Part shown: piece after piece, positions 1 through 59,297 of the stretch
How positions within the stretch are numbered: position 1 is the stretch's first letter
Layout of the letters: every line of letters begins with the position of its first letter
NCBI GenBank assembly: GCA_902624015.1
Contig: CACNVV010000005.1
Location: 1 to 59,297 of the forward strand
Length of the DNA stretch: 59,297 nucleotides
Direction: 5' to 3'
Source: an uncultured Pelagibacteraceae bacterium
Lineage (GTDB): Bacteria; Pseudomonadota; Alphaproteobacteria; Pelagibacterales; Pelagibacteraceae
Notes under the pieces: generated by a model
Told to the model about the DNA's origin: nothing
Database searches by the model: none
Seen by the model: the letters and a program-made list of their open reading frames with translations, nothing else
Made by a program: the position numbers and the translations under genes

Positions 1-353
1 TTTGTTGCAGAAAAAAAGTTTCTATCTTTCAAAAAACCTTCTGCAACAACCCCTTTTCCTTCAGCAAATAAATTTGGTACTGCTCCTGAGTAAGTAACAT
101 TTATTTCATTTTTAAAGTCAGTAATTATAAAATTAACTTCATTTGAACTTATGGAAATAGAGTTTTTTTTAACCATTCCTCCAACTCTTATTTTGCTTTT
201 ATCTATTTCAGAGAGTGATTTTATTTCAGAAGGAGATTGAAAATATACAACATTTTCCTCTAATGATTTTAAAATCATAAATGTTGTTAAAATTAAAGTA
301 ATTAAGATTATTGTTACAAACAAAAATCTTAATTTAACTTTTCGACCATACAT
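1..353 (-). CDS. ccmE: Cytochrome c maturation protein CcmE, C-terminus cut by window edge
   Basis: Periplasmic, membrane-anchored haem chaperone that takes haem from the CcmC complex and hands it to the apocytochrome c ligase. Read on the minus strand from the ATG at 351-353, 117 residues are visible. They are a short basic start (MYGRKVKL), one membrane segment at about residues 9-28, then a beta-rich OB-fold with VRVGG-type and GVVAEG-type signatures (here IRVGGMV and GKGVVAEGF) typical of CcmE. The haem-binding His of the C-terminal part lies beyond position 1. It follows ccmD by about 10 bases, as in the usual C-D-E order. The partial state is only the window limit. Confidence 0.93.
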
Positions 354-363
354 GGTTTAAAAG

Positions 364-591
364 TTAATTATTTGTTACGTTTGCTAAAATTTCTTTATTT
401 ATTCTTTGTGATTTTGCAGAATTAGCTTGCTCAGTAGTAAGTGATCCGAATTTAGCAACAAATTTGTTTTGTTCTTTAACAAAATGCATTTTAGTTACCA
501 AATATAAACCTAGGAAACTTAATAAGGTAAAGCTAAAAGCAGATAACACGTAAACTGCATATCCATTCATAAAAAGTAATTCATTTATCAT
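364..591 (-). CDS. ccmD: Haem exporter protein CcmD
   Basis: Small single-span inner-membrane protein that helps release the haem-loaded CcmE from CcmC. The 75-residue product has the CcmD pattern: an N-terminal NGYAVYVLSAF-like segment followed by one hydrophobic helix (about residues 10-32) and a charged tail. The tail here is longer than usual. Its start overlaps the stop of ccmC by 4 bases (588-591), so the two are probably translationally coupled. Placement between ccmC and ccmE makes the call firm despite the short length. Confidence 0.88.
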   Translation of the reverse strand: MINELLFMNGYAVYVLSAFSFTLLSFLGLYLVTKMHFVKEQNKFVAKFGSLTTEQANSAKSQRINKEILANVTNN

Positions 592-1295
592 AATCTATCT
601 AAGCCTTTATTTTTAATTTTTATCAGTTCTGTATTATATTTCATTAAGAAAATTAACAATGAAAAAAGAGCAAATGCCGCAGTCATTATCAATAATGGGT
701 AAAGCATTGATGAATGAATTGAGCTTTTTGACAAAATATTAATAGATGCAGGTTGATGGAGTGTATTCCACCAATCAACTGAATACTTTATAATTGGAAC
801 ATTGATAATTCCTAAAATAGTTATAAAGGTTGAAATCTTGTAGACTTTTTCTTCCTTATCATAAATTCTCCATACAATTAAATACATCGCATAGAACAAA
901 GCTAATATTAGCATTGAAGTAATTCTTGCATCCCAAGCCCACCATGTTCCCCAAGTAGGTTTTCCCCAAATTGATCCTGTAACTAAAGCTATAATATTAA
1001 AAACAAATCCCGAAGGAGCTAAACTTTTAGAAATTAAAAAAAAGTTTTTGTTTCTAAATACAAAACCACAAATAGATAACAAAGTTATAGAAGAAAATAT
1101 TCCAAGTGAAATCCAAGCAGCAGGAACGTGAACATACATAATCCTAACTGCATCACTTTGTTTGTAATCTTCGGGAGATATGACTAATGCTTCAACTAAA
1201 CCAACACTTAATACAACAATAAACATAAATAAAACGTACTTAGGTGCTTTTGACGTAATTTTAAAAATCTTGTTAGGTTCAAAAAGTTTAAACAT
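588..1295 (-). CDS. ccmC: Haem exporter / haem-handling protein CcmC
   Basis: Six-span inner-membrane protein that loads haem onto CcmE on the periplasmic side during c-type cytochrome assembly. The 235-residue length is normal. The tryptophan-rich haem-binding motif is visible at about residues 115-124 (WGTWWAWDAR), and the two flanking periplasmic histidines are present (H56 in YVHVPAAW, H181 in NTLHQPAS). It is the first gene of a minus-strand ccmC-ccmD-ccmE operon; the genes overlap or are nearly contiguous. ccmA and ccmB are not in this window. Confidence 0.96.
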   Translation of the reverse strand: MFKLFEPNKIFKITSKAPKYVLFMFIVVLSVGLVEALVISPEDYKQSDAVRIMYVHVPAAWISLGIFSSITLLSICGFVFRNKNFFLISKSLAPSGFVFNIIALVTGSIWGKPTWGTWWAWDARITSMLILALFYAMYLIVWRIYDKEEKVYKISTFITILGIINVPIIKYSVDWWNTLHQPASINILSKSSIHSSMLYPLLIMTAAFALFSLLIFLMKYNTELIKIKNKGLDRL

Positions 1296-1341
1296 ATTTT
1301 TATTTAGAATTTTTTTTGGTGATTTCTATTATGAAATAGTT

Positions 1342-1407
1342 TTCTGATCAAGAATGCAGAGGGGAGATAATAAGATTGAAATTAACATTTAACACTCTTG
1401 ACCAGAA
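1342..1407 (-). repeat. 12-base inverted repeat in the hspQ-ccmC gap, possible RNA stem
   Basis: The 179-base gap 1296-1474 between hspQ and ccmC holds inverted arms at 1342-1353 and 1396-1407 with a 42-base loop. On the minus strand, the transcription direction of both neighbours, all twelve positions can pair, one of them as G-U. On the plus strand the same position would be an A-C mismatch. This strand preference hints at a folded leader or small RNA, but I recognise no known RNA family. No T-run follows the stem, so it is not an ordinary terminator. Nothing else was seen in the gap. Confidence 0.35.
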
Positions 1408-1474
1408 GATGCTAAAAATATAGCTAATTTGTATGGCCTAGATTTGAGCTAAATGTGGTTGAATGATGGTTGCC

Positions 1475-1795
1475 TTAATTAGAAAGCTTGAAATAACTAG
1501 ACCCTTTTTTGCCTGAAAAAATCTCTTCAATTAAAGGGTGTTTTATTGGTTCATCAGAGTCATCCATCAGCAAGTTTTGCTCAGAAACATAAGCTTCATA
1601 AGTTATCTCGTCATTTTCTGCTAATAGGTGATAAAATGGTTGATCTTTTCTTGGTCTCACATTTTTTGGAATAGATTGATACCATTCTTCAGAATTATTA
1701 AATTCAAAATCAACATCATAAATTACACCTCTAAATTCAAAGTGTTTGTGCTTTACAATGTCTCCAATTGAAAATTTAGCTTTTTGAACTGGCAT
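1475..1795 (-). CDS. hspQ: HspQ / YccV family protein
   Basis: Small cytosolic protein of the hemimethylated-DNA-binding/YccV family. In Escherichia coli HspQ is a heat-shock protein that acts as a Lon specificity-enhancing factor. The 106-residue product carries the family core: FSIGDIVKHKHFEFRGVIYDVD near the N-terminus, the QPFYHLLAE motif in the middle and YVSEQNLL afterwards. The start is the ATG at 1793-1795; no better upstream start is seen. It is separated from ccmC by 179 bases, so it may be an independent transcript. Whether it still serves Lon here is inferred from the family only. Confidence 0.88.
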   Translation of the reverse strand: MPVQKAKFSIGDIVKHKHFEFRGVIYDVDFEFNNSEEWYQSIPKNVRPRKDQPFYHLLAENDEITYEAYVSEQNLLMDDSDEPIKHPLIEEIFSGKKGSSYFKLSN

Positions 1796-1879
1796 TAATA
1801 TTAGTATGGGTATTTAGAAATAAAAATCAATGCTAAAAATATAAATGTTTTGTGATGTGGCAAATATGTTAATATCTTT

Positions 1880-2434
1880 TTGGTGAATAAATCTTTTTTA
1901 AAATTTGTTACTGATTTCGGTCCTTTAGCAATATTTTTTTTCTATTATTACAATAGTGGTAAAAATTTATCAGTAGCAATACCTCCACTGATAGTTGCAA
2001 CTTTAGTTGCATTAGCAGTAGTTTGGTTTTTTGAAAAAAAAATTCCTCCAATGCCTTTAGTAAGTGGAATTTTAATTACTTTTTTTGGTGGATTAACAAT
2101 CTACTTTAATGATCCTATATTTATTTATGTAAAACCAACTATCATTAATATTATGTTTGCTCTTGCATTATTTTTTGGGAAATATTTTACCAATGAACCT
2201 ATTCTAAAAAAAATTATGGGTAAATCTATTCCTCTAACTAATATTGGGTGGGAAATTCTTAATAAACGATGGACGTATTTTTTCTTTGGTCTTGCTTTAT
2301 TGAATGAAATTGTTTGGAGAACTCAAACAGAAGAATTTTGGGTTAATTTTAAAGTGTGGGGAATGCTTCCAATAACAATAATATTTACAGGATTTCAAAT
2401 CCCTTTAATTAATAAACATAAGATTGATGCGTAG
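1880..2434 (+). CDS. yciB: Inner-membrane spanning protein YciB (intracellular septation protein A)
   Basis: Polytopic inner-membrane protein of the YciB/IspA family, linked to septation and cell-envelope integrity. The 184 residues include about five hydrophobic segments and the family hallmarks: LKFVTDFGPLAIFFFYYY at the start, GKSIPLTNIGWEILNKRW around residue 115, and a conserved NEIVWR further on. The frame opens with TTG at 1880 followed directly by GTG at 1883. GTG 1883 is the more likely start, as no Shine-Dalgarno favours either. It overlaps the next gene slightly. Confidence 0.9.
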   Translation: MVNKSFLKFVTDFGPLAIFFFYYYNSGKNLSVAIPPLIVATLVALAVVWFFEKKIPPMPLVSGILITFFGGLTIYFNDPIFIYVKPTIINIMFALALFFGKYFTNEPILKKIMGKSIPLTNIGWEILNKRWTYFFFGLALLNEIVWRTQTEEFWVNFKVWGMLPITIIFTGFQIPLINKHKIDA

Positions 2435-2771
2435 TAATTTAAAATTAGTAGTAAATAATCCACATAATAAAATAGAAGAAAGACATTTTTTTGAAAAAGA
2501 TGAACTAAAAATTATATTAGACTTATATGCTAAGATGGTTTCTGAAGGTTCTTGGAAAGATTACGGTTTAAGTATTTCAAGTAAACAAGTGGGTTTTAGT
2601 GTTTTTAGAAATGCTACTGAAAATGCCCTCTATAAAATTTGTAAAAATTTTAAGCCTAAAAATAAAAATCTTAAATATTTGATTACTGATACAAGTGGTA
2701 AAATATTAAAAAATTCTTACGATCTTAGGATTTTATTAAAAAATACTAACTGGAAAAAACTTCAAAAATAA
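2427..2771 (+). CDS. DUF2794 domain protein
   Basis: Conserved alphaproteobacterial cytosolic protein of unknown function. The family core is recognisable: ELKIILDLYAKMVSEGSWKDYGLS, then VGFSVFRNATENALYKICK, and a GKILKNSYDL segment near the end. The frame can be opened at TTG 2424, but the ATG at 2427 gives the cleaner start MRSNLKLV. The coding region overlaps the end of yciB by 8 bases, suggesting cotranscription. It converges on the Bax-inhibitor family gene with a 2-base gap and no visible terminator. Confidence 0.82.
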   Translation: MRSNLKLVVNNPHNKIEERHFFEKDELKIILDLYAKMVSEGSWKDYGLSISSKQVGFSVFRNATENALYKICKNFKPKNKNLKYLITDTSGKILKNSYDLRILLKNTNWKKLQK

Positions 2772-2773
2772 AT

Positions 2774-3535
2774 TTATCTTCTTTGCCCAAATAGTCTTAA
2801 CAACATTATAAATAGATTGATAAAATCTAAATATAAAGTTAAAGCGCCCATTACAGCTTTCTTGCCCATTAGCTCACCTGAGTCTGAAGCAACATACATA
2901 TTTTTGATTTTTTGAGTGTCATAAGCTGTTAAACCAACAAATATTAAAACACCAAGAATTGAAATCACAAAATACATCATAGAAGATTTCATAAAGATAT
3001 TAACAATTGAAGCTATAATTATTCCAATTAGGCCCATCATTAAAAAAGATCCAAACTTTGTAAGATCTCTTTTAGTTGTGTATCCATAGATACTCATCGC
3101 TCCAAATGTTGCAGATGTTATGAAGAAAACTCTTGTAACACTCATTCCAGTGTAAACTAATAAGATTGAAGATAAAGATAGACCCATCAAAGCTGCGAAA
3201 ACCCAAAACGTAGTTTGTGCCTTTGATGCGCTCATCTTGTTAATTCCAAAACTCATGTAAAAAACGATACCTAGAGGTGCTAACATTACAAGCCATTTAA
3301 AACCTGATAAATAAATTGCATTCCCCATCTGCGTTAGACCAACGATCGAACCTGCATCATTAGTAACAACAGACATTTTAAATGTTAATAGTGCTACTAT
3401 TCCAGTTAGCAATATACCCGTTGCCATGTAGTTATAAACTTTTAGCATGTAGGCTCTTAAGCCTTCATCCATCACAGCAGCTGTTTGTTGTGCTGCTTTT
3501 GCTCTATTTAGTATTCCGTTTTTATCAAATTCCAT
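2774..3535 (-). CDS. Bax inhibitor-1 / YccA family membrane protein
   Basis: Seven-span inner-membrane protein of the BI-1 (TMBIM) family; bacterial homologues include YccA, an FtsH modulator, and YbhL. The 253-residue length and the run of hydrophobic helices fit. The C-terminal motif LTAYDTQKIKNMY followed by GALTLYLDFINLFIMLLRLFG is diagnostic for the family. The paired Asp residues that control the pore in structural homologues are in this region (one visible in AYDTQ). It is divergent from the aldo/keto reductase gene across a 79-base gap that holds a candidate promoter. Substrate or partner unknown. Confidence 0.92.
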   Translation of the reverse strand: MEFDKNGILNRAKAAQQTAAVMDEGLRAYMLKVYNYMATGILLTGIVALLTFKMSVVTNDAGSIVGLTQMGNAIYLSGFKWLVMLAPLGIVFYMSFGINKMSASKAQTTFWVFAALMGLSLSSILLVYTGMSVTRVFFITSATFGAMSIYGYTTKRDLTKFGSFLMMGLIGIIIASIVNIFMKSSMMYFVISILGVLIFVGLTAYDTQKIKNMYVASDSGELMGKKAVMGALTLYLDFINLFIMLLRLFGQRR

Positions 3536-3545
3536 AATAAACTAT

Positions 3546-3573
3546 ATATATATTCTTTTACTAATTATTCAAG
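3546..3573 (-). promoter_or_regulatory. Candidate sigma70-type promoter for the Bax-inhibitor family gene
   Basis: On the minus strand TTGAAT (3568-3573) and TATATA (3546-3551) are 16 bases apart, ending about 10 bases before the ATG. In such AT-rich sequence a match of this quality can arise by chance. Confidence 0.3.
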
Positions 3574-3614
3574 ATACCTTAAAAGATTAACAAAATTTTA
3601 ACTTTATATTTCTA

Positions 3615-4649
3615 ATGAATTACAAAAATTTAGGTAATACCAATATTAAAGTGAGTACAATTTGTCTCGGTACTATGACGTGGGGAGAACAAAATACTGA
3701 GCTTGAAGCATTTAAACAAATGGATTTTGCTTTAGATCAAGGAGTAAACTTTTGGGACACTGCTGAATTGTATGCAGTACCTCCCAGAAAAGAAACATAC
3801 GGTGATACAGAAGAAATTATTGGAAACTGGTTTGAAAAAACTAAAAAAAGAGACAAAGTTGTTCTTGCAACAAAAGTTGCTGGTCCAGCAAGAGATTATT
3901 TAAGAAGTGGAGAAAATAGTTTTACAGGTCCAAACTTAGAATCTGCTTTAAATGACAGTCTTCAAAGACTTAAAACTGATTATATAGATTTATATCAACT
4001 TCATTGGCCAGAAAGAAATGTAAATAATTTTGGAAGACTTGGTTATGTTCACAAAGAAAATGAATGGAATAAATTTGAAGATGTTCTTGCAGAATTAAAT
4101 AAATATATTGATCAGGGAAAATTAAGATACGTTGGTTTATCAAATGAGACCCCGTGGGGAGTTTTAAATTATCTTCAATTATCTAAAGACAAAAAATTAC
4201 CAAGGATGATGTCAATCCAAAATCCTTATAGTTTATTAAATAGATCTTACGAAGTTGGACTAGCTGAAGTTTCTATAAGAGAAAACATTGGCTGCTTAGC
4301 TTACTCTCCACTTGCAAGTGGATATTTAAGTGGAAAGTATAGAAACAGAAATTTTCCTAAAGGATCAAGAATGGAGAGAGATTTCGATTTCTGGACAAGG
4401 TATAGAAAGCCAAATACTGAGGATGCCGTTGAACATTATTATAAAATTAGTGAAAAATTTGATCTAGATATGAGTCAGATGGCGATAAAATTTTGTGAAA
4501 TCCAAGACTTTATGACTAGTGTAATAATTGGAGCAACTACAATGGAGCAGTTGAAAACAAATATAGAAAGTGTAAATGTAAACTTATCTGATGATGTCAT
4601 TAAAGAAATTAACCATGTACAAACAATTTATCCAAATCCATGTCCATAA
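3615..4649 (+). CDS. tas: Aldo/keto reductase, Tas-like
   Basis: NADP(H)-dependent oxidoreductase of the aldo/keto reductase superfamily, cytosolic TIM barrel. At 344 residues it matches Escherichia coli Tas (346). Conserved features: the N-terminal LGNTNIKVSTICLGTMTWGEQN, the catalytic Asp/Tyr in FWDTAELYAVPP, the Lys in VLATKVAGPA, and the His in YQLHWPER, completing the Asp-Tyr-Lys-His tetrad. The C-terminal IIGATTMEQLKTNI cofactor loop is present. Substrate is not predictable. Its last codons overlap the start of the IalB-like gene by 10 bases. Confidence 0.88.
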   Translation: MNYKNLGNTNIKVSTICLGTMTWGEQNTELEAFKQMDFALDQGVNFWDTAELYAVPPRKETYGDTEEIIGNWFEKTKKRDKVVLATKVAGPARDYLRSGENSFTGPNLESALNDSLQRLKTDYIDLYQLHWPERNVNNFGRLGYVHKENEWNKFEDVLAELNKYIDQGKLRYVGLSNETPWGVLNYLQLSKDKKLPRMMSIQNPYSLLNRSYEVGLAEVSIRENIGCLAYSPLASGYLSGKYRNRNFPKGSRMERDFDFWTRYRKPNTEDAVEHYYKISEKFDLDMSQMAIKFCEIQDFMTSVIIGATTMEQLKTNIESVNVNLSDDVIKEINHVQTIYPNPCP

Positions 4650-5152
4650 TTAAAAAAATTACAATATTGTTAGGAATATTTTTTATAAGTGGTGTTGCTC
4701 AAGTTTCAGCTCAAGAAATTAAAAAAATTGGTAAATATAAAGATTGGGAGGCAATGGTCGTTATGGATACTGACGGTAAAGTATGCTTTGCACAATCTTT
4801 ACCTATTTTGCAAGCTCCAAAAACAAATAAAAGAGATGCAAAATTATTTGTAGCATTTAGACCAAACGACAATATAAAAAATGAAGTGAGTGTTACCCCG
4901 GGTTATGAATTCAACAAAAATAATTCTGTAACAGCTGCTTCAGGGAAGAATAAATTTAAATTTGATATTAAAGAACAAGGTTTCGCGTGGATTGCAGACA
5001 ACAAAATCGAATTAAAAATGATCAAACAAATGAGAAAAGGATCTAGAATTATGATCACTGGATACAATCAACAAGGTTCTCAAACAATTGATCATTACTC
5101 ATTATTAGGATTTACTAAAGCTTATAACGCTTCAAGAAAAGCTTGTAGTTAA
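4640..5152 (+). CDS. Invasion-associated locus B (IalB) family exported protein
   Basis: Secreted or periplasmic protein of the IalB family, common in alphaproteobacteria including free-living ones. Residues 1-24 form a signal peptide with a clear hydrophobic core (ITILLGIFFISGVAQVSAQ). The mature part has the family pattern of a YKDWEA segment near its start, a central beta-rich stretch with DNKIELKMIKQMRKGSRIMI, and a terminal FTKAYNASRKACS. Two Cys (in KVCFA and KACS) could form a disulfide. The gene sits between the aldo/keto reductase and argG (4 bases), on the same strand. Molecular role unknown. Confidence 0.78.
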   Translation: MSIIKKITILLGIFFISGVAQVSAQEIKKIGKYKDWEAMVVMDTDGKVCFAQSLPILQAPKTNKRDAKLFVAFRPNDNIKNEVSVTPGYEFNKNNSVTAASGKNKFKFDIKEQGFAWIADNKIELKMIKQMRKGSRIMITGYNQQGSQTIDHYSLLGFTKAYNASRKACS

Positions 5153-5156
5153 TTCA

Positions 5157-6344
5157 ATGAAATCAAAAAAGAAAATTGTTCTAGCTTATTCTGGAGGGCT
5201 CGATACTTCTATAATTTTAAAATGGCTTCAAGAAAATTATGATGCAGATGTAATTTGTTATACAGCAGATGTTGGACAAGAAATTGATAGAAAAAAAATC
5301 ATTACTAATGCAAAAAAATTTGGTGTTAAAAATATAATTATTAAAGATTTAAAAGATATTTTTGTTAAGGATTATGTTTATCCCATGATCAGAGGACACG
5401 CGATCTATGAGGGTGTTTATTTATTAGGGACATCAATAGCAAGACCTCTTATTGCAAAAGATCAAATAAGAGTAGCTAAAAAATTTAAAGCCTATGCAGT
5501 TTCACATGGGGCAACTGGTAAAGGCAATGACCAAGTTAGATTTGAATTAGGCTATCATTATTTTGGACCCAAAATTAAAATCATAGCTCCATGGAGAATT
5601 TGGAGATTAAAATCAAGAACAGACTTAATTAATTATGCAAAAAAACATGGCATAGCTATTCCTAAAGATAAAAAAGGTGCACCCCCTTTTTCAGTGGATG
5701 ATAATTTATTTCATACATCAACTGAAGGTAAGGTTTTAGAAAATCCAAAAAATTCTGCTCCAGAATTTATTTTTCAACGAACAGTTTCTCCTGAAAAAGC
5801 GCCCAACAAACCCTCTTTTGTTACTATTAATTTTAAAAATGGTGATCCTTTTGGAATTAATGAAAAAAAATTATCTCCAGCTAAATTATTAACAAAGTTA
5901 AATGATCTAGCAGGCAAAAATGGAATTGGAAGAGTTGACTTAGTAGAGAATAGATTTTTAGGTATTAAATCTAGAGGAGTGTATGAAACACCTGGTGGGA
6001 CTCTTTTAATAAATGCTCATAGAGCAATTGAGTCTGTTACCTTAGATAAAGAAACTATGCACAAAAAAGATCAGATAATGTCTAGATATGCAGAGTTAAT
6101 TTACAATGGTTATTGGTATTCAAAAGAAAGATTTAAACTTCAAAAAATTGTAGATTTAAAAAGAAGCAAAGTTAATGGCTCAGTTAAACTTAAATTGTAT
6201 AAAGGAAATATTACAATTCAATCTAGAGTTACTAATAGCAGCGCTTACTCAATGAAAAAAGTCTCATTTGAAGAAAATAAGTCATTTAATAAATCTAACG
6301 TTGAAAGATTTATCAATTTTCACAAAAAAAAGCTCCGTTCTTAG
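5157..6344 (+). CDS. argG: Argininosuccinate synthase
   Basis: Cytosolic enzyme that joins citrulline and aspartate with ATP to make argininosuccinate, the penultimate step of arginine synthesis. The 395-residue protein has the N-type ATP pyrophosphatase loop AYSGGLDTSIIL at about residues 9-20, then SHGATGKGNDQVRFEL around 120-135, and ETPGGTLL in the C-terminal synthetase domain. Length and motifs match active enzymes. argH is not in the window. A weak 6-base hairpin follows the stop but lacks a convincing T-run. Confidence 0.97.
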   Translation: MKSKKKIVLAYSGGLDTSIILKWLQENYDADVICYTADVGQEIDRKKIITNAKKFGVKNIIIKDLKDIFVKDYVYPMIRGHAIYEGVYLLGTSIARPLIAKDQIRVAKKFKAYAVSHGATGKGNDQVRFELGYHYFGPKIKIIAPWRIWRLKSRTDLINYAKKHGIAIPKDKKGAPPFSVDDNLFHTSTEGKVLENPKNSAPEFIFQRTVSPEKAPNKPSFVTINFKNGDPFGINEKKLSPAKLLTKLNDLAGKNGIGRVDLVENRFLGIKSRGVYETPGGTLLINAHRAIESVTLDKETMHKKDQIMSRYAELIYNGYWYSKERFKLQKIVDLKRSKVNGSVKLKLYKGNITIQSRVTNSSAYSMKKVSFEENKSFNKSNVERFINFHKKKLRS

Positions 6345-6401
6345 TAACGTTTAGGACAAATTAACATTTGTTTAAATCACTAAAAATTATATCCTTAGAT
6401 C

Positions 6402-6860
6402 ATGGAATCACTAAAGAATTGGATGAGAGATGCTGCAAATATTTTATTTGATGATAGTAAGAATGATCTACGCGCACTTCCTAAAACAGTTAGATTACAA
6501 ATTCTTTTAGTTTTAAGTTTTATTTGGACTACTGTTTTTAGTTTATATGTTTTTTCTTACACAACTTTTGCATTTGGATGGGCTGGACTTTTTTTAGCTC
6601 ATATAGGTTTAATATTTGCCGTCTATATGACTTTTAAACAATTCCATAGAGCAGAAGAAAAGTCTGCAAGTGTTTTTCAAACAAAAAATTTTGATCCTTT
6701 TAAAATCATGGTCATAGTTTTTGTAATAGTATTTATTTTTGTATTTTCAAAAGGAATTGAGGTTTTGACGAGTCCAAACCCGAATTCTTATTCAATCCCT
6801 TATGATGGTCCCTTAAAATCTGCAATTGAAAAATGGTTACCTTTTAGTAAAGATAAATAA
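6402..6860 (+). CDS. Hypothetical membrane protein, three predicted spans
   Basis: I do not recognise a family. The 152 residues start with an amphipathic, charged region (MESLKNWMRDAAN...LRALPKTVRLQ). Hydrophobic segments follow at about 30-50, 57-78 and 103-121, and the protein ends in a soluble tail of about 30 residues with several Pro and Ser. The stop overlaps the first base of the next gene's ATG (TAATG), so it is probably coupled to the PsiE-like gene. The pair may form a membrane unit, but no function can be named. Confidence 0.75.
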   Translation: MESLKNWMRDAANILFDDSKNDLRALPKTVRLQILLVLSFIWTTVFSLYVFSYTTFAFGWAGLFLAHIGLIFAVYMTFKQFHRAEEKSASVFQTKNFDPFKIMVIVFVIVFIFVFSKGIEVLTSPNPNSYSIPYDGPLKSAIEKWLPFSKDK

Positions 6861-7240
6861 TGGATAAGATAGCAAAAAACTTACAGTTAGCATTAATGGT
6901 TATTATCTTAATCAGTACTGTTATTGCTGTTGGGATTGAAATGAAAAAAATGTTTTTAAATCAATCTGTTACATTAGCAGATTTGCTTTTAATGTTTCTT
7001 TATTTGGAGGTACTAGCAATGGTTAGGGTTTTTTGGAACCAACAATCTATTAGTATTACACTACCACTTCTTATTGCGATTACCGCCCTTGCACGATTTA
7101 TTATTCTACAAGGCAAAGAAATGGATCCTACTGCACTTGTTTATGAAGCAGTAGCTATTTTGTTAATAGCTGGAGCCATTGTTGTTTTAAGATTAAGACA
7201 TAGTGACAAATTAGGTCTTAAGAAAAAAAAATCAAAATAA
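6860..7240 (+). CDS. PsiE-like membrane protein
   Basis: Small integral membrane protein resembling the phosphate-starvation-inducible PsiE family. The 126 residues show about four hydrophobic helices. The family-like segment TLADLLLMFLYLEVLAMVRVFW lies at about residues 38-59, followed by an AITALARFIIL helix, and a highly basic tail LGLKKKKSK. It is translationally coupled to the preceding hypothetical membrane gene and followed 6 bases later by the photolyase-like gene. No Pho-box-like repeat was noticed upstream, so phosphate control is not shown. Confidence 0.75.
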   Translation: MDKIAKNLQLALMVIILISTVIAVGIEMKKMFLNQSVTLADLLLMFLYLEVLAMVRVFWNQQSISITLPLLIAITALARFIILQGKEMDPTALVYEAVAILLIAGAIVVLRLRHSDKLGLKKKKSK

Positions 7241-7246
7241 TTTAAA

Positions 7247-8386
7247 ATGATATTTGAAGCTTCAAGGGCTAAGGCCTTAAATCAATTAAATAATTTTGTT
7301 GAGAATAATCTTGGAGAATATTCAAAATTAAGAAATTTTGATTTTGGACCTGAAAAAAGATCTAATATATCTTGCTTATCACCATATATAACTCATGGAA
7401 TAATTAATGAAAAAGAAGTCATTCAGAAAGCTCTAAGTAAATTTTCTTTTTCAAAAAATGAAAAGTTTATTCAAGAAGTTTTATGGCGAACTTATTGGAA
7501 AGGTTGGTTAGAACTAAGACCGAATGTTTGGTCAGATTACCTTATCGAATTAAATCAAATTAGAAATGAATTTCAAAATAATCAAAATTACCTTAATGCA
7601 ATTGAGGGAAAAACAAACATAGATTGCTTTAATGAGTGGGTGAAAGAGCTTAAAGAAAACAATTATTTGCATAATCACACAAGAATGTGGTTTGCTAGTA
7701 TTTGGATTTTTACTTTAGAATTACCTTGGCAATTGGGTGCAGAATTTTTTATGCAAAATCTTTATGATGGAGATGCAGCATCGAATACCCTTGGATGGCG
7801 ATGGGTGGCTGGAGTTCAAACTCAGGGCAAACATTACCTTGCAAGCGAATGGAATATCAAAAAATTTACTAACAATAGATTTCAAAATATTGAATTAAAT
7901 GAAAATGCTCCTCCAAAAGTATCTGAAAAATCTTACCAAATAATTAAACAGGATTTCAATAACCCACAAAATATTGAGAATAAGAATCTTTTAATTTTTG
8001 AAAATAATCTCTCATTTGAAATCACTGACTTTAAGGAAAACGACTTTAAGAAAATTTACTTAGTTTCTAATAAAAATGAAAATAGAGCAATAAAACTCAG
8101 TGAAAAATTAGTGAAATTTAAATCTCATTTAATAGAAGACCAAGAACAAAGATTAAAAAATCAATCTATTGATTGTCAAGTTATAGATATAAGTGAATTA
8201 AAAAATATTGAAAATTATTACTGTTTGTATCCAACTGTAGGTGAAAATTTAGATTTTTTAAATTCTAATAATTTAAAGATAGATTTTTTATATAGAAATC
8301 TTGATCAATTAGCTTGGCAATACTGCAATAAAGGTTTTTTTAATTTTAAAAATTATATTCCCAAGATAGTTTCAAGCTTTAATTAA
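7247..8386 (+). CDS. Photolyase/cryptochrome-type FAD protein with apparently permuted domain order
   Basis: Likely flavoprotein of the DNA photolyase/cryptochrome superfamily. Residues 1-215 form the helical FAD-binding domain: SPYITHGIINEKEV, FIQEVLWRTYWKGWL, NYLHNHTRMWFASIWIF, then DGDAASNTLGWRWVAGVQTQ. The usual N-terminal alpha/beta antenna domain is absent: FAD-domain motifs begin within the first 50 residues. Residues about 245-379 instead contain LLIFENNLSFE, a Rossmann-like alternation, and an end (LAWQYCNKGFFNFKNYIP) resembling the close of an antenna domain. I infer a permuted or rearranged architecture. Repair substrate unknown; a light-sensing role is also possible. Confidence 0.8.
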   Translation: MIFEASRAKALNQLNNFVENNLGEYSKLRNFDFGPEKRSNISCLSPYITHGIINEKEVIQKALSKFSFSKNEKFIQEVLWRTYWKGWLELRPNVWSDYLIELNQIRNEFQNNQNYLNAIEGKTNIDCFNEWVKELKENNYLHNHTRMWFASIWIFTLELPWQLGAEFFMQNLYDGDAASNTLGWRWVAGVQTQGKHYLASEWNIKKFTNNRFQNIELNENAPPKVSEKSYQIIKQDFNNPQNIENKNLLIFENNLSFEITDFKENDFKKIYLVSNKNENRAIKLSEKLVKFKSHLIEDQEQRLKNQSIDCQVIDISELKNIENYYCLYPTVGENLDFLNSNNLKIDFLYRNLDQLAWQYCNKGFFNFKNYIPKIVSSFN

Positions 8387-8604
8387 AACCAACGAACCAT
8401 CCCAATAATTCCAGCGGTCGCATAAAAAAATTGTAATAATAAAATTCCTTTATGACCACCCCTATAGGCCCAAATTCCAATTAAAATAGCTGACAATAAC
8501 AGCAGACAAAAACCGAAAAATTCTATGCCTATATTTAAAGCAACAAACAAAGAGTACAATATTGCAGTTATAACCCCTGCCCATTCGAAAATTTTATTAT
8601 TCAT
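8383..8604 (-). CDS. Small membrane protein, three spans
   Basis: I do not recognise the family. The 73-residue product is almost entirely hydrophobic, with three probable helices at about residues 8-25, 28-46 and 53-71. It has a conserved-looking IWAYRGGHKGILLLQFFYA loop and an EWAG start. It overlaps the stop of the glutamine amidotransferase gene by 4 bases (ATGA at 8601-8604), so it is likely cotranscribed with it. It converges on the photolyase-like gene with a 4-base overlap. Confidence 0.68.
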   Translation of the reverse strand: MNNKIFEWAGVITAILYSLFVALNIGIEFFGFCLLLLSAILIGIWAYRGGHKGILLLQFFYATAGIIGMVRWF

Positions 8605-9320
8605 AAAAGTTTTTTAAAATTATTATAAAGGATTGTAGAGTAGTTATTCATATCTTTCATATTATCTTTTGCAGATTGATCAAACTTTTCTAATGCACCA
8701 TTACCAAGCTGATCTTCCAAAGCTTTTTTATACTCCGGAACACATCCCCATTCATTAACCGTAGTATCTTTTATTTCTATATGAAATTGAATTCCATAAG
8801 CATGATTTTGATATTTAAAAATTTGATACTTTGTGATTGGTGAAGAGGCTAATAAAGTTACATCTTTATTGTTTTCAATACCCTGAACCTCATAAGAATG
8901 CCATTGTAAACTTTTAATCGTATTAGGAAATTTTGAAAATAATTTATCTTCATCTTTTTCATTAGAGAAATTAATATCCATAATCCCTATTTCTGCTGGT
9001 TTAGATTTAACTACTTTTCCACCAACTACCTCACCTAAAAGCTGACAACCTAAACAAAAACCTAAATAAGGTTTTTTTAGATTAACAACAAATTCTTTAA
9101 TTGCTTTTTTTTCTTCTATTAACCAAGGATATTCTTTTTCCATATAGGTATCCATTGGACCCCCCATGCAAAACATTCCATCAAATTTACTTAAATCGTC
9201 TGGTATCCTTTCACCTTCATCTAACTCGATGGTAGTTAAGTTAAATCCATCAGCTAATATTAAATCTTTAATGTATCCTGGATCTTCTATCTTAATATGC
9301 TGTAATACTATTATGTTCAC
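8601..9320 (-). CDS. Class I glutamine amidotransferase-like protein
   Basis: Stand-alone class I glutamine amidotransferase domain (GuaA-like fold), expected to hydrolyse glutamine or a gamma-glutamyl compound in the cytosol. In the 239 residues the nucleophile is C89 in GFCLGCQLLGE, and the His-Glu pair is H180/E182 in GIQFHIEIK. The oxyanion-region motif FCMGGPMDTY is at about 50-59. No synthetase domain is attached or adjacent, so the acceptor is unknown; gamma-glutamyl-polyamine-type hydrolysis or a GMP-synthase-like side role are alternatives. Coupled to the small membrane gene downstream. Confidence 0.86.
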   Translation of the reverse strand: MNIIVLQHIKIEDPGYIKDLILADGFNLTTIELDEGERIPDDLSKFDGMFCMGGPMDTYMEKEYPWLIEEKKAIKEFVVNLKKPYLGFCLGCQLLGEVVGGKVVKSKPAEIGIMDINFSNEKDEDKLFSKFPNTIKSLQWHSYEVQGIENNKDVTLLASSPITKYQIFKYQNHAYGIQFHIEIKDTTVNEWGCVPEYKKALEDQLGNGALEKFDQSAKDNMKDMNNYSTILYNNFKKLL

Positions 9321-9380
9321 TGATTCAACCTTAGCTCAAAACACTTTACTGAACAAATTAAATAAATTTATCTAGCTAGT

Positions 9381-10118
9381 TTAATTAGTGAATGTTTTAA
9401 ATATACTCACCGTAATAAAATAAATATTTGATACAACCCATAAGAACATTAGAAAAATTTCATAAAAAGGGTTTATATCTGAGTCCTTTATTATAATTAA
9501 TAGAACTGACATCATGAACCAAACAATTGTGAAAAAAATTGATAAATATTTTAGTTTTTTTACTCTTAAAGGATGAATGCATTTTAAAGGAGAAAATTTA
9601 AGTAATATTAATAAAATTAAAAATAATAAATTAAAATTCTGGCTTGTTCCAAAAATGTAAAAATATAGAACAACAACATTCCAGATTGCAGGGAAACCAT
9701 TGTAGTAATTATCATTTGTTAAAATGTTCAAATTTACATAAGAGTAAATAGATATAAAAATCAAGATTACAGGAATTAATAAAATAAACTGATCTGGTAC
9801 ATAGTTAAACCAGTAAATCATTATAGAGGGTATTATAACATAATTAAAAAAATCAATTATGCTATCTAACATTTTACCATCAATATTAGGTAAATTTTTT
9901 TTTACATCAAATTTTCTTGCTAACGTTCCATCAATACTATCAATTAAAAATGCAAGTCCGAGCCAAAGAAAAGCATCTTTTTGATTATTATTCAAAACAC
10001 AAATTAAAGAAAAAAAACCTGCTACAATTCCAAAACCAGTTAATAAATGCACAAGAGTGCCCAAAAATCTTTCTTGTTTAAATGAAATGTGTCTTTTAAA
10101 ATTTTTTTCTTTACTCAC
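9381..10118 (-). CDS. pcs: Phosphatidylcholine synthase (CDP-alcohol phosphatidyltransferase)
   Basis: Inner-membrane enzyme that condenses CDP-diacylglycerol with choline to give phosphatidylcholine in one step. The CDP-alcohol transferase motif is intact at about residues 60-88 (DGTLAR, then GKMLDSIIDF with the closing Asp residues). The Pcs-type C-terminal motif SPLKCIHPLRVKKLKYL distinguishes it from phosphatidylserine or phosphatidylglycerol-phosphate synthases. Eight or so membrane helices and 245 residues fit the family. It is the last gene of a minus-strand run with the Cys-rich and FG-GAP proteins. It implies choline availability. Confidence 0.87.
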   Translation of the reverse strand: MSKEKNFKRHISFKQERFLGTLVHLLTGFGIVAGFFSLICVLNNNQKDAFLWLGLAFLIDSIDGTLARKFDVKKNLPNIDGKMLDSIIDFFNYVIIPSIMIYWFNYVPDQFILLIPVILIFISIYSYVNLNILTNDNYYNGFPAIWNVVVLYFYIFGTSQNFNLLFLILLILLKFSPLKCIHPLRVKKLKYLSIFFTIVWFMMSVLLIIIKDSDINPFYEIFLMFLWVVSNIYFITVSIFKTFTN

Positions 10119-10128
10119 TTGTTCTTAA

Positions 10129-10818
10129 CTACCTAGCTAGCTTAATAAAAATATCACCCATTCCTGTTTTTAAACTATCTAGTGGAGTACTATTTCGTAG
10201 TTCACAAAATCTTCCAGTTACTTGATGACTCTTTACAAAATCTAACTCTTCTTTTTTGCAGCTTCTTCCCTGATGTAATAAACCTATTACTATTCGACCA
10301 TTTAGATTATAGACTTGATTATTATTGATTTTTTCTCCATCACAGAAGTAATCTTTATTTACTCTGTCAGGAAAATCTTTTTTTTTACAAGGATTCTTGA
10401 TTGTGAACACATAAAATTCATTCAAACCATCCAAAAATTTGTGTTTCATTTTTTCAACTTCTGAATATTTCATTATATCACAAGAACAAGGTATACAGCA
10501 CTTATAATAATCACCACAAATTTTCTTCCCTGTTTTGCTCTCCTTAACAAATATAAAATCTGGTTCACCATTAGGATCAATTAATGATCCAGAAACTGCA
10601 CAATATAATTTATTATATTCTTTAAAATCTTTATAAGTAATTTCTTTATCAATAATATATTTAAAAAACTTTGGCCCAGCTGCATTTCTATTTTGATCTG
10701 GAAATATTCTAGACCAATCAGTAATTAACTCTTTATGATAATTTTTTTCTTCTGCGAGTGACTCAAGTTGAAAAATTATAAAAAAAAATAAGATGAATTT
10801 GAATAAATTTTTTTTCAT
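10129..10818 (-). CDS. Cysteine-rich exported protein of unknown family
   Basis: I do not recognise a family. Residues 1-22 look like a signal peptide (basic MKKN, then a Phe/Ile-rich core). The 207-residue mature part holds ten Cys, five of them packed in a C-x6-C-C-x2-C-x-C cluster (ICGDYYKCCIPCSCDIM) at about residues 99-112. An even number of Cys in an exported protein suggests disulfides; the cluster could also bind a metal. It overlaps the FG-GAP gene by 4 bases upstream and precedes pcs by 10 bases, so the three form one operon. Function not predictable. Confidence 0.7.
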   Translation of the reverse strand: MKKNLFKFILFFFIIFQLESLAEEKNYHKELITDWSRIFPDQNRNAAGPKFFKYIIDKEITYKDFKEYNKLYCAVSGSLIDPNGEPDFIFVKESKTGKKICGDYYKCCIPCSCDIMKYSEVEKMKHKFLDGLNEFYVFTIKNPCKKKDFPDRVNKDYFCDGEKINNNQVYNLNGRIVIGLLHQGRSCKKEELDFVKSHQVTGRFCELRNSTPLDSLKTGMGDIFIKLAR

Positions 10819-12239
10819 TTCTGTTTTACAATGATAGCTTGATTTAACGAATTTATTTTTATTAAATTTTTAGTTCCATTAGTCCATTTGACTTCTATTT
10901 TAAAATCTTTTTCATTTTTTCTAATTCCATAATGTGCCACAGGCTCCATTTGACACAAATATCCTGATCCAGCATCAATAGTTTTTGCGTGTTTTCTTTG
11001 ATTAGTAATTAATGTAACTGTTGCACCTCTTGCTGGAGCACCAAATTTGTTAATAGGTTTAATTCTTAAATATTTTCTCTGGTTATCAACTTTTGCTTTA
11101 TATAGGGTTAATGGTTGTTCTTTACTTTCACCACGGGACACGAGTAATTCTAAAATACCATCATCATCAATGTCAGCAACCGCAGCGCCTGTTCCAAACC
11201 CATCTGTCTCAAGGCCTGTTTCCAGTATTATTTCTTCAAAGACTCCATTCTTTTTTATTCTAAATAACTTGTTAGGCTCGGCTATGTTGTTCATAAAGAC
11301 TTCATCATAACCATCATTATCAAAATCAGCAGATATAATAGTACGAATTCTAGATGGTTTATCAAACTCACTACTACCTATGTCTTTAAATTGATTATTT
11401 TGTAAAACGTAAGCCCTGTGATAACCCTGCCAGTTTCCGCTTATTATATCTAACCTTCCACGATAAAGTATATCAGATAGTGCCGTTCCTCTTCCATTCT
11501 GAATTACATCATCTACTCGATAGTCAAACGCTACGTCTTCAAAAACTCCATTATTATTTTTTAAAAGAAAGTTTGCACCTCTCTCATTTGCTGCAAAAAT
11601 GTCTGATCTATCACTTAAAATATGTCCTGAAACAACTGCCCTTCCACCAGTGACCTTATCTAAATTCAAATTAATTGATTTATCTTTAATCTTTTTATCC
11701 TGAATTTCATAAAATCTTGTTGGTCCTCCATAATTTGAAACATATAGACCATAGGCACCATTACCTTTTCTGTCCACACAAGCGACAGACCTACCTGCTG
11801 TTAAATTTAAATCCTCTTTATTTTTTTTAATTTCGAACATGTCTAAAAACTTATTTCCATCCAAATCTATGAGTCTGTCAGAATATTTTTTTGTGCCACT
11901 ATAAGTATCTGTGTTCAGAAAATATATTTCTTCATATCCGTCTTTATCAACATCACATGCTGCAACCCCAATGGTTTTTCTAAATTCGTCAGAAAATACA
12001 TTTTGATTAGCAATATTAATTAATTTTCCATTATCATGTGTTAAAGCCAAATTTGGATAGCCAAATCCGGTGACTATGAATTCATATTTTCCATTTTGAT
12101 CAATATCTGCAACTGAAACTCCGTAGCTAAGCCTTTTAGGGTTATCTACAATTTTATAAGTTATATCCTCAAAAAAATCAGCATTAACAATATTTGGTAT
12201 CATTAAAATTAATAAAATTATTATTTTTTTTAAATTCAT
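10815..12239 (-). CDS. Exported FG-GAP/VCBS beta-propeller protein with ASPIC/UnbV C-terminus
   Basis: Probably periplasmic or cell-surface beta-propeller. A signal peptide covers residues 1-20 (IIILLILMIPNIVNA). The body repeats integrin-like calcium-binding blades with D-x-D-x-D/N-G motifs, for example VADIDQNGKYEFIV, ACDVDKDGYEEIYF, SADFDNDGYDEVFM and VADIDDDGILELLV. The last about 100 residues match the ASPIC/UnbV domain (GAPARGATVTLI, DAGSGYLCQMEP, IEVKWTNG). The architecture is that of CRTAC1-like proteins. Role could be adhesion or ligand binding; unproven. Coupled to the Cys-rich gene. Confidence 0.85.
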   Translation of the reverse strand: MNLKKIIILLILMIPNIVNADFFEDITYKIVDNPKRLSYGVSVADIDQNGKYEFIVTGFGYPNLALTHDNGKLINIANQNVFSDEFRKTIGVAACDVDKDGYEEIYFLNTDTYSGTKKYSDRLIDLDGNKFLDMFEIKKNKEDLNLTAGRSVACVDRKGNGAYGLYVSNYGGPTRFYEIQDKKIKDKSINLNLDKVTGGRAVVSGHILSDRSDIFAANERGANFLLKNNNGVFEDVAFDYRVDDVIQNGRGTALSDILYRGRLDIISGNWQGYHRAYVLQNNQFKDIGSSEFDKPSRIRTIISADFDNDGYDEVFMNNIAEPNKLFRIKKNGVFEEIILETGLETDGFGTGAAVADIDDDGILELLVSRGESKEQPLTLYKAKVDNQRKYLRIKPINKFGAPARGATVTLITNQRKHAKTIDAGSGYLCQMEPVAHYGIRKNEKDFKIEVKWTNGTKNLIKINSLNQAIIVKQK

Positions 12240-12241
12240 AA

Positions 12242-12373
12242 TTAGATTTTTTTATTAGAACACCTTTTTGAACAATATTTGACTTTATCCCAACTCAACT
12301 TCCATTTCTTTCTCCATTTAAAAGGTCTTTGACAAACTAAACAAATTTTGGAAGGTAGATTTTCTTTTTTCAC
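12242..12373 (-). CDS. DUF2256 zinc-finger-like miniprotein
   Basis: A 43-codon gene read on the minus strand from a GTG at 12371-12373 to TAA at 12242-12244. The product reads LPSKICLVCQRPFKWRKKW, then a WDKVKYCSKRCS segment. This is the DUF2256 pattern, with four Cys in two pairs (C-x2-C and YC-x3-C) suited to zinc binding. The GTG overlaps the TGA of the photolyase gene upstream (12370-12372), so it is translationally coupled to it. DUF2256 genes are commonly seen next to photolyase/cryptochrome genes; a joint role is inferred. No other stretch between 12240 and 12369 needs explaining. Confidence 0.85.
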   Translation of the reverse strand: MKKENLPSKICLVCQRPFKWRKKWKLSWDKVKYCSKRCSNKKI

Positions 12374-13863
12374 TGTAAGGTATTTTGTTTAATAAATTTG
12401 TCAGCCTCTGATAAAATTAATTTTTTTCTATCAGATTTCATTTTATCAAATATTCTCACCATCATCGACAGACGAGGATTTTTTAAAAAAAATTTTCTAT
12501 TTCGATCTATAAATCTCCAATAAAGACCATCCATGGTGTTACACCACTCACCTTTTTTAAAATCCATCATTTTCATAAAATAACTAGAACCACAAATATA
12601 AGGTTTGGTTGCAAAAATTCCTCCATCGCTAAATAATCCCATTCCATAAACATTTGGAACCATCACCCAGTCTGATGAGTCTACAAACATTTCCATGAAC
12701 CACTTATAAACAATTGTTGGCTTGATTTCACAAAGGTTCATTATATTTGATAAGATCATTAATCTTTCAATGTGATGTGACCAACCATGATTAACGGCAT
12801 TTTTAATTGCATAGTCCAAAGGTGGTAGACCGGTAGTACCATCATACCAAGAACTTTTCATTTTTCTATTTTGTTTAAAAAAATTTCCAGTTTCCATTTC
12901 TTGTGAATATGACTGATAAATTCCACGCATAAATTCTCGCCAACCAATCACTTGGCGAATGTAACCCTCTAAAGAATTCATTCTAATTTTATTTTTTTTA
13001 TGGAAGTCTAAAACTTTTTGGACAACAAATTCAGGAGTTATTAAACCTAAATTTATATACGGACTTAATGCGCTATGAAACAGGATATTATCTTTTTGAT
13101 CAACTGCATCCTCATAATCACCAAATAAGTTTGATTTTTCTTTTATAAAGAAATTTAAAAGTTTAACTACGTCTTCGTATTGTGTTGCAAACCAAAAATT
13201 ATTTGTACTCCCTGGGTGATTTTTAAATTCCTTTTCAATAATAGGCTTTAATTTTTTTGTATGACTGGTTTCATTTATTTTTGGAAATTTAGGAATTGAG
13301 GTATTTTTTGGTAATTTATTTCTGTTATCTTCATCAAAGCTCCATTTGCCCCCAATTGGATTACCATCTGAGCCCATTAATATTCCAGATTTTTTCCTAA
13401 CATCTTTGTAGAAAGTTGCCATAAAAGGTTTTTTTGATTTTGATAAATAATTTTTAAATTCAGCTCTTGAATTTAAAAACATGGGTGTTTGAATAATATT
13501 CCAGTTTATTTTTTCTTTTTTTAGAAATTGCGAGATTTTTTTTTCGAAAAATTTATCCTCTACTTCAAAACTTAAAATTTCTTTTACTTTTTTTTGTATA
13601 ATTATTTTTTTTAATTTTTTTAAATAATCATCATTAAATTCTTTATCTTCGATTTTAAAATAATCCAATTTAAATTTATTTTTTCTTAATCCGTCTGCAT
13701 AAGAACGCATCGAAGATAAAAATAATAAAATTTTTTGTTTGTGGTGCTTTTCATAAGTGCATAAACCCTTATCTTCAGCCATAAAAAATAGGTGGTCTTT
13801 TTTGAAGCGGTCTAGGTATTTTATTGGAAATAATTGATTACCAAGTATAAAAAATAACTTCAT
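12370..13863 (-). CDS. CryB/PhrB-type cryptochrome-photolyase family protein
   Basis: Flavoprotein of the deoxyribodipyrimidine photolyase-related (CryB, bacterial (6-4) photolyase) family. At 497 residues it has an alpha/beta domain starting FFILGNQLFP, a linker, and the helical FAD domain with SALSPYINLGLITPE (about 264-278), GYIRQVIGWREFMRG (300-314), VNHGWSHHIERLMIL and DWVMVPNVYGMGLFSDGG. Characterised relatives hold a 4Fe-4S cluster through four Cys including a C-x2-C pair. Here only C35, C378, C424 and C441 exist and no C-x2-C, so the cluster may be absent. Coupled to DUF2256; divergent from the SDR gene across 27 bases. Confidence 0.88.
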   Translation of the reverse strand: MKLFFILGNQLFPIKYLDRFKKDHLFFMAEDKGLCTYEKHHKQKILLFLSSMRSYADGLRKNKFKLDYFKIEDKEFNDDYLKKLKKIIIQKKVKEILSFEVEDKFFEKKISQFLKKEKINWNIIQTPMFLNSRAEFKNYLSKSKKPFMATFYKDVRKKSGILMGSDGNPIGGKWSFDEDNRNKLPKNTSIPKFPKINETSHTKKLKPIIEKEFKNHPGSTNNFWFATQYEDVVKLLNFFIKEKSNLFGDYEDAVDQKDNILFHSALSPYINLGLITPEFVVQKVLDFHKKNKIRMNSLEGYIRQVIGWREFMRGIYQSYSQEMETGNFFKQNRKMKSSWYDGTTGLPPLDYAIKNAVNHGWSHHIERLMILSNIMNLCEIKPTIVYKWFMEMFVDSSDWVMVPNVYGMGLFSDGGIFATKPYICGSSYFMKMMDFKKGEWCNTMDGLYWRFIDRNRKFFLKNPRLSMMVRIFDKMKSDRKKLILSEADKFIKQNTLQ

Positions 13864-13890
13864 ATTTAAATATAACTAATAAAATTTTTT

Positions 13891-14601
13891 ATGTCAGAAA
13901 AATTTGTGATTTTTGGTGCGACAGGTTCGATTGGATCAAGTTTAGCGGAACAATTAAAAAACTCTGGAAACGATATTCATTTAGTTGGAAGAAATGAAAG
14001 TGAACTTAGTTCTGTCTCTGAAAAACTTGGGTGCTCACATACCGTTGCGGATGTTTTAGAGGATGGGTTTATAGAAAAAGTTAAATCAGATATTTCTGAA
14101 ATTAAAGGCCTAGCTTATTGTGTCGGTTCAATTGATTTAAAACCATTAAGAATGGTAAATGAACAAGACTTTCAGAAATGCATGAAACTTAATCTTTATT
14201 CTGCTGTAGAAGCTATTAAAGGATTTCAAGAAAGTTTAAAAAAAAATAAAGGTTCGATAGTATTATTTTCAACCGTTGCTGCTCAAAGAGGTTTTACTAA
14301 CCATGCAATCATAGCCTCAGCAAAAGCTGCTGTTGAAGGATTGACGGTTTCTCTTGCAGCAGAATTTGCTCCAAACATAAGAGTAAATTGTGTGGCACCA
14401 AGTTTAACAAAATCTAAAATAGCAGAACCAATGTTAAAAAATACTGCTATAGCTGAAGGTATTGCAAAAGCACATCCACTTAAAAGATTAGGCGAAGGTA
14501 AAGACTCTGCTGCTCTTGCTAAATTCTTGCTAACAGAAGATAGTTCTTGGGTTACAGGCCAAATAATTGCTGTAGATGGTGGTAGATCTAAACTTTCATA
14601 A
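13891..14601 (+). CDS. SDR-fold oxidoreductase lacking the catalytic tyrosine
   Basis: Short-chain dehydrogenase/reductase fold, 236 residues. The cofactor-binding GATGSIG (residues 9-15), N101 in KLNLY, S127 in LFSTVAA and K145 are in place. The usual Y-x3-K tyrosine is replaced by isoleucine at position 141 (IIASAKAAV), so standard hydride-transfer chemistry is doubtful; it may bind NAD(P) for another role. The C-terminal WVTGQIIAVDGGR is typical of SDRs. It starts 27 bases from the divergent CryB-type gene and is followed at once by a sugar-dehydrogenase-like gene. Confidence 0.82.
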   Translation: MSEKFVIFGATGSIGSSLAEQLKNSGNDIHLVGRNESELSSVSEKLGCSHTVADVLEDGFIEKVKSDISEIKGLAYCVGSIDLKPLRMVNEQDFQKCMKLNLYSAVEAIKGFQESLKKNKGSIVLFSTVAAQRGFTNHAIIASAKAAVEGLTVSLAAEFAPNIRVNCVAPSLTKSKIAEPMLKNTAIAEGIAKAHPLKRLGEGKDSAALAKFLLTEDSSWVTGQIIAVDGGRSKLS

Positions 14602-14602
14602 A

Positions 14603-15670
14603 GTGATCAAATATTTTTTATCGATATTTTTCTTTTTACTATTTTCATCGAAAAGTTTTTCTGAAAATTTTACTTTTAAAAAATTGGCAGATTTAAATGA
14701 CCCATGGGGATCATCTTTTATAAATAATGAAGAACTTATTATCACTGAAAAAACTGGAAAAATAAAAATAGTAAATATTATTTCTGAAGAAGTTTATGAA
14801 GTTGAACATAACTTAAATTATTTTGTACATGGACAAGGAGGTTTATTAGATATTATTTACCAAGATAATTACTTATGGATTTCTTATTCGGAAAATAGAG
14901 GGGATTGGAAAACCAGTACATCAATTGCAAAAGCTGAATTAAATAAAAAAAATTTAGATTTTAAAAATATATTTCAAGCTGAACCACCAATAGAATCTGG
15001 TTATCATTTTGGTTCTAGACTGGCTATTAAAGACAATTATCTTTTTGCATCTGCTGGTGAAAGAGGTGGGGGTATGATTGCTCAAGATCCGACAAGCCAT
15101 CCTGGAAGTATTATCAGAATTTATTTAGATGGTAGTATTCCAAAAGATAACCCTAAATTTAGAGGTAAATCAGATTGGTTACCAGAAATTTATCAAATAG
15201 GTGTTCGTAATCCTCAAGGTCTAACCTATTCCTCTTTTGATGGAAAAATTTATGCAAGCAACCATGGTGCAAAAGGTGGTGATTGGTTTGGTGAAGTAAA
15301 AAAGGGAGAGAATTATGGTTGGAAAATTTTAGGTTGGGGTGGAACAAATTATTCAGGGTCAAAGATTGGACCTAAATGGAAACCAGGTTTTACTAAGGCA
15401 CTCCAATACTGGGTACCTTCAATAGCAGCAAGTGCTATAACTATTTATAAGGGAAAAGAATTTAGTGAATGGAATGGAGAAGCGCTTATTACTTCTTTAA
15501 AAGATAAATCAATGAGAAAATTAAACTTTCAAAATTCATCTAACATTGAAGAAACAATTATTTTCAAAGATAAAATTGGAAGAATAAGAGATATACAAGT
15601 TCACCCTGTTAATGGAAAAATATATTTTCTTGCGGGAAACAGTTTATGGTTAATGGAGAAAAAAAAATAA
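14603..15670 (+). CDS. Exported PQQ-type sugar dehydrogenase-like beta-propeller
   Basis: Periplasmic six-bladed propeller of the soluble aldose sugar dehydrogenase (YliI/GdhB) family. Hallmarks are DPWGSSFI at the first blade, ESGYHFGSRLAI with the catalytic His region, QIGVRNPQGLTYS, SNHGAKGGDWFGEV, NYGWKI and a closing DIQVHPVNGKIYFL. A signal peptide follows the start (IKYFLSIFFFLLFSSKSFS). The frame is open from an ATG at 14576 inside the SDR gene. GTG 14603, one base after the SDR stop, gives the better signal peptide. Cofactor PQQ would have to be made or imported; not shown here. Confidence 0.84.
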   Translation: MIKYFLSIFFFLLFSSKSFSENFTFKKLADLNDPWGSSFINNEELIITEKTGKIKIVNIISEEVYEVEHNLNYFVHGQGGLLDIIYQDNYLWISYSENRGDWKTSTSIAKAELNKKNLDFKNIFQAEPPIESGYHFGSRLAIKDNYLFASAGERGGGMIAQDPTSHPGSIIRIYLDGSIPKDNPKFRGKSDWLPEIYQIGVRNPQGLTYSSFDGKIYASNHGAKGGDWFGEVKKGENYGWKILGWGGTNYSGSKIGPKWKPGFTKALQYWVPSIAASAITIYKGKEFSEWNGEALITSLKDKSMRKLNFQNSSNIEETIIFKDKIGRIRDIQVHPVNGKIYFLAGNSLWLMEKKK

Positions 15671-15671
15671 T

Positions 15672-16655
15672 ATGAAAGAAAGACCTTATCATCATTTACC
15701 TGATGGGACTTTCAGGAATCCAAAAGGATCTCCAGTTATAATATCTAGGTCAGGAAAATTTTCTTATAGAACTTTCAGTAAATTAAGAAAAAAGGTTAAT
15801 TTATCATATCCAAAAGAACATGTAATTGAAAAAGAAAAAGTATTAGATGATATAGAAAAATATAAAGATAATGATTATATTGCTTGGATAGGTCACGCGA
15901 CATACCTTATAAAATTAGGTAAAACCACTATTATAACAGATCCTGTTTTTTCAAAGAACGCTGGACCACTTATCTTTGGTCCAAAAAGATTTACTAATCC
16001 AGCAATAAAATTAAATGAGATACCCCAAACAGATATATTTTTACTTACTCACAATCATTATGATCATCAGGACATGTCAACAATTAGAAATTTTCCTTTT
16101 AAGGAGGCAAAAGTATTAACGCCATTAAACCTCGGTAAATATTTTAAAGGATATAAAGATGTAAATGAAATGGATTGGTATGATCAAATAATTATAAATG
16201 AGGATTTGAAAATTTCTTTACTTCCTGCAGTTCATTGGTCAAAGAGGACTTTAACAGACACTAATAAAACTTTGTGGGGTAACTTTCTTATAGAATATAA
16301 AAATAAAAAAATTTTATTTGCATGTGATACTGGATATGGGGAAATCTACAAAGAACTGGGTGAAAAATATGGTCCTATAGATCTGACAATGATTAATATT
16401 GGGGCTTATAATTTCAAACCAATGTTTGATAAAACTATATATCATACTACGCCAGAGGAAGCCCTGAATGTTGCACAAGACCTAAAAAGTAAAAAAGTAT
16501 TAGGAATGCATTGGGGAACATTTGTTTTGTCATTAGAGCCGATTATGGAACCCCCAATTAGATTTAAAGATAGTGCTGAAAAATATGGTTTTAATAAAGA
16601 TGATGCAATTATTTTTAAAATTGGAGAAGTTAGCCCTTTAGACAAAATTTTATAA
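15672..16655 (+). CDS. MBL-fold metallo-hydrolase, NAPE-PLD-like
   Basis: Metallo-beta-lactamase-fold hydrolase related to N-acyl-phosphatidylethanolamine phospholipase D and UlaG-type enzymes. The 327 residues contain GHATYLIKLGKTTIITDPVFS at about 74-94 and the metal motif H-N-H-Y-D-H at 127-132. A further His occurs in PAVHWSKR, an Asp in FACDTGYG, and a His in GMHWGTF. N-terminal RPYHHLPDGTFRNP is typical of the NAPE-PLD-like subgroup. Starting 1 base after the sugar-dehydrogenase gene, it completes a three-gene run with the SDR. Phospholipid as substrate is plausible but unproven. Confidence 0.86.
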   Translation: MKERPYHHLPDGTFRNPKGSPVIISRSGKFSYRTFSKLRKKVNLSYPKEHVIEKEKVLDDIEKYKDNDYIAWIGHATYLIKLGKTTIITDPVFSKNAGPLIFGPKRFTNPAIKLNEIPQTDIFLLTHNHYDHQDMSTIRNFPFKEAKVLTPLNLGKYFKGYKDVNEMDWYDQIIINEDLKISLLPAVHWSKRTLTDTNKTLWGNFLIEYKNKKILFACDTGYGEIYKELGEKYGPIDLTMINIGAYNFKPMFDKTIYHTTPEEALNVAQDLKSKKVLGMHWGTFVLSLEPIMEPPIRFKDSAEKYGFNKDDAIIFKIGEVSPLDKIL

Positions 16656-17576
16656 TGTCAAATATTGAATTGCAAAGAATATTGTAACCACAGAAGCTAA
16701 AGTAGAAATAAATAAAGCTTTTACAATATTTTCTGGATTTACATTATAAGCTGAGCATAAAACTATAGCTGTATGTCCACATGGTGCTACACTAACAAAA
16801 AAAGCACCTGGGATTTTCTCAGGTATACCCGCATCAAAAAGTACAAACCCAATTAATAACAGTGCAATAGGTGAAATAATTAATTTTAAGATAGAAATAG
16901 TTACTGTGATCTTATTTATAACTTTACTGCTATAAAAAGATAAAGTTATTCCAATTGCAAACAGGCCAACGGGTGAAACACAAGCTGCTAATACTGAAAG
17001 TATATAATCAATCGGTGTATCAAAAATATCTATATTAAATGAAAAGAGCAAAACCCCAATCACAATAGACATTATCATTGGATTTAAAAAAAGATTCCTT
17101 AAAAATACTGATAATCGAATACTTTTTTTGGTAGTAAGTTCTAAAAAAAAAGTAATTACTGATAATAAAATTATACCGTCCATTAATATTATACTTGTTA
17201 CTTGAGTTATAACTTCTGTTCCAAAATAAATTTTTGTAATTGGTAATAATAAAGTCACATGATTTGATAATGCTACCATTAATGACCAAATAATTGACTC
17301 TTGAACAGGTCGTTTAAAAAAATTAGATGTAATCAAAAAAGTTATAAGGCCTAGACTGCCTTGCATTAAAAAGTAAGAAATTATTTGTTTTAAATCGATT
17401 TGTCCAATTTCACTTTGAGCAACAAACTTAATTATTAGTGCTGGAACAGCAATGTAGAACAAAAATAAATTTAAAACTTTTGCATGGCTTAGATCAAAAA
17501 TTTTGATCTTACCAAAAATGAAACCTAATACTGTTATAAAAATAAAAGGTGTTAATCCAAAGAAAATTTGAAGCAT
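16650..17576 (-). CDS. AEC (auxin efflux carrier) family transporter
   Basis: Inner-membrane carrier of the AEC family; characterised bacterial members move malonate, malate or related acids. The 308-residue protein has about ten hydrophobic helices and the family features FGKIKIFDLSHAKVLNLFLFYIAVPALI near the start and GAFFVSVAPCGHTAIVLCSAYN near the end. It is the last gene of a minus-strand run with the TauD-type dioxygenase (4 bases upstream) and the dehalogenase-like hydrolase, so it may import their substrate. It converges on the metallo-hydrolase gene with a 6-base overlap. Confidence 0.88.
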   Translation of the reverse strand: MLQIFFGLTPFIFITVLGFIFGKIKIFDLSHAKVLNLFLFYIAVPALIIKFVAQSEIGQIDLKQIISYFLMQGSLGLITFLITSNFFKRPVQESIIWSLMVALSNHVTLLLPITKIYFGTEVITQVTSIILMDGIILLSVITFFLELTTKKSIRLSVFLRNLFLNPMIMSIVIGVLLFSFNIDIFDTPIDYILSVLAACVSPVGLFAIGITLSFYSSKVINKITVTISILKLIISPIALLLIGFVLFDAGIPEKIPGAFFVSVAPCGHTAIVLCSAYNVNPENIVKALFISTLASVVTIFFAIQYLTL

Positions 17577-17580
17577 AAGG

Positions 17581-18372
17581 TTATTTAATTGTTAATCGAT
17601 GCATTATTCTATTTCCTTTAAAGGGTGTTGCCTGATGGAGCATAGATCTGTTATCCCATAAAGCCAATTGATTTTTTTCCCAAGGCAAAGAAAATTGAAA
17701 CTTCTTCTTAATTTGATGATTAAATAAAAACTTTTTGAACTTTTCTTGATTTTTTATCTTTGAACTAAAACCAACAAAATGTCCTGGACTACAATAAATC
17801 GAATAATTTGTACCGATTTTCCTAATTATTTTATGTGAAGATTTAAGTTCTTTAATATTTTTTCCTTTTTCTTTTACTCTTTCTTTTGTTGTAACTGAAA
17901 TCGGACCCTCAGAGGAATATTTACCTTTAATATTTTTAAATTTTTTTTTTATTGGATTTGGTAATTCTTTATAAGCAAGATATTGAGAACAAAATTCTGT
18001 ATTGGCCTTTCCTTTTTTTGGCACAAGTTTTGAAAGCAACATTGTAAATCTTGGTGGCTTTTTTGTATAAATGGAGTCTGTATGAAATTGTTCACCAAAA
18101 CTTGGTCCTTTATCTGTTGATTTTCTTTGCACTACTGTAATTTGAGGAAATTTTTTATTTAAACCTTTTAGTCTTGGATAGTTGGCTAAATTTCCAAAAT
18201 ATTTTGCAAACTTAATGAAAAGTTTAGAAGTTAATTTTTGTTCCTTGAAATATAACATTCCATATTTATTCAGTGCTTTTTTGATTTTTGAAATATCTTT
18301 ATTTGAAATATCTTTTAAATTTACAATTATTTCTGCTCCAATATTTTTTTTATTTGGAATTATTTTTAACAT
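17581..18372 (-). CDS. TauD/TfdA family Fe(II)/2-oxoglutarate dioxygenase
   Basis: Cytosolic non-haem iron dioxygenase related to taurine dioxygenase; it would hydroxylate a small organic compound using oxygen and 2-oxoglutarate. In 263 residues the iron triad is visible: H97 and D99 in QFHTDSIY and H246 in MLHQATPF, with R259 for 2-oxoglutarate in MHRLTIK. Length is near the usual 270-300. Its ATG (18370-18372) lies inside the end of the hydrolase gene, a 23-base overlap, so the genes are cotranscribed. The real substrate is unknown. Confidence 0.88.
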   Translation of the reverse strand: MLKIIPNKKNIGAEIIVNLKDISNKDISKIKKALNKYGMLYFKEQKLTSKLFIKFAKYFGNLANYPRLKGLNKKFPQITVVQRKSTDKGPSFGEQFHTDSIYTKKPPRFTMLLSKLVPKKGKANTEFCSQYLAYKELPNPIKKKFKNIKGKYSSEGPISVTTKERVKEKGKNIKELKSSHKIIRKIGTNYSIYCSPGHFVGFSSKIKNQEKFKKFLFNHQIKKKFQFSLPWEKNQLALWDNRSMLHQATPFKGNRIMHRLTIK

Positions 18373-19237
18373 ATTTTAGAAAAAATTTTTTTAGGTGATT
18401 TATAGTTTGTTTAGGACTTTCCTCTGGTATGAAATGATCTGAATTAATTTCTGCACCATAGATTTTTTTATTTGTATATTTTTGCCAAATTTTAATCGAA
18501 TTAAATTGCTTTCCAACTACTCCTTTTTTTCCCCACAAAACTTGGATAGGAATATTTAATTTTTTATTTCTATCTTTTTTATCGTGCTCTAAGTCTATAG
18601 TGGCCGCAGCTCTATAATCTTCACATGTTGCTTGAATTCTTTTACTTTGTTTAAAGGCTCTTAAATATTCATCTTCAACTCTTCCAATCGCACGTTTAGA
18701 TGACCTGTTAAACCGACTATGTAACCATCTTTTAGGGTCTGCCATTATCATTTTCTCTGGTAAAGGTGCGGGCTGTATTAAATAAAACCAATGAAAATAT
18801 CCTTTTGCAAACTTCATATCTGTATGCTCGTACATATCTAGAGTTGGACAAATATCTAATACACTTAAAGCCATAATTTTATTTCTATAATCTCTTGCCA
18901 TTCTGTGTGCAACTCTCCCACCTCTATCATGACCAGCAACAAAAAATTTTTTAAAATTTAATTTACTCATCAACTGAACCATATCTTTTGCCATCTCTCT
19001 TTTAGAATAGTTTTTATGATTAATTCCACCAGGCAAAACTAAACTGTCCCCATATCCCCTAAGATCGGCGACTATTACTGTAAAATATTTACTAAGTTCA
19101 GGTGCAGTCTTGTGCCACATTAAATGTGATTGTGGATATCCGTGAAGTAGCAATAGTGGAGGACCGTTTCCTTTAAATCGACAAAAAATTTTACCCTTGC
19201 TTACTTTAACAAATTTTTTTTTAAAACCATTAAACAT
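18350..19237 (-). CDS. Alpha/beta hydrolase with the full haloacetate dehalogenase residue set
   Basis: Alpha/beta-hydrolase closely resembling haloacetate (fluoroacetate) dehalogenases, which release halide and form glycolate. In 295 residues I see HGYPQSHLMWH, the nucleophile D104 in GHDRGGRVAH with carboxylate-binding R105 and R108, the acid D128 in VLDICPT, halide-pocket H149/W150 and Y208 (CEDYRA), and catalytic H268 in SDHFIPEE. These correspond one-to-one to the residues known in the Rhodopseudomonas enzyme. It heads an operon with a TauD-type dioxygenase and an AEC carrier. Epoxide or ester hydrolysis remains possible. Confidence 0.88.
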   Translation of the reverse strand: MFNGFKKKFVKVSKGKIFCRFKGNGPPLLLLHGYPQSHLMWHKTAPELSKYFTVIVADLRGYGDSLVLPGGINHKNYSKREMAKDMVQLMSKLNFKKFFVAGHDRGGRVAHRMARDYRNKIMALSVLDICPTLDMYEHTDMKFAKGYFHWFYLIQPAPLPEKMIMADPKRWLHSRFNRSSKRAIGRVEDEYLRAFKQSKRIQATCEDYRAAATIDLEHDKKDRNKKLNIPIQVLWGKKGVVGKQFNSIKIWQKYTNKKIYGAEINSDHFIPEESPKQTINHLKKFFLKYVKNNSK

Positions 19238-19248
19238 GATTAAACTAT

Positions 19249-19524
19249 TTAATTATTTAATAGTTTATTTTTCGCCTTTTCAAATTCCTCTTGAGAAATA
19301 ATTCCTTTTTCTTTTAAATCATTCAATTTAGTAAGTTCATCACTTAAATTGCTACTTTGTTCGGCAGAAGTCTCGCTTGTATCCCCACTTTCATTTTCAG
19401 CTTCCTCTTTCTCAGCTCTATTAGCTTCTTTAGATTTAAATCCATTCATAATTGCCATTCCACCTAAGTATAAAACATAAGCCATAATAGGAATGACCAA
19501 TCCAAAAAAAATTATTTTTTCCAT
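19249..19524 (-). CDS. Small membrane protein with C-terminal SHOCT domain
   Basis: The 91-residue product has one hydrophobic helix at about residues 4-26, an acidic, Glu/Ser-rich linker, and a C-terminal SHOCT motif. The motif reads LTKLNDLKEKGIISQEEFEKAKNKLL in conserved form, given here in part as LNDLKEKGIISQEEF. SHOCT domains are short oligomerisation helices at the ends of unrelated proteins. The gene lies between the hydrolase operon (11 bases) and another small membrane gene (3 bases). Function unknown. Confidence 0.8.
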   Translation of the reverse strand: MEKIIFFGLVIPIMAYVLYLGGMAIMNGFKSKEANRAEKEEAENESGDTSETSAEQSSNLSDELTKLNDLKEKGIISQEEFEKAKNKLLNN

Positions 19525-19527
19525 AAT

Positions 19528-19731
19528 TTAATCTTCATCTTCTTCACGCCAGTTTTTTTCATACATTAAATATGCAGCGTATATTACTGATACAGTACCT
19601 ACAATCATACCATAATCAAAACCAGTTTGCTTGTCATGCAAATACCAACCTAATTGTGTTGCCCCAATAGGTGGAACTGTAAGAAGCAAAAAAATTATAC
19701 CAAATCTGTATGGTCGTTTAGGTTTTTTCAT
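19528..19731 (-). CDS. Small membrane protein, two spans
   Basis: I do not recognise a family. The 67 residues begin with a basic MKKPKRPYRFG, then two hydrophobic helices at about 11-29 and 40-57, and end in an acidic tail (WREEDED). The pattern suggests a small inner-membrane protein with both ends in the cytosol. It is 3 bases upstream of the SHOCT-domain gene on the same strand, so the two are probably cotranscribed. It follows folD after 38 bases. Confidence 0.68.
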   Translation of the reverse strand: MKKPKRPYRFGIIFLLLTVPPIGATQLGWYLHDKQTGFDYGMIVGTVSVIYAAYLMYEKNWREEDED

Positions 19732-19769
19732 TCTAATAAATTAACAGATTACAGCTTATGGTTTAATTA

Positions 19770-20615
19770 TTAAATTTGCGATCTTTTGAAACAGTCGATC
19801 GTATTTTTAAGCAAACAAGCAATGGTCATTGGACCTACACCGCCTGGAACTGGTGTAAGTGCTTTTGCATTTTTTGAAACTTCATCAAAATGAACATCGC
19901 CAACTATACCGTTATCAGTTTTATTTATACCAACATCAATAACAATAGCATCTTTTTTAACCCAATCTCCTCTAACAAGTTCGGGTATACCTACAGCTGC
20001 AACAATTATATCTGCGTCTAAACATTCAGCTTTTAAATCTTTAGTTTTTGAATGAGTTATAGTTACGGTGCAATTTTCTTTTAAAAGAAGTTGTGTCATT
20101 GGTTTACCATTTAAATTTGATCTACCCACAACCACAGCTTTTTTACCACTTAAATTAGGTTCAATCTTTTTTATCAACAAATAACATCCAAGCGGAGTAC
20201 AAGGTATCGAACTTTCATAACCAGATGAAAGATTGCCTACATTCATTGGATGAAATCCATCTACGTCCTTTGAGGGAACAATAGCTTCTATTACCTTCTG
20301 CTTATCAATATGCTTAGGTAAAGGAAGTTGAACTAAAATTCCTGAAACAGTTTCATCGCTGTTTAGTTCTTGAATTTTTTCTAGAACAGTCCTTTCTTCA
20401 ACTGAGTCTGGATATTTAATTACTTCAGATTTTAATCCTACCTCATTTGCTGACTTCTCTTTATTTCTTACGTAAATCTGACTAGGTGTTAAATCACCAA
20501 TAAGTATTACTGTTAAACCTGGTACTTTATTATGTTTTGATTTTAACTCTGCAACTTCTTCCTTCAACTCTGCTCTTAATTCTGCGGCTGCTTTTTTTCC
20601 ATCAATTAAAATCAT
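19770..20615 (-). CDS. folD: Methylenetetrahydrofolate dehydrogenase / cyclohydrolase FolD
   Basis: Cytosolic bifunctional enzyme interconverting 5,10-methylene-, 5,10-methenyl- and 10-formyl-tetrahydrofolate with NADP. The 281 residues contain the signature VGLKSEVIKYPD region, YVRNKEKSANEVG with the catalytic Lys (about 49-61), GILVQLPLPKHI, the cofactor motif VVGRSNLNGKP, and the terminal VTPVPGGVGPMTIA-like TPVPGGVGPMT. It follows yggT by 9 bases in a long minus-strand run from hemC. It would feed formyl groups to purine synthesis (purH is also in this window). Confidence 0.96.
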   Translation of the reverse strand: MILIDGKKAAAELRAELKEEVAELKSKHNKVPGLTVILIGDLTPSQIYVRNKEKSANEVGLKSEVIKYPDSVEERTVLEKIQELNSDETVSGILVQLPLPKHIDKQKVIEAIVPSKDVDGFHPMNVGNLSSGYESSIPCTPLGCYLLIKKIEPNLSGKKAVVVGRSNLNGKPMTQLLLKENCTVTITHSKTKDLKAECLDADIIVAAVGIPELVRGDWVKKDAIVIDVGINKTDNGIVGDVHFDEVSKNAKALTPVPGGVGPMTIACLLKNTIDCFKRSQI

Positions 20616-20624
20616 ATTTCTCTC

Positions 20625-20915
20625 TTAAAAAATCATTGGTGCGATGTACAGCTTCATACACATTTCGATAAACCAAATCAATAAAAGAAGAATGATTGGA
20701 GAAATATCTAGTGAACCTAAATTTGGCAAAAAACGTCTAATTTTATTCAGAAATGGCTCGGTTAATTTGTAACTTAACTCTAAAATTGCATACACAAACC
20801 TATTTTGAGTATTAAGAACGTTAAAAGCTATTAACCAACTTACAATAACATTGGCGATTACAACATAAGAGTACAATTTTAAAATTTGTAAAACTAAATA
20901 AAAAATAGCTATCAT
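20625..20915 (-). CDS. YggT family membrane protein
   Basis: Small inner-membrane protein with two YggT-type helices; homologues are linked to cell-envelope or osmotic functions and cell division. The 96 residues show a first helix at about 4-30 (including VIVSWLIAFNV), then the family motif KLTEPFLNKIRRFLPNLGSLDISPIILLL around residues 50-80, and a second long helix. Its ATG overlaps the mscS stop by 4 bases (20912-20915). It sits between mscS and folD on the same strand. Confidence 0.88.
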   Translation of the reverse strand: MIAIFYLVLQILKLYSYVVIANVIVSWLIAFNVLNTQNRFVYAILELSYKLTEPFLNKIRRFLPNLGSLDISPIILLLLIWFIEMCMKLYIAPMIF

Positions 20916-21997
20916 TTTTTCTCAACGTAAATCGACTGACTTGGGAAAGCAAATGAAGCACCATTTTTTTCTACAATTTCTTTAATCGCAATTGCTAATC
21001 TTTCTTTTACATCAAGCCAATTATTCCAACTTCCTGTTTTTGTAAAGCATCTTACATACATATCTATTGAACTATCAGAAAATTTATCAACTCTTACCGC
21101 AACACCAATTGAGGTATTATAATCTTCGCTTGAATTAATATGACTTTCGATTTCATCTCTAATTTTTTTTAACTGATCTACAGTAGTGTCGTATTGAAGC
21201 GTAATAATCCAACTGATTAACCAATTTGAAGTTTCACTTACATTTACAACTGCGTTTTCGGCAAATTGAAAATTTGGAATAATAGCAAGAGATTTGTCAA
21301 ACTTTCTAATTGTTGTTGATCTAAATCCAATCTTTTCTACTACACCTTCAATAATACCCTCGACAGCTATCCAATCTCCAATTTTAAATCTCTTTTCAAC
21401 TAAAACTAAAATTCCTGATATTAAATTTTTGAATAAATCTTGTGCCCCTAATGCTACAGCAACACCAAACAATCCAAGACCTGCAATGATTGGACCTATT
21501 TTTATTCCCCACAATTCTAAAACTGCTGCTAAACCTAAAATAAAAATTAAAATTTTTAGCGATTTAATTATCCAGCCAATAAGTTCTCTTGTTAACAATT
21601 TGTCTAAACCACTAAGTATGTATGAGATTGGTTCTATGATTTGGTGAATTACCCAAAAAATTAAAATTGTGATCAACGTTCTATTAATTGTATCTACCAC
21701 TTCTCTTCCTTCTAATGAGAAAGTCATGTAGTAGCTTGCAATAAAAAATCCTAATACAATTGGTAAAAATCTTGCTGGACCTACAAGTGATTGAACAAAA
21801 GTATCATCTAATTTATTCGTTGTTCTTTTCGAGATAATTTCTAATTTTTTAATAACTAATTTGCTTATTAGACCTCTAAAAATTAAAAATAGTAAAAATA
21901 TTCCAATACCAATTAAGATTTGAAAGATATCAACACCAAGAATTCCTTTATTCCATACTGATAAAAATATCTCCGAAAAATTATTAATTAATTCCAT
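20912..21997 (-). CDS. MscS-family mechanosensitive ion channel
   Basis: Inner-membrane channel that opens under membrane tension and protects against hypo-osmotic shock. The 361-residue protein has four or five N-terminal helices. The MscS pore helix follows at about residues 165-195 (GLGLFGVAVALGAQDLFKNLISG), then the beta domain signature FKIGDWIAVEGIIEGVVEKIGFRST, and a C-terminal alpha/beta domain. It lies 2 bases after hemD and overlaps yggT by 4 bases. It is somewhat longer than E. coli MscS (286), with extra N-terminal helices. Confidence 0.92.
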   Translation of the reverse strand: MELINNFSEIFLSVWNKGILGVDIFQILIGIGIFLLFLIFRGLISKLVIKKLEIISKRTTNKLDDTFVQSLVGPARFLPIVLGFFIASYYMTFSLEGREVVDTINRTLITILIFWVIHQIIEPISYILSGLDKLLTRELIGWIIKSLKILIFILGLAAVLELWGIKIGPIIAGLGLFGVAVALGAQDLFKNLISGILVLVEKRFKIGDWIAVEGIIEGVVEKIGFRSTTIRKFDKSLAIIPNFQFAENAVVNVSETSNWLISWIITLQYDTTVDQLKKIRDEIESHINSSEDYNTSIGVAVRVDKFSDSSIDMYVRCFTKTGSWNNWLDVKERLAIAIKEIVEKNGASFAFPSQSIYVEKK

Positions 21998-21999
21998 TT

Positions 22000-22698
22000 C
22001 TAAATTTTATATAACAAAAACTCTTCTTCTCCAGGGTTAAAAAGAAAAATCTTTTTCCATTTGATTTCGTTCAGTATTGATGAGGTTTTTTCGCCTATAC
22101 ACATCAAATTTGTATTCATCCATAAATTTTCGGTTTGGTAAATCTTTATAAAATTTAAGAAACTTGACGCACTATTTTGAGAGTAAACATAGACCATATC
22201 AGGCATATTTAATTTTAATTCATTAACAAATTTCTCATCAAATTTTTGATTATGATCTACTCTGTAATTAATAATTCTTTTTACCTTAAAACCTTCGCTT
22301 AACAGCTGTTGATCTAAATCAACCGATATTGTTTCACCACTAACGTAAAGTAATTCTTTATTTTTGGAATCATAACTTTGTATAATTAACTCCTTTAAGT
22401 TTGTAACATTTCCCTCAGCCGCAATTGTATTTTGAAAACCAACACTTCTTGCTTTATTTTCTGTAGCATTTCCAACACAAAAGCATTTAATATTTTTATC
22501 TAATTTTACTGTGTTTAAAAATTTAACTGCATTTGCACTAGTAAAAACAATTCCACCATATTCAGAAAAGTTAATTTCTTCATAATTAACCTTTTCAATT
22601 CTTAATAATGGAAGATGAGAAACTTGATGTCCTAACGATTGAAATTTTAATATCATTTCAGAACAATCCTCTAGTGGTCTAGTTAACAAAATATGCAT
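22000..22698 (-). CDS. hemD: Uroporphyrinogen-III synthase
   Basis: Cytosolic enzyme that cyclises hydroxymethylbilane with D-ring inversion to uroporphyrinogen III. The sequence family diverges greatly, but the 232-residue size and motifs fit. They are the start HILLTRPLEDCSEM, GGIVFTSANAVKFL at about residues 48-61, and VYVYSQNSASSF around 165-180. Position directly after hemC with one base between them makes the call strong. It is the fourth step of the tetrapyrrole route whose later genes hemE, hemH and hemJ also lie in this window. Confidence 0.88.
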   Translation of the reverse strand: MHILLTRPLEDCSEMILKFQSLGHQVSHLPLLRIEKVNYEEINFSEYGGIVFTSANAVKFLNTVKLDKNIKCFCVGNATENKARSVGFQNTIAAEGNVTNLKELIIQSYDSKNKELLYVSGETISVDLDQQLLSEGFKVKRIINYRVDHNQKFDEKFVNELKLNMPDMVYVYSQNSASSFLNFIKIYQTENLWMNTNLMCIGEKTSSILNEIKWKKIFLFNPGEEEFLLYKI

Positions 22699-22699
22699 A

Positions 22700-23617
22700 T
22701 TATCTTTTATATGAATTATTTGATTTTGTTTTTAAAAGTATTCCAATCTCTTTACCAATTTCTTTAAACTCATTCAAATTACCAACTTTTTTTTCATAAA
22801 ACCTTTGTTTACCATCTAAAGAAAAAAGTTCAGCCTCCACCGTAATCTTATCTCCATCAACCACTGAATGAGCACCAATTGCTGTTTCACAATCTCCATC
22901 TAAAACTTTTAAAATATTTCTCTCAAGGTGAGCTCTTTTATGTGTTTCCTCATGATTAATTTTATTTAAAATAGAAATTGTCTCATCATCATTCTCCCTG
23001 CACTGAAGAGCAATTACGCCTTGTCCTGCACTAGGAATTATTTCTTCAGCTGAAAAAATTTCTGAGATTTCATTTTCAAATTTTAAAAATTTGATACCAG
23101 CATAAGACAAAATAATTGCATCATACATCCCTTCATTCAATTTTCTAATTCTAGTATCTACATTTCCTCTAATTAGTTTACAGTTCAAATCTTGTCTAAT
23201 TTTTTTTATTTGAAATTCTCTTCTGTATGATGAGGTACCAACAATTGAGTGTTGATCTAAATCTTTAAGTTTTTTTTTGTTCTTTGTAATTAAAATTTCT
23301 CTAGGGTCATTTCTTTTAAGAAAAGAATCTGTCCTTAATCCTTCTGTTTCATTAGCAGGCATATCTTTCAGTGCATGGACTGCAATATCAATATTTTTTA
23401 ATTGAAGTTCTTTTTCAATATTGCTTGAAAACAAACCTTTGCCACCAAGCTCAGATAATCTTATATCCTGTACTTCGTCACCTTTAGTTGTAATTGATTT
23501 TATTAAAATATCCTCATTACCAAGGTCGGTATTTTCAATAATCTTATCTTTAGCTTGTTGAGCATAAAGTAAGGCAAGCTTGCTACCCCTAGATCCAATT
23601 ATTATTTTTTTTCTCAT
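22700..23617 (-). CDS. hemC: Porphobilinogen deaminase (hydroxymethylbilane synthase)
   Basis: Cytosolic enzyme that joins four porphobilinogens into hydroxymethylbilane. The 305 residues include the N-terminal IGSRGSKLALLYAQ, the catalytic-site Asp and Arg regions (HALKDMPA at 81-88, GTSSYRREFQ at 127-136, IRGNVDTRIRKL at 149-160), and C243 in LDGDCETAIGAH, which holds the dipyrromethane cofactor. All key features are intact. It heads a minus-strand operon with hemD and is divergent from tsaD across 54 bases. Confidence 0.97.
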   Translation of the reverse strand: MRKKIIIGSRGSKLALLYAQQAKDKIIENTDLGNEDILIKSITTKGDEVQDIRLSELGGKGLFSSNIEKELQLKNIDIAVHALKDMPANETEGLRTDSFLKRNDPREILITKNKKKLKDLDQHSIVGTSSYRREFQIKKIRQDLNCKLIRGNVDTRIRKLNEGMYDAIILSYAGIKFLKFENEISEIFSAEEIIPSAGQGVIALQCRENDDETISILNKINHEETHKRAHLERNILKVLDGDCETAIGAHSVVDGDKITVEAELFSLDGKQRFYEKKVGNLNEFKEIGKEIGILLKTKSNNSYKR

Positions 23618-23671
23618 AAAAATTTATTTCTTACTTGTATTAAGATTGTACAATTATTAAAAACTATTTGA

Positions 23672-24745
23672 ATGAGCAAAAAACCCTTAATTCTTGGAAT
23701 AGAGTCTAGTTGTGATGAAACTGCAGCTTCTTTAATCACTGAAAATGAAGAAGGATTCCCAATAGTTTTGTCGAATATTGTTTCTAGTCAAGTGGAGGTT
23801 CATAAGGAGTTTGGTGGTGTTGTTCCTGAACTAGCAGCTCGTTCACACATTGAGAAAATTGATTGGATTGTCAAAAAAGCTATTAATAAAAGTGGGAGAA
23901 AAATTGAAGAAATAGATGCGATTGCTTCTACCGCTGGTCCTGGATTAATTGTTTGTCTTTCAGTTGGATTAAGTTTTGGTAAAGCTTTCGCATCAGCAAT
24001 AAATAAACCTTTTATTGCTGTTAATCATTTAGAGGGACATGCCTTAAGTCCAAAACTAAATACAAATCTAAATTATCCATATTTACTTCTTTTAATTTCA
24101 GGTGGGCACTCACAATATTTAAGTGTTCAGAATCTTGGTAAATATAAAAGATTGGGAACAACTATTGATGATGCATTAGGTGAAGCATTCGATAAAACGG
24201 CAAAACTTTTAGGAATAGAATTTCCAGGTGGACCTCAAATAGAAATTTTAGCTAAAAAAGGTGATCCAGAAAAATATGATTTACCAAAACCAATTTTCAG
24301 CAAGGGAGGATGCAATCTTTCTTTTGCAGGTCTAAAAACTGCCGTGTTGAAGATAAGCAAAACAATTAAATCAGAACAAGATAAATACGACCTTGCAGCG
24401 TCTTTTCAAAAAACAATAGAAGAAATTTTATATAAAAAAACAAAGATTGCTTTCAATGAATTTGAAAAAATAAATGAATTAAATGAAAAAATTTTTGTTG
24501 TTGCTGGAGGGGTTGCAGCAAATATAAAAATTAGGTCTATGTTAATTAACCTATGTGAAGAAAATAATTATAAAAGTATTTTTCCACCTATAGAGTTTTG
24601 TGGAGATAATGCAGCAATGATTGCAATGGTAGGTTTAGAAAAATTTAAACTAAATCAATTTAATAATTTAGATTATCCAGCAAAACCAAGATGGCCTTTA
24701 GACGAAGATGCAGCTTTTCTCAAAGGTGCTGGGGTTCAATTATAA
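23672..24745 (+). CDS. tsaD: tRNA N6-adenosine threonylcarbamoyltransferase TsaD
   Basis: ATPase-fold enzyme that transfers the threonylcarbamoyl group to A37 of tRNAs reading ANN codons, together with TsaB and TsaE. In the 357 residues I see GIESSCDETAAS at 9-20, GVVPELAARSH, the metal-binding H-x3-H in NHLEGHALSP (about 118-127), LLISGGHSQY, and CGDNAAMIAMVG near the end. Length is normal. Its stop shares a base with the start of the EVE-domain gene. It is divergent from hemC. Confidence 0.97.
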   Translation: MSKKPLILGIESSCDETAASLITENEEGFPIVLSNIVSSQVEVHKEFGGVVPELAARSHIEKIDWIVKKAINKSGRKIEEIDAIASTAGPGLIVCLSVGLSFGKAFASAINKPFIAVNHLEGHALSPKLNTNLNYPYLLLLISGGHSQYLSVQNLGKYKRLGTTIDDALGEAFDKTAKLLGIEFPGGPQIEILAKKGDPEKYDLPKPIFSKGGCNLSFAGLKTAVLKISKTIKSEQDKYDLAASFQKTIEEILYKKTKIAFNEFEKINELNEKIFVVAGGVAANIKIRSMLINLCEENNYKSIFPPIEFCGDNAAMIAMVGLEKFKLNQFNNLDYPAKPRWPLDEDAAFLKGAGVQL

Positions 24746-25158
24746 TGAAGTATTGGTTAATTAAATCCGAGCCAGATGTTTGGTCAATTGACCAACAAAA
24801 AAAAGCTGGAATTAAAGGTGCACCTTGGGATGGTGTCAGAAATTATCAAGCTGCAAAAAATTTAAAAAGTATGAGTAAAGGAGATCTATGTTTTTTTTAT
24901 CATTCAAACATAGGAAAAGAGATAGTTGGAATAGTAAAAGTTATTAAAGAATCGTATATAGATAAAACAGACAAAACAGGGAGATTTGTTGCCGTTACTG
25001 TTCAATTTAAGTCTAAATTTTCAAAGCCTATAACACTCGAAAGTATTAAAAAAAATAAGTATTTAAGCCATTTAGCTCTGATAAAGCAAAGTAGGCTTTC
25101 TGTAATGCCTGTTGATTATAAAAGCTGGAAAATTATAAATAACATGAGTAAGATTTAA
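24745..25158 (+). CDS. EVE-domain (PUA-like) protein
   Basis: Small cytosolic protein of the EVE domain, a PUA-related fold that can bind modified bases in nucleic acids. The 137-residue product begins MKYWLIKSEPDVWSID, the family signature, followed by WDGVRNYQAAKNLKSMSKGDLCFFYHS. The open frame extends upstream inside tsaD, but the ATG at 24745, overlapping the tsaD stop as TAATG, gives the conserved start. Translational coupling to a tRNA-modifying gene is notable, though the bound ligand is unknown. Confidence 0.92.
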   Translation: MKYWLIKSEPDVWSIDQQKKAGIKGAPWDGVRNYQAAKNLKSMSKGDLCFFYHSNIGKEIVGIVKVIKESYIDKTDKTGRFVAVTVQFKSKFSKPITLESIKKNKYLSHLALIKQSRLSVMPVDYKSWKIINNMSKI

Positions 25159-25173
25159 AAAAAAAATTGTCCT

Positions 25174-27270
25174 ATGCCAAAAAAAAAGAAGAAGAAAAGC
25201 AAGGTAAGAAAAAAAAAGTCTAAAATTAGAAAAAAAACCTCAAAAAAGGTGAGGAGAAGATCTAAAGTTAGAAAAAGATCTTCTAAAAAACCAAAAAAAA
25301 GAATTAAAGCAAAAAAGGAAAATGGAAATACACCTCCTGAAGTTGTTATTAAAACAAAACCAGAATGGGTTAAAAGTAGCTTAGCAAACAAAAGTAAATA
25401 CCAGCAAAAATATTCTCAATCTATAAAGAGTAATGATGAATTTTGGAGAAAAGAAGGAAAAAGAATTACTTGGATAAAACCTTATAAAAAAATTAAAGAC
25501 GTAAAATACAGTACAAAAGAAGTAAAAATTAAATGGTTTGAAGATGGTACTTTAAATGCTTCAGCAAATTGCATTGATAGACATTTAAAGGATAAAAAAG
25601 ATAAAACTGCTATTATTTGGGTTGGAGATGATCCAAAAGATAGTCAAAAAATTTCTTACAAACAACTTCATCAAAAAGTTTCTAAAGCAGCAAATGGTTT
25701 AAAAAAATTAGGAATTAAAAAAGGTGACCGTGTAACAATTTATTTAACGATGATTCCAGAGTTAGCAATTTTAATGCTGGCCTGTGTGAGAATTGGTGCA
25801 GTTCATTCGATTATTTTTGGAGGTTTTTCAGCAGACTCTATCTCTGGAAGAGTGAATGATTGCGAGTCTGAATATATAATCACTGCTGATGAAGGAGTGC
25901 GGGGAGGAAAAACTATACCACTGAAATATACAGTTGATGAAGCTATGATGAGTTGTCCAAATGTTAAAAAATGTATAGTTGTTAAACGAACAGGTAATTA
26001 TATCAACTGGGATCAAAATAGAGATGTTTGGTATCATGATTTAATTAAAGATGTTCCTAATCATTGTGAACCTGAAGAAATGAACGCAGAAGATCCTTTA
26101 TTTATTTTATATACTTCGGGTTCAACAGGGAAACCCAAAGGAGTTCTTCATACTACTGGTGGTTATATGGTTTATGCTTCAATGACTCATCAATATATTT
26201 TTAACTACAAACCAAAAGATATTTATTGGTGTACTGCTGATATTGGCTGGGTAACTGGACATAGTTATATAATTTATGGACCACTTTCGAATGGTGCAAC
26301 AACTATAATGTTTGAGGGAATTCCAAATTATCCTGATAGTTCAAGATGGTGGCAAATAGTCGACAAATATAAAGTAAATACATTCTATACAGCTCCAACT
26401 GCAATAAGAGCTTTGATGCGTGAAGGAGATAAACCAGTTAAGAAAACTTCTCGAAAATCACTTAAACTCTTAGGAACGGTGGGAGAACCAATAAATCCAG
26501 AGGCTTGGATGTGGTATTATAAAACTGTAGGTAATTCTAAATGCCCAATTGTAGATACATGGTGGCAGACAGAAACTGGGGGTATAATGATCGCTCCTCA
26601 AACAGGTGCCATTCCTCTTAAACCTGGATCAGCAACAAAACCATTCTACGGAATTAAGCCAGTGCTTGTAGATAAAAATGGAAAAGAAATTAAAGGAGCT
26701 GGTGAGGGAAGACTTTGTATAGCTCAATCGTGGCCTGGACAAATGAGAACGGTATATGGAGATCATCAAAGATTTATCGATACATACTTTTCTCAGTTTA
26801 ATGGAAAATATTTCACTGGTGACGGATGTAGAAGAGATAAAGATGGTTATTACTGGATCACTGGTCGAGTAGATGATGTAATTATTGTTTCAGGGCACAA
26901 CCTAGGAACCGCTGAAATTGAAAGTGCATTTGTTGCTCATCCAAAAGTAGCTGAAGCTGCTGTAGTTGGTTACCCTCACGATATAAAAGGTAATGGTTTG
27001 TATTGTTATGTAACATTAAATGCAGGAGAAAACGAAACAGGCGAACTTGAAAGGGATCTTAAACTTTGGGTTAGAAAACAAATCGGACCTTTGGCAACTC
27101 CAGATCTAATTCATTTTACTCCAGGTCTTCCTAAAACAAGATCAGGAAAAATAATGAGAAGAATACTAAGAAAGATTGCTGCTAATGAGCATGGTCAATT
27201 AGGAGACACGACCACTCTTGCAGATCCAAGTGTTGTTGATAGTTTGGTTGAAAATAGAAAAAATATTTAA
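25174..27270 (+). CDS. acs: Acetyl-CoA synthetase with a polybasic N-terminal tail
   Basis: Activates acetate to acetyl-CoA through acetyl-adenylate. Residues about 52-698 match standard Acs: [17 protein letters not shown], the AMP-binding loop [12 protein letters not shown] at about 313-325, WWQTETGG, the TGRVDDVI hinge, and the adenylating Lys in [15 protein letters not shown]. The first 48 residues are an added tail with 32 Lys or Arg. No in-frame ATG, GTG or TTG exists between the tail and the enzyme body, so the tail is very likely translated. It starts 15 bases after the EVE gene and lies near a symporter pair. Propionate could also be a substrate. Confidence 0.96.
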
Positions 27271-27890
27271 AACTGGATTAAATCTTTAAACTCTTGTTTA
27301 ACAACATCCCACTTTAAAATCATCGAATTTAAAACAATCTTACGATCTAAAGTTTTTAATTCATCTGCAATTGGAGCCCATTTATATAAAGAGAGTGCAC
27401 TAGGATTAAAAGGTAAGTCTTGATAATAAACATCCCAATTTATTTTCTCTAATCGTTCATCAAAACTTTTCCTAGCTTCATCAATAATATCTAACGGCAT
27501 CTTATTAGAAATTTCGTCATCTAAAATTTTATTGAAAATTTCGTTTGCTTTATGAATATCCTGATAATTGAAATTAACTTTCAAATATGAAAAAGTAAAA
27601 AAAGTTAAGTCTTGTAATGCAACTGAATAAATATTCCATTTAGCAAGATTTACTGATGACATAAATTCGTCATTATCAAAATGAAGAACGTATCTTGTTC
27701 CCATTCTAGTTTTTAGATAATTATATAAAGTAACTTGAGTGGCCCATGCAGATTTAGTTTGAATAAACTGCTCTAATTCATCTAAAGTTTTTATTTTTTT
27801 CTTTGGAATAAACGCCTTAAACATGGCGAATAAATATGTTTTAAAATCTTCAAGTTTTATGTCTCTCCAAGTTAATTTGTATTTTCCCAT
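27267..27890 (-). CDS. Conserved hypothetical protein
   Basis: I do not recognise a named domain. The 207-residue soluble product begins [21 protein letters not shown]. It contains a conserved-looking [28 protein letters not shown] segment (about residues 46-73) and a helix-rich remainder with many Trp, Tyr and Phe. The frame can open at TTG 27911, but the ATG at 27890 is preferred. It converges on acs with a 4-base overlap and is divergent from the symporter pair. The Arg and Tyr pattern recalls short alphaproteobacterial conserved proteins of unknown role. Confidence 0.72.
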
Positions 27891-28013
27891 GTTAATTTGT
27901 AAGTGCGCCAATTATATCTTAAAAAAGTAAGTAAATAAGTACCTAATATGATCAATTTTTAGGGTTTTCAAAGCTCTCATAATGGTTATGGTTTCAACCA
28001 GTTATAACTAAAA

Positions 28014-28020
28014 AGAGAGG
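28014..28020 (+). promoter_or_regulatory. Strong Shine-Dalgarno before the symporter small subunit
   Basis: The purine run AGAGAGG at 28014-28020 is 5 bases before the ATG at 28026. Most genes in this window show no clear Shine-Dalgarno, so this one stands out. A similar GAGAGGAC run precedes the large-subunit start at 28286. Confidence 0.65.
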
Positions 28021-28025
28021 TATAA

Positions 28026-28286
28026 ATGTCAAATCAACAAAAACACTGGGAAAAAACCAGGGGATTGTTATTTATAACATTAGCAATCTGGTTTGTTTTC
28101 TCAATTGGCATCTTTCTCTTTGGAGCTGAAATGAACGAGGTCACAGGACCTTTCGGTTATCCGTGGACATACTGGTTTACATGTCAGGGATCTCTTGGCG
28201 CTTTCGTAATCCTAATTTTCTGGTTTGCGAATAGACAAGAAAAAATCGATGAAGAGTTCGGCTTTAGCGAAAGAGAGGACGAATAA
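28026..28286 (+). CDS. Sodium:solute symporter small subunit (DUF4212)
   Basis: Small membrane subunit that accompanies a large ActP-like sodium:solute symporter subunit. The 86 residues contain the family pattern HWEKTRGLLFITLAIWFVFSI in the first helix, FPFGYPWTYWFTCQGSL-type FGYPWTYWFTCQGS before the second helix, and an acidic tail. Its stop overlaps the next gene's ATG (TAATG at 28284-28288). A strong Shine-Dalgarno precedes it, and the codons are richer in C-ending and GGT/GCT types than neighbouring genes, suggesting high expression. Confidence 0.93.
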   Translation: MSNQQKHWEKTRGLLFITLAIWFVFSIGIFLFGAEMNEVTGPFGYPWTYWFTCQGSLGAFVILIFWFANRQEKIDEEFGFSEREDE

Positions 28287-30097
28287 TGAAAGGTAATTTC
28301 ATAGATAATTTGCCTAAAGTTTACGGGATCTATACCGGAGGATTTATAGGTTTCATAATCATTATGGCAATTGCTGAACAGATGGGTATGACAGCTAAAG
28401 CAATCGGTATTGCTTTTGTTGCTTTTACTGTATTCATCTATGCATTAATCGGTTGGCTATCAAGAACAGCCCAAGCAGATGCATATTACGTAGCTGGTAG
28501 GCAAGTACCAACAGTCTTCAACGGAATGGCGACTGCAGCAGACTGGATGTCTGGTGCTTCATTCGTTGCAATGGCGGGTGGTATTTACTTTAAAGGTTAC
28601 GGCTATATGGCTCTACTTGTAGGTTGGACTGGTGGTTACGTGCTTGTTGCATCTTTATTAGCACCATACCTAAGAAAATTTGGCTGTTATACAGTTCCAG
28701 ATTTTATAGGTACTAGATACGGTGGTAATTTAGCTAGATTTAGCGCAGTTGTAGTTTTAACTGTTGCTTCATTTACTTATGTGACTGCACAAATTAACGC
28801 TACAGGTACTATTGCATCTGTTGCACTTGATATCCCATTCCAATACGCAGTTTATGTTGGACTAATAAGTATTTTATTATGTTCAATGTTAGGTGGTATG
28901 AGAGGGGTAACTTGGACACAGGTTGCACAATATATCGTACTAATTATAGCTTACCTACTTCCAGTATTCTGGATCAGTAACAAAATGGGTGCGGGTTTCT
29001 TCCCTCACTTTATGTTAGCTGACGAGGTAGCTAGAATTGGTGAATTAGAACAACAGTTTGGTTTTGTTAAAAACGCAGCTGCTGATCTAAAATCAGTACC
29101 TAAAGGCTTAGCAGGAATAACTAAAGCTCACTCTGCAGTGAACGCTACACCTTGGGCATTTATTTCATTAGCATTAGCGATGATGATGGGAACAGCTTCA
29201 TTACCGCACGTGATGATGAGATACTTTACTACTCCAAGTGTAAAAGCAGCTAGAAAATCAGTAGGTTGGTCATTATTCTTTATCTTCCTACTTTATTCTT
29301 CTGCTCCAATGTTAGCTACATTATCTAAGTTATCATTGATCGACCCGAATTTACCAACAGGTATTATCGGTAAGACATTTGCAGAAGTGGAAGCGATAGA
29401 TTGGTACCAAAACTGGAACCAAGCAAACCTAATGTTTATCAGCGACTTTAACGGAAATGGAACTCTTGAATTAAATGAGTTCTTCATGGGTGGTAAAGCC
29501 GTTGTATTAGCAACACCAGAGATAGCTGGATTACCTTACGTAATTTCAGGTCTAGTTGCTGCAGGAGGTATGGCAGCTGCCATGTCTACTGCCGATGGTT
29601 TGATTCTAGCGATTGCAAACGCTATATCACATGATGTTTACTATAAGATCATTGATCCAAAAGCGGAAACTGCAAAACGACTACTTGTTGCAAGGGTATT
29701 ACTTGTAATAATTGGTTTTGCTGGAGCAACTATTGCAGCAATGGAGATTCAAGGAATCTTAGGTTCAGTTATCTGGGCTTTTGATTTTGCGATGTCTGGA
29801 TTGTTCTTCCCACTTGTACTTGGTGTATGGTGGAAGAGAGCTAATAGACAAGGTGCGATTGCTGGTATGCTAGGTGGTCTAATCGCCGGTGCTTGGTACT
29901 TAATTTGGGTACGAACTGGTGGAAGTGGATTCCTAGGGATTACACAGTTAACATTTGGTATCTTCGGATCAGCTGTAAGTTTAGTTTTAATGGTGGTAGT
30001 TAGTTTAATGACTGCAGAACCAGATAAAGCTACTCAAAAAATGGTTGATGACGTGCGTGTACCGAGTGGTAAATCAATTCTTGGTAAATCACACTAA
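28286..30097 (+). CDS. Sodium:solute symporter large subunit, acetate-type
   Basis: Large subunit of an SSS-family cation:solute symporter, in the clade that pairs with DUF4212 and relates to the acetate permease ActP. The 603 residues have about 13 helices, with DAYYVAGRQVPTVFNGMATAADWMSGASFVAMAG (about 66-99), TASLPHVMMRYFTTPSVKAARKSVGW, and a central GGMAAAMSTADGLILAIANAISHD. Nearby acs suggests acetate or another short carboxylate as substrate (inference). Codon use suggests strong expression, and a clear intrinsic terminator follows the stop. Confidence 0.95.
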   Translation: MKGNFIDNLPKVYGIYTGGFIGFIIIMAIAEQMGMTAKAIGIAFVAFTVFIYALIGWLSRTAQADAYYVAGRQVPTVFNGMATAADWMSGASFVAMAGGIYFKGYGYMALLVGWTGGYVLVASLLAPYLRKFGCYTVPDFIGTRYGGNLARFSAVVVLTVASFTYVTAQINATGTIASVALDIPFQYAVYVGLISILLCSMLGGMRGVTWTQVAQYIVLIIAYLLPVFWISNKMGAGFFPHFMLADEVARIGELEQQFGFVKNAAADLKSVPKGLAGITKAHSAVNATPWAFISLALAMMMGTASLPHVMMRYFTTPSVKAARKSVGWSLFFIFLLYSSAPMLATLSKLSLIDPNLPTGIIGKTFAEVEAIDWYQNWNQANLMFISDFNGNGTLELNEFFMGGKAVVLATPEIAGLPYVISGLVAAGGMAAAMSTADGLILAIANAISHDVYYKIIDPKAETAKRLLVARVLLVIIGFAGATIAAMEIQGILGSVIWAFDFAMSGLFFPLVLGVWWKRANRQGAIAGMLGGLIAGAWYLIWVRTGGSGFLGITQLTFGIFGSAVSLVLMVVVSLMTAEPDKATQKMVDDVRVPSGKSILGKSH

Positions 30098-30106
30098 ATA
30101 ATCTTT

Positions 30107-30137
30107 AAAAGGGGCGATTAATTTCGCCCCTTTTATT
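30107..30137 (+). terminator. Intrinsic terminator after the symporter operon
   Basis: A perfect 11-base stem (arms 30107-30117 and 30124-30134, core GGGGCGA/TCGCCCC) with a 6-base loop is followed by T-rich sequence. It is the clearest hairpin terminator in the window and starts 9 bases after the symporter stop. Confidence 0.9.
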
Positions 30138-30165
30138 TCAATAAATTTTCCAATATAAATTTTGA

Positions 30166-30516
30166 ATGTCAGCAAATTTTCATCCTTTAATATATTTTAT
30201 TGATTATTTGCTTGGAATTATCATGTGGACTCTGATTGGAAGAGTAGCGATGAATATTTTTCAAAGAGAGGACTCACAATTCTTTTTCATGAGAGTATTT
30301 GTGAAATACACCAATCCTCTAATAAAATTATTTAAACCAATCACACCTTCATTTATCATCGGGCCATTGGTGCCCTTATATGTTGCTTGGTTTTTCTACA
30401 TGATTAGATTTTATCTAATGCCTTGGATCTTAGGCTATTCGGTGATGGGAATGTTGTCATTTCCTTTGGAGAGTGAAATTTCTAGACAAATTTATCAATT
30501 TTTTAATTCATTTTAA
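30166..30516 (+). CDS. Membrane protein with YggT-like layout
   Basis: The 116-residue product has a first helix at about residues 8-28 (FIDYLLGIIMWTLIGRVAM), a loop FVKYTNPLIKLFKPITPSFIIGPLVPLY, then a long second hydrophobic stretch (about 70-98). The order helix, NPL-containing loop with several Pro, helix recalls YggT proteins, but conservation is too low to be sure. It lies between the symporter terminator and rpe, on the same strand as rpe (34-base gap). Function unknown. Confidence 0.72.
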   Translation: MSANFHPLIYFIDYLLGIIMWTLIGRVAMNIFQREDSQFFFMRVFVKYTNPLIKLFKPITPSFIIGPLVPLYVAWFFYMIRFYLMPWILGYSVMGMLSFPLESEISRQIYQFFNSF

Positions 30517-30550
30517 TTTTTAAAATTGATACTAGTTAAAATAGTAATCA

Positions 30551-31210
30551 ATGAAAAATATACAAATTTCACCATCAATTTTATCTGCTGATTTTAGTCA
30601 ATTAGGAACGGAAATTAAAAGACTGGAAGAAGGTGGAGCTGATATGATACATGTGGATGTGATGGACGGTCATTTTGTTCCTAATTTAACAATAGGACCA
30701 CCTGTAATTAAAGCCCTTAGAAAACACTGTTCATTAAAATTTGATGTTCATTTAATGATTTCACCAGTACATAAATACATAGAAGCTTACGCCGATGCAG
30801 GAGCTGATATAATTACTATCCATCCCGAAGCAACTGATAATTTAAAAAATTCAATCAAAAAGATAAAAGAGAAAAATAAGAAAGTTGGAGTTTCTCTTAA
30901 TCCTGAAACTAAAATTGATTTAATAATAGATTTATTAGATCAAATAGATTTAGTCTTAATTATGAGTGTAAATCCTGGATTTGGAGGGCAAAAATTCATG
31001 CCAGAAGTTTTAGATAAAATTAAAGAATTAAAAAAAATAAAAGAACAAAAAAAGATGGCTTTTGACATAGAAATTGATGGTGGAATCAATTTTGATAACT
31101 GCAAAAGTGCAATTGATGCCGGTGCTAACATTCTTGTTTCTGGTACTACGGTATTTAAAAGTAATGATGGAGATATAAAAAAAAATATTAATTTATTAAA
31201 ATTAAAATAA
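30551..31210 (+). CDS. rpe: Ribulose-phosphate 3-epimerase
   Basis: Cytosolic TIM-barrel metalloenzyme interconverting ribulose 5-phosphate and xylulose 5-phosphate in the pentose phosphate pathway. In 219 residues I see SILSADFSQLG at the start, MIHVDVMDGHFVPNLTIG with metal-binding His/Asp (about 32-49), FDVHLMI, VLIMSVNPGFGGQKF around 138-152, and DIEIDGGIN with the second Asp. All are typical and intact. It is followed 4 bases later by a heparinase-like gene and then purH, an order often seen in alphaproteobacteria. Confidence 0.97.
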   Translation: MKNIQISPSILSADFSQLGTEIKRLEEGGADMIHVDVMDGHFVPNLTIGPPVIKALRKHCSLKFDVHLMISPVHKYIEAYADAGADIITIHPEATDNLKNSIKKIKEKNKKVGVSLNPETKIDLIIDLLDQIDLVLIMSVNPGFGGQKFMPEVLDKIKELKKIKEQKKMAFDIEIDGGINFDNCKSAIDAGANILVSGTTVFKSNDGDIKKNINLLKLK

Positions 31211-31214
31211 GTTA

Positions 31215-32840
31215 ATGATTAACAAAAATTCCTTAGGCATTTTAGGTCAATTTTATTTTAATATAAAAGATAGCTTTAAATCAATTTATCAAAATTCAAA
31301 TTTTTACGAAAAAAAAATATCAAAAACTTTTGAAAATAGTTTTGAATACAAACCAAGTCCTTATTTACTTTCGTCTATAATTAAATACCAAAATAAGAAA
31401 TATAAAATTGAAGACTTTGCTATAGAATCTATTTGGCAAAATAATTTAAACTCGAAAGATTATGAAAAATTAAATAATTTTTTTTGGTTCTTTAGCTTAG
31501 ATTTAAAATCTTCAAAAAAAACTACGCAAACAGTTATAAAAAATTGGATTTCAAATAATCGTAAATATCAAAAAAAAAGTTGGGAATTTGATCTAACGGC
31601 AAAAAGAATTATTTCATGGTTATCAAATCACAAACTAACTTATGAAGATAGTGACCACGAATATAGATCTACTTTTGATCATATGGTTCAGAAACAAACT
31701 AATCATTTATTAAATGAAATAAAAAATTCAAAAAAAGTCGAAGACAAAATGATTGGATGTGCTGCAATAATTTTGACTGGACTAGCTTACAAAAATGAAA
31801 AACAATATCTAGACAGTGGGTTAAATTTGTTAAGAAATATTATTAAATCTTCAATTGATAACCAGGGTTTTCCAAAATCAAGAAATATCAGACAATTAAT
31901 ATTTTATCTAAAATATTTTATTATAATTAGAGAGTGGTTTAAAGAATCTCAAAAATTAATACCCGAATATGTTGATGAAACTATCTATTATTTAGGATCA
32001 AGTTATGCTTTTGTTTGGCAAAATATAAAGCAGGATATTTTTTTTAATGGTAATTTTTCCTCTGAAAATAGAGAATTTGATCAATATTTAAAAAGGTTTG
32101 GTTATACTTTCAAAAACCAAATTAATGAACTTGGTGGATATGCAATTCTTAAAAATAAAAAAATAATTCTCGCTGCTGATATAGGTTCTAGTCCTAACAA
32201 AACTTTCTCCAACGACTATCAAGCAGGTGCCTTATCTTTTGAAATATTTTCAAATGAAAAAAAATTAATTTCAAATGCTGGTTATTACTCGGATAGAAAT
32301 AATAAATTTAATAAATTATCAAGAAGCACATCTCTTCATTGTGCTTTAACAATTGAGGACTATTCTTCTTGTAATTTTGTTAAGCATCAACAAAATTTGA
32401 TTACTGATAAAGGACTAAAAATATCAAAAAAAAATGTAGTTTTTGAAAATAATTATTGGAAAATATCAGGTACACATGATGGATATTTAATTAAATTTGG
32501 AACCATTTATGAGAGAGAAATTGAGTTTTACCCAGAACAAATGAAATTTATTGGCTATGATAAGTTATTTAGAAAAAATTCAAATAAAGAAATTAAATTT
32601 GATATTAGATTTCATCTAGATCCAAACTCGAAAGTGATGAAAACACAAGATAACAAATCTATACTAATTGAATTAGATGATGAAGGTTGGAAATTTAGTT
32701 GTGATAACTTTGAAATTGATGTTGATAATGGTTTATATTTCGGTAATAAAAATTCATATAAAGAAAACCAAAATATTTTTATCTCAGGTATAAATAATGA
32801 AAAAGAACAGATAATAAAGTGGGAGATAAGTAAATTATAA
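31215..32840 (+). CDS. Heparinase II/III-like protein
   Basis: Protein of the heparinase II/III family, with an alpha-helical toroid followed by a beta-sandwich. The 541 residues include helical NEIKNSKKVEDKMIGCAAIILTG and GFPKSRNIRQLIFYLKYF, then the beta part NELGGYAILKNKKIILAADIG and LISNAGYYSDR. No signal peptide is evident, unlike secreted polysaccharide lyases. Its stop overlaps purH (base 32840). The conserved rpe-heparinase-purH linkage in alphaproteobacteria argues for a house-keeping envelope or polysaccharide role rather than heparin degradation. Confidence 0.85.
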   Translation: MINKNSLGILGQFYFNIKDSFKSIYQNSNFYEKKISKTFENSFEYKPSPYLLSSIIKYQNKKYKIEDFAIESIWQNNLNSKDYEKLNNFFWFFSLDLKSSKKTTQTVIKNWISNNRKYQKKSWEFDLTAKRIISWLSNHKLTYEDSDHEYRSTFDHMVQKQTNHLLNEIKNSKKVEDKMIGCAAIILTGLAYKNEKQYLDSGLNLLRNIIKSSIDNQGFPKSRNIRQLIFYLKYFIIIREWFKESQKLIPEYVDETIYYLGSSYAFVWQNIKQDIFFNGNFSSENREFDQYLKRFGYTFKNQINELGGYAILKNKKIILAADIGSSPNKTFSNDYQAGALSFEIFSNEKKLISNAGYYSDRNNKFNKLSRSTSLHCALTIEDYSSCNFVKHQQNLITDKGLKISKKNVVFENNYWKISGTHDGYLIKFGTIYEREIEFYPEQMKFIGYDKLFRKNSNKEIKFDIRFHLDPNSKVMKTQDNKSILIELDDEGWKFSCDNFEIDVDNGLYFGNKNSYKENQNIFISGINNEKEQIIKWEISKL

Positions 32841-34378
32841 TGAAGAAAAAAATCAAAACAGCTCTCATTTCTGTATCTGATAAAAATAACTTAAAACCAT
32901 TATTAAATATTTTAAAAAAAAACAAAATTAAAATAATTAGCTCGGGTGGCACTTATAAAGAAATTAAAAGATTAAAATTTAATTGTTTTGAAGTGTCTGA
33001 TTTTACCAATTCACCTGAGATTTTGGAGGGTAGAGTAAAAACTCTTCATCCAAAAATCCATGCGGGAATTTTAAATAAGAGAGAGAAAAAATCTCACTTT
33101 AAAGATCTAAAAGATAATGGTTTTGAGAATATTGATTTAGTCATAGTTAATTTTTATCCATTTGAAAACACTCTTAAAAAAACAAAAAACCATAAAAAAA
33201 TTATAGAAAATATAGATGTCGGTGGTCCTACAATGGTTAGGTCTGCAGCCAAAAACTATAATGATGTGACTGTAATTACTTCTTCAGACCAATATAAGGA
33301 ATTAATTGAAGAATTAAAAAAGTTCAAAGGATCCACTTCCTTAAGTTTTAGAGAAAAGTTATCAAGGATAGCTTTCACTGAAACAGCTTATTATGACTCT
33401 GTTATTTCTGACTATTTTAATAAAAAAACAAATACTATTTTTCCAGATAAAAAAATTTTTCATGGAAATCTTACAGAACAACTTAGATACGGAGAAAACC
33501 CTCATCAACAAAGTGCAATCTATTCAAGTAGTTCGAATAAAAATTTAAGACAAATTCATGGAAAACAACTAAGTTTCAATAATTATAATGATATATTTAG
33601 TGCTCTAACAATTTCAAGATCTTTACCAAAGGGTAAAGGAACAGTCATAGTTAAACATGCAAATCCATGTGGAGTTTCTTCAAAAAATAACAATTTAGAT
33701 AGCTATAAATCCGCTCTTTCTTGTGATCCCATAAGTGCTTTTGGTGGAATAGTTTCTTGTAATTTTAAAATTACTAAAAATTTAGCTTTAGAACTAAATA
33801 AATTATTTTTAGAAGTGATTATCGCAAATGGATTTGAAAGTAGTGCTATCAAAATATTAAAAGCTAAAAAAAACTTAAGATTAATTGACGGAACAAATTA
33901 CACATTAGAAGAACTTTTTAAATTTGTATCATTCAACCAAAATATAATGATACAATCAGAGGACTTAAATTTATTTTCAACCAGAAATTTTGAAATCGTT
34001 TCAAAACGAAAACCAACATCAAAACAACTTAAAGATCTTATTTTTGCTTTCAATGTATGCAGATACGTTAAATCAAATGCAATTGTATTGGCATCAAATG
34101 AAACAACTGTTGGTATTGGTTCTGGTCAACCAAGCAGATTAGATAGTTGTCAAATAGCAATAAATAAAATGAAAAAATTTAATCTTCAGAATGATAATTT
34201 AGTTGCTGCTTCAGATGCATTCTTTCCTTTTGTAGATGGTATTGAAAAATTAGTCCAATCTGGTGTTAGAGCAGTAGTTCAGCCATCTGGATCAATAAGG
34301 GATAAAGAAATAATTAACTTTGCAAATGAAACAGATACTGTGCTTCTTTTCTCAAAGACAAGACACTTTAGACATTAG
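32840..34378 (+). CDS. purH: Bifunctional AICAR transformylase / IMP cyclohydrolase
   Basis: Cytosolic enzyme for the last two steps of IMP synthesis, using 10-formyl-tetrahydrofolate. The 512-residue protein starts with the cyclohydrolase domain (TALISVSDKNNL, IISSGGTYKEI, GRVKTLHPKIHAGIL at about 64-78). It continues with the transformylase domain (ENPHQQSAIY, VIVKHANPCGVSS with catalytic Lys-His, ISAFGGIVSCN, SDAFFPFVDGIE). Length and motifs are normal. It converges on phhB with an 11-base overlap. Confidence 0.97.
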   Translation: MKKKIKTALISVSDKNNLKPLLNILKKNKIKIISSGGTYKEIKRLKFNCFEVSDFTNSPEILEGRVKTLHPKIHAGILNKREKKSHFKDLKDNGFENIDLVIVNFYPFENTLKKTKNHKKIIENIDVGGPTMVRSAAKNYNDVTVITSSDQYKELIEELKKFKGSTSLSFREKLSRIAFTETAYYDSVISDYFNKKTNTIFPDKKIFHGNLTEQLRYGENPHQQSAIYSSSSNKNLRQIHGKQLSFNNYNDIFSALTISRSLPKGKGTVIVKHANPCGVSSKNNNLDSYKSALSCDPISAFGGIVSCNFKITKNLALELNKLFLEVIIANGFESSAIKILKAKKNLRLIDGTNYTLEELFKFVSFNQNIMIQSEDLNLFSTRNFEIVSKRKPTSKQLKDLIFAFNVCRYVKSNAIVLASNETTVGIGSGQPSRLDSCQIAINKMKKFNLQNDNLVAASDAFFPFVDGIEKLVQSGVRAVVQPSGSIRDKEIINFANETDTVLLFSKTRHFRH

Positions 34379-34712
34379 ATATTTGATCTATTTTTGCGGC
34401 AAGAATAAAATCACTCTCTGCAAGACCTTTAATAGCATGTGTAAATATTTTAATTCTCGCATAACCCCATCCAAACCATAAATCTGGATGATGACTTTCT
34501 TGTTCAGCAATTTTTCCAACTTTATTTATAAATTCCTGACTCTGTAAAAAATTTTCAAATTTAAAGTTTTTAATTAAATGAAACCCATCAATCTTATCCT
34601 CTATAACTTCCCACCCATCCACTTTTTTTAAGTATTTGTGTATTTCTTCTACATTAAATGGGGGGATATTTCCTTCACATGGAACACATTTCTTACTTGC
34701 TAAATCAGTCAT
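34368..34712 (-). CDS. phhB: 4a-hydroxytetrahydrobiopterin dehydratase (PCD/DCoH family)
   Basis: Small cytosolic enzyme that dehydrates pterin-4a-carbinolamine, regenerating reduced pterin after aromatic amino-acid hydroxylation. The 114 residues carry the active-site motif ESHHPDLWFGWGYARIKIF (about 68-86) with two adjacent His, plus a later His-Ala and Asp as expected. No phenylalanine hydroxylase gene is in the window, so its partner is unknown; in some bacteria PCD has other roles. It overlaps the FkbM-type gene by 8 bases upstream and purH at its end. Confidence 0.9.
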   Translation of the reverse strand: MTDLASKKCVPCEGNIPPFNVEEIHKYLKKVDGWEVIEDKIDGFHLIKNFKFENFLQSQEFINKVGKIAEQESHHPDLWFGWGYARIKIFTHAIKGLAESDFILAAKIDQISNV

Positions 34713-35619
34713 CCGAAAGAAATATTTTTAAATTATTTGATAAGTTTTTAATTAGATAAAAATTCCCGATCATTTTGTGTTTTTTATTTAGTTTAGTTAA
34801 CATTGTTAAAATATTTTCTAATGTAATTTTATTTTTTTTAGTGTCATATATTGAATAATCATATTCAAATAAAAAATTTTTTATATAGTCAATATTGTCC
34901 AAATTTTCAAAAGTAAATTTAGAAAATTCGATAATTATTAAAGGATCTGTTTTTTTTATAAATTCTAAGGCCCCTTTAATTGCATTGACCTCATTGCCCT
35001 CTATATCTAATTTGATAATAGTTCCATAATTCGTTAAATTATATTTATTTAAAAATTGATCAATTTTTACAGATTTTACTTTCGTTTTTGAACTTAATTC
35101 AAAATTACTATGAGTTTGAGAACTTTCCCAATCATTGTGACTTTCATTAAAAATAATATACTCATCATTGATATTTGATACTGCATTATTGTAAAAACTA
35201 ATATTTTTAAAATTATTTAATTTTAAATTTCTGATAAATTCATCAGATGTAATTTTTGATGCCTCAAAAGCTATTATTATATTCTTTGAATTTAGAGATG
35301 AAGTATAAAGTGAGTAAAATCCATAATTGCAACCACAATCAACAAACAATAATTTTTTTTTATTAGAAAATTTCTTTATCGTATTCAATTCGTGATAATC
35401 TCCAAATGTACATTTTTTTAATAAAAAGTGAGAAGTTTTATTTTTTCTTATACTTCCAAAAATTTTAAAATTATAAATTTTTAAAATTAAATCATAAGCT
35501 AAAAAATTTCTTATTACTCTAAAGAAAAAGTAATAAAATAAACTATTTTTAAATTCTCTAATATCCCTCCCGCTAATATAATTTTGAAAAATTGAAGTTA
35601 AGTAATTTAATTTAATCAC
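34705..35619 (-). CDS. FkbM family methyltransferase
   Basis: SAM-dependent methyltransferase of the FkbM type, often acting on sugars in surface polysaccharides or natural products. Motifs include LLFVDCGCNYGFYSLYTS (SAM loop) about 90 residues in, IAFEASKI with the acidic ribose-binding residue, and IIKLDIEGNEVNAIKGAL. The frame stays open upstream through the tRNA-Gly gene, giving a spurious Arg/Pro-rich extension. The GTG at 35617-35619, 7 bases after the tRNA 3' end, is the likely start. Product then about 304 residues. Very AT-rich, Lys/Asn/Phe-rich. Confidence 0.83.
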   Translation of the reverse strand: MIKLNYLTSIFQNYISGRDIREFKNSLFYYFFFRVIRNFLAYDLILKIYNFKIFGSIRKNKTSHFLLKKCTFGDYHELNTIKKFSNKKKLLFVDCGCNYGFYSLYTSSLNSKNIIIAFEASKITSDEFIRNLKLNNFKNISFYNNAVSNINDEYIIFNESHNDWESSQTHSNFELSSKTKVKSVKIDQFLNKYNLTNYGTIIKLDIEGNEVNAIKGALEFIKKTDPLIIIEFSKFTFENLDNIDYIKNFLFEYDYSIYDTKKNKITLENILTMLTKLNKKHKMIGNFYLIKNLSNNLKIFLSDD

Positions 35620-35625
35620 GTATAT

Positions 35626-35700
35626 TGGAGCGGGCAAAGGGGGTCGAACCCTCGACCTTCTCGTTGGCAACGAGACGCTCTACCACTGAGCTATGCCCGC
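35626..35700 (-). tRNA. tRNA-Gly (anticodon GCC)
   Basis: Minus-strand cloverleaf starting at 35700. The acceptor arms GCGGGCA and TGCCCGC pair fully, the D-arm is GCTC/GAGC, and the anticodon stem TCTCG/CGAGA encloses TTGCCAA with anticodon GCC. The T-arm GAGGG/CCCTT encloses TTCGACC. Discriminator T and an encoded CCA end at 35626. No intron. It reads GGC/GGT codons. A near-consensus promoter lies 14 bases upstream, and the FkbM-type gene starts 7 bases downstream. Confidence 0.97.
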
Positions 35701-35714
35701 TTATTAAGAAAAAC

Positions 35715-35743
35715 ATTATAGATAGCGAGTTTTATAAATGCAA
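35715..35743 (-). promoter_or_regulatory. Sigma70-type promoter of tRNA-Gly
   Basis: On the minus strand TTGCAT (35738-35743) and a perfect TATAAT (35715-35720) are exactly 17 bases apart, and the tRNA 5' end is 14 bases past the -10. The rest of the 35701-35832 gap is AT-rich and shows no gene. Confidence 0.75.
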
Positions 35744-35832
35744 GCAATAATGGATTTAATCAAATTTTTTATGAGAATAACATTTGATAAATTATTCAAT
35801 GAACTTTTAAGGATTAAATTAAAATATATAAA

Positions 35833-37431
35833 TTAATATCCAAATATTTTAACCCATTTATCTAACTTAGAATTTACCTCAGAGAATTTATCACGATAAT
35901 TTTTCCATCTTGATATAGATTCTTTATAAAGAGGCATATTCACTTGATTATAACTTGGTGTATTAATAATGCCCCTTTTTCTGGCTGTTAAATAGAAATA
36001 TTTTAAATCCTCCGACCAATCGACATTTAAAAATTTAATTAAATTTTTAATTGTACTTTCAAAATCCCCAACAACATTTTCATATTTAACAATGTGTAAA
36101 TCTAAATTTAAATTATCCTCATATTTTTTCCATAATTCCATTACTAAATCATAGAATTCTGATGTATCACGTAAATTAAAAAAATTAGACATTGCATCAT
36201 TTGGTTGAAAGGGTTGCATGAAACAACTTAAAACCACATCAAAAGGATTTCTTAGTGCCAGAATAAATTTTGCTCTAGGAAATATTTTTTTTAATTCTAC
36301 AACATATAAAATGTTTAGTGGCATTTTATCGATGTAAATAGCATTATCATCATAACCTAATAATTTTTTTCTACTTTCAAAATATAGATTTCTACACTCA
36401 CTTTTAATTTCAAGAGTTAGAGTTTCTAATTTTAAATAATCATCATTATGAATTTTATTTAACTTGTTTATCAGCTGATCAACTAAATTTTTTTCTTCAA
36501 TAACTTTTATTCTTTTATGTGTTCTAAGAATTGTATCTAATAAAGTTGTTCCAGATCTGGGAAATCCAATTAAAAATACTGGATCATTAAATTTATCATG
36601 TGAATATGTTTTTTTATCAGCTTCAAGATTATTATTATAAATAAAATTAATTTTTTTTTTAATAAAATTAACATATCTATTTCTATCAAGTCTATCCTTT
36701 AAAAAACTTTCAATAATATCATTAGATTTAGAAAAATGTTTAAAAGCATCTGAATAAGAACCGATAAAATCATAACATTTACCTAAAGTATTTTCTTTTA
36801 ATGCATTGCGCTGTGCGTCTTGCTTACTTATGTTTAAATCATTCAGAATACGGATAGTTTTTTCATAATTTTTTTTTCTAAATTCATAAATTCCTTCTAA
36901 AAATTGAACAGAAGATGTTCTGGGAAATATGTCTAGAATTTTATTAATTATAAAATCTAATTTTTTTATATTATTTGATCTATCATAGAGCTGAAACAAA
37001 TTATTATATGGATAAAAGTTTTTTGGATCAAGATTGATAGAAATTAAATAATATTTTTCTGCTTTCACCAAATCATTATTAGCAAAATAGTAGTTGCCTA
37101 AATTATAATTTATCCCAAAATTTTTAGGGTCTATTTTCAGTGCTTTTAAATAGTTTTTTAATGCTAAATTTCTATTATTTAGCTTCACATAAATTATTCC
37201 AAGATTTAAATAGCTTAATAATGATTTTGGATTTAATTCTATTGTTTTATTAAAGTAATTTTTTGATTTTTCTAAATTACCTTGTTTAAGGTTTAAGATT
37301 CCTAATTTGGCATTTATATCAAAAGAATTTGGTTCAATTTGTAATGCATTCTGAAGTAATTTAATAGAGTCATCTAATTTATTATTTTTAAAAGCTTGAT
37401 CTGCTAATCTTATCAGATTTTTATAATCCAT
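35833..37431 (-). CDS. TPR-repeat sulfotransferase
   Basis: Two-part protein. Residues about 1-245 are tandem tetratricopeptide repeats with typical Leu/Gly/Ala/Tyr/Pro spacing (for example SLLSYLNLGIIYVKLNNRNL). Residues about 280-532 are a sulfotransferase domain with the 5'-phosphosulfate loop GFPRSGTTLL at 289-298 and a 3'-phosphate region FILALRNPFDVVLSC. The enzyme would use PAPS to sulfate a saccharide or protein; the acceptor is unknown. It is 3 bases downstream of another sulfotransferase and upstream of tRNA-Gly, all on the minus strand. Confidence 0.88.
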   Translation of the reverse strand: MDYKNLIRLADQAFKNNKLDDSIKLLQNALQIEPNSFDINAKLGILNLKQGNLEKSKNYFNKTIELNPKSLLSYLNLGIIYVKLNNRNLALKNYLKALKIDPKNFGINYNLGNYYFANNDLVKAEKYYLISINLDPKNFYPYNNLFQLYDRSNNIKKLDFIINKILDIFPRTSSVQFLEGIYEFRKKNYEKTIRILNDLNISKQDAQRNALKENTLGKCYDFIGSYSDAFKHFSKSNDIIESFLKDRLDRNRYVNFIKKKINFIYNNNLEADKKTYSHDKFNDPVFLIGFPRSGTTLLDTILRTHKRIKVIEEKNLVDQLINKLNKIHNDDYLKLETLTLEIKSECRNLYFESRKKLLGYDDNAIYIDKMPLNILYVVELKKIFPRAKFILALRNPFDVVLSCFMQPFQPNDAMSNFFNLRDTSEFYDLVMELWKKYEDNLNLDLHIVKYENVVGDFESTIKNLIKFLNVDWSEDLKYFYLTARKRGIINTPSYNQVNMPLYKESISRWKNYRDKFSEVNSKLDKWVKIFGY

Positions 37432-37434
37432 TTA

Positions 37435-38292
37435 TTATTTATAATTTAAATCTTTGAGAGATTTTTCAAAAATGTTCTCAATTTTTTCTATATAACTTAC
37501 ATCTAATATTTTTTTCCAATCGTTCTTTGGTCCAAGATTAAAAAAGGGTACTCTTTTACTTTTATCTGTTCTCATAGGCATTGACTCCGAAAACCCATGA
37601 TTTTTCTCGTTTGCTTTGAGAGCCTCAAAAGTTGTGTGCCTTAAAGTTTTTTTTATTTTATTTTTATCAATTCGCTCTTTGTTGTTTGTAATTTTATTTA
37701 TAAATTCAATAACTTCTAAAAAAACAGCATATGTAGAATGTAGTAAATCCTCATATTTAATTAATTTAATTGGTATTTTCTTTTGAACTGTCCATGATTT
37801 ATAATGAGTACCCCAAGAACTTATATACTGAAAATCACTATAACCAAGTTCTTCAAATCTTTGAACATTGTAAATATAATTTTTTTCATTTGTAATCCAT
37901 TGAAAAGCCTGATCATCATTTAATTGATAATGATTTTTAACAGAGGTAATTACGTTCCTAGGATCTCTTACAACATAAATAACCCCCAATGAGTTTTGCC
38001 TATTTGTAAAATCATAATTATTAAGTTTGGCAAATACATTGTGAGTTTTAAAAAACTTTAATTTTTTATCTGAATTTGCTTTTTCTTGAGCCTTTATCCA
38101 ATGCTTAATCGTATCACCAGGAATTTTTTTATCAAAATCAAAATCTTTCATATATTTACTAGTGGGAAACTGATCTATCTCTTTCAGTAAATTTTGATCA
38201 AATACGCCATCCTTTGAAAAATAATACGTGCTCAACAAAGCCCGAAGCCAAGTATTTCCACTTTTTGGGTATGATGCTATCCAAATAATCAT
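37435..38292 (-). CDS. Sulfotransferase domain protein
   Basis: Stand-alone sulfotransferase of 285 residues. The PAPS loop YPKSGNTWLR is at residues 8-17, directly after a MIIWIAS start. The second binding region is VIYVVRDPRNVITSVKNHY, and the C-terminal part ends with a FFNLGPKNDWKKILD motif. It is clearly paralogous to the genes at 48580 and 58787, which share the start, the VRDPRNV segment and the NLGP-x-N-x-W ending. It is followed after 3 bases by the TPR sulfotransferase. Acceptor unknown; surface polysaccharide is a guess. Confidence 0.88.
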   Translation of the reverse strand: MIIWIASYPKSGNTWLRALLSTYYFSKDGVFDQNLLKEIDQFPTSKYMKDFDFDKKIPGDTIKHWIKAQEKANSDKKLKFFKTHNVFAKLNNYDFTNRQNSLGVIYVVRDPRNVITSVKNHYQLNDDQAFQWITNEKNYIYNVQRFEELGYSDFQYISSWGTHYKSWTVQKKIPIKLIKYEDLLHSTYAVFLEVIEFINKITNNKERIDKNKIKKTLRHTTFEALKANEKNHGFSESMPMRTDKSKRVPFFNLGPKNDWKKILDVSYIEKIENIFEKSLKDLNYK

Positions 38293-38340
38293 TTAATAAT
38301 CACTATAGAAGAATAATATATAATTTGATATTATTTAAAA

Positions 38341-38979
38341 ATGAAAAATCTTCCTGTTAAGTTACCTGTTTTTCCATTAAGTAATTTTATAATTTTACCG
38401 AAGACTACCGTCCCATTAAATATTTTTGAACCTCGATATATTGATATGATTAATGATAGCATGAAATCAAATAAAATGATTGGCATGATACAGCCAAAAA
38501 ATTCAAATAATATTAATAATATTCCAGATCTTTATGATACAGGATGTTTGGGTAAAATAACTAGTTTTAGAGAAACTGATGATGGGCGTTTTTTAATTGA
38601 GTTAAAAGGTATGATAAGATTTAGAAAAATAGACGAAATTAATACAGATAAAAAATATAGAATTTTAAATGTAAATTATCACGATTTTCTAGATGACTTA
38701 ATTGAAAAAAAAGAAGAAATTAAATTTTCTGACCTAAAATTAATTTTTAAAGATTTAAAATCATTATTTGAAAAAAAAGGATTCATAATAAATTGGAAGG
38801 CTCTTGAACAACAAAATTTAAACGAGACAATAAATGCATTGTCAATGGCTTCACCTTTTTCCCTGGAGGAAAAACAAGTATTATTAGAAGCTAAAAATCT
38901 AGATAAGAGAAAAGATAAAATGGCAGAAATATTAAAAACATATATTCATGATGTGTACGAAAATAACACAATTCAATAA
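38341..38979 (+). CDS. LON N-terminal (substrate-binding) domain protein
   Basis: Stand-alone LON domain of the PUA-like fold without protease or ATPase parts. The 212 residues start LPVFPLSNFIILPKTTVPLNIFEPRYIDMI, the diagnostic LON N-terminal segment. GCLGKITSFRETDDGRFLIELKGMIRFR follows at about 62-90, and a helical C-terminal half ends it. Such proteins occur widely in alphaproteobacteria, with an unsettled role in protein quality control. It is divergent from the sulfotransferase gene across 48 bases. Confidence 0.88.
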   Translation: MKNLPVKLPVFPLSNFIILPKTTVPLNIFEPRYIDMINDSMKSNKMIGMIQPKNSNNINNIPDLYDTGCLGKITSFRETDDGRFLIELKGMIRFRKIDEINTDKKYRILNVNYHDFLDDLIEKKEEIKFSDLKLIFKDLKSLFEKKGFIINWKALEQQNLNETINALSMASPFSLEEKQVLLEAKNLDKRKDKMAEILKTYIHDVYENNTIQ

Positions 38980-38985
38980 TTAAAA

Positions 38986-40053
38986 TTATAATCCACTATC
39001 AGCAATTTTAGTAAAAAGTTTATTTATTGAGGAATTTTTGCCCAAAAAATGAACTGATTTACTCAGAACATCAATATTAGTTTTTCTTTCAAAATTAAAA
39101 AATTCATGAATAAAATCAATTCCATTTGAAAAAACAAAATTATTGTGTTTAATTTTTTTTTCAAAATCGCGGCACACAGACATATCTAGAGGTAATCCTA
39201 AATCTTTTTTATTTCTGATAATTTCTAAAAGTGATTTTATATCACGGATAGTCATATTGAAACCTTGACCAGCTAATGGGTGAACTCTATGCAATAAATC
39301 CCCAAAAGCTAAAATATTTTTATAAAAATATGATCTTAAATTGTAGGATTTTAATTCAAATGATTGGACTTTTTCAATTTTTTGAATCTTATATTTAAAA
39401 TTATATTTATTAATTAAAAAAGAAATATTTTCTCTTTTTGAAGAATGTAAATTATGTAATGAATATACAACTGATGTTTGATTATCTGATATAGGCAAAA
39501 AAGCTAATGGTCCTCTTTTTGTGAAAATCTGTGTAGCAATATTATTTTTTATTTTTAAATGTTTTATAATGGTTACATATGCTGTGCTATTATATTTTTT
39601 AATTATTTTTTTACTAAAATATTTTTTAGTAAGTATATTCGAATAATCTGTATTTATAACAAGATCGTAGTCATTAAAATAGTTTAAATTTTTTGGAATT
39701 TTTTTTTTTTTAAAAAATTTATTTTTAGATAAACTCTTTTCTAAAAGATTGAAAAGTTGAAAATTTTTCACAATTGAAAAAAGTTCATTATTATTTTGAA
39801 AATTAAGTAATTTTTTATTTTTAAAATTATCTGTAAATATTTCAATTTTATTAATTTTCCAAATAATTTTTTGAATATTGGTTATATGTTCGTTGAAAAA
39901 TTCTTTATTACTTTTAGATATTCCTATAGTTCTTGTTTTGTTAAGTGTATTAATCTTATTTTGAGACAATATATCTACATATATATTTTGGTTAACTAAT
40001 GCTTTTGCTAAAGCTAAGACAGATAATCCATTACCAATTATACAAACTTTCAT
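38986..40053 (-). CDS. UbiH-like FAD-dependent hydroxylase
   Basis: Flavoprotein monooxygenase of the UbiH/UbiF/COQ6 type, probably hydroxylating a ubiquinone precursor. The preferred ATG at 40051-40053 gives about 355 residues beginning MKVCIIGNGLSVLALAKAL, a variant dinucleotide-binding loop. The second FAD motif is strong: AFGDLLHRVHPLAGQGFNMTIRD. An upstream TTG would add 13 residues and looks less likely. The middle is poorly conserved and Lys/Asn/Phe-rich. Converges on the LON-domain gene, divergent from ftsK. Exact ring position hydroxylated is unknown. Confidence 0.8.
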   Translation of the reverse strand: MKVCIIGNGLSVLALAKALVNQNIYVDILSQNKINTLNKTRTIGISKSNKEFFNEHITNIQKIIWKINKIEIFTDNFKNKKLLNFQNNNELFSIVKNFQLFNLLEKSLSKNKFFKKKKIPKNLNYFNDYDLVINTDYSNILTKKYFSKKIIKKYNSTAYVTIIKHLKIKNNIATQIFTKRGPLAFLPISDNQTSVVYSLHNLHSSKRENISFLINKYNFKYKIQKIEKVQSFELKSYNLRSYFYKNILAFGDLLHRVHPLAGQGFNMTIRDIKSLLEIIRNKKDLGLPLDMSVCRDFEKKIKHNNFVFSNGIDFIHEFFNFERKTNIDVLSKSVHFLGKNSSINKLFTKIADSGL

Positions 40054-40113
40054 ATTATTTTTAATTTTAACAACAAAAATTAGATGATACAAAGTGATTA
40101 AATTGATTCATCT

Positions 40114-42198
40114 ATGGATATTAAAAAAACAGCAAATTTATTAATTAATTTTGCTATTAAAAGGTTGGCAGAAATATTTGGTATATTTATATTTTTTTTA
40201 GGTTGTCTATTATTTATTTCTCTTTTCACCTATTCTCCTGAAGATCCTAATTTTATCTTTCCAAAAGATACAATTATTAAGAATTTTTTAGGTTTTCAAG
40301 GTAGCTTGATCTCTGATTTGTTTTTCCAATCTATCGGATTAATATCTTATTTAATTGCTATAACATTTATTATAACTGGAGTTAATATTTTTAGAATTAA
40401 AGAGTTTTTTTTAATAATTGAAAATACTTTTTTTTCTATACTTTATTGCATTTTTGGGACTCTCTTTTTAAGTTACTTCTATTCAGATGCTTTCACACTT
40501 TACATAAATGGGAACGGTGGTTTCATTGGTGAGTACTTGAATCAAACTTTTCTTGGGTCAATAATAAAATTTAGTGAGAATGTTTTTTTTTATATTTTAA
40601 TTTTAATTATATTAATCCTATTTCTAATTAGTATTAATTTCAGTCCATTAAAATTTTTAGATTTTGTTAAAAAAACTTCAAGCCTTTTTAATAAAAAAGA
40701 AAAAAGAAACTACACCGACAAAAGTGAAATAATAAGTGAATACATACCGCAAGAGGATATAAAAAATCTTATTCAAGAAGACTTACCATTTATTAAAGCA
40801 GAGAAAAATAAAGAAAATAAAATTAAATTTAAACTCCCAAGTTTAGATTTATTAAAAATTCCAACAAAAAAAGAAAGAGAAAATTCTAACAAAAATGAAA
40901 GTTACGATCCAGAATTTTTAGAAAAAATACTCCTAGATTTTGGTGTTAATGGTAATATAAAAAAGGTCAGTTATGGTCCTGTTGTAACATTAAATGAATT
41001 CGAACCAGCTGCAGGGGTAAAAGTTTCCAAAATTATAAATTTATCAGATGACATAGCTAGAAATACAAGTTCAGAATCTGCAAGAATTGCAACCATACCA
41101 GGTAGTAATACTATAGGTATAGAACTTCCTAATAATTCTAGAGAAAATGTTTATCTGAGTGAAATTTTAAACGGCCAAGATTTTAAAAAAAGAGAAACAA
41201 AATTACCCATAGCATTAGGTAAAAGTATATCTGGTAAACCTATAGTTGGCGACTTATCTTCAATGCCTCATTTGCTTATAGCTGGTACAACTGGATCAGG
41301 TAAGTCAGTGTGTATTAATACAATAATTTTATCACTTCTTTACCGACACACTCCGGATAAATGTAAATTTATTTTAATTGACCCAAAAATGCTAGAACTT
41401 TCAACTTATGAAGGAATTCCACATTTACTCTGTCCGGTAATAACAGAAGCAAAGAAAGCAGCTTCGGTGTTAGGCTGGGTAGTAAAAGAAATGGAAAGTA
41501 GATACAGATTAATGACTAAAGAAGGTGTCAGAAATATAGACGGTTATAATTCAAAACACAAACTTCCAATGCCTTATATTGTAGTCGTTGTTGATGAAAT
41601 GTCTGACCTAATGTTGGTTGCTGGTAAAGAAATTGAAAATTATATTCAAAAACTATCTCAAATGGCGAGAGCAGCAGGAATTCATATTATAATGGCCACC
41701 CAAAGACCTAGTGTGGACGTAATTACGGGCACTATAAAAGCCAATTTCCCTACTAGAATATCTTTCCAAGTGACTTCTAAAATAGACAGTAGGACTATTC
41801 TCGGAGAACAAGGAGCTGAACAATTGTTAGGAAAGGGTGATATGTTGTATATGTCCTCAGCTAATCGAATAGTTAGAATTCATGCACCATTTGTTTCTGA
41901 CAGTGAAATAGAAAAAATAAATAATTCTTTAAGATCTCAAGCAGAGCCGGATTATGTTGATGAAATTTTAAATTTCGCTGATGAAAAAGAAATTGGTGAT
42001 AATCAAAATCAAGGCGAGAAAGATGAACTTTACGAGCAAGCTTTAGATATAATTAGGTCTGAAGGCAAAGCCTCCACTTCTTTTTTACAAAGGAAACTTC
42101 AGATTGGATACAATAGAGCAGCGAGAATTATTGATATGATGGAAGCAGATGGTGTTGTTAGTAAAGCAAATCATGTTGGCAAAAGAGATGTGCTTTAA
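40114..42198 (+). CDS. ftsK: DNA translocase FtsK
   Basis: Septum-located DNA pump that clears and decatenates chromosome termini at division. The 694-residue protein has four N-terminal membrane helices (about 20-185), a short Lys/Glu-rich linker (about 190-265), and a RecA-like motor. The motor has Walker A GTTGSGKSV at about 391-399 and Walker B IVVVVDEMSDLML. A C-terminal winged-helix gamma domain follows (ASTSFLQRKLQIGYNRAARIIDMME). The linker is much shorter than in E. coli, as in other small-genome bacteria. Its stop overlaps the lolA start (TAATG). Confidence 0.96.
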   Translation: MDIKKTANLLINFAIKRLAEIFGIFIFFLGCLLFISLFTYSPEDPNFIFPKDTIIKNFLGFQGSLISDLFFQSIGLISYLIAITFIITGVNIFRIKEFFLIIENTFFSILYCIFGTLFLSYFYSDAFTLYINGNGGFIGEYLNQTFLGSIIKFSENVFFYILILIILILFLISINFSPLKFLDFVKKTSSLFNKKEKRNYTDKSEIISEYIPQEDIKNLIQEDLPFIKAEKNKENKIKFKLPSLDLLKIPTKKERENSNKNESYDPEFLEKILLDFGVNGNIKKVSYGPVVTLNEFEPAAGVKVSKIINLSDDIARNTSSESARIATIPGSNTIGIELPNNSRENVYLSEILNGQDFKKRETKLPIALGKSISGKPIVGDLSSMPHLLIAGTTGSGKSVCINTIILSLLYRHTPDKCKFILIDPKMLELSTYEGIPHLLCPVITEAKKAASVLGWVVKEMESRYRLMTKEGVRNIDGYNSKHKLPMPYIVVVVDEMSDLMLVAGKEIENYIQKLSQMARAAGIHIIMATQRPSVDVITGTIKANFPTRISFQVTSKIDSRTILGEQGAEQLLGKGDMLYMSSANRIVRIHAPFVSDSEIEKINNSLRSQAEPDYVDEILNFADEKEIGDNQNQGEKDELYEQALDIIRSEGKASTSFLQRKLQIGYNRAARIIDMMEADGVVSKANHVGKRDVL

Positions 42199-42746
42199 TG
42201 TTAAAATATTTTTTAATATTTTTTTTGTTTTTATCTGACTCTATCTCAAATGCTGAAATCAAAGACAAAATAGTACAAAATTTGAAAGATACAGAAAATC
42301 TTAATTTTAAATTCGAGCAAAATATTAATGGAAAAATAGAAAATGGAAACTGCACCATTGAATATCCGAAAAAAATATTTTGTGAGTACGCAATAAGTAA
42401 TAATAAAATTTTAGTATCTAATGGAAAATCATTAGTAATAAAAACAAGGACTAGTTATTACAGGTATCCATTGAAAAAAACTGCTTTAAATTTAATTTTA
42501 GACAAAAATTTTCTAATAAATAAAATTTATGATCTTCAGGAAAGAATTATTGACGACAGTCTAATTAATTTTACAATTGTTGATGGAGATAACGAAATTA
42601 ATATTTTTTTTGATAAACAAACTTATGACTTAGTCGGTTGGCAAAATACAGATATTTATCAAAATTTTAATATCACTTTCCTCTCTTCAATAAGAAAAAA
42701 TAAAATTCTTTCAAAAAATCTTTTTAAAATCCCTGCTCAAAACTAA
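42198..42746 (+). CDS. lolA: Outer-membrane lipoprotein carrier protein LolA
   Basis: Periplasmic chaperone that ferries lipoproteins from the inner membrane to the outer membrane. The 182 residues begin with a signal peptide (LKYFLIFFLFLSDSISNA). The mature part resembles LolA: NLNFKFEQNINGKIENGNCTIEYPKKIFCEY, then SNGKSLVIKTRTSYYRYPL and a beta-rich remainder. Sequence identity in this family is low, but the position directly after ftsK is the conserved ftsK-lolA arrangement of proteobacteria. Converges on the GNAT gene with a 4-base overlap. Confidence 0.85.
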   Translation: MLKYFLIFFLFLSDSISNAEIKDKIVQNLKDTENLNFKFEQNINGKIENGNCTIEYPKKIFCEYAISNNKILVSNGKSLVIKTRTSYYRYPLKKTALNLILDKNFLINKIYDLQERIIDDSLINFTIVDGDNEINIFFDKQTYDLVGWQNTDIYQNFNITFLSSIRKNKILSKNLFKIPAQN

Positions 42747-43246
42747 ATATTTATAATCTCGGTTTTAAATATTTTCATTCCTCTTGATATATAATTACTT
42801 AATGCATTTTTATGATCTAAAGAACAGGTATGAACCCAAACACGATTAACTTTATTTTCAAAAGATTTTTTAATTGCCTCAGATAATAAATAAGAACCTA
42901 ATTTTTTATTTTGGTATTCTTCTAAGATCCCAAAATAAGCAATTTCAGTTTCATTTTTTTGTGAATGGAAAATTAATTCAAAAAAACCAACTAAATCATC
43001 ATTAAATTTAAATACATATGATTTAACACTCTCACTAGATACATAATTAATCCATTTTTCCTCTGACCAAGTAAGTCTGTCTACCCATTTATGATTTTTA
43101 CCAATATTTTTGTAGAAAAATTTATTTAATTGAAAATTTATTGGATCAATTAAACTTAAAGAATAATCTTCTGATGGTTTGTTACCCTCTTTAAGATCTT
43201 TGAGTGAATTAATTTCAAGATAATTTCTTTTAACTTCTTCGGTCAC
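42743..43246 (-). CDS. GNAT family N-acetyltransferase
   Basis: Acetyl-CoA-dependent acetyltransferase, 167 residues. The GNAT core is visible as VGFFELIFHSQKNETEIAYFGILEEYQNKKLGSYLLSEAI, with motif A Q-x2-x-G-x-G/A (here NKKLGSYLL) at about 113-121, and WVHTCSLDHKNALSNYISRG as motif B. Substrate cannot be told. It overlaps the HIT gene by 4 bases (43243-43246) and is the last gene of a minus-strand run beginning with hisB. Confidence 0.85.
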   Translation of the reverse strand: MTEEVKRNYLEINSLKDLKEGNKPSEDYSLSLIDPINFQLNKFFYKNIGKNHKWVDRLTWSEEKWINYVSSESVKSYVFKFNDDLVGFFELIFHSQKNETEIAYFGILEEYQNKKLGSYLLSEAIKKSFENKVNRVWVHTCSLDHKNALSNYISRGMKIFKTEIINI

Positions 43247-43608
43247 TCAACCATTTTTCCTACTCGTTCACCACCAAACAAATGAAAGTGTAAATGGGGC
43301 ACTTCTTGTCCACCATGATCACTGATATTTGCTAAAGCTCTATAGCCCTGTCCTACTTCAGTTGAAATACCAAGCTTTTTAGCAACTATATTAATACCTT
43401 TTAATAGCCCAACCATCTCCTCGGAAGAAGCATTTAAACTAAAATCATCTAAGTCAATATATTTTCCTTTGGGAATAACTAGTGCATGAATTTTTTTTTG
43501 AGGATTAATGTCATGAAATGACAAAACAAAATCGTCCTCATAAATTTTATTACAAGGTATTTCGTCACGCAAAATTTTTGCAAAAATATTATTATCGTCG
43601 TAACTCAT
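43243..43608 (-). CDS. HIT family nucleotide-binding hydrolase
   Basis: Histidine-triad protein related to HinT, expected to hydrolyse nucleoside phosphoramidates or similar adducts. The 121 residues contain IFAKILRDEIPCNKIYEDDFVLSFHDINPQ at the start and the HIT triad in PHLHFHLFGGE (His-x-His-x-His) near the end. It overlaps hisE by 4 bases upstream and the GNAT gene downstream, so it belongs to the his transcript. Confidence 0.94.
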   Translation of the reverse strand: MSYDDNNIFAKILRDEIPCNKIYEDDFVLSFHDINPQKKIHALVIPKGKYIDLDDFSLNASSEEMVGLLKGINIVAKKLGISTEVGQGYRALANISDHGGQEVPHLHFHLFGGERVGKMVE

Positions 43609-43877
43609 TTTTTTCTTTTTTCTAATTCTGACATTACTTCTTCAATTTTTATATCATTAGCTTCGAGATAAATTAACAAATGGTAAAATACATCTGCTGC
43701 TTCATGAATTTTGTTTGAATTTTCCTCCACAGCCTCAATCAATTCATTAACTTCCTCTAAAACTTTTGCTTTGCTTAATGATTTATCTGTAAGCAACTTA
43801 TTAGTATACGAACCTTCGACTGGGGAAGATTTTCTGTCTCTTGCAAGTTTTATTAGGTTTTCTAATGTATTAAGCAT
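43605..43877 (-). CDS. hisE: Phosphoribosyl-ATP pyrophosphatase
   Basis: Second step of histidine synthesis: hydrolyses phosphoribosyl-ATP to phosphoribosyl-AMP. The 90-residue stand-alone HisE has the MazG-like helical core SYTNKLLTDKSLSKAKVLEEVNELIEA and the acidic metal-binding HEAADVFYHLLIYLE motif (about 57-71). It starts one base after the hisF stop and overlaps the HIT gene by 4 bases. hisI, its partner in the next step, is not in this window. Confidence 0.95.
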   Translation of the reverse strand: MLNTLENLIKLARDRKSSPVEGSYTNKLLTDKSLSKAKVLEEVNELIEAVEENSNKIHEAADVFYHLLIYLEANDIKIEEVMSELEKRKK

Positions 43878-43878
43878 G

Positions 43879-44634
43879 TTAAATTCTAACAGGAATTCCT
43901 TTTGAATCCAAATATTCCTTAGCTTCTTTTACGGAATGTTTACCATAGTGAAATATTGATGCAGCTAAAACTGCACTTGCTTTTCCTAATTTAATTCCAT
44001 CTACTAAATGATCTAGATTTCCAACTCCACCTGAAGCAATAACTGGAATATTTACCATAGAAGATATCTTAGACATAAGATCAATATCATAACCAACTTG
44101 CGTACCATCCCTATCCATTGATGTGACTAAAAGTTCACCTGCTCCACTATCTTCCATTTTATTTGCAAATTCTATTGCATCAATGCCGGTATTATTTCTT
44201 CCACCATGAGTGAAAATTTCCCATTTATCTCCATTTTTTTTAGCATCTATAGCTACCACAATACATTGTGACCCAAATTTTTTAGAACTTTCTACTACTA
44301 CTTCTGGATTTTGAACAGCAGCAGTATTGATTGATACTTTATCTGCACCACAGTTCAGTAGTTTATTAATATCCTCAACACTTCTAACGCCACCTCCAAC
44401 TGTCAGAGGAACAAAACATTTCTTCGAGGTCTTCTCTACTACATCATAAATAGTATCTCTATTTTCATTTGATGCAGTAATATCTAAAAAACAAATTTCA
44501 TCTGCTCCACCGTCTGAATAAATTTTAGCTTGTTCAACTGGATCGCCTGCATCCTGCAGATCAACAAAATTAATTCCCTTAACAACACGTCCATTTTTAA
44601 CATCCAGACAAGGTATTATTCTATTTTTAAGCAT
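43879..44634 (-). CDS. hisF: Imidazole glycerol phosphate synthase cyclase subunit
   Basis: TIM-barrel subunit that, with HisH, converts PRFAR and glutamine-derived ammonia to imidazole glycerol phosphate and AICAR. In 251 residues I see [18 protein letters not shown] with the catalytic Asp (D10 or so), [50 protein letters not shown] with the second catalytic Asp, and [12 protein letters not shown]. All typical. It overlaps hisA by 8 bases. The AICAR by-product feeds PurH, also encoded here. Confidence 0.97.
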
Positions 44635-45352
44635 CTAATTCCTTAACTAATTCATCCAATTTAATATCGCCATCATAAATAGCTTTCCCAACTATAATGC
44701 CTTCAATATTACTATTATTTAATTCCTTAGCTTTTTTAATATCGTCAATTGATGAGACGCCACCCGATATAATTACCGGACAATTTGATGTATTAGCAAT
44801 CTTTGCTGTCTCTTCGAAATTAGGACTTTGCTTCATCCCATCTCTGTTTATATCGGTATAAATCAATCTACTTGCACCAAAATCATTCACCTCTTTTAAA
44901 TAATCTAGAGTTAATTGGTCTGAATTTTCTTTCCAACCTGAAACTGATAAATACCCATCCTTAGCATCTAAACCTAAAGCAATTTTATTTGGAAATTTTT
45001 CACATGCATTTTTTAAAAAGTTTTTATCTTTTATAGCTGCGCTTCCTAAAATAACTTTTTCAACACCGGCATCAGTATATTTCTGAATACTTTCAAGGTT
45101 TCTGATACCCCCACCAATTTCGATTTTAAGATCAAATTTTGTGACTATTTCTTGAATAATATCCAAATTAACTGTTTTACCAGTTAAAGCTCCATCTAAA
45201 TCAACTATGTGTAAATTTTTAAAACCATGATCTTTATATTTTCCAGCTTGTTCAACTGGAGACGGTTCATATTCAGTTTTGTTATCAAAATCTCCTTTTA
45301 CTAACCTCACACACTTTTTATCTTTAATATCTATTGCTGGAAATATTTTCAT
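44627..45352 (-). CDS. hisA: Phosphoribosylformimino-AICAR ribotide isomerase
   Basis: TIM-barrel isomerase for the fourth step of histidine synthesis. The 241 residues begin [19 protein letters not shown] with the catalytic Asp. Further signatures are [50 protein letters not shown] with the second Asp, and [13 protein letters not shown]. It lies between hisH (23 bases) and hisF (8-base overlap) on the minus strand. Confidence 0.97.
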
Positions 45353-45375
45353 TTAAATTCTTTAATATTCTTCAT

Positions 45376-46002
45376 TTATAAGCTTATAAAATTATTAATT
45401 ATTTTAAGTCCAATTTTATCACTCTTCTCAGGGTGAAATTGTGTTCCAAAGATATTGTCTTTTTCAACTGAACAAACAATTTTTGAAGAATAATCTGTTG
45501 TTGCTGAAATCAAATTTTTATCATCTGGAATAAATTCATAACTATGAACAAAATACATGTGAGAATTATTTTTTATATCTTTAAAAATTTTACTATCCTT
45601 AACAATATTTAATTGGTTCCAACCAATGTGAGGAAGCTTGTACTTTCCATTTTGATTATCGATTTTTGATACCTTACCTGATATCCAGCCTAAACCCTTG
45701 GTTTCTGTTTCTTCATAACCAACATCAGCAAACATTTGAAGCCCAACGCAAATTCCTAGAAGAGGTTTTTTATTGTTAATGGCAAAATCGTTTAAAGTGT
45801 CTACCAAACCGCTTATATTATTAAGTGCATCAACACAACTTTTAAACGAACCCTGCCCTGGTAAAACTACTTTATCTGAAGATTTAATCTTATTTAAATC
45901 TGAAGTGACTTCGATATTTACTTTGTCTTTAGCAACTTCCTTAAAGGAGTTTATTACCGAGCTTATATTACCCGAATTATAATCAACAATTGTGACGTTC
46001 AT
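45376..46002 (-). CDS. hisH: Imidazole glycerol phosphate synthase glutaminase subunit
   Basis: Class I glutamine amidotransferase subunit supplying ammonia to HisF. In 208 residues the start is VTIVDYNSGNISSV, the oxyanion region is VLPGQGSFKSC, the nucleophilic Cys lies in LLGICVGLQMFAD at about 81-93, and the His-Glu pair is in FGTQFHPEKSDKIG. Length is normal. It is 5 bases after hisB. Confidence 0.97.
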   Translation of the reverse strand: MNVTIVDYNSGNISSVINSFKEVAKDKVNIEVTSDLNKIKSSDKVVLPGQGSFKSCVDALNNISGLVDTLNDFAINNKKPLLGICVGLQMFADVGYEETETKGLGWISGKVSKIDNQNGKYKLPHIGWNQLNIVKDSKIFKDIKNNSHMYFVHSYEFIPDDKNLISATTDYSSKIVCSVEKDNIFGTQFHPEKSDKIGLKIINNFISL

Positions 46003-46007
46003 TAAAC

Positions 46008-46598
46008 TTATAATGAGCCTTTAGTTGATGGAATGCTTTTCTTATTTCTTGGATCCATCTCTAATGCAACTCTTAAAGATCTTGCTAATGCTTTATAACA
46101 AGACTCAATTATGTGGTGACTATTATCACCATAAATATTTTCAACGTGCATTGTAATACCTGCGGATTGAGAGAAGGCTTGGAACCACTCTTTAAATAAT
46201 TCTGTATCCATTTCTCCAAGTTTCTCAACTTTCAATTTTACTTTCCAAATTAAATAAGGTCTATTTGAAACATCAATAGCAACTCTAGTTAATGTTTCAT
46301 CCATTGGAATAACTGTATGAGCATATCTTTTTATTCCTACAAATTTTTTAGCAGCTTTCTTTAAAGCCTCACCTATAGCAATACCTGTATCTTCTGTTGT
46401 GTGGTGAAGATCTATGTGAGTATCTCCTTTTGCTTTTACTTTTAAATCAATCAAAGAATGCTTTGATAATTGCTCAAGCATATGGTCTAAAAAACCTATG
46501 CCAGTGTTAATTTGATATTTACCTTTACCATCAATGTTTACCTCGACATTAATGCTGGTTTCTTTTGTTTTTCGAGATACTTTTCCTTTTCTAGCCAT
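46008..46598 (-). CDS. hisB: Imidazoleglycerol-phosphate dehydratase
   Basis: Manganese enzyme for the sixth step of histidine synthesis. The 196 residues are the monofunctional form without the phosphatase domain. Metal motifs are visible: [32 protein letters not shown] (about 65-81), and [18 protein letters not shown]. The N-terminal [17 protein letters not shown] is typical. It is the first gene of the minus-strand run hisB-hisH-hisA-hisF-hisE-HIT-GNAT and is divergent from hslV across 88 bases. Confidence 0.97.
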
Positions 46599-46608
46599 AT
46601 ATTCTAGA

Positions 46609-46637
46609 GGTATACATACATAATCCCACTATATCAA
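46609..46637 (-). promoter_or_regulatory. Candidate promoter of the his operon
   Basis: On the minus strand TTGATA (46632-46637) and TATACC (46609-46614) are 17 bases apart, leaving about 10 bases to the hisB ATG at 46598. The -10 match is only 4 of 6, and a start there would leave almost no leader. Confidence 0.35.
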
Positions 46638-46651
46638 TATCAGTATGAACA

Positions 46652-46680
46652 CTTGAAGTATCAAAAATAGTTACCATTTA
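46652..46680 (+). promoter_or_regulatory. Candidate heat-shock (RpoH-type) promoter of hslVU
   Basis: CTTGAAG (46652-46658) and CCATTTA (46674-46680) are 15 bases apart, close to the sigma32 pattern CTTGAAA, spacer, CCCATnT. hslVU is a heat-shock operon in other proteobacteria. Transcription would begin at about 46686-46688, at or next to the hslV ATG (46687), implying a leaderless message. Confidence 0.45.
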
Positions 46681-46686
46681 TTAAGT

Positions 46687-47202
46687 ATGACAACAATTGT
46701 GCTGGTAAGAAAAAACAATGAAGTAGTGGTTGCAGGTGATGGACAAGTTAGTATGGGAAATACTGTTGTCAAAAGTACAGCTTCAAAAGTTAGAAAAATT
46801 GAAAAAAGAGATGTTGTAGCTGGTTTTGCAGGTTCAACTGCTGATGCTTTAACTCTATTCGAAAGATTAGAAGGAAAACTTGAAAAACATGCAGGAAATT
46901 TATCAAGAGCCGCAGTTGAGTTGGCAAAAGACTGGAGAACAGATAAATATTTAAGAAGATTAGAAGCCCTCATGGCTGTAGGAGATAAAAATAACAGTTA
47001 TATAATTTCTGGTACTGGTGACGTATTAGAACCCGAAGGAGATGTTATAGGTATCGGATCAGGTGGGAATTATGCTTTAGCTGCTGGAAAGGTTTTAATG
47101 GAAAATGATATGTCTGCTGAAGAAATTGCTAAAAAAGCAATTAAAGTTGCTGCAGATATATGTGTTTTTACAAATGATAATGTCAAAATTGAAAAAATAT
47201 AA
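46687..47202 (+). CDS. hslV: ATP-dependent protease proteolytic subunit HslV
   Basis: Proteasome-like threonine protease that forms two stacked hexamers and works with HslU. After removal of Met the N-terminal Thr (MTTIVLVRK) would be the nucleophile, which fixes the start at 46687. Further signs are [22 protein letters not shown] with catalytic Lys at about 17-38, [19 protein letters not shown], and [17 protein letters not shown]. The 171 residues are normal. It overlaps hslU by one base and has a candidate heat-shock promoter immediately upstream. Confidence 0.97.
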
Positions 47203-48575
47203 TGGATAATTCAAACGTTACACAGTTACACCCAAAAGATAAAAATAAAAAAGAAGAAGCATCTTTAGTTAGTTCCTTATCACCAAGAGAGATAGTTTCA
47301 GAACTAGATAGATTTGTTGTTGGACAGAACAAAGCTAAAAGAGCAGTTGCAGTTGCCTTAAGAAACAGGTGGAGACGACAAGCTCTTAAGGGTGAAATGA
47401 AAAATGAAGTTTTACCAAAAAATATATTGATGATTGGACCAACTGGAGTCGGAAAAACAGAAATTTCGAGGAGACTGTCAAAATTAGCTGAAGCTCCATT
47501 TGTAAAAGTTGAGGCTACAAGATTTACTGAAGTTGGATATGTTGGAAGAGATGTAGAGCAAATCGTTAGAGATTTAATTGAAATAGCCATATCAATGGAG
47601 AAAGTAAAAAAAAGAAAAGAAGTTTATGCTAAAGCTCAAAAAGCAGCTGAGGAAAAAGTTCTAGATGCTTTAGTGGGTAAAAAAGCAAGTTTAGCAACAA
47701 GAGAAAGCTTTAGAAAAAGATTAAGAGATGGCGATTTAGACGATAACGAAATTGAAATAGCTGTGAGTGACTCAGGTTCAAACGGTGCATCTTTCGAAAT
47801 TCCCGGAATGCCTGGAGCAAATGTTGGGATGATAAACATTGGTGAAATGATTGGTAAATCAATGGGAAACAAAGAAAAAAAGAAAAAAATGACTGTAAAA
47901 GAATCCCATGAAATTTTGATTAATGATGAGTCTGATAAATTAATAGAGCAAGATAAGATAATTAAAGCTGCAAAACTCTCGACAGAGAATAATGGCATAG
48001 TATTTTTGGATGAAATTGATAAAATTTCTGCAAGAACGGATAGAGTTGGAGGTGATGTTTCAAGAGAAGGAGTTCAGAGAGATTTATTACCATTAATTGA
48101 AGGAACTACTGTAAATACAAAACATGGACCAATTAAAACTGATCATATTTTGTTTATTGCATCTGGTGCATTCCAGCTTGCAAAACCATCTGATTTACTC
48201 CCTGAATTACAAGGAAGATTGCCAATAAGAGTAGAGTTGGAAGCTTTAACTAGTGAAGATTTTAAAAGAATTTTAAGAGAACCCGATTTCAGCTTAATAA
48301 AACAATATGTAGCTCTCTTAAAAACAGAAAATGTTGATCTTGAATTTTCAGATGATGGAATAGATGCAATTGCCAATATAGCTTCAGAAGTTAATGCTAC
48401 TGTAGAAAATATTGGTGCAAGAAGACTGCATACAATAATTGAAAAAATTCTTGATGAGATAAGCTTTACAGCTACTGACAGAGCTGGTGAGAAAATAATT
48501 ATTAATAAAGAATATATAAATAAAAACTTAGATAATTTAGTTAAAGATACAGATTTATCAAAGTTTATACTTTAA
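47202..48575 (+). CDS. hslU: ATP-dependent protease ATPase subunit HslU
   Basis: AAA+ unfoldase partner of HslV. The 457 residues include [33 protein letters not shown], Walker [15 protein letters not shown] at about 78-91, [17 protein letters not shown] (pore loop GYVG), an intermediate I-domain (about 120-235), and Walker [13 protein letters not shown]-terminal [21 protein letters not shown] and a final LSKFIL tail for docking into HslV are also present. Converges on a sulfotransferase gene after 4 bases. Confidence 0.97.
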
Positions 48576-48579
48576 TAAA

Positions 48580-49416
48580 TTATAAATATCCTAATTCTAA
48601 CATTTCCTTCTGAAATTTTTTTTCAATTTTCTGTCTATTATTTTCATCGAGTAAATTTCTCCAATCATTTTTAGGACCAAGATTAAAAAAATTTTTTCTA
48701 TTACCATTTTTATCCAATACGGCTTCAAAAAAAGTCTCTTCTTTTTCTTTGTTCTTCATTTTATCAAAATCAGTAGATTTTAAGCATTTATTCAACTTGA
48801 CCATATCTAATTTGAACTTCATGCCAATTATTTCTAGAAATTTAAAAACTCTTAACATCACAGTTTTTTTCCTAGTAATTAAATCTTCATATTTAATTAA
48901 TAAATATCTCTTTTGTTTATTGAGATTTTTCCATGATTTATAATTAAAATTCCATGATCCCAAAAAAACTTTAGATGTTTTAAGTGTTTTCTCTGTAAAT
49001 TTATCTTCATCGAGCATCGTTTCAGTTGCTTCATTTATGCTAAGATTAAAATGATGAGCTAAGGAAGAAACAACATTTCTTGGATCTCGTACAACATAAA
49101 TAGCACCCAAAGTATTTTTTAAATCTGTAAAATTACTATTATACATTCTAGATAATGAACTATGAGTTTTAAAAAATTTAACTTTACCCTGTTCGTTATT
49201 TATCAAATTTTGTGCATTAATAAAATTTTGAAAAACTTGTTCATCATTATCTATATCAACTCCTAGGGACATAAAATGATGGGTATTTGGAAACTGGGTT
49301 ATTTTATTCAGATTTTCAAATTTAAAAACTCCATCTTCTGAATAAAAATAGGATGATAGTATAGATCTTAAGAGAGTATTGCCGCTTTTAGGATATGATG
49401 CAAGCCAAATAATCAT
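48580..49416 (-). CDS. Sulfotransferase domain protein
   Basis: Stand-alone sulfotransferase, 278 residues, paralogous to the genes at 37435 and 58787. PAPS loop YPKSGNTLLRS at residues 8-18 after the shared MIIWLAS start; second binding region AIYVVRDPRNVVSSLAHHF; C-terminal FFNLGPKNDWRNLLD. Its start overlaps the stop of the smr gene by 4 bases (49413-49416), so it is translationally coupled to smr and the TIM44-like gene, an unusual partner set. It would need PAPS; acceptor unknown. Confidence 0.87.
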   Translation of the reverse strand: MIIWLASYPKSGNTLLRSILSSYFYSEDGVFKFENLNKITQFPNTHHFMSLGVDIDNDEQVFQNFINAQNLINNEQGKVKFFKTHSSLSRMYNSNFTDLKNTLGAIYVVRDPRNVVSSLAHHFNLSINEATETMLDEDKFTEKTLKTSKVFLGSWNFNYKSWKNLNKQKRYLLIKYEDLITRKKTVMLRVFKFLEIIGMKFKLDMVKLNKCLKSTDFDKMKNKEKEETFFEAVLDKNGNRKNFFNLGPKNDWRNLLDENNRQKIEKKFQKEMLELGYL

Positions 49417-49832
49417 TTTGTTTTGTTTTTTTTTAAGAATACATAGAAAGCACCGCTACCTCCATCTTCAATTTTTGCCTCCTGAATAGTATTTATCTTG
49501 TTCATCAAATTTTTATTTTTAAAAATAAATTCTGGTACAGAATGTTTTAATATACTTAAATCTTTAGAAACATATGGATTGTTTTCATTTTCAGAATGAA
49601 GGCCTTTACCTGTTATAATAATTAATTTACTAATTTTTTCTTTAAAAGACTTATTTATAAATTCCTCTACTGATATATTCGCCGCTTCAAGAGTAAAACC
49701 ATGTAGATCCAAAGTTTTTACATAATATGGTAATTTACTTTTCTTTGTATGTTCTTTGTCAGGAAGTTTTTCTTTGCTAGAAATAAAATTCTCCCAATCT
49801 TTCTTATCTTTATCTGAAATTTTTCTGGTCAA
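49413..49832 (-). CDS. Smr domain protein
   Basis: Small protein with a C-terminal Smr (MutS2-related) domain, a fold with endonuclease activity in several family members. The 139 residues have a Lys-rich N-terminal part (KDKKDWENFISSKEKLPDKE), then LDLHGFTLEAANISVEEFI at about 57-75 with the LDLHG motif, and LIIITGKGLHSE with the G-K-G motif at about 91-102. It matches alphaproteobacterial Smr proteins found next to TIM44-like and secB genes. It abuts the TIM44-like gene and overlaps the sulfotransferase. Confidence 0.88.
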   Translation of the reverse strand: MTRKISDKDKKDWENFISSKEKLPDKEHTKKSKLPYYVKTLDLHGFTLEAANISVEEFINKSFKEKISKLIIITGKGLHSENENNPYVSKDLSILKHSVPEFIFKNKNLMNKINTIQEAKIEDGGSGAFYVFLKKNKTK

Positions 49833-50429
49833 TTATGTTAAAATATTTACAAGCTGCCAATTTGGATTTGCTGAAGTTGTATCTCTAGAAAAAACCCATG
49901 TATCGTAAATTTTTTTAATTTTTTCTGGATCCCCAGAAATTATTTTTTTATCTTTATCTTTTATACAAGTAATAACTTCTGCAATAAAATTTACAGTTAC
50001 ATTAAGAATATTACCAATTTTTTTATGCTCTTTTATTTCTGCAGAATTGATACCAATAAAAGTAATTTCCGCATGATGTCCACTTTCGCTTCTCTTTTTT
50101 AGAGCTTCGTTAAACTGATTATAAATTTCTTTATTTAATAAAGGTTTACTGGAAGTTATTTTATTATCATTATCACTAAAATCAGTAATAATTGTTTCGT
50201 AAGCTATTTTTGCTCCTTTTAAAAAATCTTTTTGAGCCTCAACATCAAAATTCTCTTTTGGTTTAATTGATTGTTCAACTTTGATATTTTTTAAAACATC
50301 TTTGAATTGAGCTGGGTTTTTTCCCTCAAAACCAGTTCTTTTCCCCAGAATCCCTCTTAATCTTAAAAATATAAAACCTGCTATCATTGCTAACAAAATA
50401 ATGTCGATATATTCAAAGCTATAGTTCAT
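49833..50429 (-). CDS. TIM44-like domain protein (TimA type)
   Basis: Membrane-anchored protein with a C-terminal TIM44-like domain; alphaproteobacterial relatives are considered counterparts of mitochondrial Tim44. The ATG at 50427-50429 gives MNYSFEYIDIILLAMIAGFIFLRLRGILGKRTG, one membrane helix followed by the RLRGVLGRRTG-type motif. The soluble part ends with KKIYDTWVFSRDTTSANPNWQLV, characteristic of the family. A TTG 14 codons upstream is less likely. It is divergent from fxsA and secB, in line with an export-related neighbourhood. Confidence 0.88.
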   Translation of the reverse strand: MNYSFEYIDIILLAMIAGFIFLRLRGILGKRTGFEGKNPAQFKDVLKNIKVEQSIKPKENFDVEAQKDFLKGAKIAYETIITDFSDNDNKITSSKPLLNKEIYNQFNEALKKRSESGHHAEITFIGINSAEIKEHKKIGNILNVTVNFIAEVITCIKDKDKKIISGDPEKIKKIYDTWVFSRDTTSANPNWQLVNILT

Positions 50430-50487
50430 ATGATAATAGTAATTACTATGTTGATTAATTTCAACCAGCAATTTAGATTAAGGACAA

Positions 50488-50913
50488 ATGAACTCAATAT
50501 TAATCCTAATTTTATTAGTTCCAGTGATTGAAATTTATCTCTTGATAAAAATTGGATCTCAAATTGGGGCAATAACTACGATTTTACTTATATTTATAAC
50601 TGCAATAGTTGGTATTTATTATGCAAAATATGAGGGATTAAACACTTTAAAATCTGGTTTTATACAATTGAGTAAAAATCAAAACCCAACTTATGAAATG
50701 CTTTCTGGTGCGGCAATTGCTTTTGCGGCTCTATTATTAATCGTACCCGGGTTTGCAACTGATGTAATAGGATTTTTTTTAATTTTCCCAGTAACTAGAA
50801 AAATATTTTTTAATTTTTTAAAAAAAAAAAATAGTTATAAAAAAAATAAAAATAATAAATATATTGATGGGGAGTACGAAGATATAGAGGATAAAGATGA
50901 CAGACAAATTTAA
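50488..50913 (+). CDS. FxsA family membrane protein
   Basis: Inner-membrane protein of the FxsA family, known for suppressing F-exclusion of phage T7 in E. coli when overproduced. The 141 residues contain VPVIEIYLLIKIGSQIGAITTILLIFITAIVGIYYAKYEGL, then a second helix pair with GAAIAFAALLLIVPGFATDVIGFFLIFPVTRKI, and a basic then acidic cytosolic tail. It overlaps secB by 17 bases. Normal role unknown. Confidence 0.92.
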   Translation: MNSILILILLVPVIEIYLLIKIGSQIGAITTILLIFITAIVGIYYAKYEGLNTLKSGFIQLSKNQNPTYEMLSGAAIAFAALLLIVPGFATDVIGFFLIFPVTRKIFFNFLKKKNSYKKNKNNKYIDGEYEDIEDKDDRQI

Positions 50914-51319
50914 AATTGTTGGAAAATATATTAAAGATTTATCTAGTGAAACAAAAGATACCGAAACATATATTTTTGTAAAGGAACAAATTTTAAAATA
51001 TCAATTAGCAATTAATATTAACTCTAAGGCGATTAAAGATAAGGTGATTGAAGTTAATACAATTTTAAAATTAGAAGATAAAGAGGAGTCTAAAAGAAAA
51101 TCTTTTTTTGAAATGACCTACACGACCATAGTAAAAATTGGAGATGATATTAATGACAAAAAAGAACTAGAAAAAATTATTTTATGTGATGTTCAAACCA
51201 AAATAACACCTAATTTGGAAAAATCATTTTTAGACATGTTACACAACTCAGGCTATCCAAATATGAAATTCGAGAAAAAATTAGATTTTGAAAAACTTTA
51301 CAAACAAAAAATTAACTAA
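50897..51319 (+). CDS. secB: Protein-export chaperone SecB
   Basis: Cytosolic tetrameric chaperone that holds preproteins unfolded and delivers them to SecA. The 140-residue product shows KIVGKYIKDLSSETKD at the start (family: YIKDLSFE-P), a beta-rich middle (EVNTILKLEDKEESKRKSFFEMTYTTIVKI), and a C-terminal helix. The usual proline-rich NFLALY segment is poorly conserved (LEKSFLDMLHNSGYPNMKF region). Position beside the TIM44-like and dnaQ genes supports the call, as this grouping is typical of alphaproteobacteria. Confidence 0.85.
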   Translation: MTDKFKIVGKYIKDLSSETKDTETYIFVKEQILKYQLAININSKAIKDKVIEVNTILKLEDKEESKRKSFFEMTYTTIVKIGDDINDKKELEKIILCDVQTKITPNLEKSFLDMLHNSGYPNMKFEKKLDFEKLYKQKIN

Positions 51320-51980
51320 AGTAATTTTTTTTTAAATTTTCTTTCAAATATTTCTTATGACTTAAAATCTCATCCTTTGTCGGTAAAATTACTTTCTTAA
51401 AATAAGATACAGCTGACTCTTGTTTTTCGTCATATATTTGATCATTGGTTTTTTGAAAATCTAAAGTTGGTTCTTTTTGATCTGTCAGATTAATATAAAC
51501 TTTTGCTAAAAGTGCACAATCAAGTAAAGCGTTGTGCGTAGTTCTCATTGAATTATCAATTCTAAAACGTTTGCAAAGAGCATCTAAACTAACTTGAGAT
51601 CCTGGAAATTTTTCCCTGGCTAAAGCCAAAGTGTCTATAATTTCATTATTTATTTTATCATTTTTACAAAGAAAAAGTTCATTATTTATATGCGATAAAT
51701 CAAAATCAGCATTATGAATTATTAATTTTTTATTATTTATAAAATTAAGAAATTCCTCTTTTATCTCAATAAATTTTTTTTGTTTTGACAAAAATTCATC
51801 CGAATATCCGTGAATTTCAAAAGCCTTTTCAGAAACTTTTCTACCTGGATTTACACAGTAATGAAATTTATTTCCTGTGGGGATTTGATTTTCTAGTTCT
51901 AAACAAGCTATTTCAACTATTCTATGTCCCTCTTTGACTGAGATTCCGGTAGTTTCGGTATCTAATACAATTTCTTTCAT
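51312..51980 (-). CDS. dnaQ: DNA polymerase III epsilon subunit (proofreading exonuclease)
   Basis: 3'-5' exonuclease of the replicative polymerase. The 222 residues have the Exo motifs: IVLDTETTGIS (Exo I, Asp-Glu at about 7-9), LIIHNADFDLSHIN (Exo II, about 87-100), and HNALLDCALLAKVY (Exo III, His and Asp at about 152-157). The C-terminal polymerase-binding tail is short. It is the last gene of the ppsR-maf-aroE-coaE-dnaQ run reading away from the putative origin, and it overlaps the end of secB by 8 bases. Confidence 0.95.
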   Translation of the reverse strand: MKEIVLDTETTGISVKEGHRIVEIACLELENQIPTGNKFHYCVNPGRKVSEKAFEIHGYSDEFLSKQKKFIEIKEEFLNFINNKKLIIHNADFDLSHINNELFLCKNDKINNEIIDTLALAREKFPGSQVSLDALCKRFRIDNSMRTTHNALLDCALLAKVYINLTDQKEPTLDFQKTNDQIYDEKQESAVSYFKKVILPTKDEILSHKKYLKENLKKNYFS

Positions 51981-52550
51981 TTATAAAACTTTTTTTAAAA
52001 TATTTTTTATACCAATTTTAACAGATTTTTTTGTAAATTTATTCTTTATTATAAAATGTGCTTTTCTTTTTTTATACATTGGTGAAAATTGAATTTTTTT
52101 AAACTTTTTAAATAATTTATTATTAAAATTTTGCCTTTTTCTTAATCTTTTATTTATATCTGTTTTTGAAGACTCAATAAATACAAGTATATCTTTTTTA
52201 TTATTGATTTTATTTTCTATAAGCAAAGGTATATCTAAAATTACAAATTTTTTATTTCTATTTTCTTTTAAAAAAAGTTTCATTTTTTTTCTCACTTCTC
52301 TATGAACTATCTTTATTATTTTTTTAAAGTTAGAATTATTGGCCAAAATAGCATTTGTAATTTCATCCTTGTCTATAGGGAATGTAGATATATATTTTGG
52401 TAATTCTTTATTTAGTTTATAAAAAATTTTTTTATTTTTTTTGTAAAGTTTAGATACCTCATGATCAGCGTTAAATACTGGAAATCCAAAATTATTTGCT
52501 ACATAGCTTTTCCCTGAGCCTATATCCCCTAATATTCCTATCCTAATCAT
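51981..52550 (-). CDS. coaE: Dephospho-CoA kinase
   Basis: Last step of coenzyme A synthesis, phosphorylating dephospho-CoA with ATP. The 189 residues start IGILGDIGSGKSYVANNFGFPVFNADHEVSKLY with a P-loop (G-x4-GKS) and the DAD-type motif as NADHEV. VILDIPLLIENKINNKKDILVFIES follows at about 115-140. The rest is unusually rich in Lys, Asn and Phe, as expected in this AT-rich genome. It overlaps aroE by 8 bases and abuts dnaQ directly. Confidence 0.93.
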   Translation of the reverse strand: MIRIGILGDIGSGKSYVANNFGFPVFNADHEVSKLYKKNKKIFYKLNKELPKYISTFPIDKDEITNAILANNSNFKKIIKIVHREVRKKMKLFLKENRNKKFVILDIPLLIENKINNKKDILVFIESSKTDINKRLRKRQNFNNKLFKKFKKIQFSPMYKKRKAHFIIKNKFTKKSVKIGIKNILKKVL

Positions 52551-53340
52551 TCTCTAAAAGTTTTAAGATATCAGTATTTACTTCGGGTTCAATTCCATGC
52601 CAAATTTTGAAAGCCTCCAATGCTTGATAAATGAACATTAATTTTCCATTTTCTGTTTGATTACCAAGTTTTTTTCCTTCTTTTAAAAAACTAGTTTCAC
52701 TCGGATTATAAATTACATCATAAAATAATTTATTACCCCCAACGTCAGAAAAATTAAAATTTAAAACTTCATTGTTTAGACCAAGACTTGTAGCGTTAAT
52801 TATCATATCAAACTTTGGTATATTTCCCCAATCTATAACATTTATGATTTTAAATTGGGATTTTAAATCATCTGCTTTTTTCCTAGTCCTATTGGAAATA
52901 ATTATTTCTGAAACATTCATTTTGTTTAATGCAAAAATTATAGATGGAACAACACCTCCAGCACCTAAAATGAAAATTTTTTTACCTTCAATATTAAAAT
53001 TTAAATTTTTAATCGCATTAGTAAAACCAGATATATCTGTATTGTGTCCTACCAAAATATCATCTGTTAAAATTATTGTATTTACCGATTGTGTTTGTTC
53101 TGCCTCTGGACTTAATTTGTCTAGATAAGGAATTACTGATTTTTTAAATGGGACGGTAACGTTGATACCTTCTGTTTTTTTTTCTTTAACCTCAGAAATT
53201 ATAGTTTGTAAATCTTTCTCATCAATTTTTTTTTTATCATAAAAAGCATCAATGTTATTTTCTTTAAGCCAATAATTGTGAAGTTTGGGTGATAAAGAAT
53301 GATTAATAGGGCTACCAATTACAAAATATTTTTTCATCAC
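52543..53340 (-). CDS. aroE: Shikimate dehydrogenase
   Basis: NADPH-dependent reduction of 3-dehydroshikimate in the aromatic amino-acid pathway. In 265 residues I see GSPINHSLSPKLHNYWL with shikimate-binding Ser residues (about 9-25), GINVTVPFKKSVIPYLD with the catalytic Lys (about 59-75), GHNTDISGF with the catalytic Asp, and the cofactor loop FILGAGGVVPSI. All functional residues are present. It overlaps maf by 4 bases and coaE by 8. Confidence 0.96.
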   Translation of the reverse strand: MMKKYFVIGSPINHSLSPKLHNYWLKENNIDAFYDKKKIDEKDLQTIISEVKEKKTEGINVTVPFKKSVIPYLDKLSPEAEQTQSVNTIILTDDILVGHNTDISGFTNAIKNLNFNIEGKKIFILGAGGVVPSIIFALNKMNVSEIIISNRTRKKADDLKSQFKIINVIDWGNIPKFDMIINATSLGLNNEVLNFNFSDVGGNKLFYDVIYNPSETSFLKEGKKLGNQTENGKLMFIYQALEAFKIWHGIEPEVNTDILKLLEND

Positions 53341-53921
53341 AATGAACTTATGTATTCTTTAATTTTTTTAATAGGTAAACCCATAATTGTATCTTCGTCT
53401 CCCTCTATGCTAGCAAACAAATTTCTGCCTACACCCTCTATTTGGTAAACATTGTATGCATAAAGCGTTTCGTCAGGTATTTTTGATAGGTAATTTTTTA
53501 ACTCATCATCAGATAAATTTTTCATTAAAAGTTTAGCTTTATCGGTGTGATTCCAAATCATTGATCCATTTTTTGATACACAGACAGAACTAATTAAAAA
53601 ATGTGATTTACCATTGAGTTTCTTTAATATTTTCATGGCCTCTTCTCTAGTTTCCGGCTTTGATATTAATTCACCATTCAAGTCTATCACGCTGTCTGCT
53701 CCTAAAACGATTTCGTCAGTTTTTTTCATACTGACCTTGTTTGCTTTTAATTCTGCTAAATTTTTTGAGATCATTTCTGGTGTTGCTTTTTCTTTAATTA
53801 AACTCTCTTTTACTATATTCTCATCCACATTTGATGGCATAACATCACTATTGATATTATTTTTATCTAAAATTTCTTTTCTAACCTTGCTTTTTGAAGC
53901 AAGAATAATTTTATTTAGCAT
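53337..53921 (-). CDS. maf: Maf family nucleoside triphosphate pyrophosphatase
   Basis: House-cleaning pyrophosphatase acting on nucleoside triphosphates such as dTTP, UTP or modified ones. The 194 residues contain IILASKSKVRKEILDKNNI at the start, ADSVIDLNGELISKP (metal-binding Asp at about 75) and a C-terminal YQIEGVGRNLFASIEGDEDTIMGLPI, which carries the Maf GD-x2-T-x2-G-L-P motif. It overlaps ppsR by 11 bases. In other alphaproteobacteria a maf gene also lies next to the origin and opposite hemE. Confidence 0.95.
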   Translation of the reverse strand: MLNKIILASKSKVRKEILDKNNINSDVMPSNVDENIVKESLIKEKATPEMISKNLAELKANKVSMKKTDEIVLGADSVIDLNGELISKPETREEAMKILKKLNGKSHFLISSVCVSKNGSMIWNHTDKAKLLMKNLSDDELKNYLSKIPDETLYAYNVYQIEGVGRNLFASIEGDEDTIMGLPIKKIKEYISSL

Positions 53922-54738
53922 TGTTTAAATATATTTCGTGAATTTTAATTATGGAAGCAGCTGTTTCCTCAACAGACTTTCTGGTTACATCTATAAGCGG
54001 CCATTTATATTTTTGAAATGTTTTTTTTGCCTCTAAAACTTCTTTTTTAATATTTTCTAAATCTGTGTATTGAATGCTTTCTCTTTCTTTTAAAGAAGTC
54101 ATTCTATTTTTTCTTAAATCAACCAACCTTTCTGGCTCAGTGCTTAGTCCAACGACACAAGTCATTTTTGGATTTTTTTTAAGTGACTCTGGTAATGAAT
54201 TTTCATTTACCAAAGGAATATTGGAAGTTTTAAAACCTTTGTTGGCCAAATAAATAGATGTGGGTGTTTTGCTTGTTCTGCTTACTCCTACAAGTATAAT
54301 GTCTGATTTTTGTACTTCGTTTATTAAATTTCCATCATCGTGGTTCATTGTAAATTGAATTGCTTCGATTCTATCATAGTACTCTTCATTCAATATATGT
54401 TGGCCGCTTGGTTCGTGGGTTGCTTTTTGATTAAGGATTTTTGAAAAATTTAATATTAAGTTGCCAAGGACACCAAAACATGGAATTTTTTTATCTTCGC
54501 TTACTTTTGATAAATATTTAGCCAGGTTATTGTCTACAATAGTATATAAAATTATCGCATTTGAGTTTTTTTCTGCATTTTCTAAAATTTTTAAAATTTG
54601 GTTTTCTGTTCTTGTAAAAGAATAAGAGTGAATCTTATATTCTATATTTAAAAATTGAGCTTTTAGAGCTAAAAAAATTCTATCTAAGGTCTCGCCCGTT
54701 GAGTCAGAAATTAAATATATTTGATATGTATTACTCAT
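53911..54738 (-). CDS. ppsR: Pyruvate, phosphate/water dikinase regulatory protein (PpsR/PDRP)
   Basis: Bifunctional kinase/phosphorylase that switches PEP synthase or pyruvate phosphate dikinase by ADP-dependent phosphorylation and phosphate-dependent dephosphorylation. The 275 residues start IYLISDSTGETLDRIFLA and contain the P-loop-like GVSRTSKTPTSIYLANKG at about 152-169, the signatures of the DUF299 family. A PEP synthase or dikinase gene is not in this window, so the target is unseen. It is the first gene on the left of the putative origin. Confidence 0.94.
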   Translation of the reverse strand: MSNTYQIYLISDSTGETLDRIFLALKAQFLNIEYKIHSYSFTRTENQILKILENAEKNSNAIILYTIVDNNLAKYLSKVSEDKKIPCFGVLGNLILNFSKILNQKATHEPSGQHILNEEYYDRIEAIQFTMNHDDGNLINEVQKSDIILVGVSRTSKTPTSIYLANKGFKTSNIPLVNENSLPESLKKNPKMTCVVGLSTEPERLVDLRKNRMTSLKERESIQYTDLENIKKEVLEAKKTFQKYKWPLIDVTRKSVEETAASIIKIHEIYLNNAK

Positions 54739-55005
54739 GAATAAATTGTAAATAAATTTGTAATATTTTAATTAAATTACACAATTTAAAATTTTTTTAA
54801 ATTAACCTTGTAAAAACTACTATTTATTAACATTAATAATAAATGGGGAAAAACAATCCACAAAATTAATATGTTAAAAAAAGCTTCATTTTAAACAATT
54901 TTATTCACATAACATGTTGGTAAATTGTAAATATAATGTTTATAAAAATTAATCACCTTTATTCACAGGATATATTACAACTACAATAATTAATAATGCT
55001 TATTT
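54739..55005 (+). other. Probable chromosomal replication origin (oriC)
   Basis: This 267-base, non-coding, extremely AT-rich gap separates divergent gene runs: ppsR-maf-aroE-coaE-dnaQ on the left (minus) and hemE-hemH-hemJ-rho on the right (plus). It contains two exact TTATTCACA sites (54901-54909, 54959-54967), one mismatch from the DnaA consensus TTATCCACA, and a weaker CAATCCACA at 54854-54862. A 13-base direct repeat occurs at 54742 and 54921. Published work on Caulobacter and Rickettsia places the alphaproteobacterial origin beside hemE in the same gene context. GC-skew was not computed. Confidence 0.75.
54742..54933 (+). repeat. 13-base direct repeat in the putative origin
   Basis: TAAATTGTAAATA occurs at 54742-54754 and again at 54921-54933, 179 bases apart start to start, with a related TTTGTAATA at 54757-54765. 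Such repeats can be unwinding elements or protein sites, but low complexity makes chance possible. Confidence 0.5.
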
Positions 55006-56010
55006 ATGAAACCTTTAGACAAAGTAATAATTAACAAAGACACTTCGTTCAACCCCATATGGATTATGAGACAGGCTGGTAGATATTTACCAGAATTTAG
55101 AGAAATAAGGAAAGAAAATCCCAATTTTATTAAGTTGTGTTTAAATGACGATTTGTCTTCAGAAATAACTCTACAACCATTAAAAAGATTCAATCTGGAT
55201 GCTGCAATAATTTTCTCAGATATTTTGATGCTTCCATATGGATTAGGTCAAAAAGTAGAATTTGAAAAAAACTTTGGTCCAAAATTAGGAGAATTAAATC
55301 TTAATAAAATTGCTAAAATTGATGAAATTGATTTTGTAGAAAAAATACATCGCGTATACAAGGCAATAACAAAAGTTAGCTCAGATACTATTTTAAACAA
55401 TAAAAACACTATTGGATTTGTTGGTGCCCCATGGACTATATTAGTTTATATGATTAACCAACAATCGCCAAAAAAGAATTTGAAAAAAGATTTTTTTGAG
55501 GATGAATTTTTAATAAATAGAATTTTATTAATTATTGAAAAATTTTTAAAAGTTCACATAAAAAATCAAATTGATAGTGGTGCAAATATAATTCAAATTT
55601 TTGATAGTTGGGCAGGCTTATTAGAAGAAAAAGATTTACCTAATTATATTTATTCTCCTACTTTAAATTTAGTAAATTATGTAAAATCTTTAAATGTGCC
55701 AGTGATATGCTTTCCCAGAGAAATAAAAAATTATAAAGAGTTTTGTGAAATTGTTAAACCTGATGCTATTAGCATCGATTATAATGTTGATCCAAAAAAT
55801 ATTCTTAGAGATATAAAAATACCTATACAAGGTGGCCTAGACCCAAAAATTTTGTTAACAGACAAAGAAATATTAAAGAAAGAGACTTCTAAATATTTGG
55901 AAATTTTCCGAGATCATCCATATATATTTAATCTTGGTCATGGTATTATGCCTGAAACCAATCCAGAAATGGTTGAAAACTTAATTAAAATTGTAAAAGA
56001 TTTTAAATGA
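55006..56010 (+). CDS. hemE: Uroporphyrinogen decarboxylase
   Basis: Cytosolic enzyme that decarboxylates uroporphyrinogen III to coproporphyrinogen III. In 334 residues I see the signature PIWIMRQAGRYLPEFRE (about 18-34), AAIIFSDILMLPYGLGQKVEF with the catalytic Asp at about 71, GFVGAPWTILVYM, IQIFDSWAGLL, and FNLGHGIMPETNPEMV. All are intact. The gene begins at the right edge of the putative origin and overlaps hemH by 4 bases. Confidence 0.97.
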   Translation: MKPLDKVIINKDTSFNPIWIMRQAGRYLPEFREIRKENPNFIKLCLNDDLSSEITLQPLKRFNLDAAIIFSDILMLPYGLGQKVEFEKNFGPKLGELNLNKIAKIDEIDFVEKIHRVYKAITKVSSDTILNNKNTIGFVGAPWTILVYMINQQSPKKNLKKDFFEDEFLINRILLIIEKFLKVHIKNQIDSGANIIQIFDSWAGLLEEKDLPNYIYSPTLNLVNYVKSLNVPVICFPREIKNYKEFCEIVKPDAISIDYNVDPKNILRDIKIPIQGGLDPKILLTDKEILKKETSKYLEIFRDHPYIFNLGHGIMPETNPEMVENLIKIVKDFK

Positions 56011-57002
56011 TGGAAAAATATCATCCTCCTGTAAAGTTTGGCAAGACTGGTGTTCTAATAATTAATTTAGGAACACCCGACTCTACTAGTTGGCTCGATA
56101 TAAGAAAATATTTAAGAGAGTTTCTGTCTGATAGAAGGGTTATTGAAGTAAATCCTGTGATTTGGCAAATAATTTTAAATGTTTTTATTTTAAATTTTAG
56201 ACCTTCTAAAACAGCCAAAGCTTATAAGGAAATATGGATGAAAGACAAGAACATGTCCCCACTTCTCTATTATACAAAAAATCAAAGTGAAAAAATTTCA
56301 AACTCAATTTCCAAAGAAAATATTATTATAGATTTTGCAATGAGATATGGAAATCCCAGCATTAAAAGCAAGATTCATAAATTACATGAAATGGGATGCG
56401 AAAATCTAGTCGTACTTCCTCTTTATCCACAGTATGCTGCTGCCACAACAGCAACAGTCTGTGATGAAGTTTATAGAACTTTAATGAAAATGAGATGGCA
56501 ACCCTCTTTAAAAATAATACCACATTATGAATCTGATCCTTTTTATATTGAGGCACTCGTTAATTCCATTAACCAAAAACTTGAGGAAATAAATTGGAAG
56601 CCAGATCTAATTATAGCTTCTTATCATGGCATACCAAAAAAATATTTTGATAAAGGTGATCCTTATCATTGTTATTGTCATAAAACGACAAGACTTATTT
56701 CAGAAAAATTTAATTCAATTAAAATTAAAACTACATTTCAATCAAGATTTGGTCCACAAGAATGGCTTCAGCCATATACTGATAAGACCCTAGAAAACTT
56801 ACCTAAAGAAGGAGTCAAAAATGTTCTTACGATTTGCCCGGGCTTTTCATCTGACTGCGTCGAAACGTTGGAGGAAATTTTAATTCAGGGTAAAGAGAGT
56901 TTTATTAGTGCTGGAGGAGAAAATTTTGATATGGTTCCTTGTTTAAATGATAATGATGATCATATCTTTTTATTAAAATCCTTAATTGAAAAAAATATCT
57001 GA
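56007..57002 (+). CDS. hemH: Ferrochelatase
   Basis: Inserts ferrous iron into protoporphyrin IX, the last step of haem synthesis. The 331 residues have GVLIINLGTPDSTSWLDIRKYLREFLSDRRVIE at the start, MRYGNPSI, LPLYPQYAAATTATV (about 137-151), the catalytic His in IIASYHGIPKKYFDKGDPYHCYCHKTTRL, and the Glu-bearing CPGFSSDCVETLEEI. The Cys pair near HCYCH is common in alphaproteobacterial enzymes. It overlaps hemE by 4 bases; ATG 56007 is followed by a second ATG at 56010. Confidence 0.97.
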   Translation: MMEKYHPPVKFGKTGVLIINLGTPDSTSWLDIRKYLREFLSDRRVIEVNPVIWQIILNVFILNFRPSKTAKAYKEIWMKDKNMSPLLYYTKNQSEKISNSISKENIIIDFAMRYGNPSIKSKIHKLHEMGCENLVVLPLYPQYAAATTATVCDEVYRTLMKMRWQPSLKIIPHYESDPFYIEALVNSINQKLEEINWKPDLIIASYHGIPKKYFDKGDPYHCYCHKTTRLISEKFNSIKIKTTFQSRFGPQEWLQPYTDKTLENLPKEGVKNVLTICPGFSSDCVETLEEILIQGKESFISAGGENFDMVPCLNDNDDHIFLLKSLIEKNI

Positions 57003-57005
57003 TAT

Positions 57006-57440
57006 ATGAATTCTTATTTATTATTTAAATCTTTGCATTTGATCGCGGTCATTTCTTGGATGGCTGGTCTTTTGTATCTTCCTAGAATTTTTGTTTACCA
57101 CGTTGAAAATAAAGAGAAAAAAGAAGCAACAGATATTTTTGAAGTAATGGAAAGAAGGTTATTTTACTACATTATGCGTCCCGCAATGATTTTTAGTTGG
57201 GTTTTTGGATTAATATTAATTTATCTCAACGGAATAGATATCTTTTCTCAATTATGGTTTCAGATAAAAATTGTCCTAATAATTTTGTTATCAGTTTACA
57301 ATGATTATTTAGGAAAATGTCTTGTTGCTCTAAAAAATTATAAAAATACAAGATCTGCAAAATTCTATAGAATTATTAACGAAATACCCACGGTTATCTT
57401 AATTATTGTTGTATTTTTAGCTATTTTTAAGCCAATCTAG
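57006..57440 (+). CDS. hemJ: Protoporphyrinogen IX oxidase HemJ
   Basis: Inner-membrane protoporphyrinogen oxidase of the HemJ type, used by many alphaproteobacteria in place of HemG or HemY. The 144 residues start LLFKSLHLIAVISWMAGLLYLPRIFVYHVE, with the conserved His and Arg/Tyr positions of HemJ, and contain four hydrophobic helices with a conserved WFQIKIVLIILLSVYNDYLGK loop. It starts 3 bases after hemH, so HemE, HemH and HemJ form one transcription unit covering late haem synthesis. Confidence 0.92.
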   Translation: MNSYLLFKSLHLIAVISWMAGLLYLPRIFVYHVENKEKKEATDIFEVMERRLFYYIMRPAMIFSWVFGLILIYLNGIDIFSQLWFQIKIVLIILLSVYNDYLGKCLVALKNYKNTRSAKFYRIINEIPTVILIIVVFLAIFKPI

Positions 57441-57442
57441 GG

Positions 57443-57470
57443 TTGAAATAACAACAGCAGTATATATATT
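57443..57470 (+). promoter_or_regulatory. Candidate promoter and leader hairpin of rho
   Basis: TTGAAA (57443-57448) and TATATT (57465-57470) are 16 bases apart, each 5 of 6 to consensus. Just before the rho ATG, TGATAA (57480-57485) pairs with TTATCA (57490-57495) around a 4-base loop. rho is autoregulated in E. coli; a similar role for this hairpin is only a guess. Confidence 0.42.
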
Positions 57471-57506
57471 AATACTATCTGATAAGTCCTTATCAAAAAA
57501 TTAATC

Positions 57507-58775
57507 ATGAACATTCAAGAACTAAAACTAAAATCATCTGAACAGCTTATTACTCAAGCAGAAGAGCTTGGTATAGAAAATGCAAGCACATTAAGAAAAC
57601 AAGAAATACTTTTTGCTATTCTTAAAAAAGTTGCTGAAAAAGAAGAAATTACTGGTGTAGGTGTTTTACAGTTATTACAAGACGGCTTTGGTTTTTTGAG
57701 AGCAATGGAGTCAAACTATCTTCCAGGACCAGATGATATATATGTCAGCCCCAGCCAGATCAGAAAATTTGGACTTAGAACTGGAGATACTGTTGAGGGA
57801 CCAGTTAGAGCGCCCAAAGAAGGAGAAAGATATTTTGCATTATTACAAGTTAGTAAGATAAATTTTGAGGAACCAGAAAAAGCAAGACACAAGATTGCAT
57901 TTGATAACTTAACCCCACTCTATCCAGATAAACAATTAGTGATGGAAGTTGAGACTACTAAAGTTGAAAAAAAACAAGATTTAACCCCAAGACTTATTGA
58001 TCTAGTTAGTCCAATCGGCAAAGGTCAAAGATCAATAATAATTTCCCCACCTAAAGCTGGAAAAACAATGATCTTACAAAGTATTGCAAACTCTATAGCT
58101 AAAAATTATCCAGAATGTTACCTCATGGTATTGTTGATTGATGAACGTCCAGAAGAAGTAACAGACATGCAACGAACAGTAAAAGGTGAAGTTATTAGTT
58201 CTACCTTCGATGAACCAGCTCAGAGACACGTAGCTGTTGCTGAAATGGTTATTGAAAAAGCAAAAAGATTAACTGAACATAAAAAAGATGTTATTATTTT
58301 ATTAGACTCTATTACAAGACTAGGAAGAGCATATAACGCAGTTATACCAAGTTCAGGTAAGGTTTTAACAGGTGGAGTAGACGCAAATGCACTTCAAAGA
58401 CCCAAAAGATTTTTCGGTGCAGCAAGAAATATTGAAGAAGGTGGTTCATTAACAATTATTTCTACAGCTTTAATTGATACAGGAAGCAGAATGGATGAAG
58501 TAATTTTTGAAGAATTTAAGGGAACGGGTAACAGCGAAACAATACTAGATAGAAAAATCGCAGATAAAAGAATATACCCAGCGATTGATATAACAAAATC
58601 GGGAACAAGAAGAGAAGAGCTATTATTTGATAAAAATGATTTACAAAAAATGAATGTTCTTAGAAGAATAATTGCACCGATGGGAACCATGGATGCTATC
58701 GAGTTTATAAACTCAAAATTAAAAGATACTAAAAATAATGCTGAGTTTTTCAATTCAATGAATAAACCAGCTTAG
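57507..58775 (+). CDS. rho: Transcription termination factor Rho
   Basis: Hexameric RNA-dependent ATPase helicase that ends transcription. The 422 residues start with the Rho N-terminal helical domain ([22 protein letters not shown]), then the cold-shock-like RNA-binding domain ([37 protein letters not shown], about 52-90). Walker A is [12 protein letters not shown] at about 178-189, Walker B is [16 protein letters not shown], and the R-loop region is [30 protein letters not shown]. Length is normal. In alphaproteobacteria mnmE usually follows rho; here a sulfotransferase on the opposite strand comes first. Confidence 0.97.
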
Positions 58776-58786
58776 ATCTAAAATCT

Positions 58787-59297
58787 TTATAGATAGCCAA
58801 GTTCTTTCATTTCATTGTAAAATTTACTCTCTATTTCATCAACAGTACTTTTCTGTAAAAAGTTTTTCCATTTGTTTTCTGGCCCTAGATTAAAAAATTT
58901 TCTGTTATCATGTGTAATAAATTCATTAAATCCCGACAAAGTTTCCATTCTTTTTAAATTGTTAAAAGAGTTTGATTTAATACTATTTTCTATTTTTTTA
59001 TCAGAAAAATTTTGTTTTAATATTTTTGAAAAATAATTTGAAATTTTTCTAAATTCTTCATCGGGATTTGTAAGTAAATTTTCATATTTTATAAGAAGAT
59101 AATTTTGTTTTACTTGTTTCCATGATAAATAGTGAGATTTCCACGATAATAATAAAGCAGGAAGAGGATGATCTTTTTTATCAAAATGGCCCTTAATTAT
59201 TCTTCTTTCATCAAATAAAAATTCTTTAGATTTTTCATAATCATCAATTGAATAATGATGCTTTAAAGAAGTAATCACATTTCTAGGATCTCTAACA
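58787..59297 (-). CDS. Sulfotransferase domain protein, N-terminus cut by window edge
   Basis: The C-terminal 169 codons of a fourth sulfotransferase, paralogous to those at 37435 and 48580. The frame stays open to the window end, where VRDPRNVITSLKHHY (3'-phosphate binding region) is seen; the PAPS loop would lie beyond 59297. Shared features are NYLLIKYENLLTNPDEEF, FFNLGPENKWKNFLQ and a MKELGYL end nearly identical to the MLELGYL end of the 48580 gene. It converges on rho after 11 bases. Confidence 0.86.
   Translation of the reverse strand, partial: VRDPRNVITSLKHHYSIDDYEKSKEFLFDERRIIKGHFDKKDHPLPALLLSWKSHYLSWKQVKQNYLLIKYENLLTNPDEEFRKISNYFSKILKQNFSDKKIENSIKSNSFNNLKRMETLSGFNEFITHDNRKFFNLGPENKWKNFLQKSTVDEIESKFYNEMKELGYL

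Follow-up and report, generated by a model that had tools for sequence, protein, structure and literature searches.

A short gap between ppsR and hemE as the probable chromosomal replication origin of a Pelagibacteraceae genome

Results

The genes ppsR and hemE diverge from a non-coding gap of 267 bp (54739..55005) in the window, a stretch of 59,297 nucleotides that constitutes the entire contig C5 of an incomplete Pelagibacteraceae genome (933 kb in 43 contigs, 73% complete). With 16.5% GC against 28.6% for the window, the gap is above average in AT content and has the lowest GC among the window's 10 intergenic stretches of at least 80 bp. Its left boundary is ppsR, on the minus strand at 53911..54738, which encodes a kinase/pyrophosphorylase of COG1806/DUF299 (PF03618, 6e-89; NF003742 over its cut-off), and its right boundary is hemE, on the plus strand at 55006..56010 (TIGR01464 over its cut-off). 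Pfam and NCBIfam matches place ppsR, maf, aroE, coaE, a DnaQ-type exonuclease gene and secB on the ppsR side, and hemE, hemH, a UPF0093 gene, which we take to be HemJ, and rho on the hemE side, so that the AT-rich non-coding gap between divergent runs, and the genes that a first-pass annotation of this DNA had named on its two sides (hemE; maf, ppsR and dnaQ), are both confirmed.

The arrangement is conserved among close relatives. When 121 genomes were searched for PpsR, 62 matched, all in the window's own family (62 of 73, the window's genome included) and none among the 48 genomes of a second family of the order; two of the 62 loci, cut short by the end of a contig, were left out. In each of the remaining 60 loci, which are the window and 59 of 59 others from the same genus, ppsR and hemE diverge from a gap measured at 261–306 bp, the measurement being lengthened in four loci where the tblastn match begins 2 or 8 residues inside hemE. 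A named set, formed by the best 80 of at least 565 PpsR loci (78 Pelagibacteraceae, one Ca. Pelagibacter ubique and one Pelagibacterales), has the same layout in 79 of the 80, with gaps of 266–270 bp, the exception being a 3.6-kb piece without a hemE match. Some of the named loci look identical to records of the genome set, and 135 distinct gaps were left.

DnaA boxes were scored per 280-bp stretch with a strict pattern, TTATNCACA, which is the usual consensus of the box, and a loose one, TTATNNACA. Five loose sites, two of them strict, fall within one such stretch at the gap, making it the top cluster of the window, and the contig's next best stretch has two. The number of boxes alone was dropped as evidence for an origin, as the contig's TTATNCACA count is at chance level (3 against 3.28 expected); the clustering goes beyond chance, and so does the conservation, since the 60 homologous gaps contain 190 TTATNNACA sites where dinucleotide shuffles give 21.4 ± 4.3. 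The box that faces hemE, TTATTCACA at 54959..54967 on the plus strand, is exact in 77 of 79 near relatives and matches TTATNNACA in 78, and within the 60-locus genus set the last 95 nt before hemE hold an exact TTATTCACA in 33 loci and TTATNNACA in 46. A second TTATTCACA at 54901..54909, also on the plus strand, is lineage-specific (exact in 7 of the 79 near relatives, TTATNNACA in 9), which suggests that one exact box is old and the other recent. Three further box-like sites are matched by TTATNNACA at the corresponding place in near relatives: TTATTTACA at 54747..54755 on the minus strand (58 of 79), TTATTAACA at 54824..54832 on the plus strand (74 of 79) and TTATAAACA at 54937..54945 on the minus strand (72 of 79).

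The first-pass annotation had reported two exact TTATTCACA sites, which are indeed those at 54901 and 54959; of the two, the 54959 box alone is broadly conserved, the 54901 box being a recent extra. The weaker third DnaA-like site that it mentioned is probably TTATTAACA at 54824, to which the two on the minus strand can now be added, and the absence of TTATCCACA is correct for the gap, the single copy on the contig lying inside hemH (56423). A 13-base direct repeat had likewise been described, and TAAATTGTAAATA can be read from the sequence on the plus strand at 54742..54754, where it overlaps the 54747 box, and again at 54921..54933; an automated repeat search did not list it and returned instead a 28-nt, 75% repeat around the two TTATTCACA boxes. 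Its wording that the boxes are "only near-consensus" was too strong for TTATTCACA, which fits the TTATNCACA consensus.

The hemE-facing box is followed on the plus strand by a spacer, GGAT (54968..54971, read from the sequence), and then by the triplets ATA TTA CAA CTA CAA TAA (54972..54989), an array that resembles DnaA-trios and on whose complementary strand DnaA is predicted to assemble. In a column profile of 134 of the 135 distinct gaps (one has no box by the rule used), A occupies positions 10, 13 and 16 past the box in 97%, 98% and 96% of the gaps, and C occupies positions 11, 14 and 17 in 78%, 64% and 83%, the overall C content of the gaps being 9%. At least three of four consecutive triplets are NTA in 132 of the 134 gaps, against 27.1 ± 4.4 in mononucleotide shuffles, a figure that does not amount to 134 independent cases since the gaps are related. 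The published strict rule for a Bacillus subtilis-type BUS (DnaA box, spacer, DnaA-trios) calls for a DnaA box within 16 bp of at least three N-A-N trios (PMC8287927). The window falls short of this rule, its longest N-A-N run being 2, and the rule holds in 42 of the 134 gaps against 61.6 ± 5.2 in shuffles, so that strict trios are under-represented in the genus. The trio-like designation therefore leans on column conservation and strand asymmetry. A reading with DnaA on the top strand of the C-W-A array (W-A-C units, with an invariant middle A) was set aside, as its polarity opposes the known geometry of box and trios.

For the second family, 29 loci (L093–L121) were kept from 42 HemE-positive genomes. 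Maf abuts the gap upstream of hemE (Pfam, in L093 only), and the gap measures 271–281 bp in 26 of the 29 loci, these having a resolved minus-strand neighbour ORF. The 400 bp upstream of hemE contain 0–3 TTATNNACA sites and the box that precedes the trio-like units is off consensus, which indicates that conservation of the box array stops at the genus. Directly upstream of hemE there are versions such as CACAGG..CAACTACTACTAC followed by TATATATA, and CWA runs of at least three units occur on the hemE-facing strand in 18 of the 29 loci; the opposite strand has one, and mononucleotide shuffles give 0.3. Runs of at least three that consist of a single unit are present for CTA in 5 of the 29 loci and for CAA in one. 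The core ACAACTACAA is common to the window and 11 of the 29 loci, despite a HemE identity of 36–41%.

A class-wide draw yielded a HemE match in 98 of 115 genomes, the window's own included; the eight lowest-scoring of the other 97 were left out, and the resulting set of 89 comprises the 29 best-scoring loci with their flanks and the upstream stretch of 60 more. CWA runs of at least three are found in 17 of these 89 loci on the forward, hemE-facing strand, against one on the reverse strand and 1.0 in dinucleotide shuffles; the corresponding numbers are 8, 0 and 0.2 for CAA and 3, 1 and 0.0 for CTA. By run count the arrays are thus absent from most loci of the class (72 of 89 have no CWA run of three) and face hemE where they are present. 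Looser [ACT][AT]A runs of at least six show no enrichment (3 forward, 2 reverse, 1.8 in shuffles). A combined box-plus-trio filter, which retained 23 of the 89 loci, had no control and some chance-like matches, and the CWA-run count was preferred to it.

These numbers bear on the possibility that the array is a chance periodicity of AT-rich DNA, or some other kind of site, and that melting depends on generic AT-richness, a reading that concerns the mechanism and not the oriC status of the gap. NTA triplets arise easily in DNA of this composition, and such a reading would be at ease with the failure of the strict rule in the window, its under-representation in the genus, the many class loci without a CWA run of three and the unenriched looser runs. 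It accounts poorly for the excess of NTA triplets over shuffles in the related gaps, and for the strong bias of CWA runs towards the hemE-facing strand in both the class and the second family. We regard it as unlikely, though not negligible.

The conserved elements could alternatively be mainly the promoters of ppsR and hemE, with the box coinciding in part with a –35 element and the trio-like array with a –10 element. Divergent genes need promoters in the gap, and a sigma-70-like match, TTCACA-17-AATAAT (54962–54990), does overlap the box and the array; promoter-like matches are, however, no commoner in the gap than in shuffles (3 against 5.0). Promoters would also leave unexplained the C at every third position, the CTACTACTAC versions that some second-family loci have, the excess of TTATNNACA, and the geometry of parS and dnaA described below. 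As a replacement for an origin this explanation is very unlikely; a promoter may coexist with an origin in the gap.

The wider genome context was examined in relatives. In 630 kb sampled from a relative assembled as a single contig (G012), the gap is again the top box cluster, with three loose and two strict sites, and it also ranks first in the samples of G042 and G036, the latter of which holds the gap only in part; in the samples of G027 and G046, which do not include the gap, other stretches score up to 3–4. The neighbourhoods of dnaA in 11 genomes, the window's own among them, show no box cluster (0–2 loose sites per 3–4.5 kb, and one strict site overall), and an origin beside dnaA was rejected on these grounds.

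A 16-mer parS site with at most two mismatches is present in G012 and in each of 20 other genomes (20 of 20). In 16 of 17 genomes of the same genus the best site lies on the hemE side, at a distance of 7,491–11,040 bp from ppsR; nine of these sites are exact, six have one mismatch and one has two. In five of five genomes of the second family the best site is 8.8–10.2 kb from hemE and has no mismatch; several genomes have additional parS-like sites with two mismatches elsewhere, and a backwards control pattern gave 0–2 matches per genome. A parS nearby, as expected of a chromosomal oriC, is thereby found in these relatives; the incomplete assembly to which the window belongs yielded none, and there the contig stops 4.3 kb beyond the gap.

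The position of dnaA was compared between members of the window's family (G012, G042, G036, G046 and G009) and of the second family (G073, G074, G079 and G086). In the former it is found on the hemE side, at a distance of 62.8–65.8 kb, in five of six genomes, the sixth (G027) having it on another contig; in the latter it lies on the opposite side, as judged from coordinates, at 61.5–65.7 kb in four of four genomes. Equal distances on opposite sides are what inversions symmetric about the origin are expected to produce, and the mirror-image positions of dnaA point to an inversion centred on the origin. As a separate observation, a genome of the same family and another genus (G192, a single 1.2-Mb contig rated 100% complete) has a remote HemE match (E = 1e-25), and its origin neighbourhood may differ.

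GC skew agrees coarsely with the origin call and does not pinpoint it. In G012, of which 47% was sampled, almost every sample between 0.75 and 1.235 Mb has a negative raw skew; the values are close to zero between 1.24 and 1.31 Mb and positive or mixed from there as far as 0.67 Mb. Fits place the origin at 1.23–1.24 Mb (free) or 1.305–1.315 Mb (symmetric), and the gap is at 1.262 Mb. The sign changes near the gap in G012, G036 and G046 and weakly in G027 and G042, and inside the window the cumulative skew reaches a local minimum of –1.27 at the gap, slightly above the –1.31 at 22–24 kb. Skew at four-fold sites shows no clear strand bias, which implies that raw skew mostly tracks gene orientation; being coarse (about ±50 kb) and driven in this way, it was rejected as a means of locating the origin exactly. 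An origin at another place in the region, beside dnaA or parAB/rho, with the gap as a DnaA-regulated promoter, would be compatible with this resolution and with a dnaA 61–66 kb away, but is extremely improbable given the dnaA neighbourhoods without box clusters, the change of side of dnaA between two families while the linkage of hemE and parS holds, and the first rank of the gap in the G012 sample, the sole scan to cover the surroundings of parS.

Regulators of the origin were also sought. The single-contig G012 has four Trans_reg_C proteins and the genome of the window has two; among the five that were scanned, the best score shown against a CtrA model was 133.5, with a cut-off of 350 bits, the model being of Rhodobacter type and run without a positive control, and CtrA was not among the 25 matches listed for one of the scanned proteins. 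One of the four G012 proteins is PhoB, over its cut-off. That no ctrA ortholog was found in Pelagibacter has been stated in the literature (PMC2877005). The motif TTAA-N7-TTAA occurs once in the window's gap; the 60 gaps together have 33 copies where shuffles have 16.1 ± 3.9, an excess that the TTAATAA-rich box array could cause. As the excess is modest and the CtrA protein was not found, a reading of this motif as a CtrA box was not adopted. GcrA is encoded in seven of eight genomes checked, and GANTC, the target of CcrM, is scarce: the 60 gaps have two copies in all, compared with 8.7 ± 3.1 for shuffles.

Discussion

The origins of Caulobacter crescentus (Cori) and Rickettsia prowazekii are located at the pair hemE/COG1806 (PMC1914354). 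The gap shares with the origins described there its boundary genes and their divergent transcription, its AT-rich composition and its DnaA boxes (PMC1914354), and we hold with high confidence that it is this Pelagibacteraceae genome's chromosomal oriC, a shorter counterpart, at the homologous place, of the origins of Caulobacter and Rickettsia. The first-pass annotation had proposed a probable oriC, and the proposal gains support from the conservation of gap and boxes, the top-ranking box cluster, the proximity of parS, the mirror positions of dnaA, the coarse skew, and the trio-like arrays that second-family loci and some further Alphaproteobacteria have beside hemE. It had also spoken of a reduced origin, and this fits: the gap has 267 bp, compared with 384 bp in R. 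prowazekii according to the table in PMC1914354 and with the 301–665 bp that separate hemE from a divergent ppsR in 19 of the 29 class loci with flanks (hemE starts chosen by rule), and CtrA was not found. The differences from the Caulobacter and Rickettsia origins are that the CtrA protein was not found, that most box sites have drifted to TTATNNACA, and that dnaA is 61–66 kb away in relatives. In the close relative Candidatus Pelagibacter ubique HTCC1062, oriC "has been manually identified", the passage in question giving no position (PMC4033161). The gap sits where the class would lead one to expect an origin, and its location is therefore ordinary. Less ordinary, on the hypothesis developed below, would be the combination of a shortened origin without detectable CtrA and a trio-like C-W-A array matched by a change in DnaA.

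The anatomy of the gap suggests how initiation might proceed. DnaA would bind the hemE-facing box at 54959, probably assisted by DnaA on the boxes at 54937 (minus strand), 54824 (plus strand) and 54747 (minus strand), and we infer that an oligomer would extend from there over the array at 54972–54989, on the strand complementary to that of the box. The AT-rich stretch up to the start of hemE would then melt, the helicase would load and two forks would proceed outward, and the newly copied origins would presumably be segregated via parS, which in relatives is 7.5–11 kb away on the hemE side. Such an origin would operate without repression by CtrA, none having been found.

The order of elements is that of the B. 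subtilis-type BUS, in that the window likewise has a box, a short spacer starting with GG and a period-3 array on the hemE side, and part of the second SAR11-order family even has the canonical CTA repeats. It differs from a BUS in its mixed C-W-A units (CTA and CAA), in falling outside the strict rule, and in an aromatic residue or His at the Asn187 place of DnaA; with these units and this residue, the array may work like a BUS and still not be filed as one by the strict rule. A second comparison is offered by the duplex-unwinding element of Escherichia coli, with its single-strand sites TTGT and TTATT, since CAA units give complementary TTG repeats that contain TTGT (PMC10797057). In contrast to that element as described, the units here recur every three bases right next to a DnaA box, with CTA mixed in.

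How DnaA might read such units can be considered from the B. subtilis protein, in which Asn187 contacts the middle adenine of the trio and Arg202 and Glu228 contact the guanine at the first position, and for which strand separation and initiation become slower when T or G takes the place of the middle A, C being tolerated (PMC10721633). In an alignment to the structure 8btg (PDB), Asn187 is opposite Tyr200 of the DnaA of the window's genome. The comparison was extended to 28 hand-picked genomes, of which 19 had been selected because they have trio-like arrays; one of the 28 gave only a degenerate hit. In all 27 remaining alphaproteobacterial DnaAs the equivalent of Asn187 is Tyr, Phe or His and never Asn, and the equivalents of 202 and 228 are Lys and Glu. 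There is no contrast within the class, so the link between residue and array is a correlation, class against model organism, and not a test. Alignments read by eye to two more DnaAs of solved structure show Asn in Thermotoga maritima and Gln in Aquifex aeolicus at this place, so these proteins, too, have no aromatic residue. A T in the middle position has a precedent in E. coli, where DnaA is reported to bind single-stranded TTGT (PMC10797057), which is contained in the complement of the CAA units.

We therefore advance, with slightly less than even confidence, the proposal that the Alphaproteobacteria, SAR11 included, may use an unwinding code of their own, in which the trios would be 3'-G-W-T-5' (C-W-A on the top strand) with A or T in the middle. 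The change would have come with the replacement of an Asn187-type reader by Tyr or Phe (Tyr200 here), the basic and acidic pair at the contacts to the first G (the Lys202 and Glu228 equivalents) being kept. If such a class-specific code exists, trio searches that demand a middle A could miss or under-score these origins, and the C-W-A pattern together with the altered DnaA residue would offer a concrete test of how single-stranded origin DNA is read and of class differences in the code. As far as the location is concerned, growth estimates for SAR11 that are based on coverage (origin-to-terminus ratios) need an exact origin, for which the conserved oriC is a candidate. A hemE-type origin where CtrA was not found would also show what stays once that repressor is gone.

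Two other features of the window may be mentioned. The GC content rises locally to 39.6% at 28001–30000, in a contig of 28.6% GC, and an ORF on the minus strand at 58787–59278 resembles the C-terminal half of another minus-strand ORF at 48580–49416, which starts with a YPKSGNT motif of sulfotransferase-like appearance, as judged by eye.
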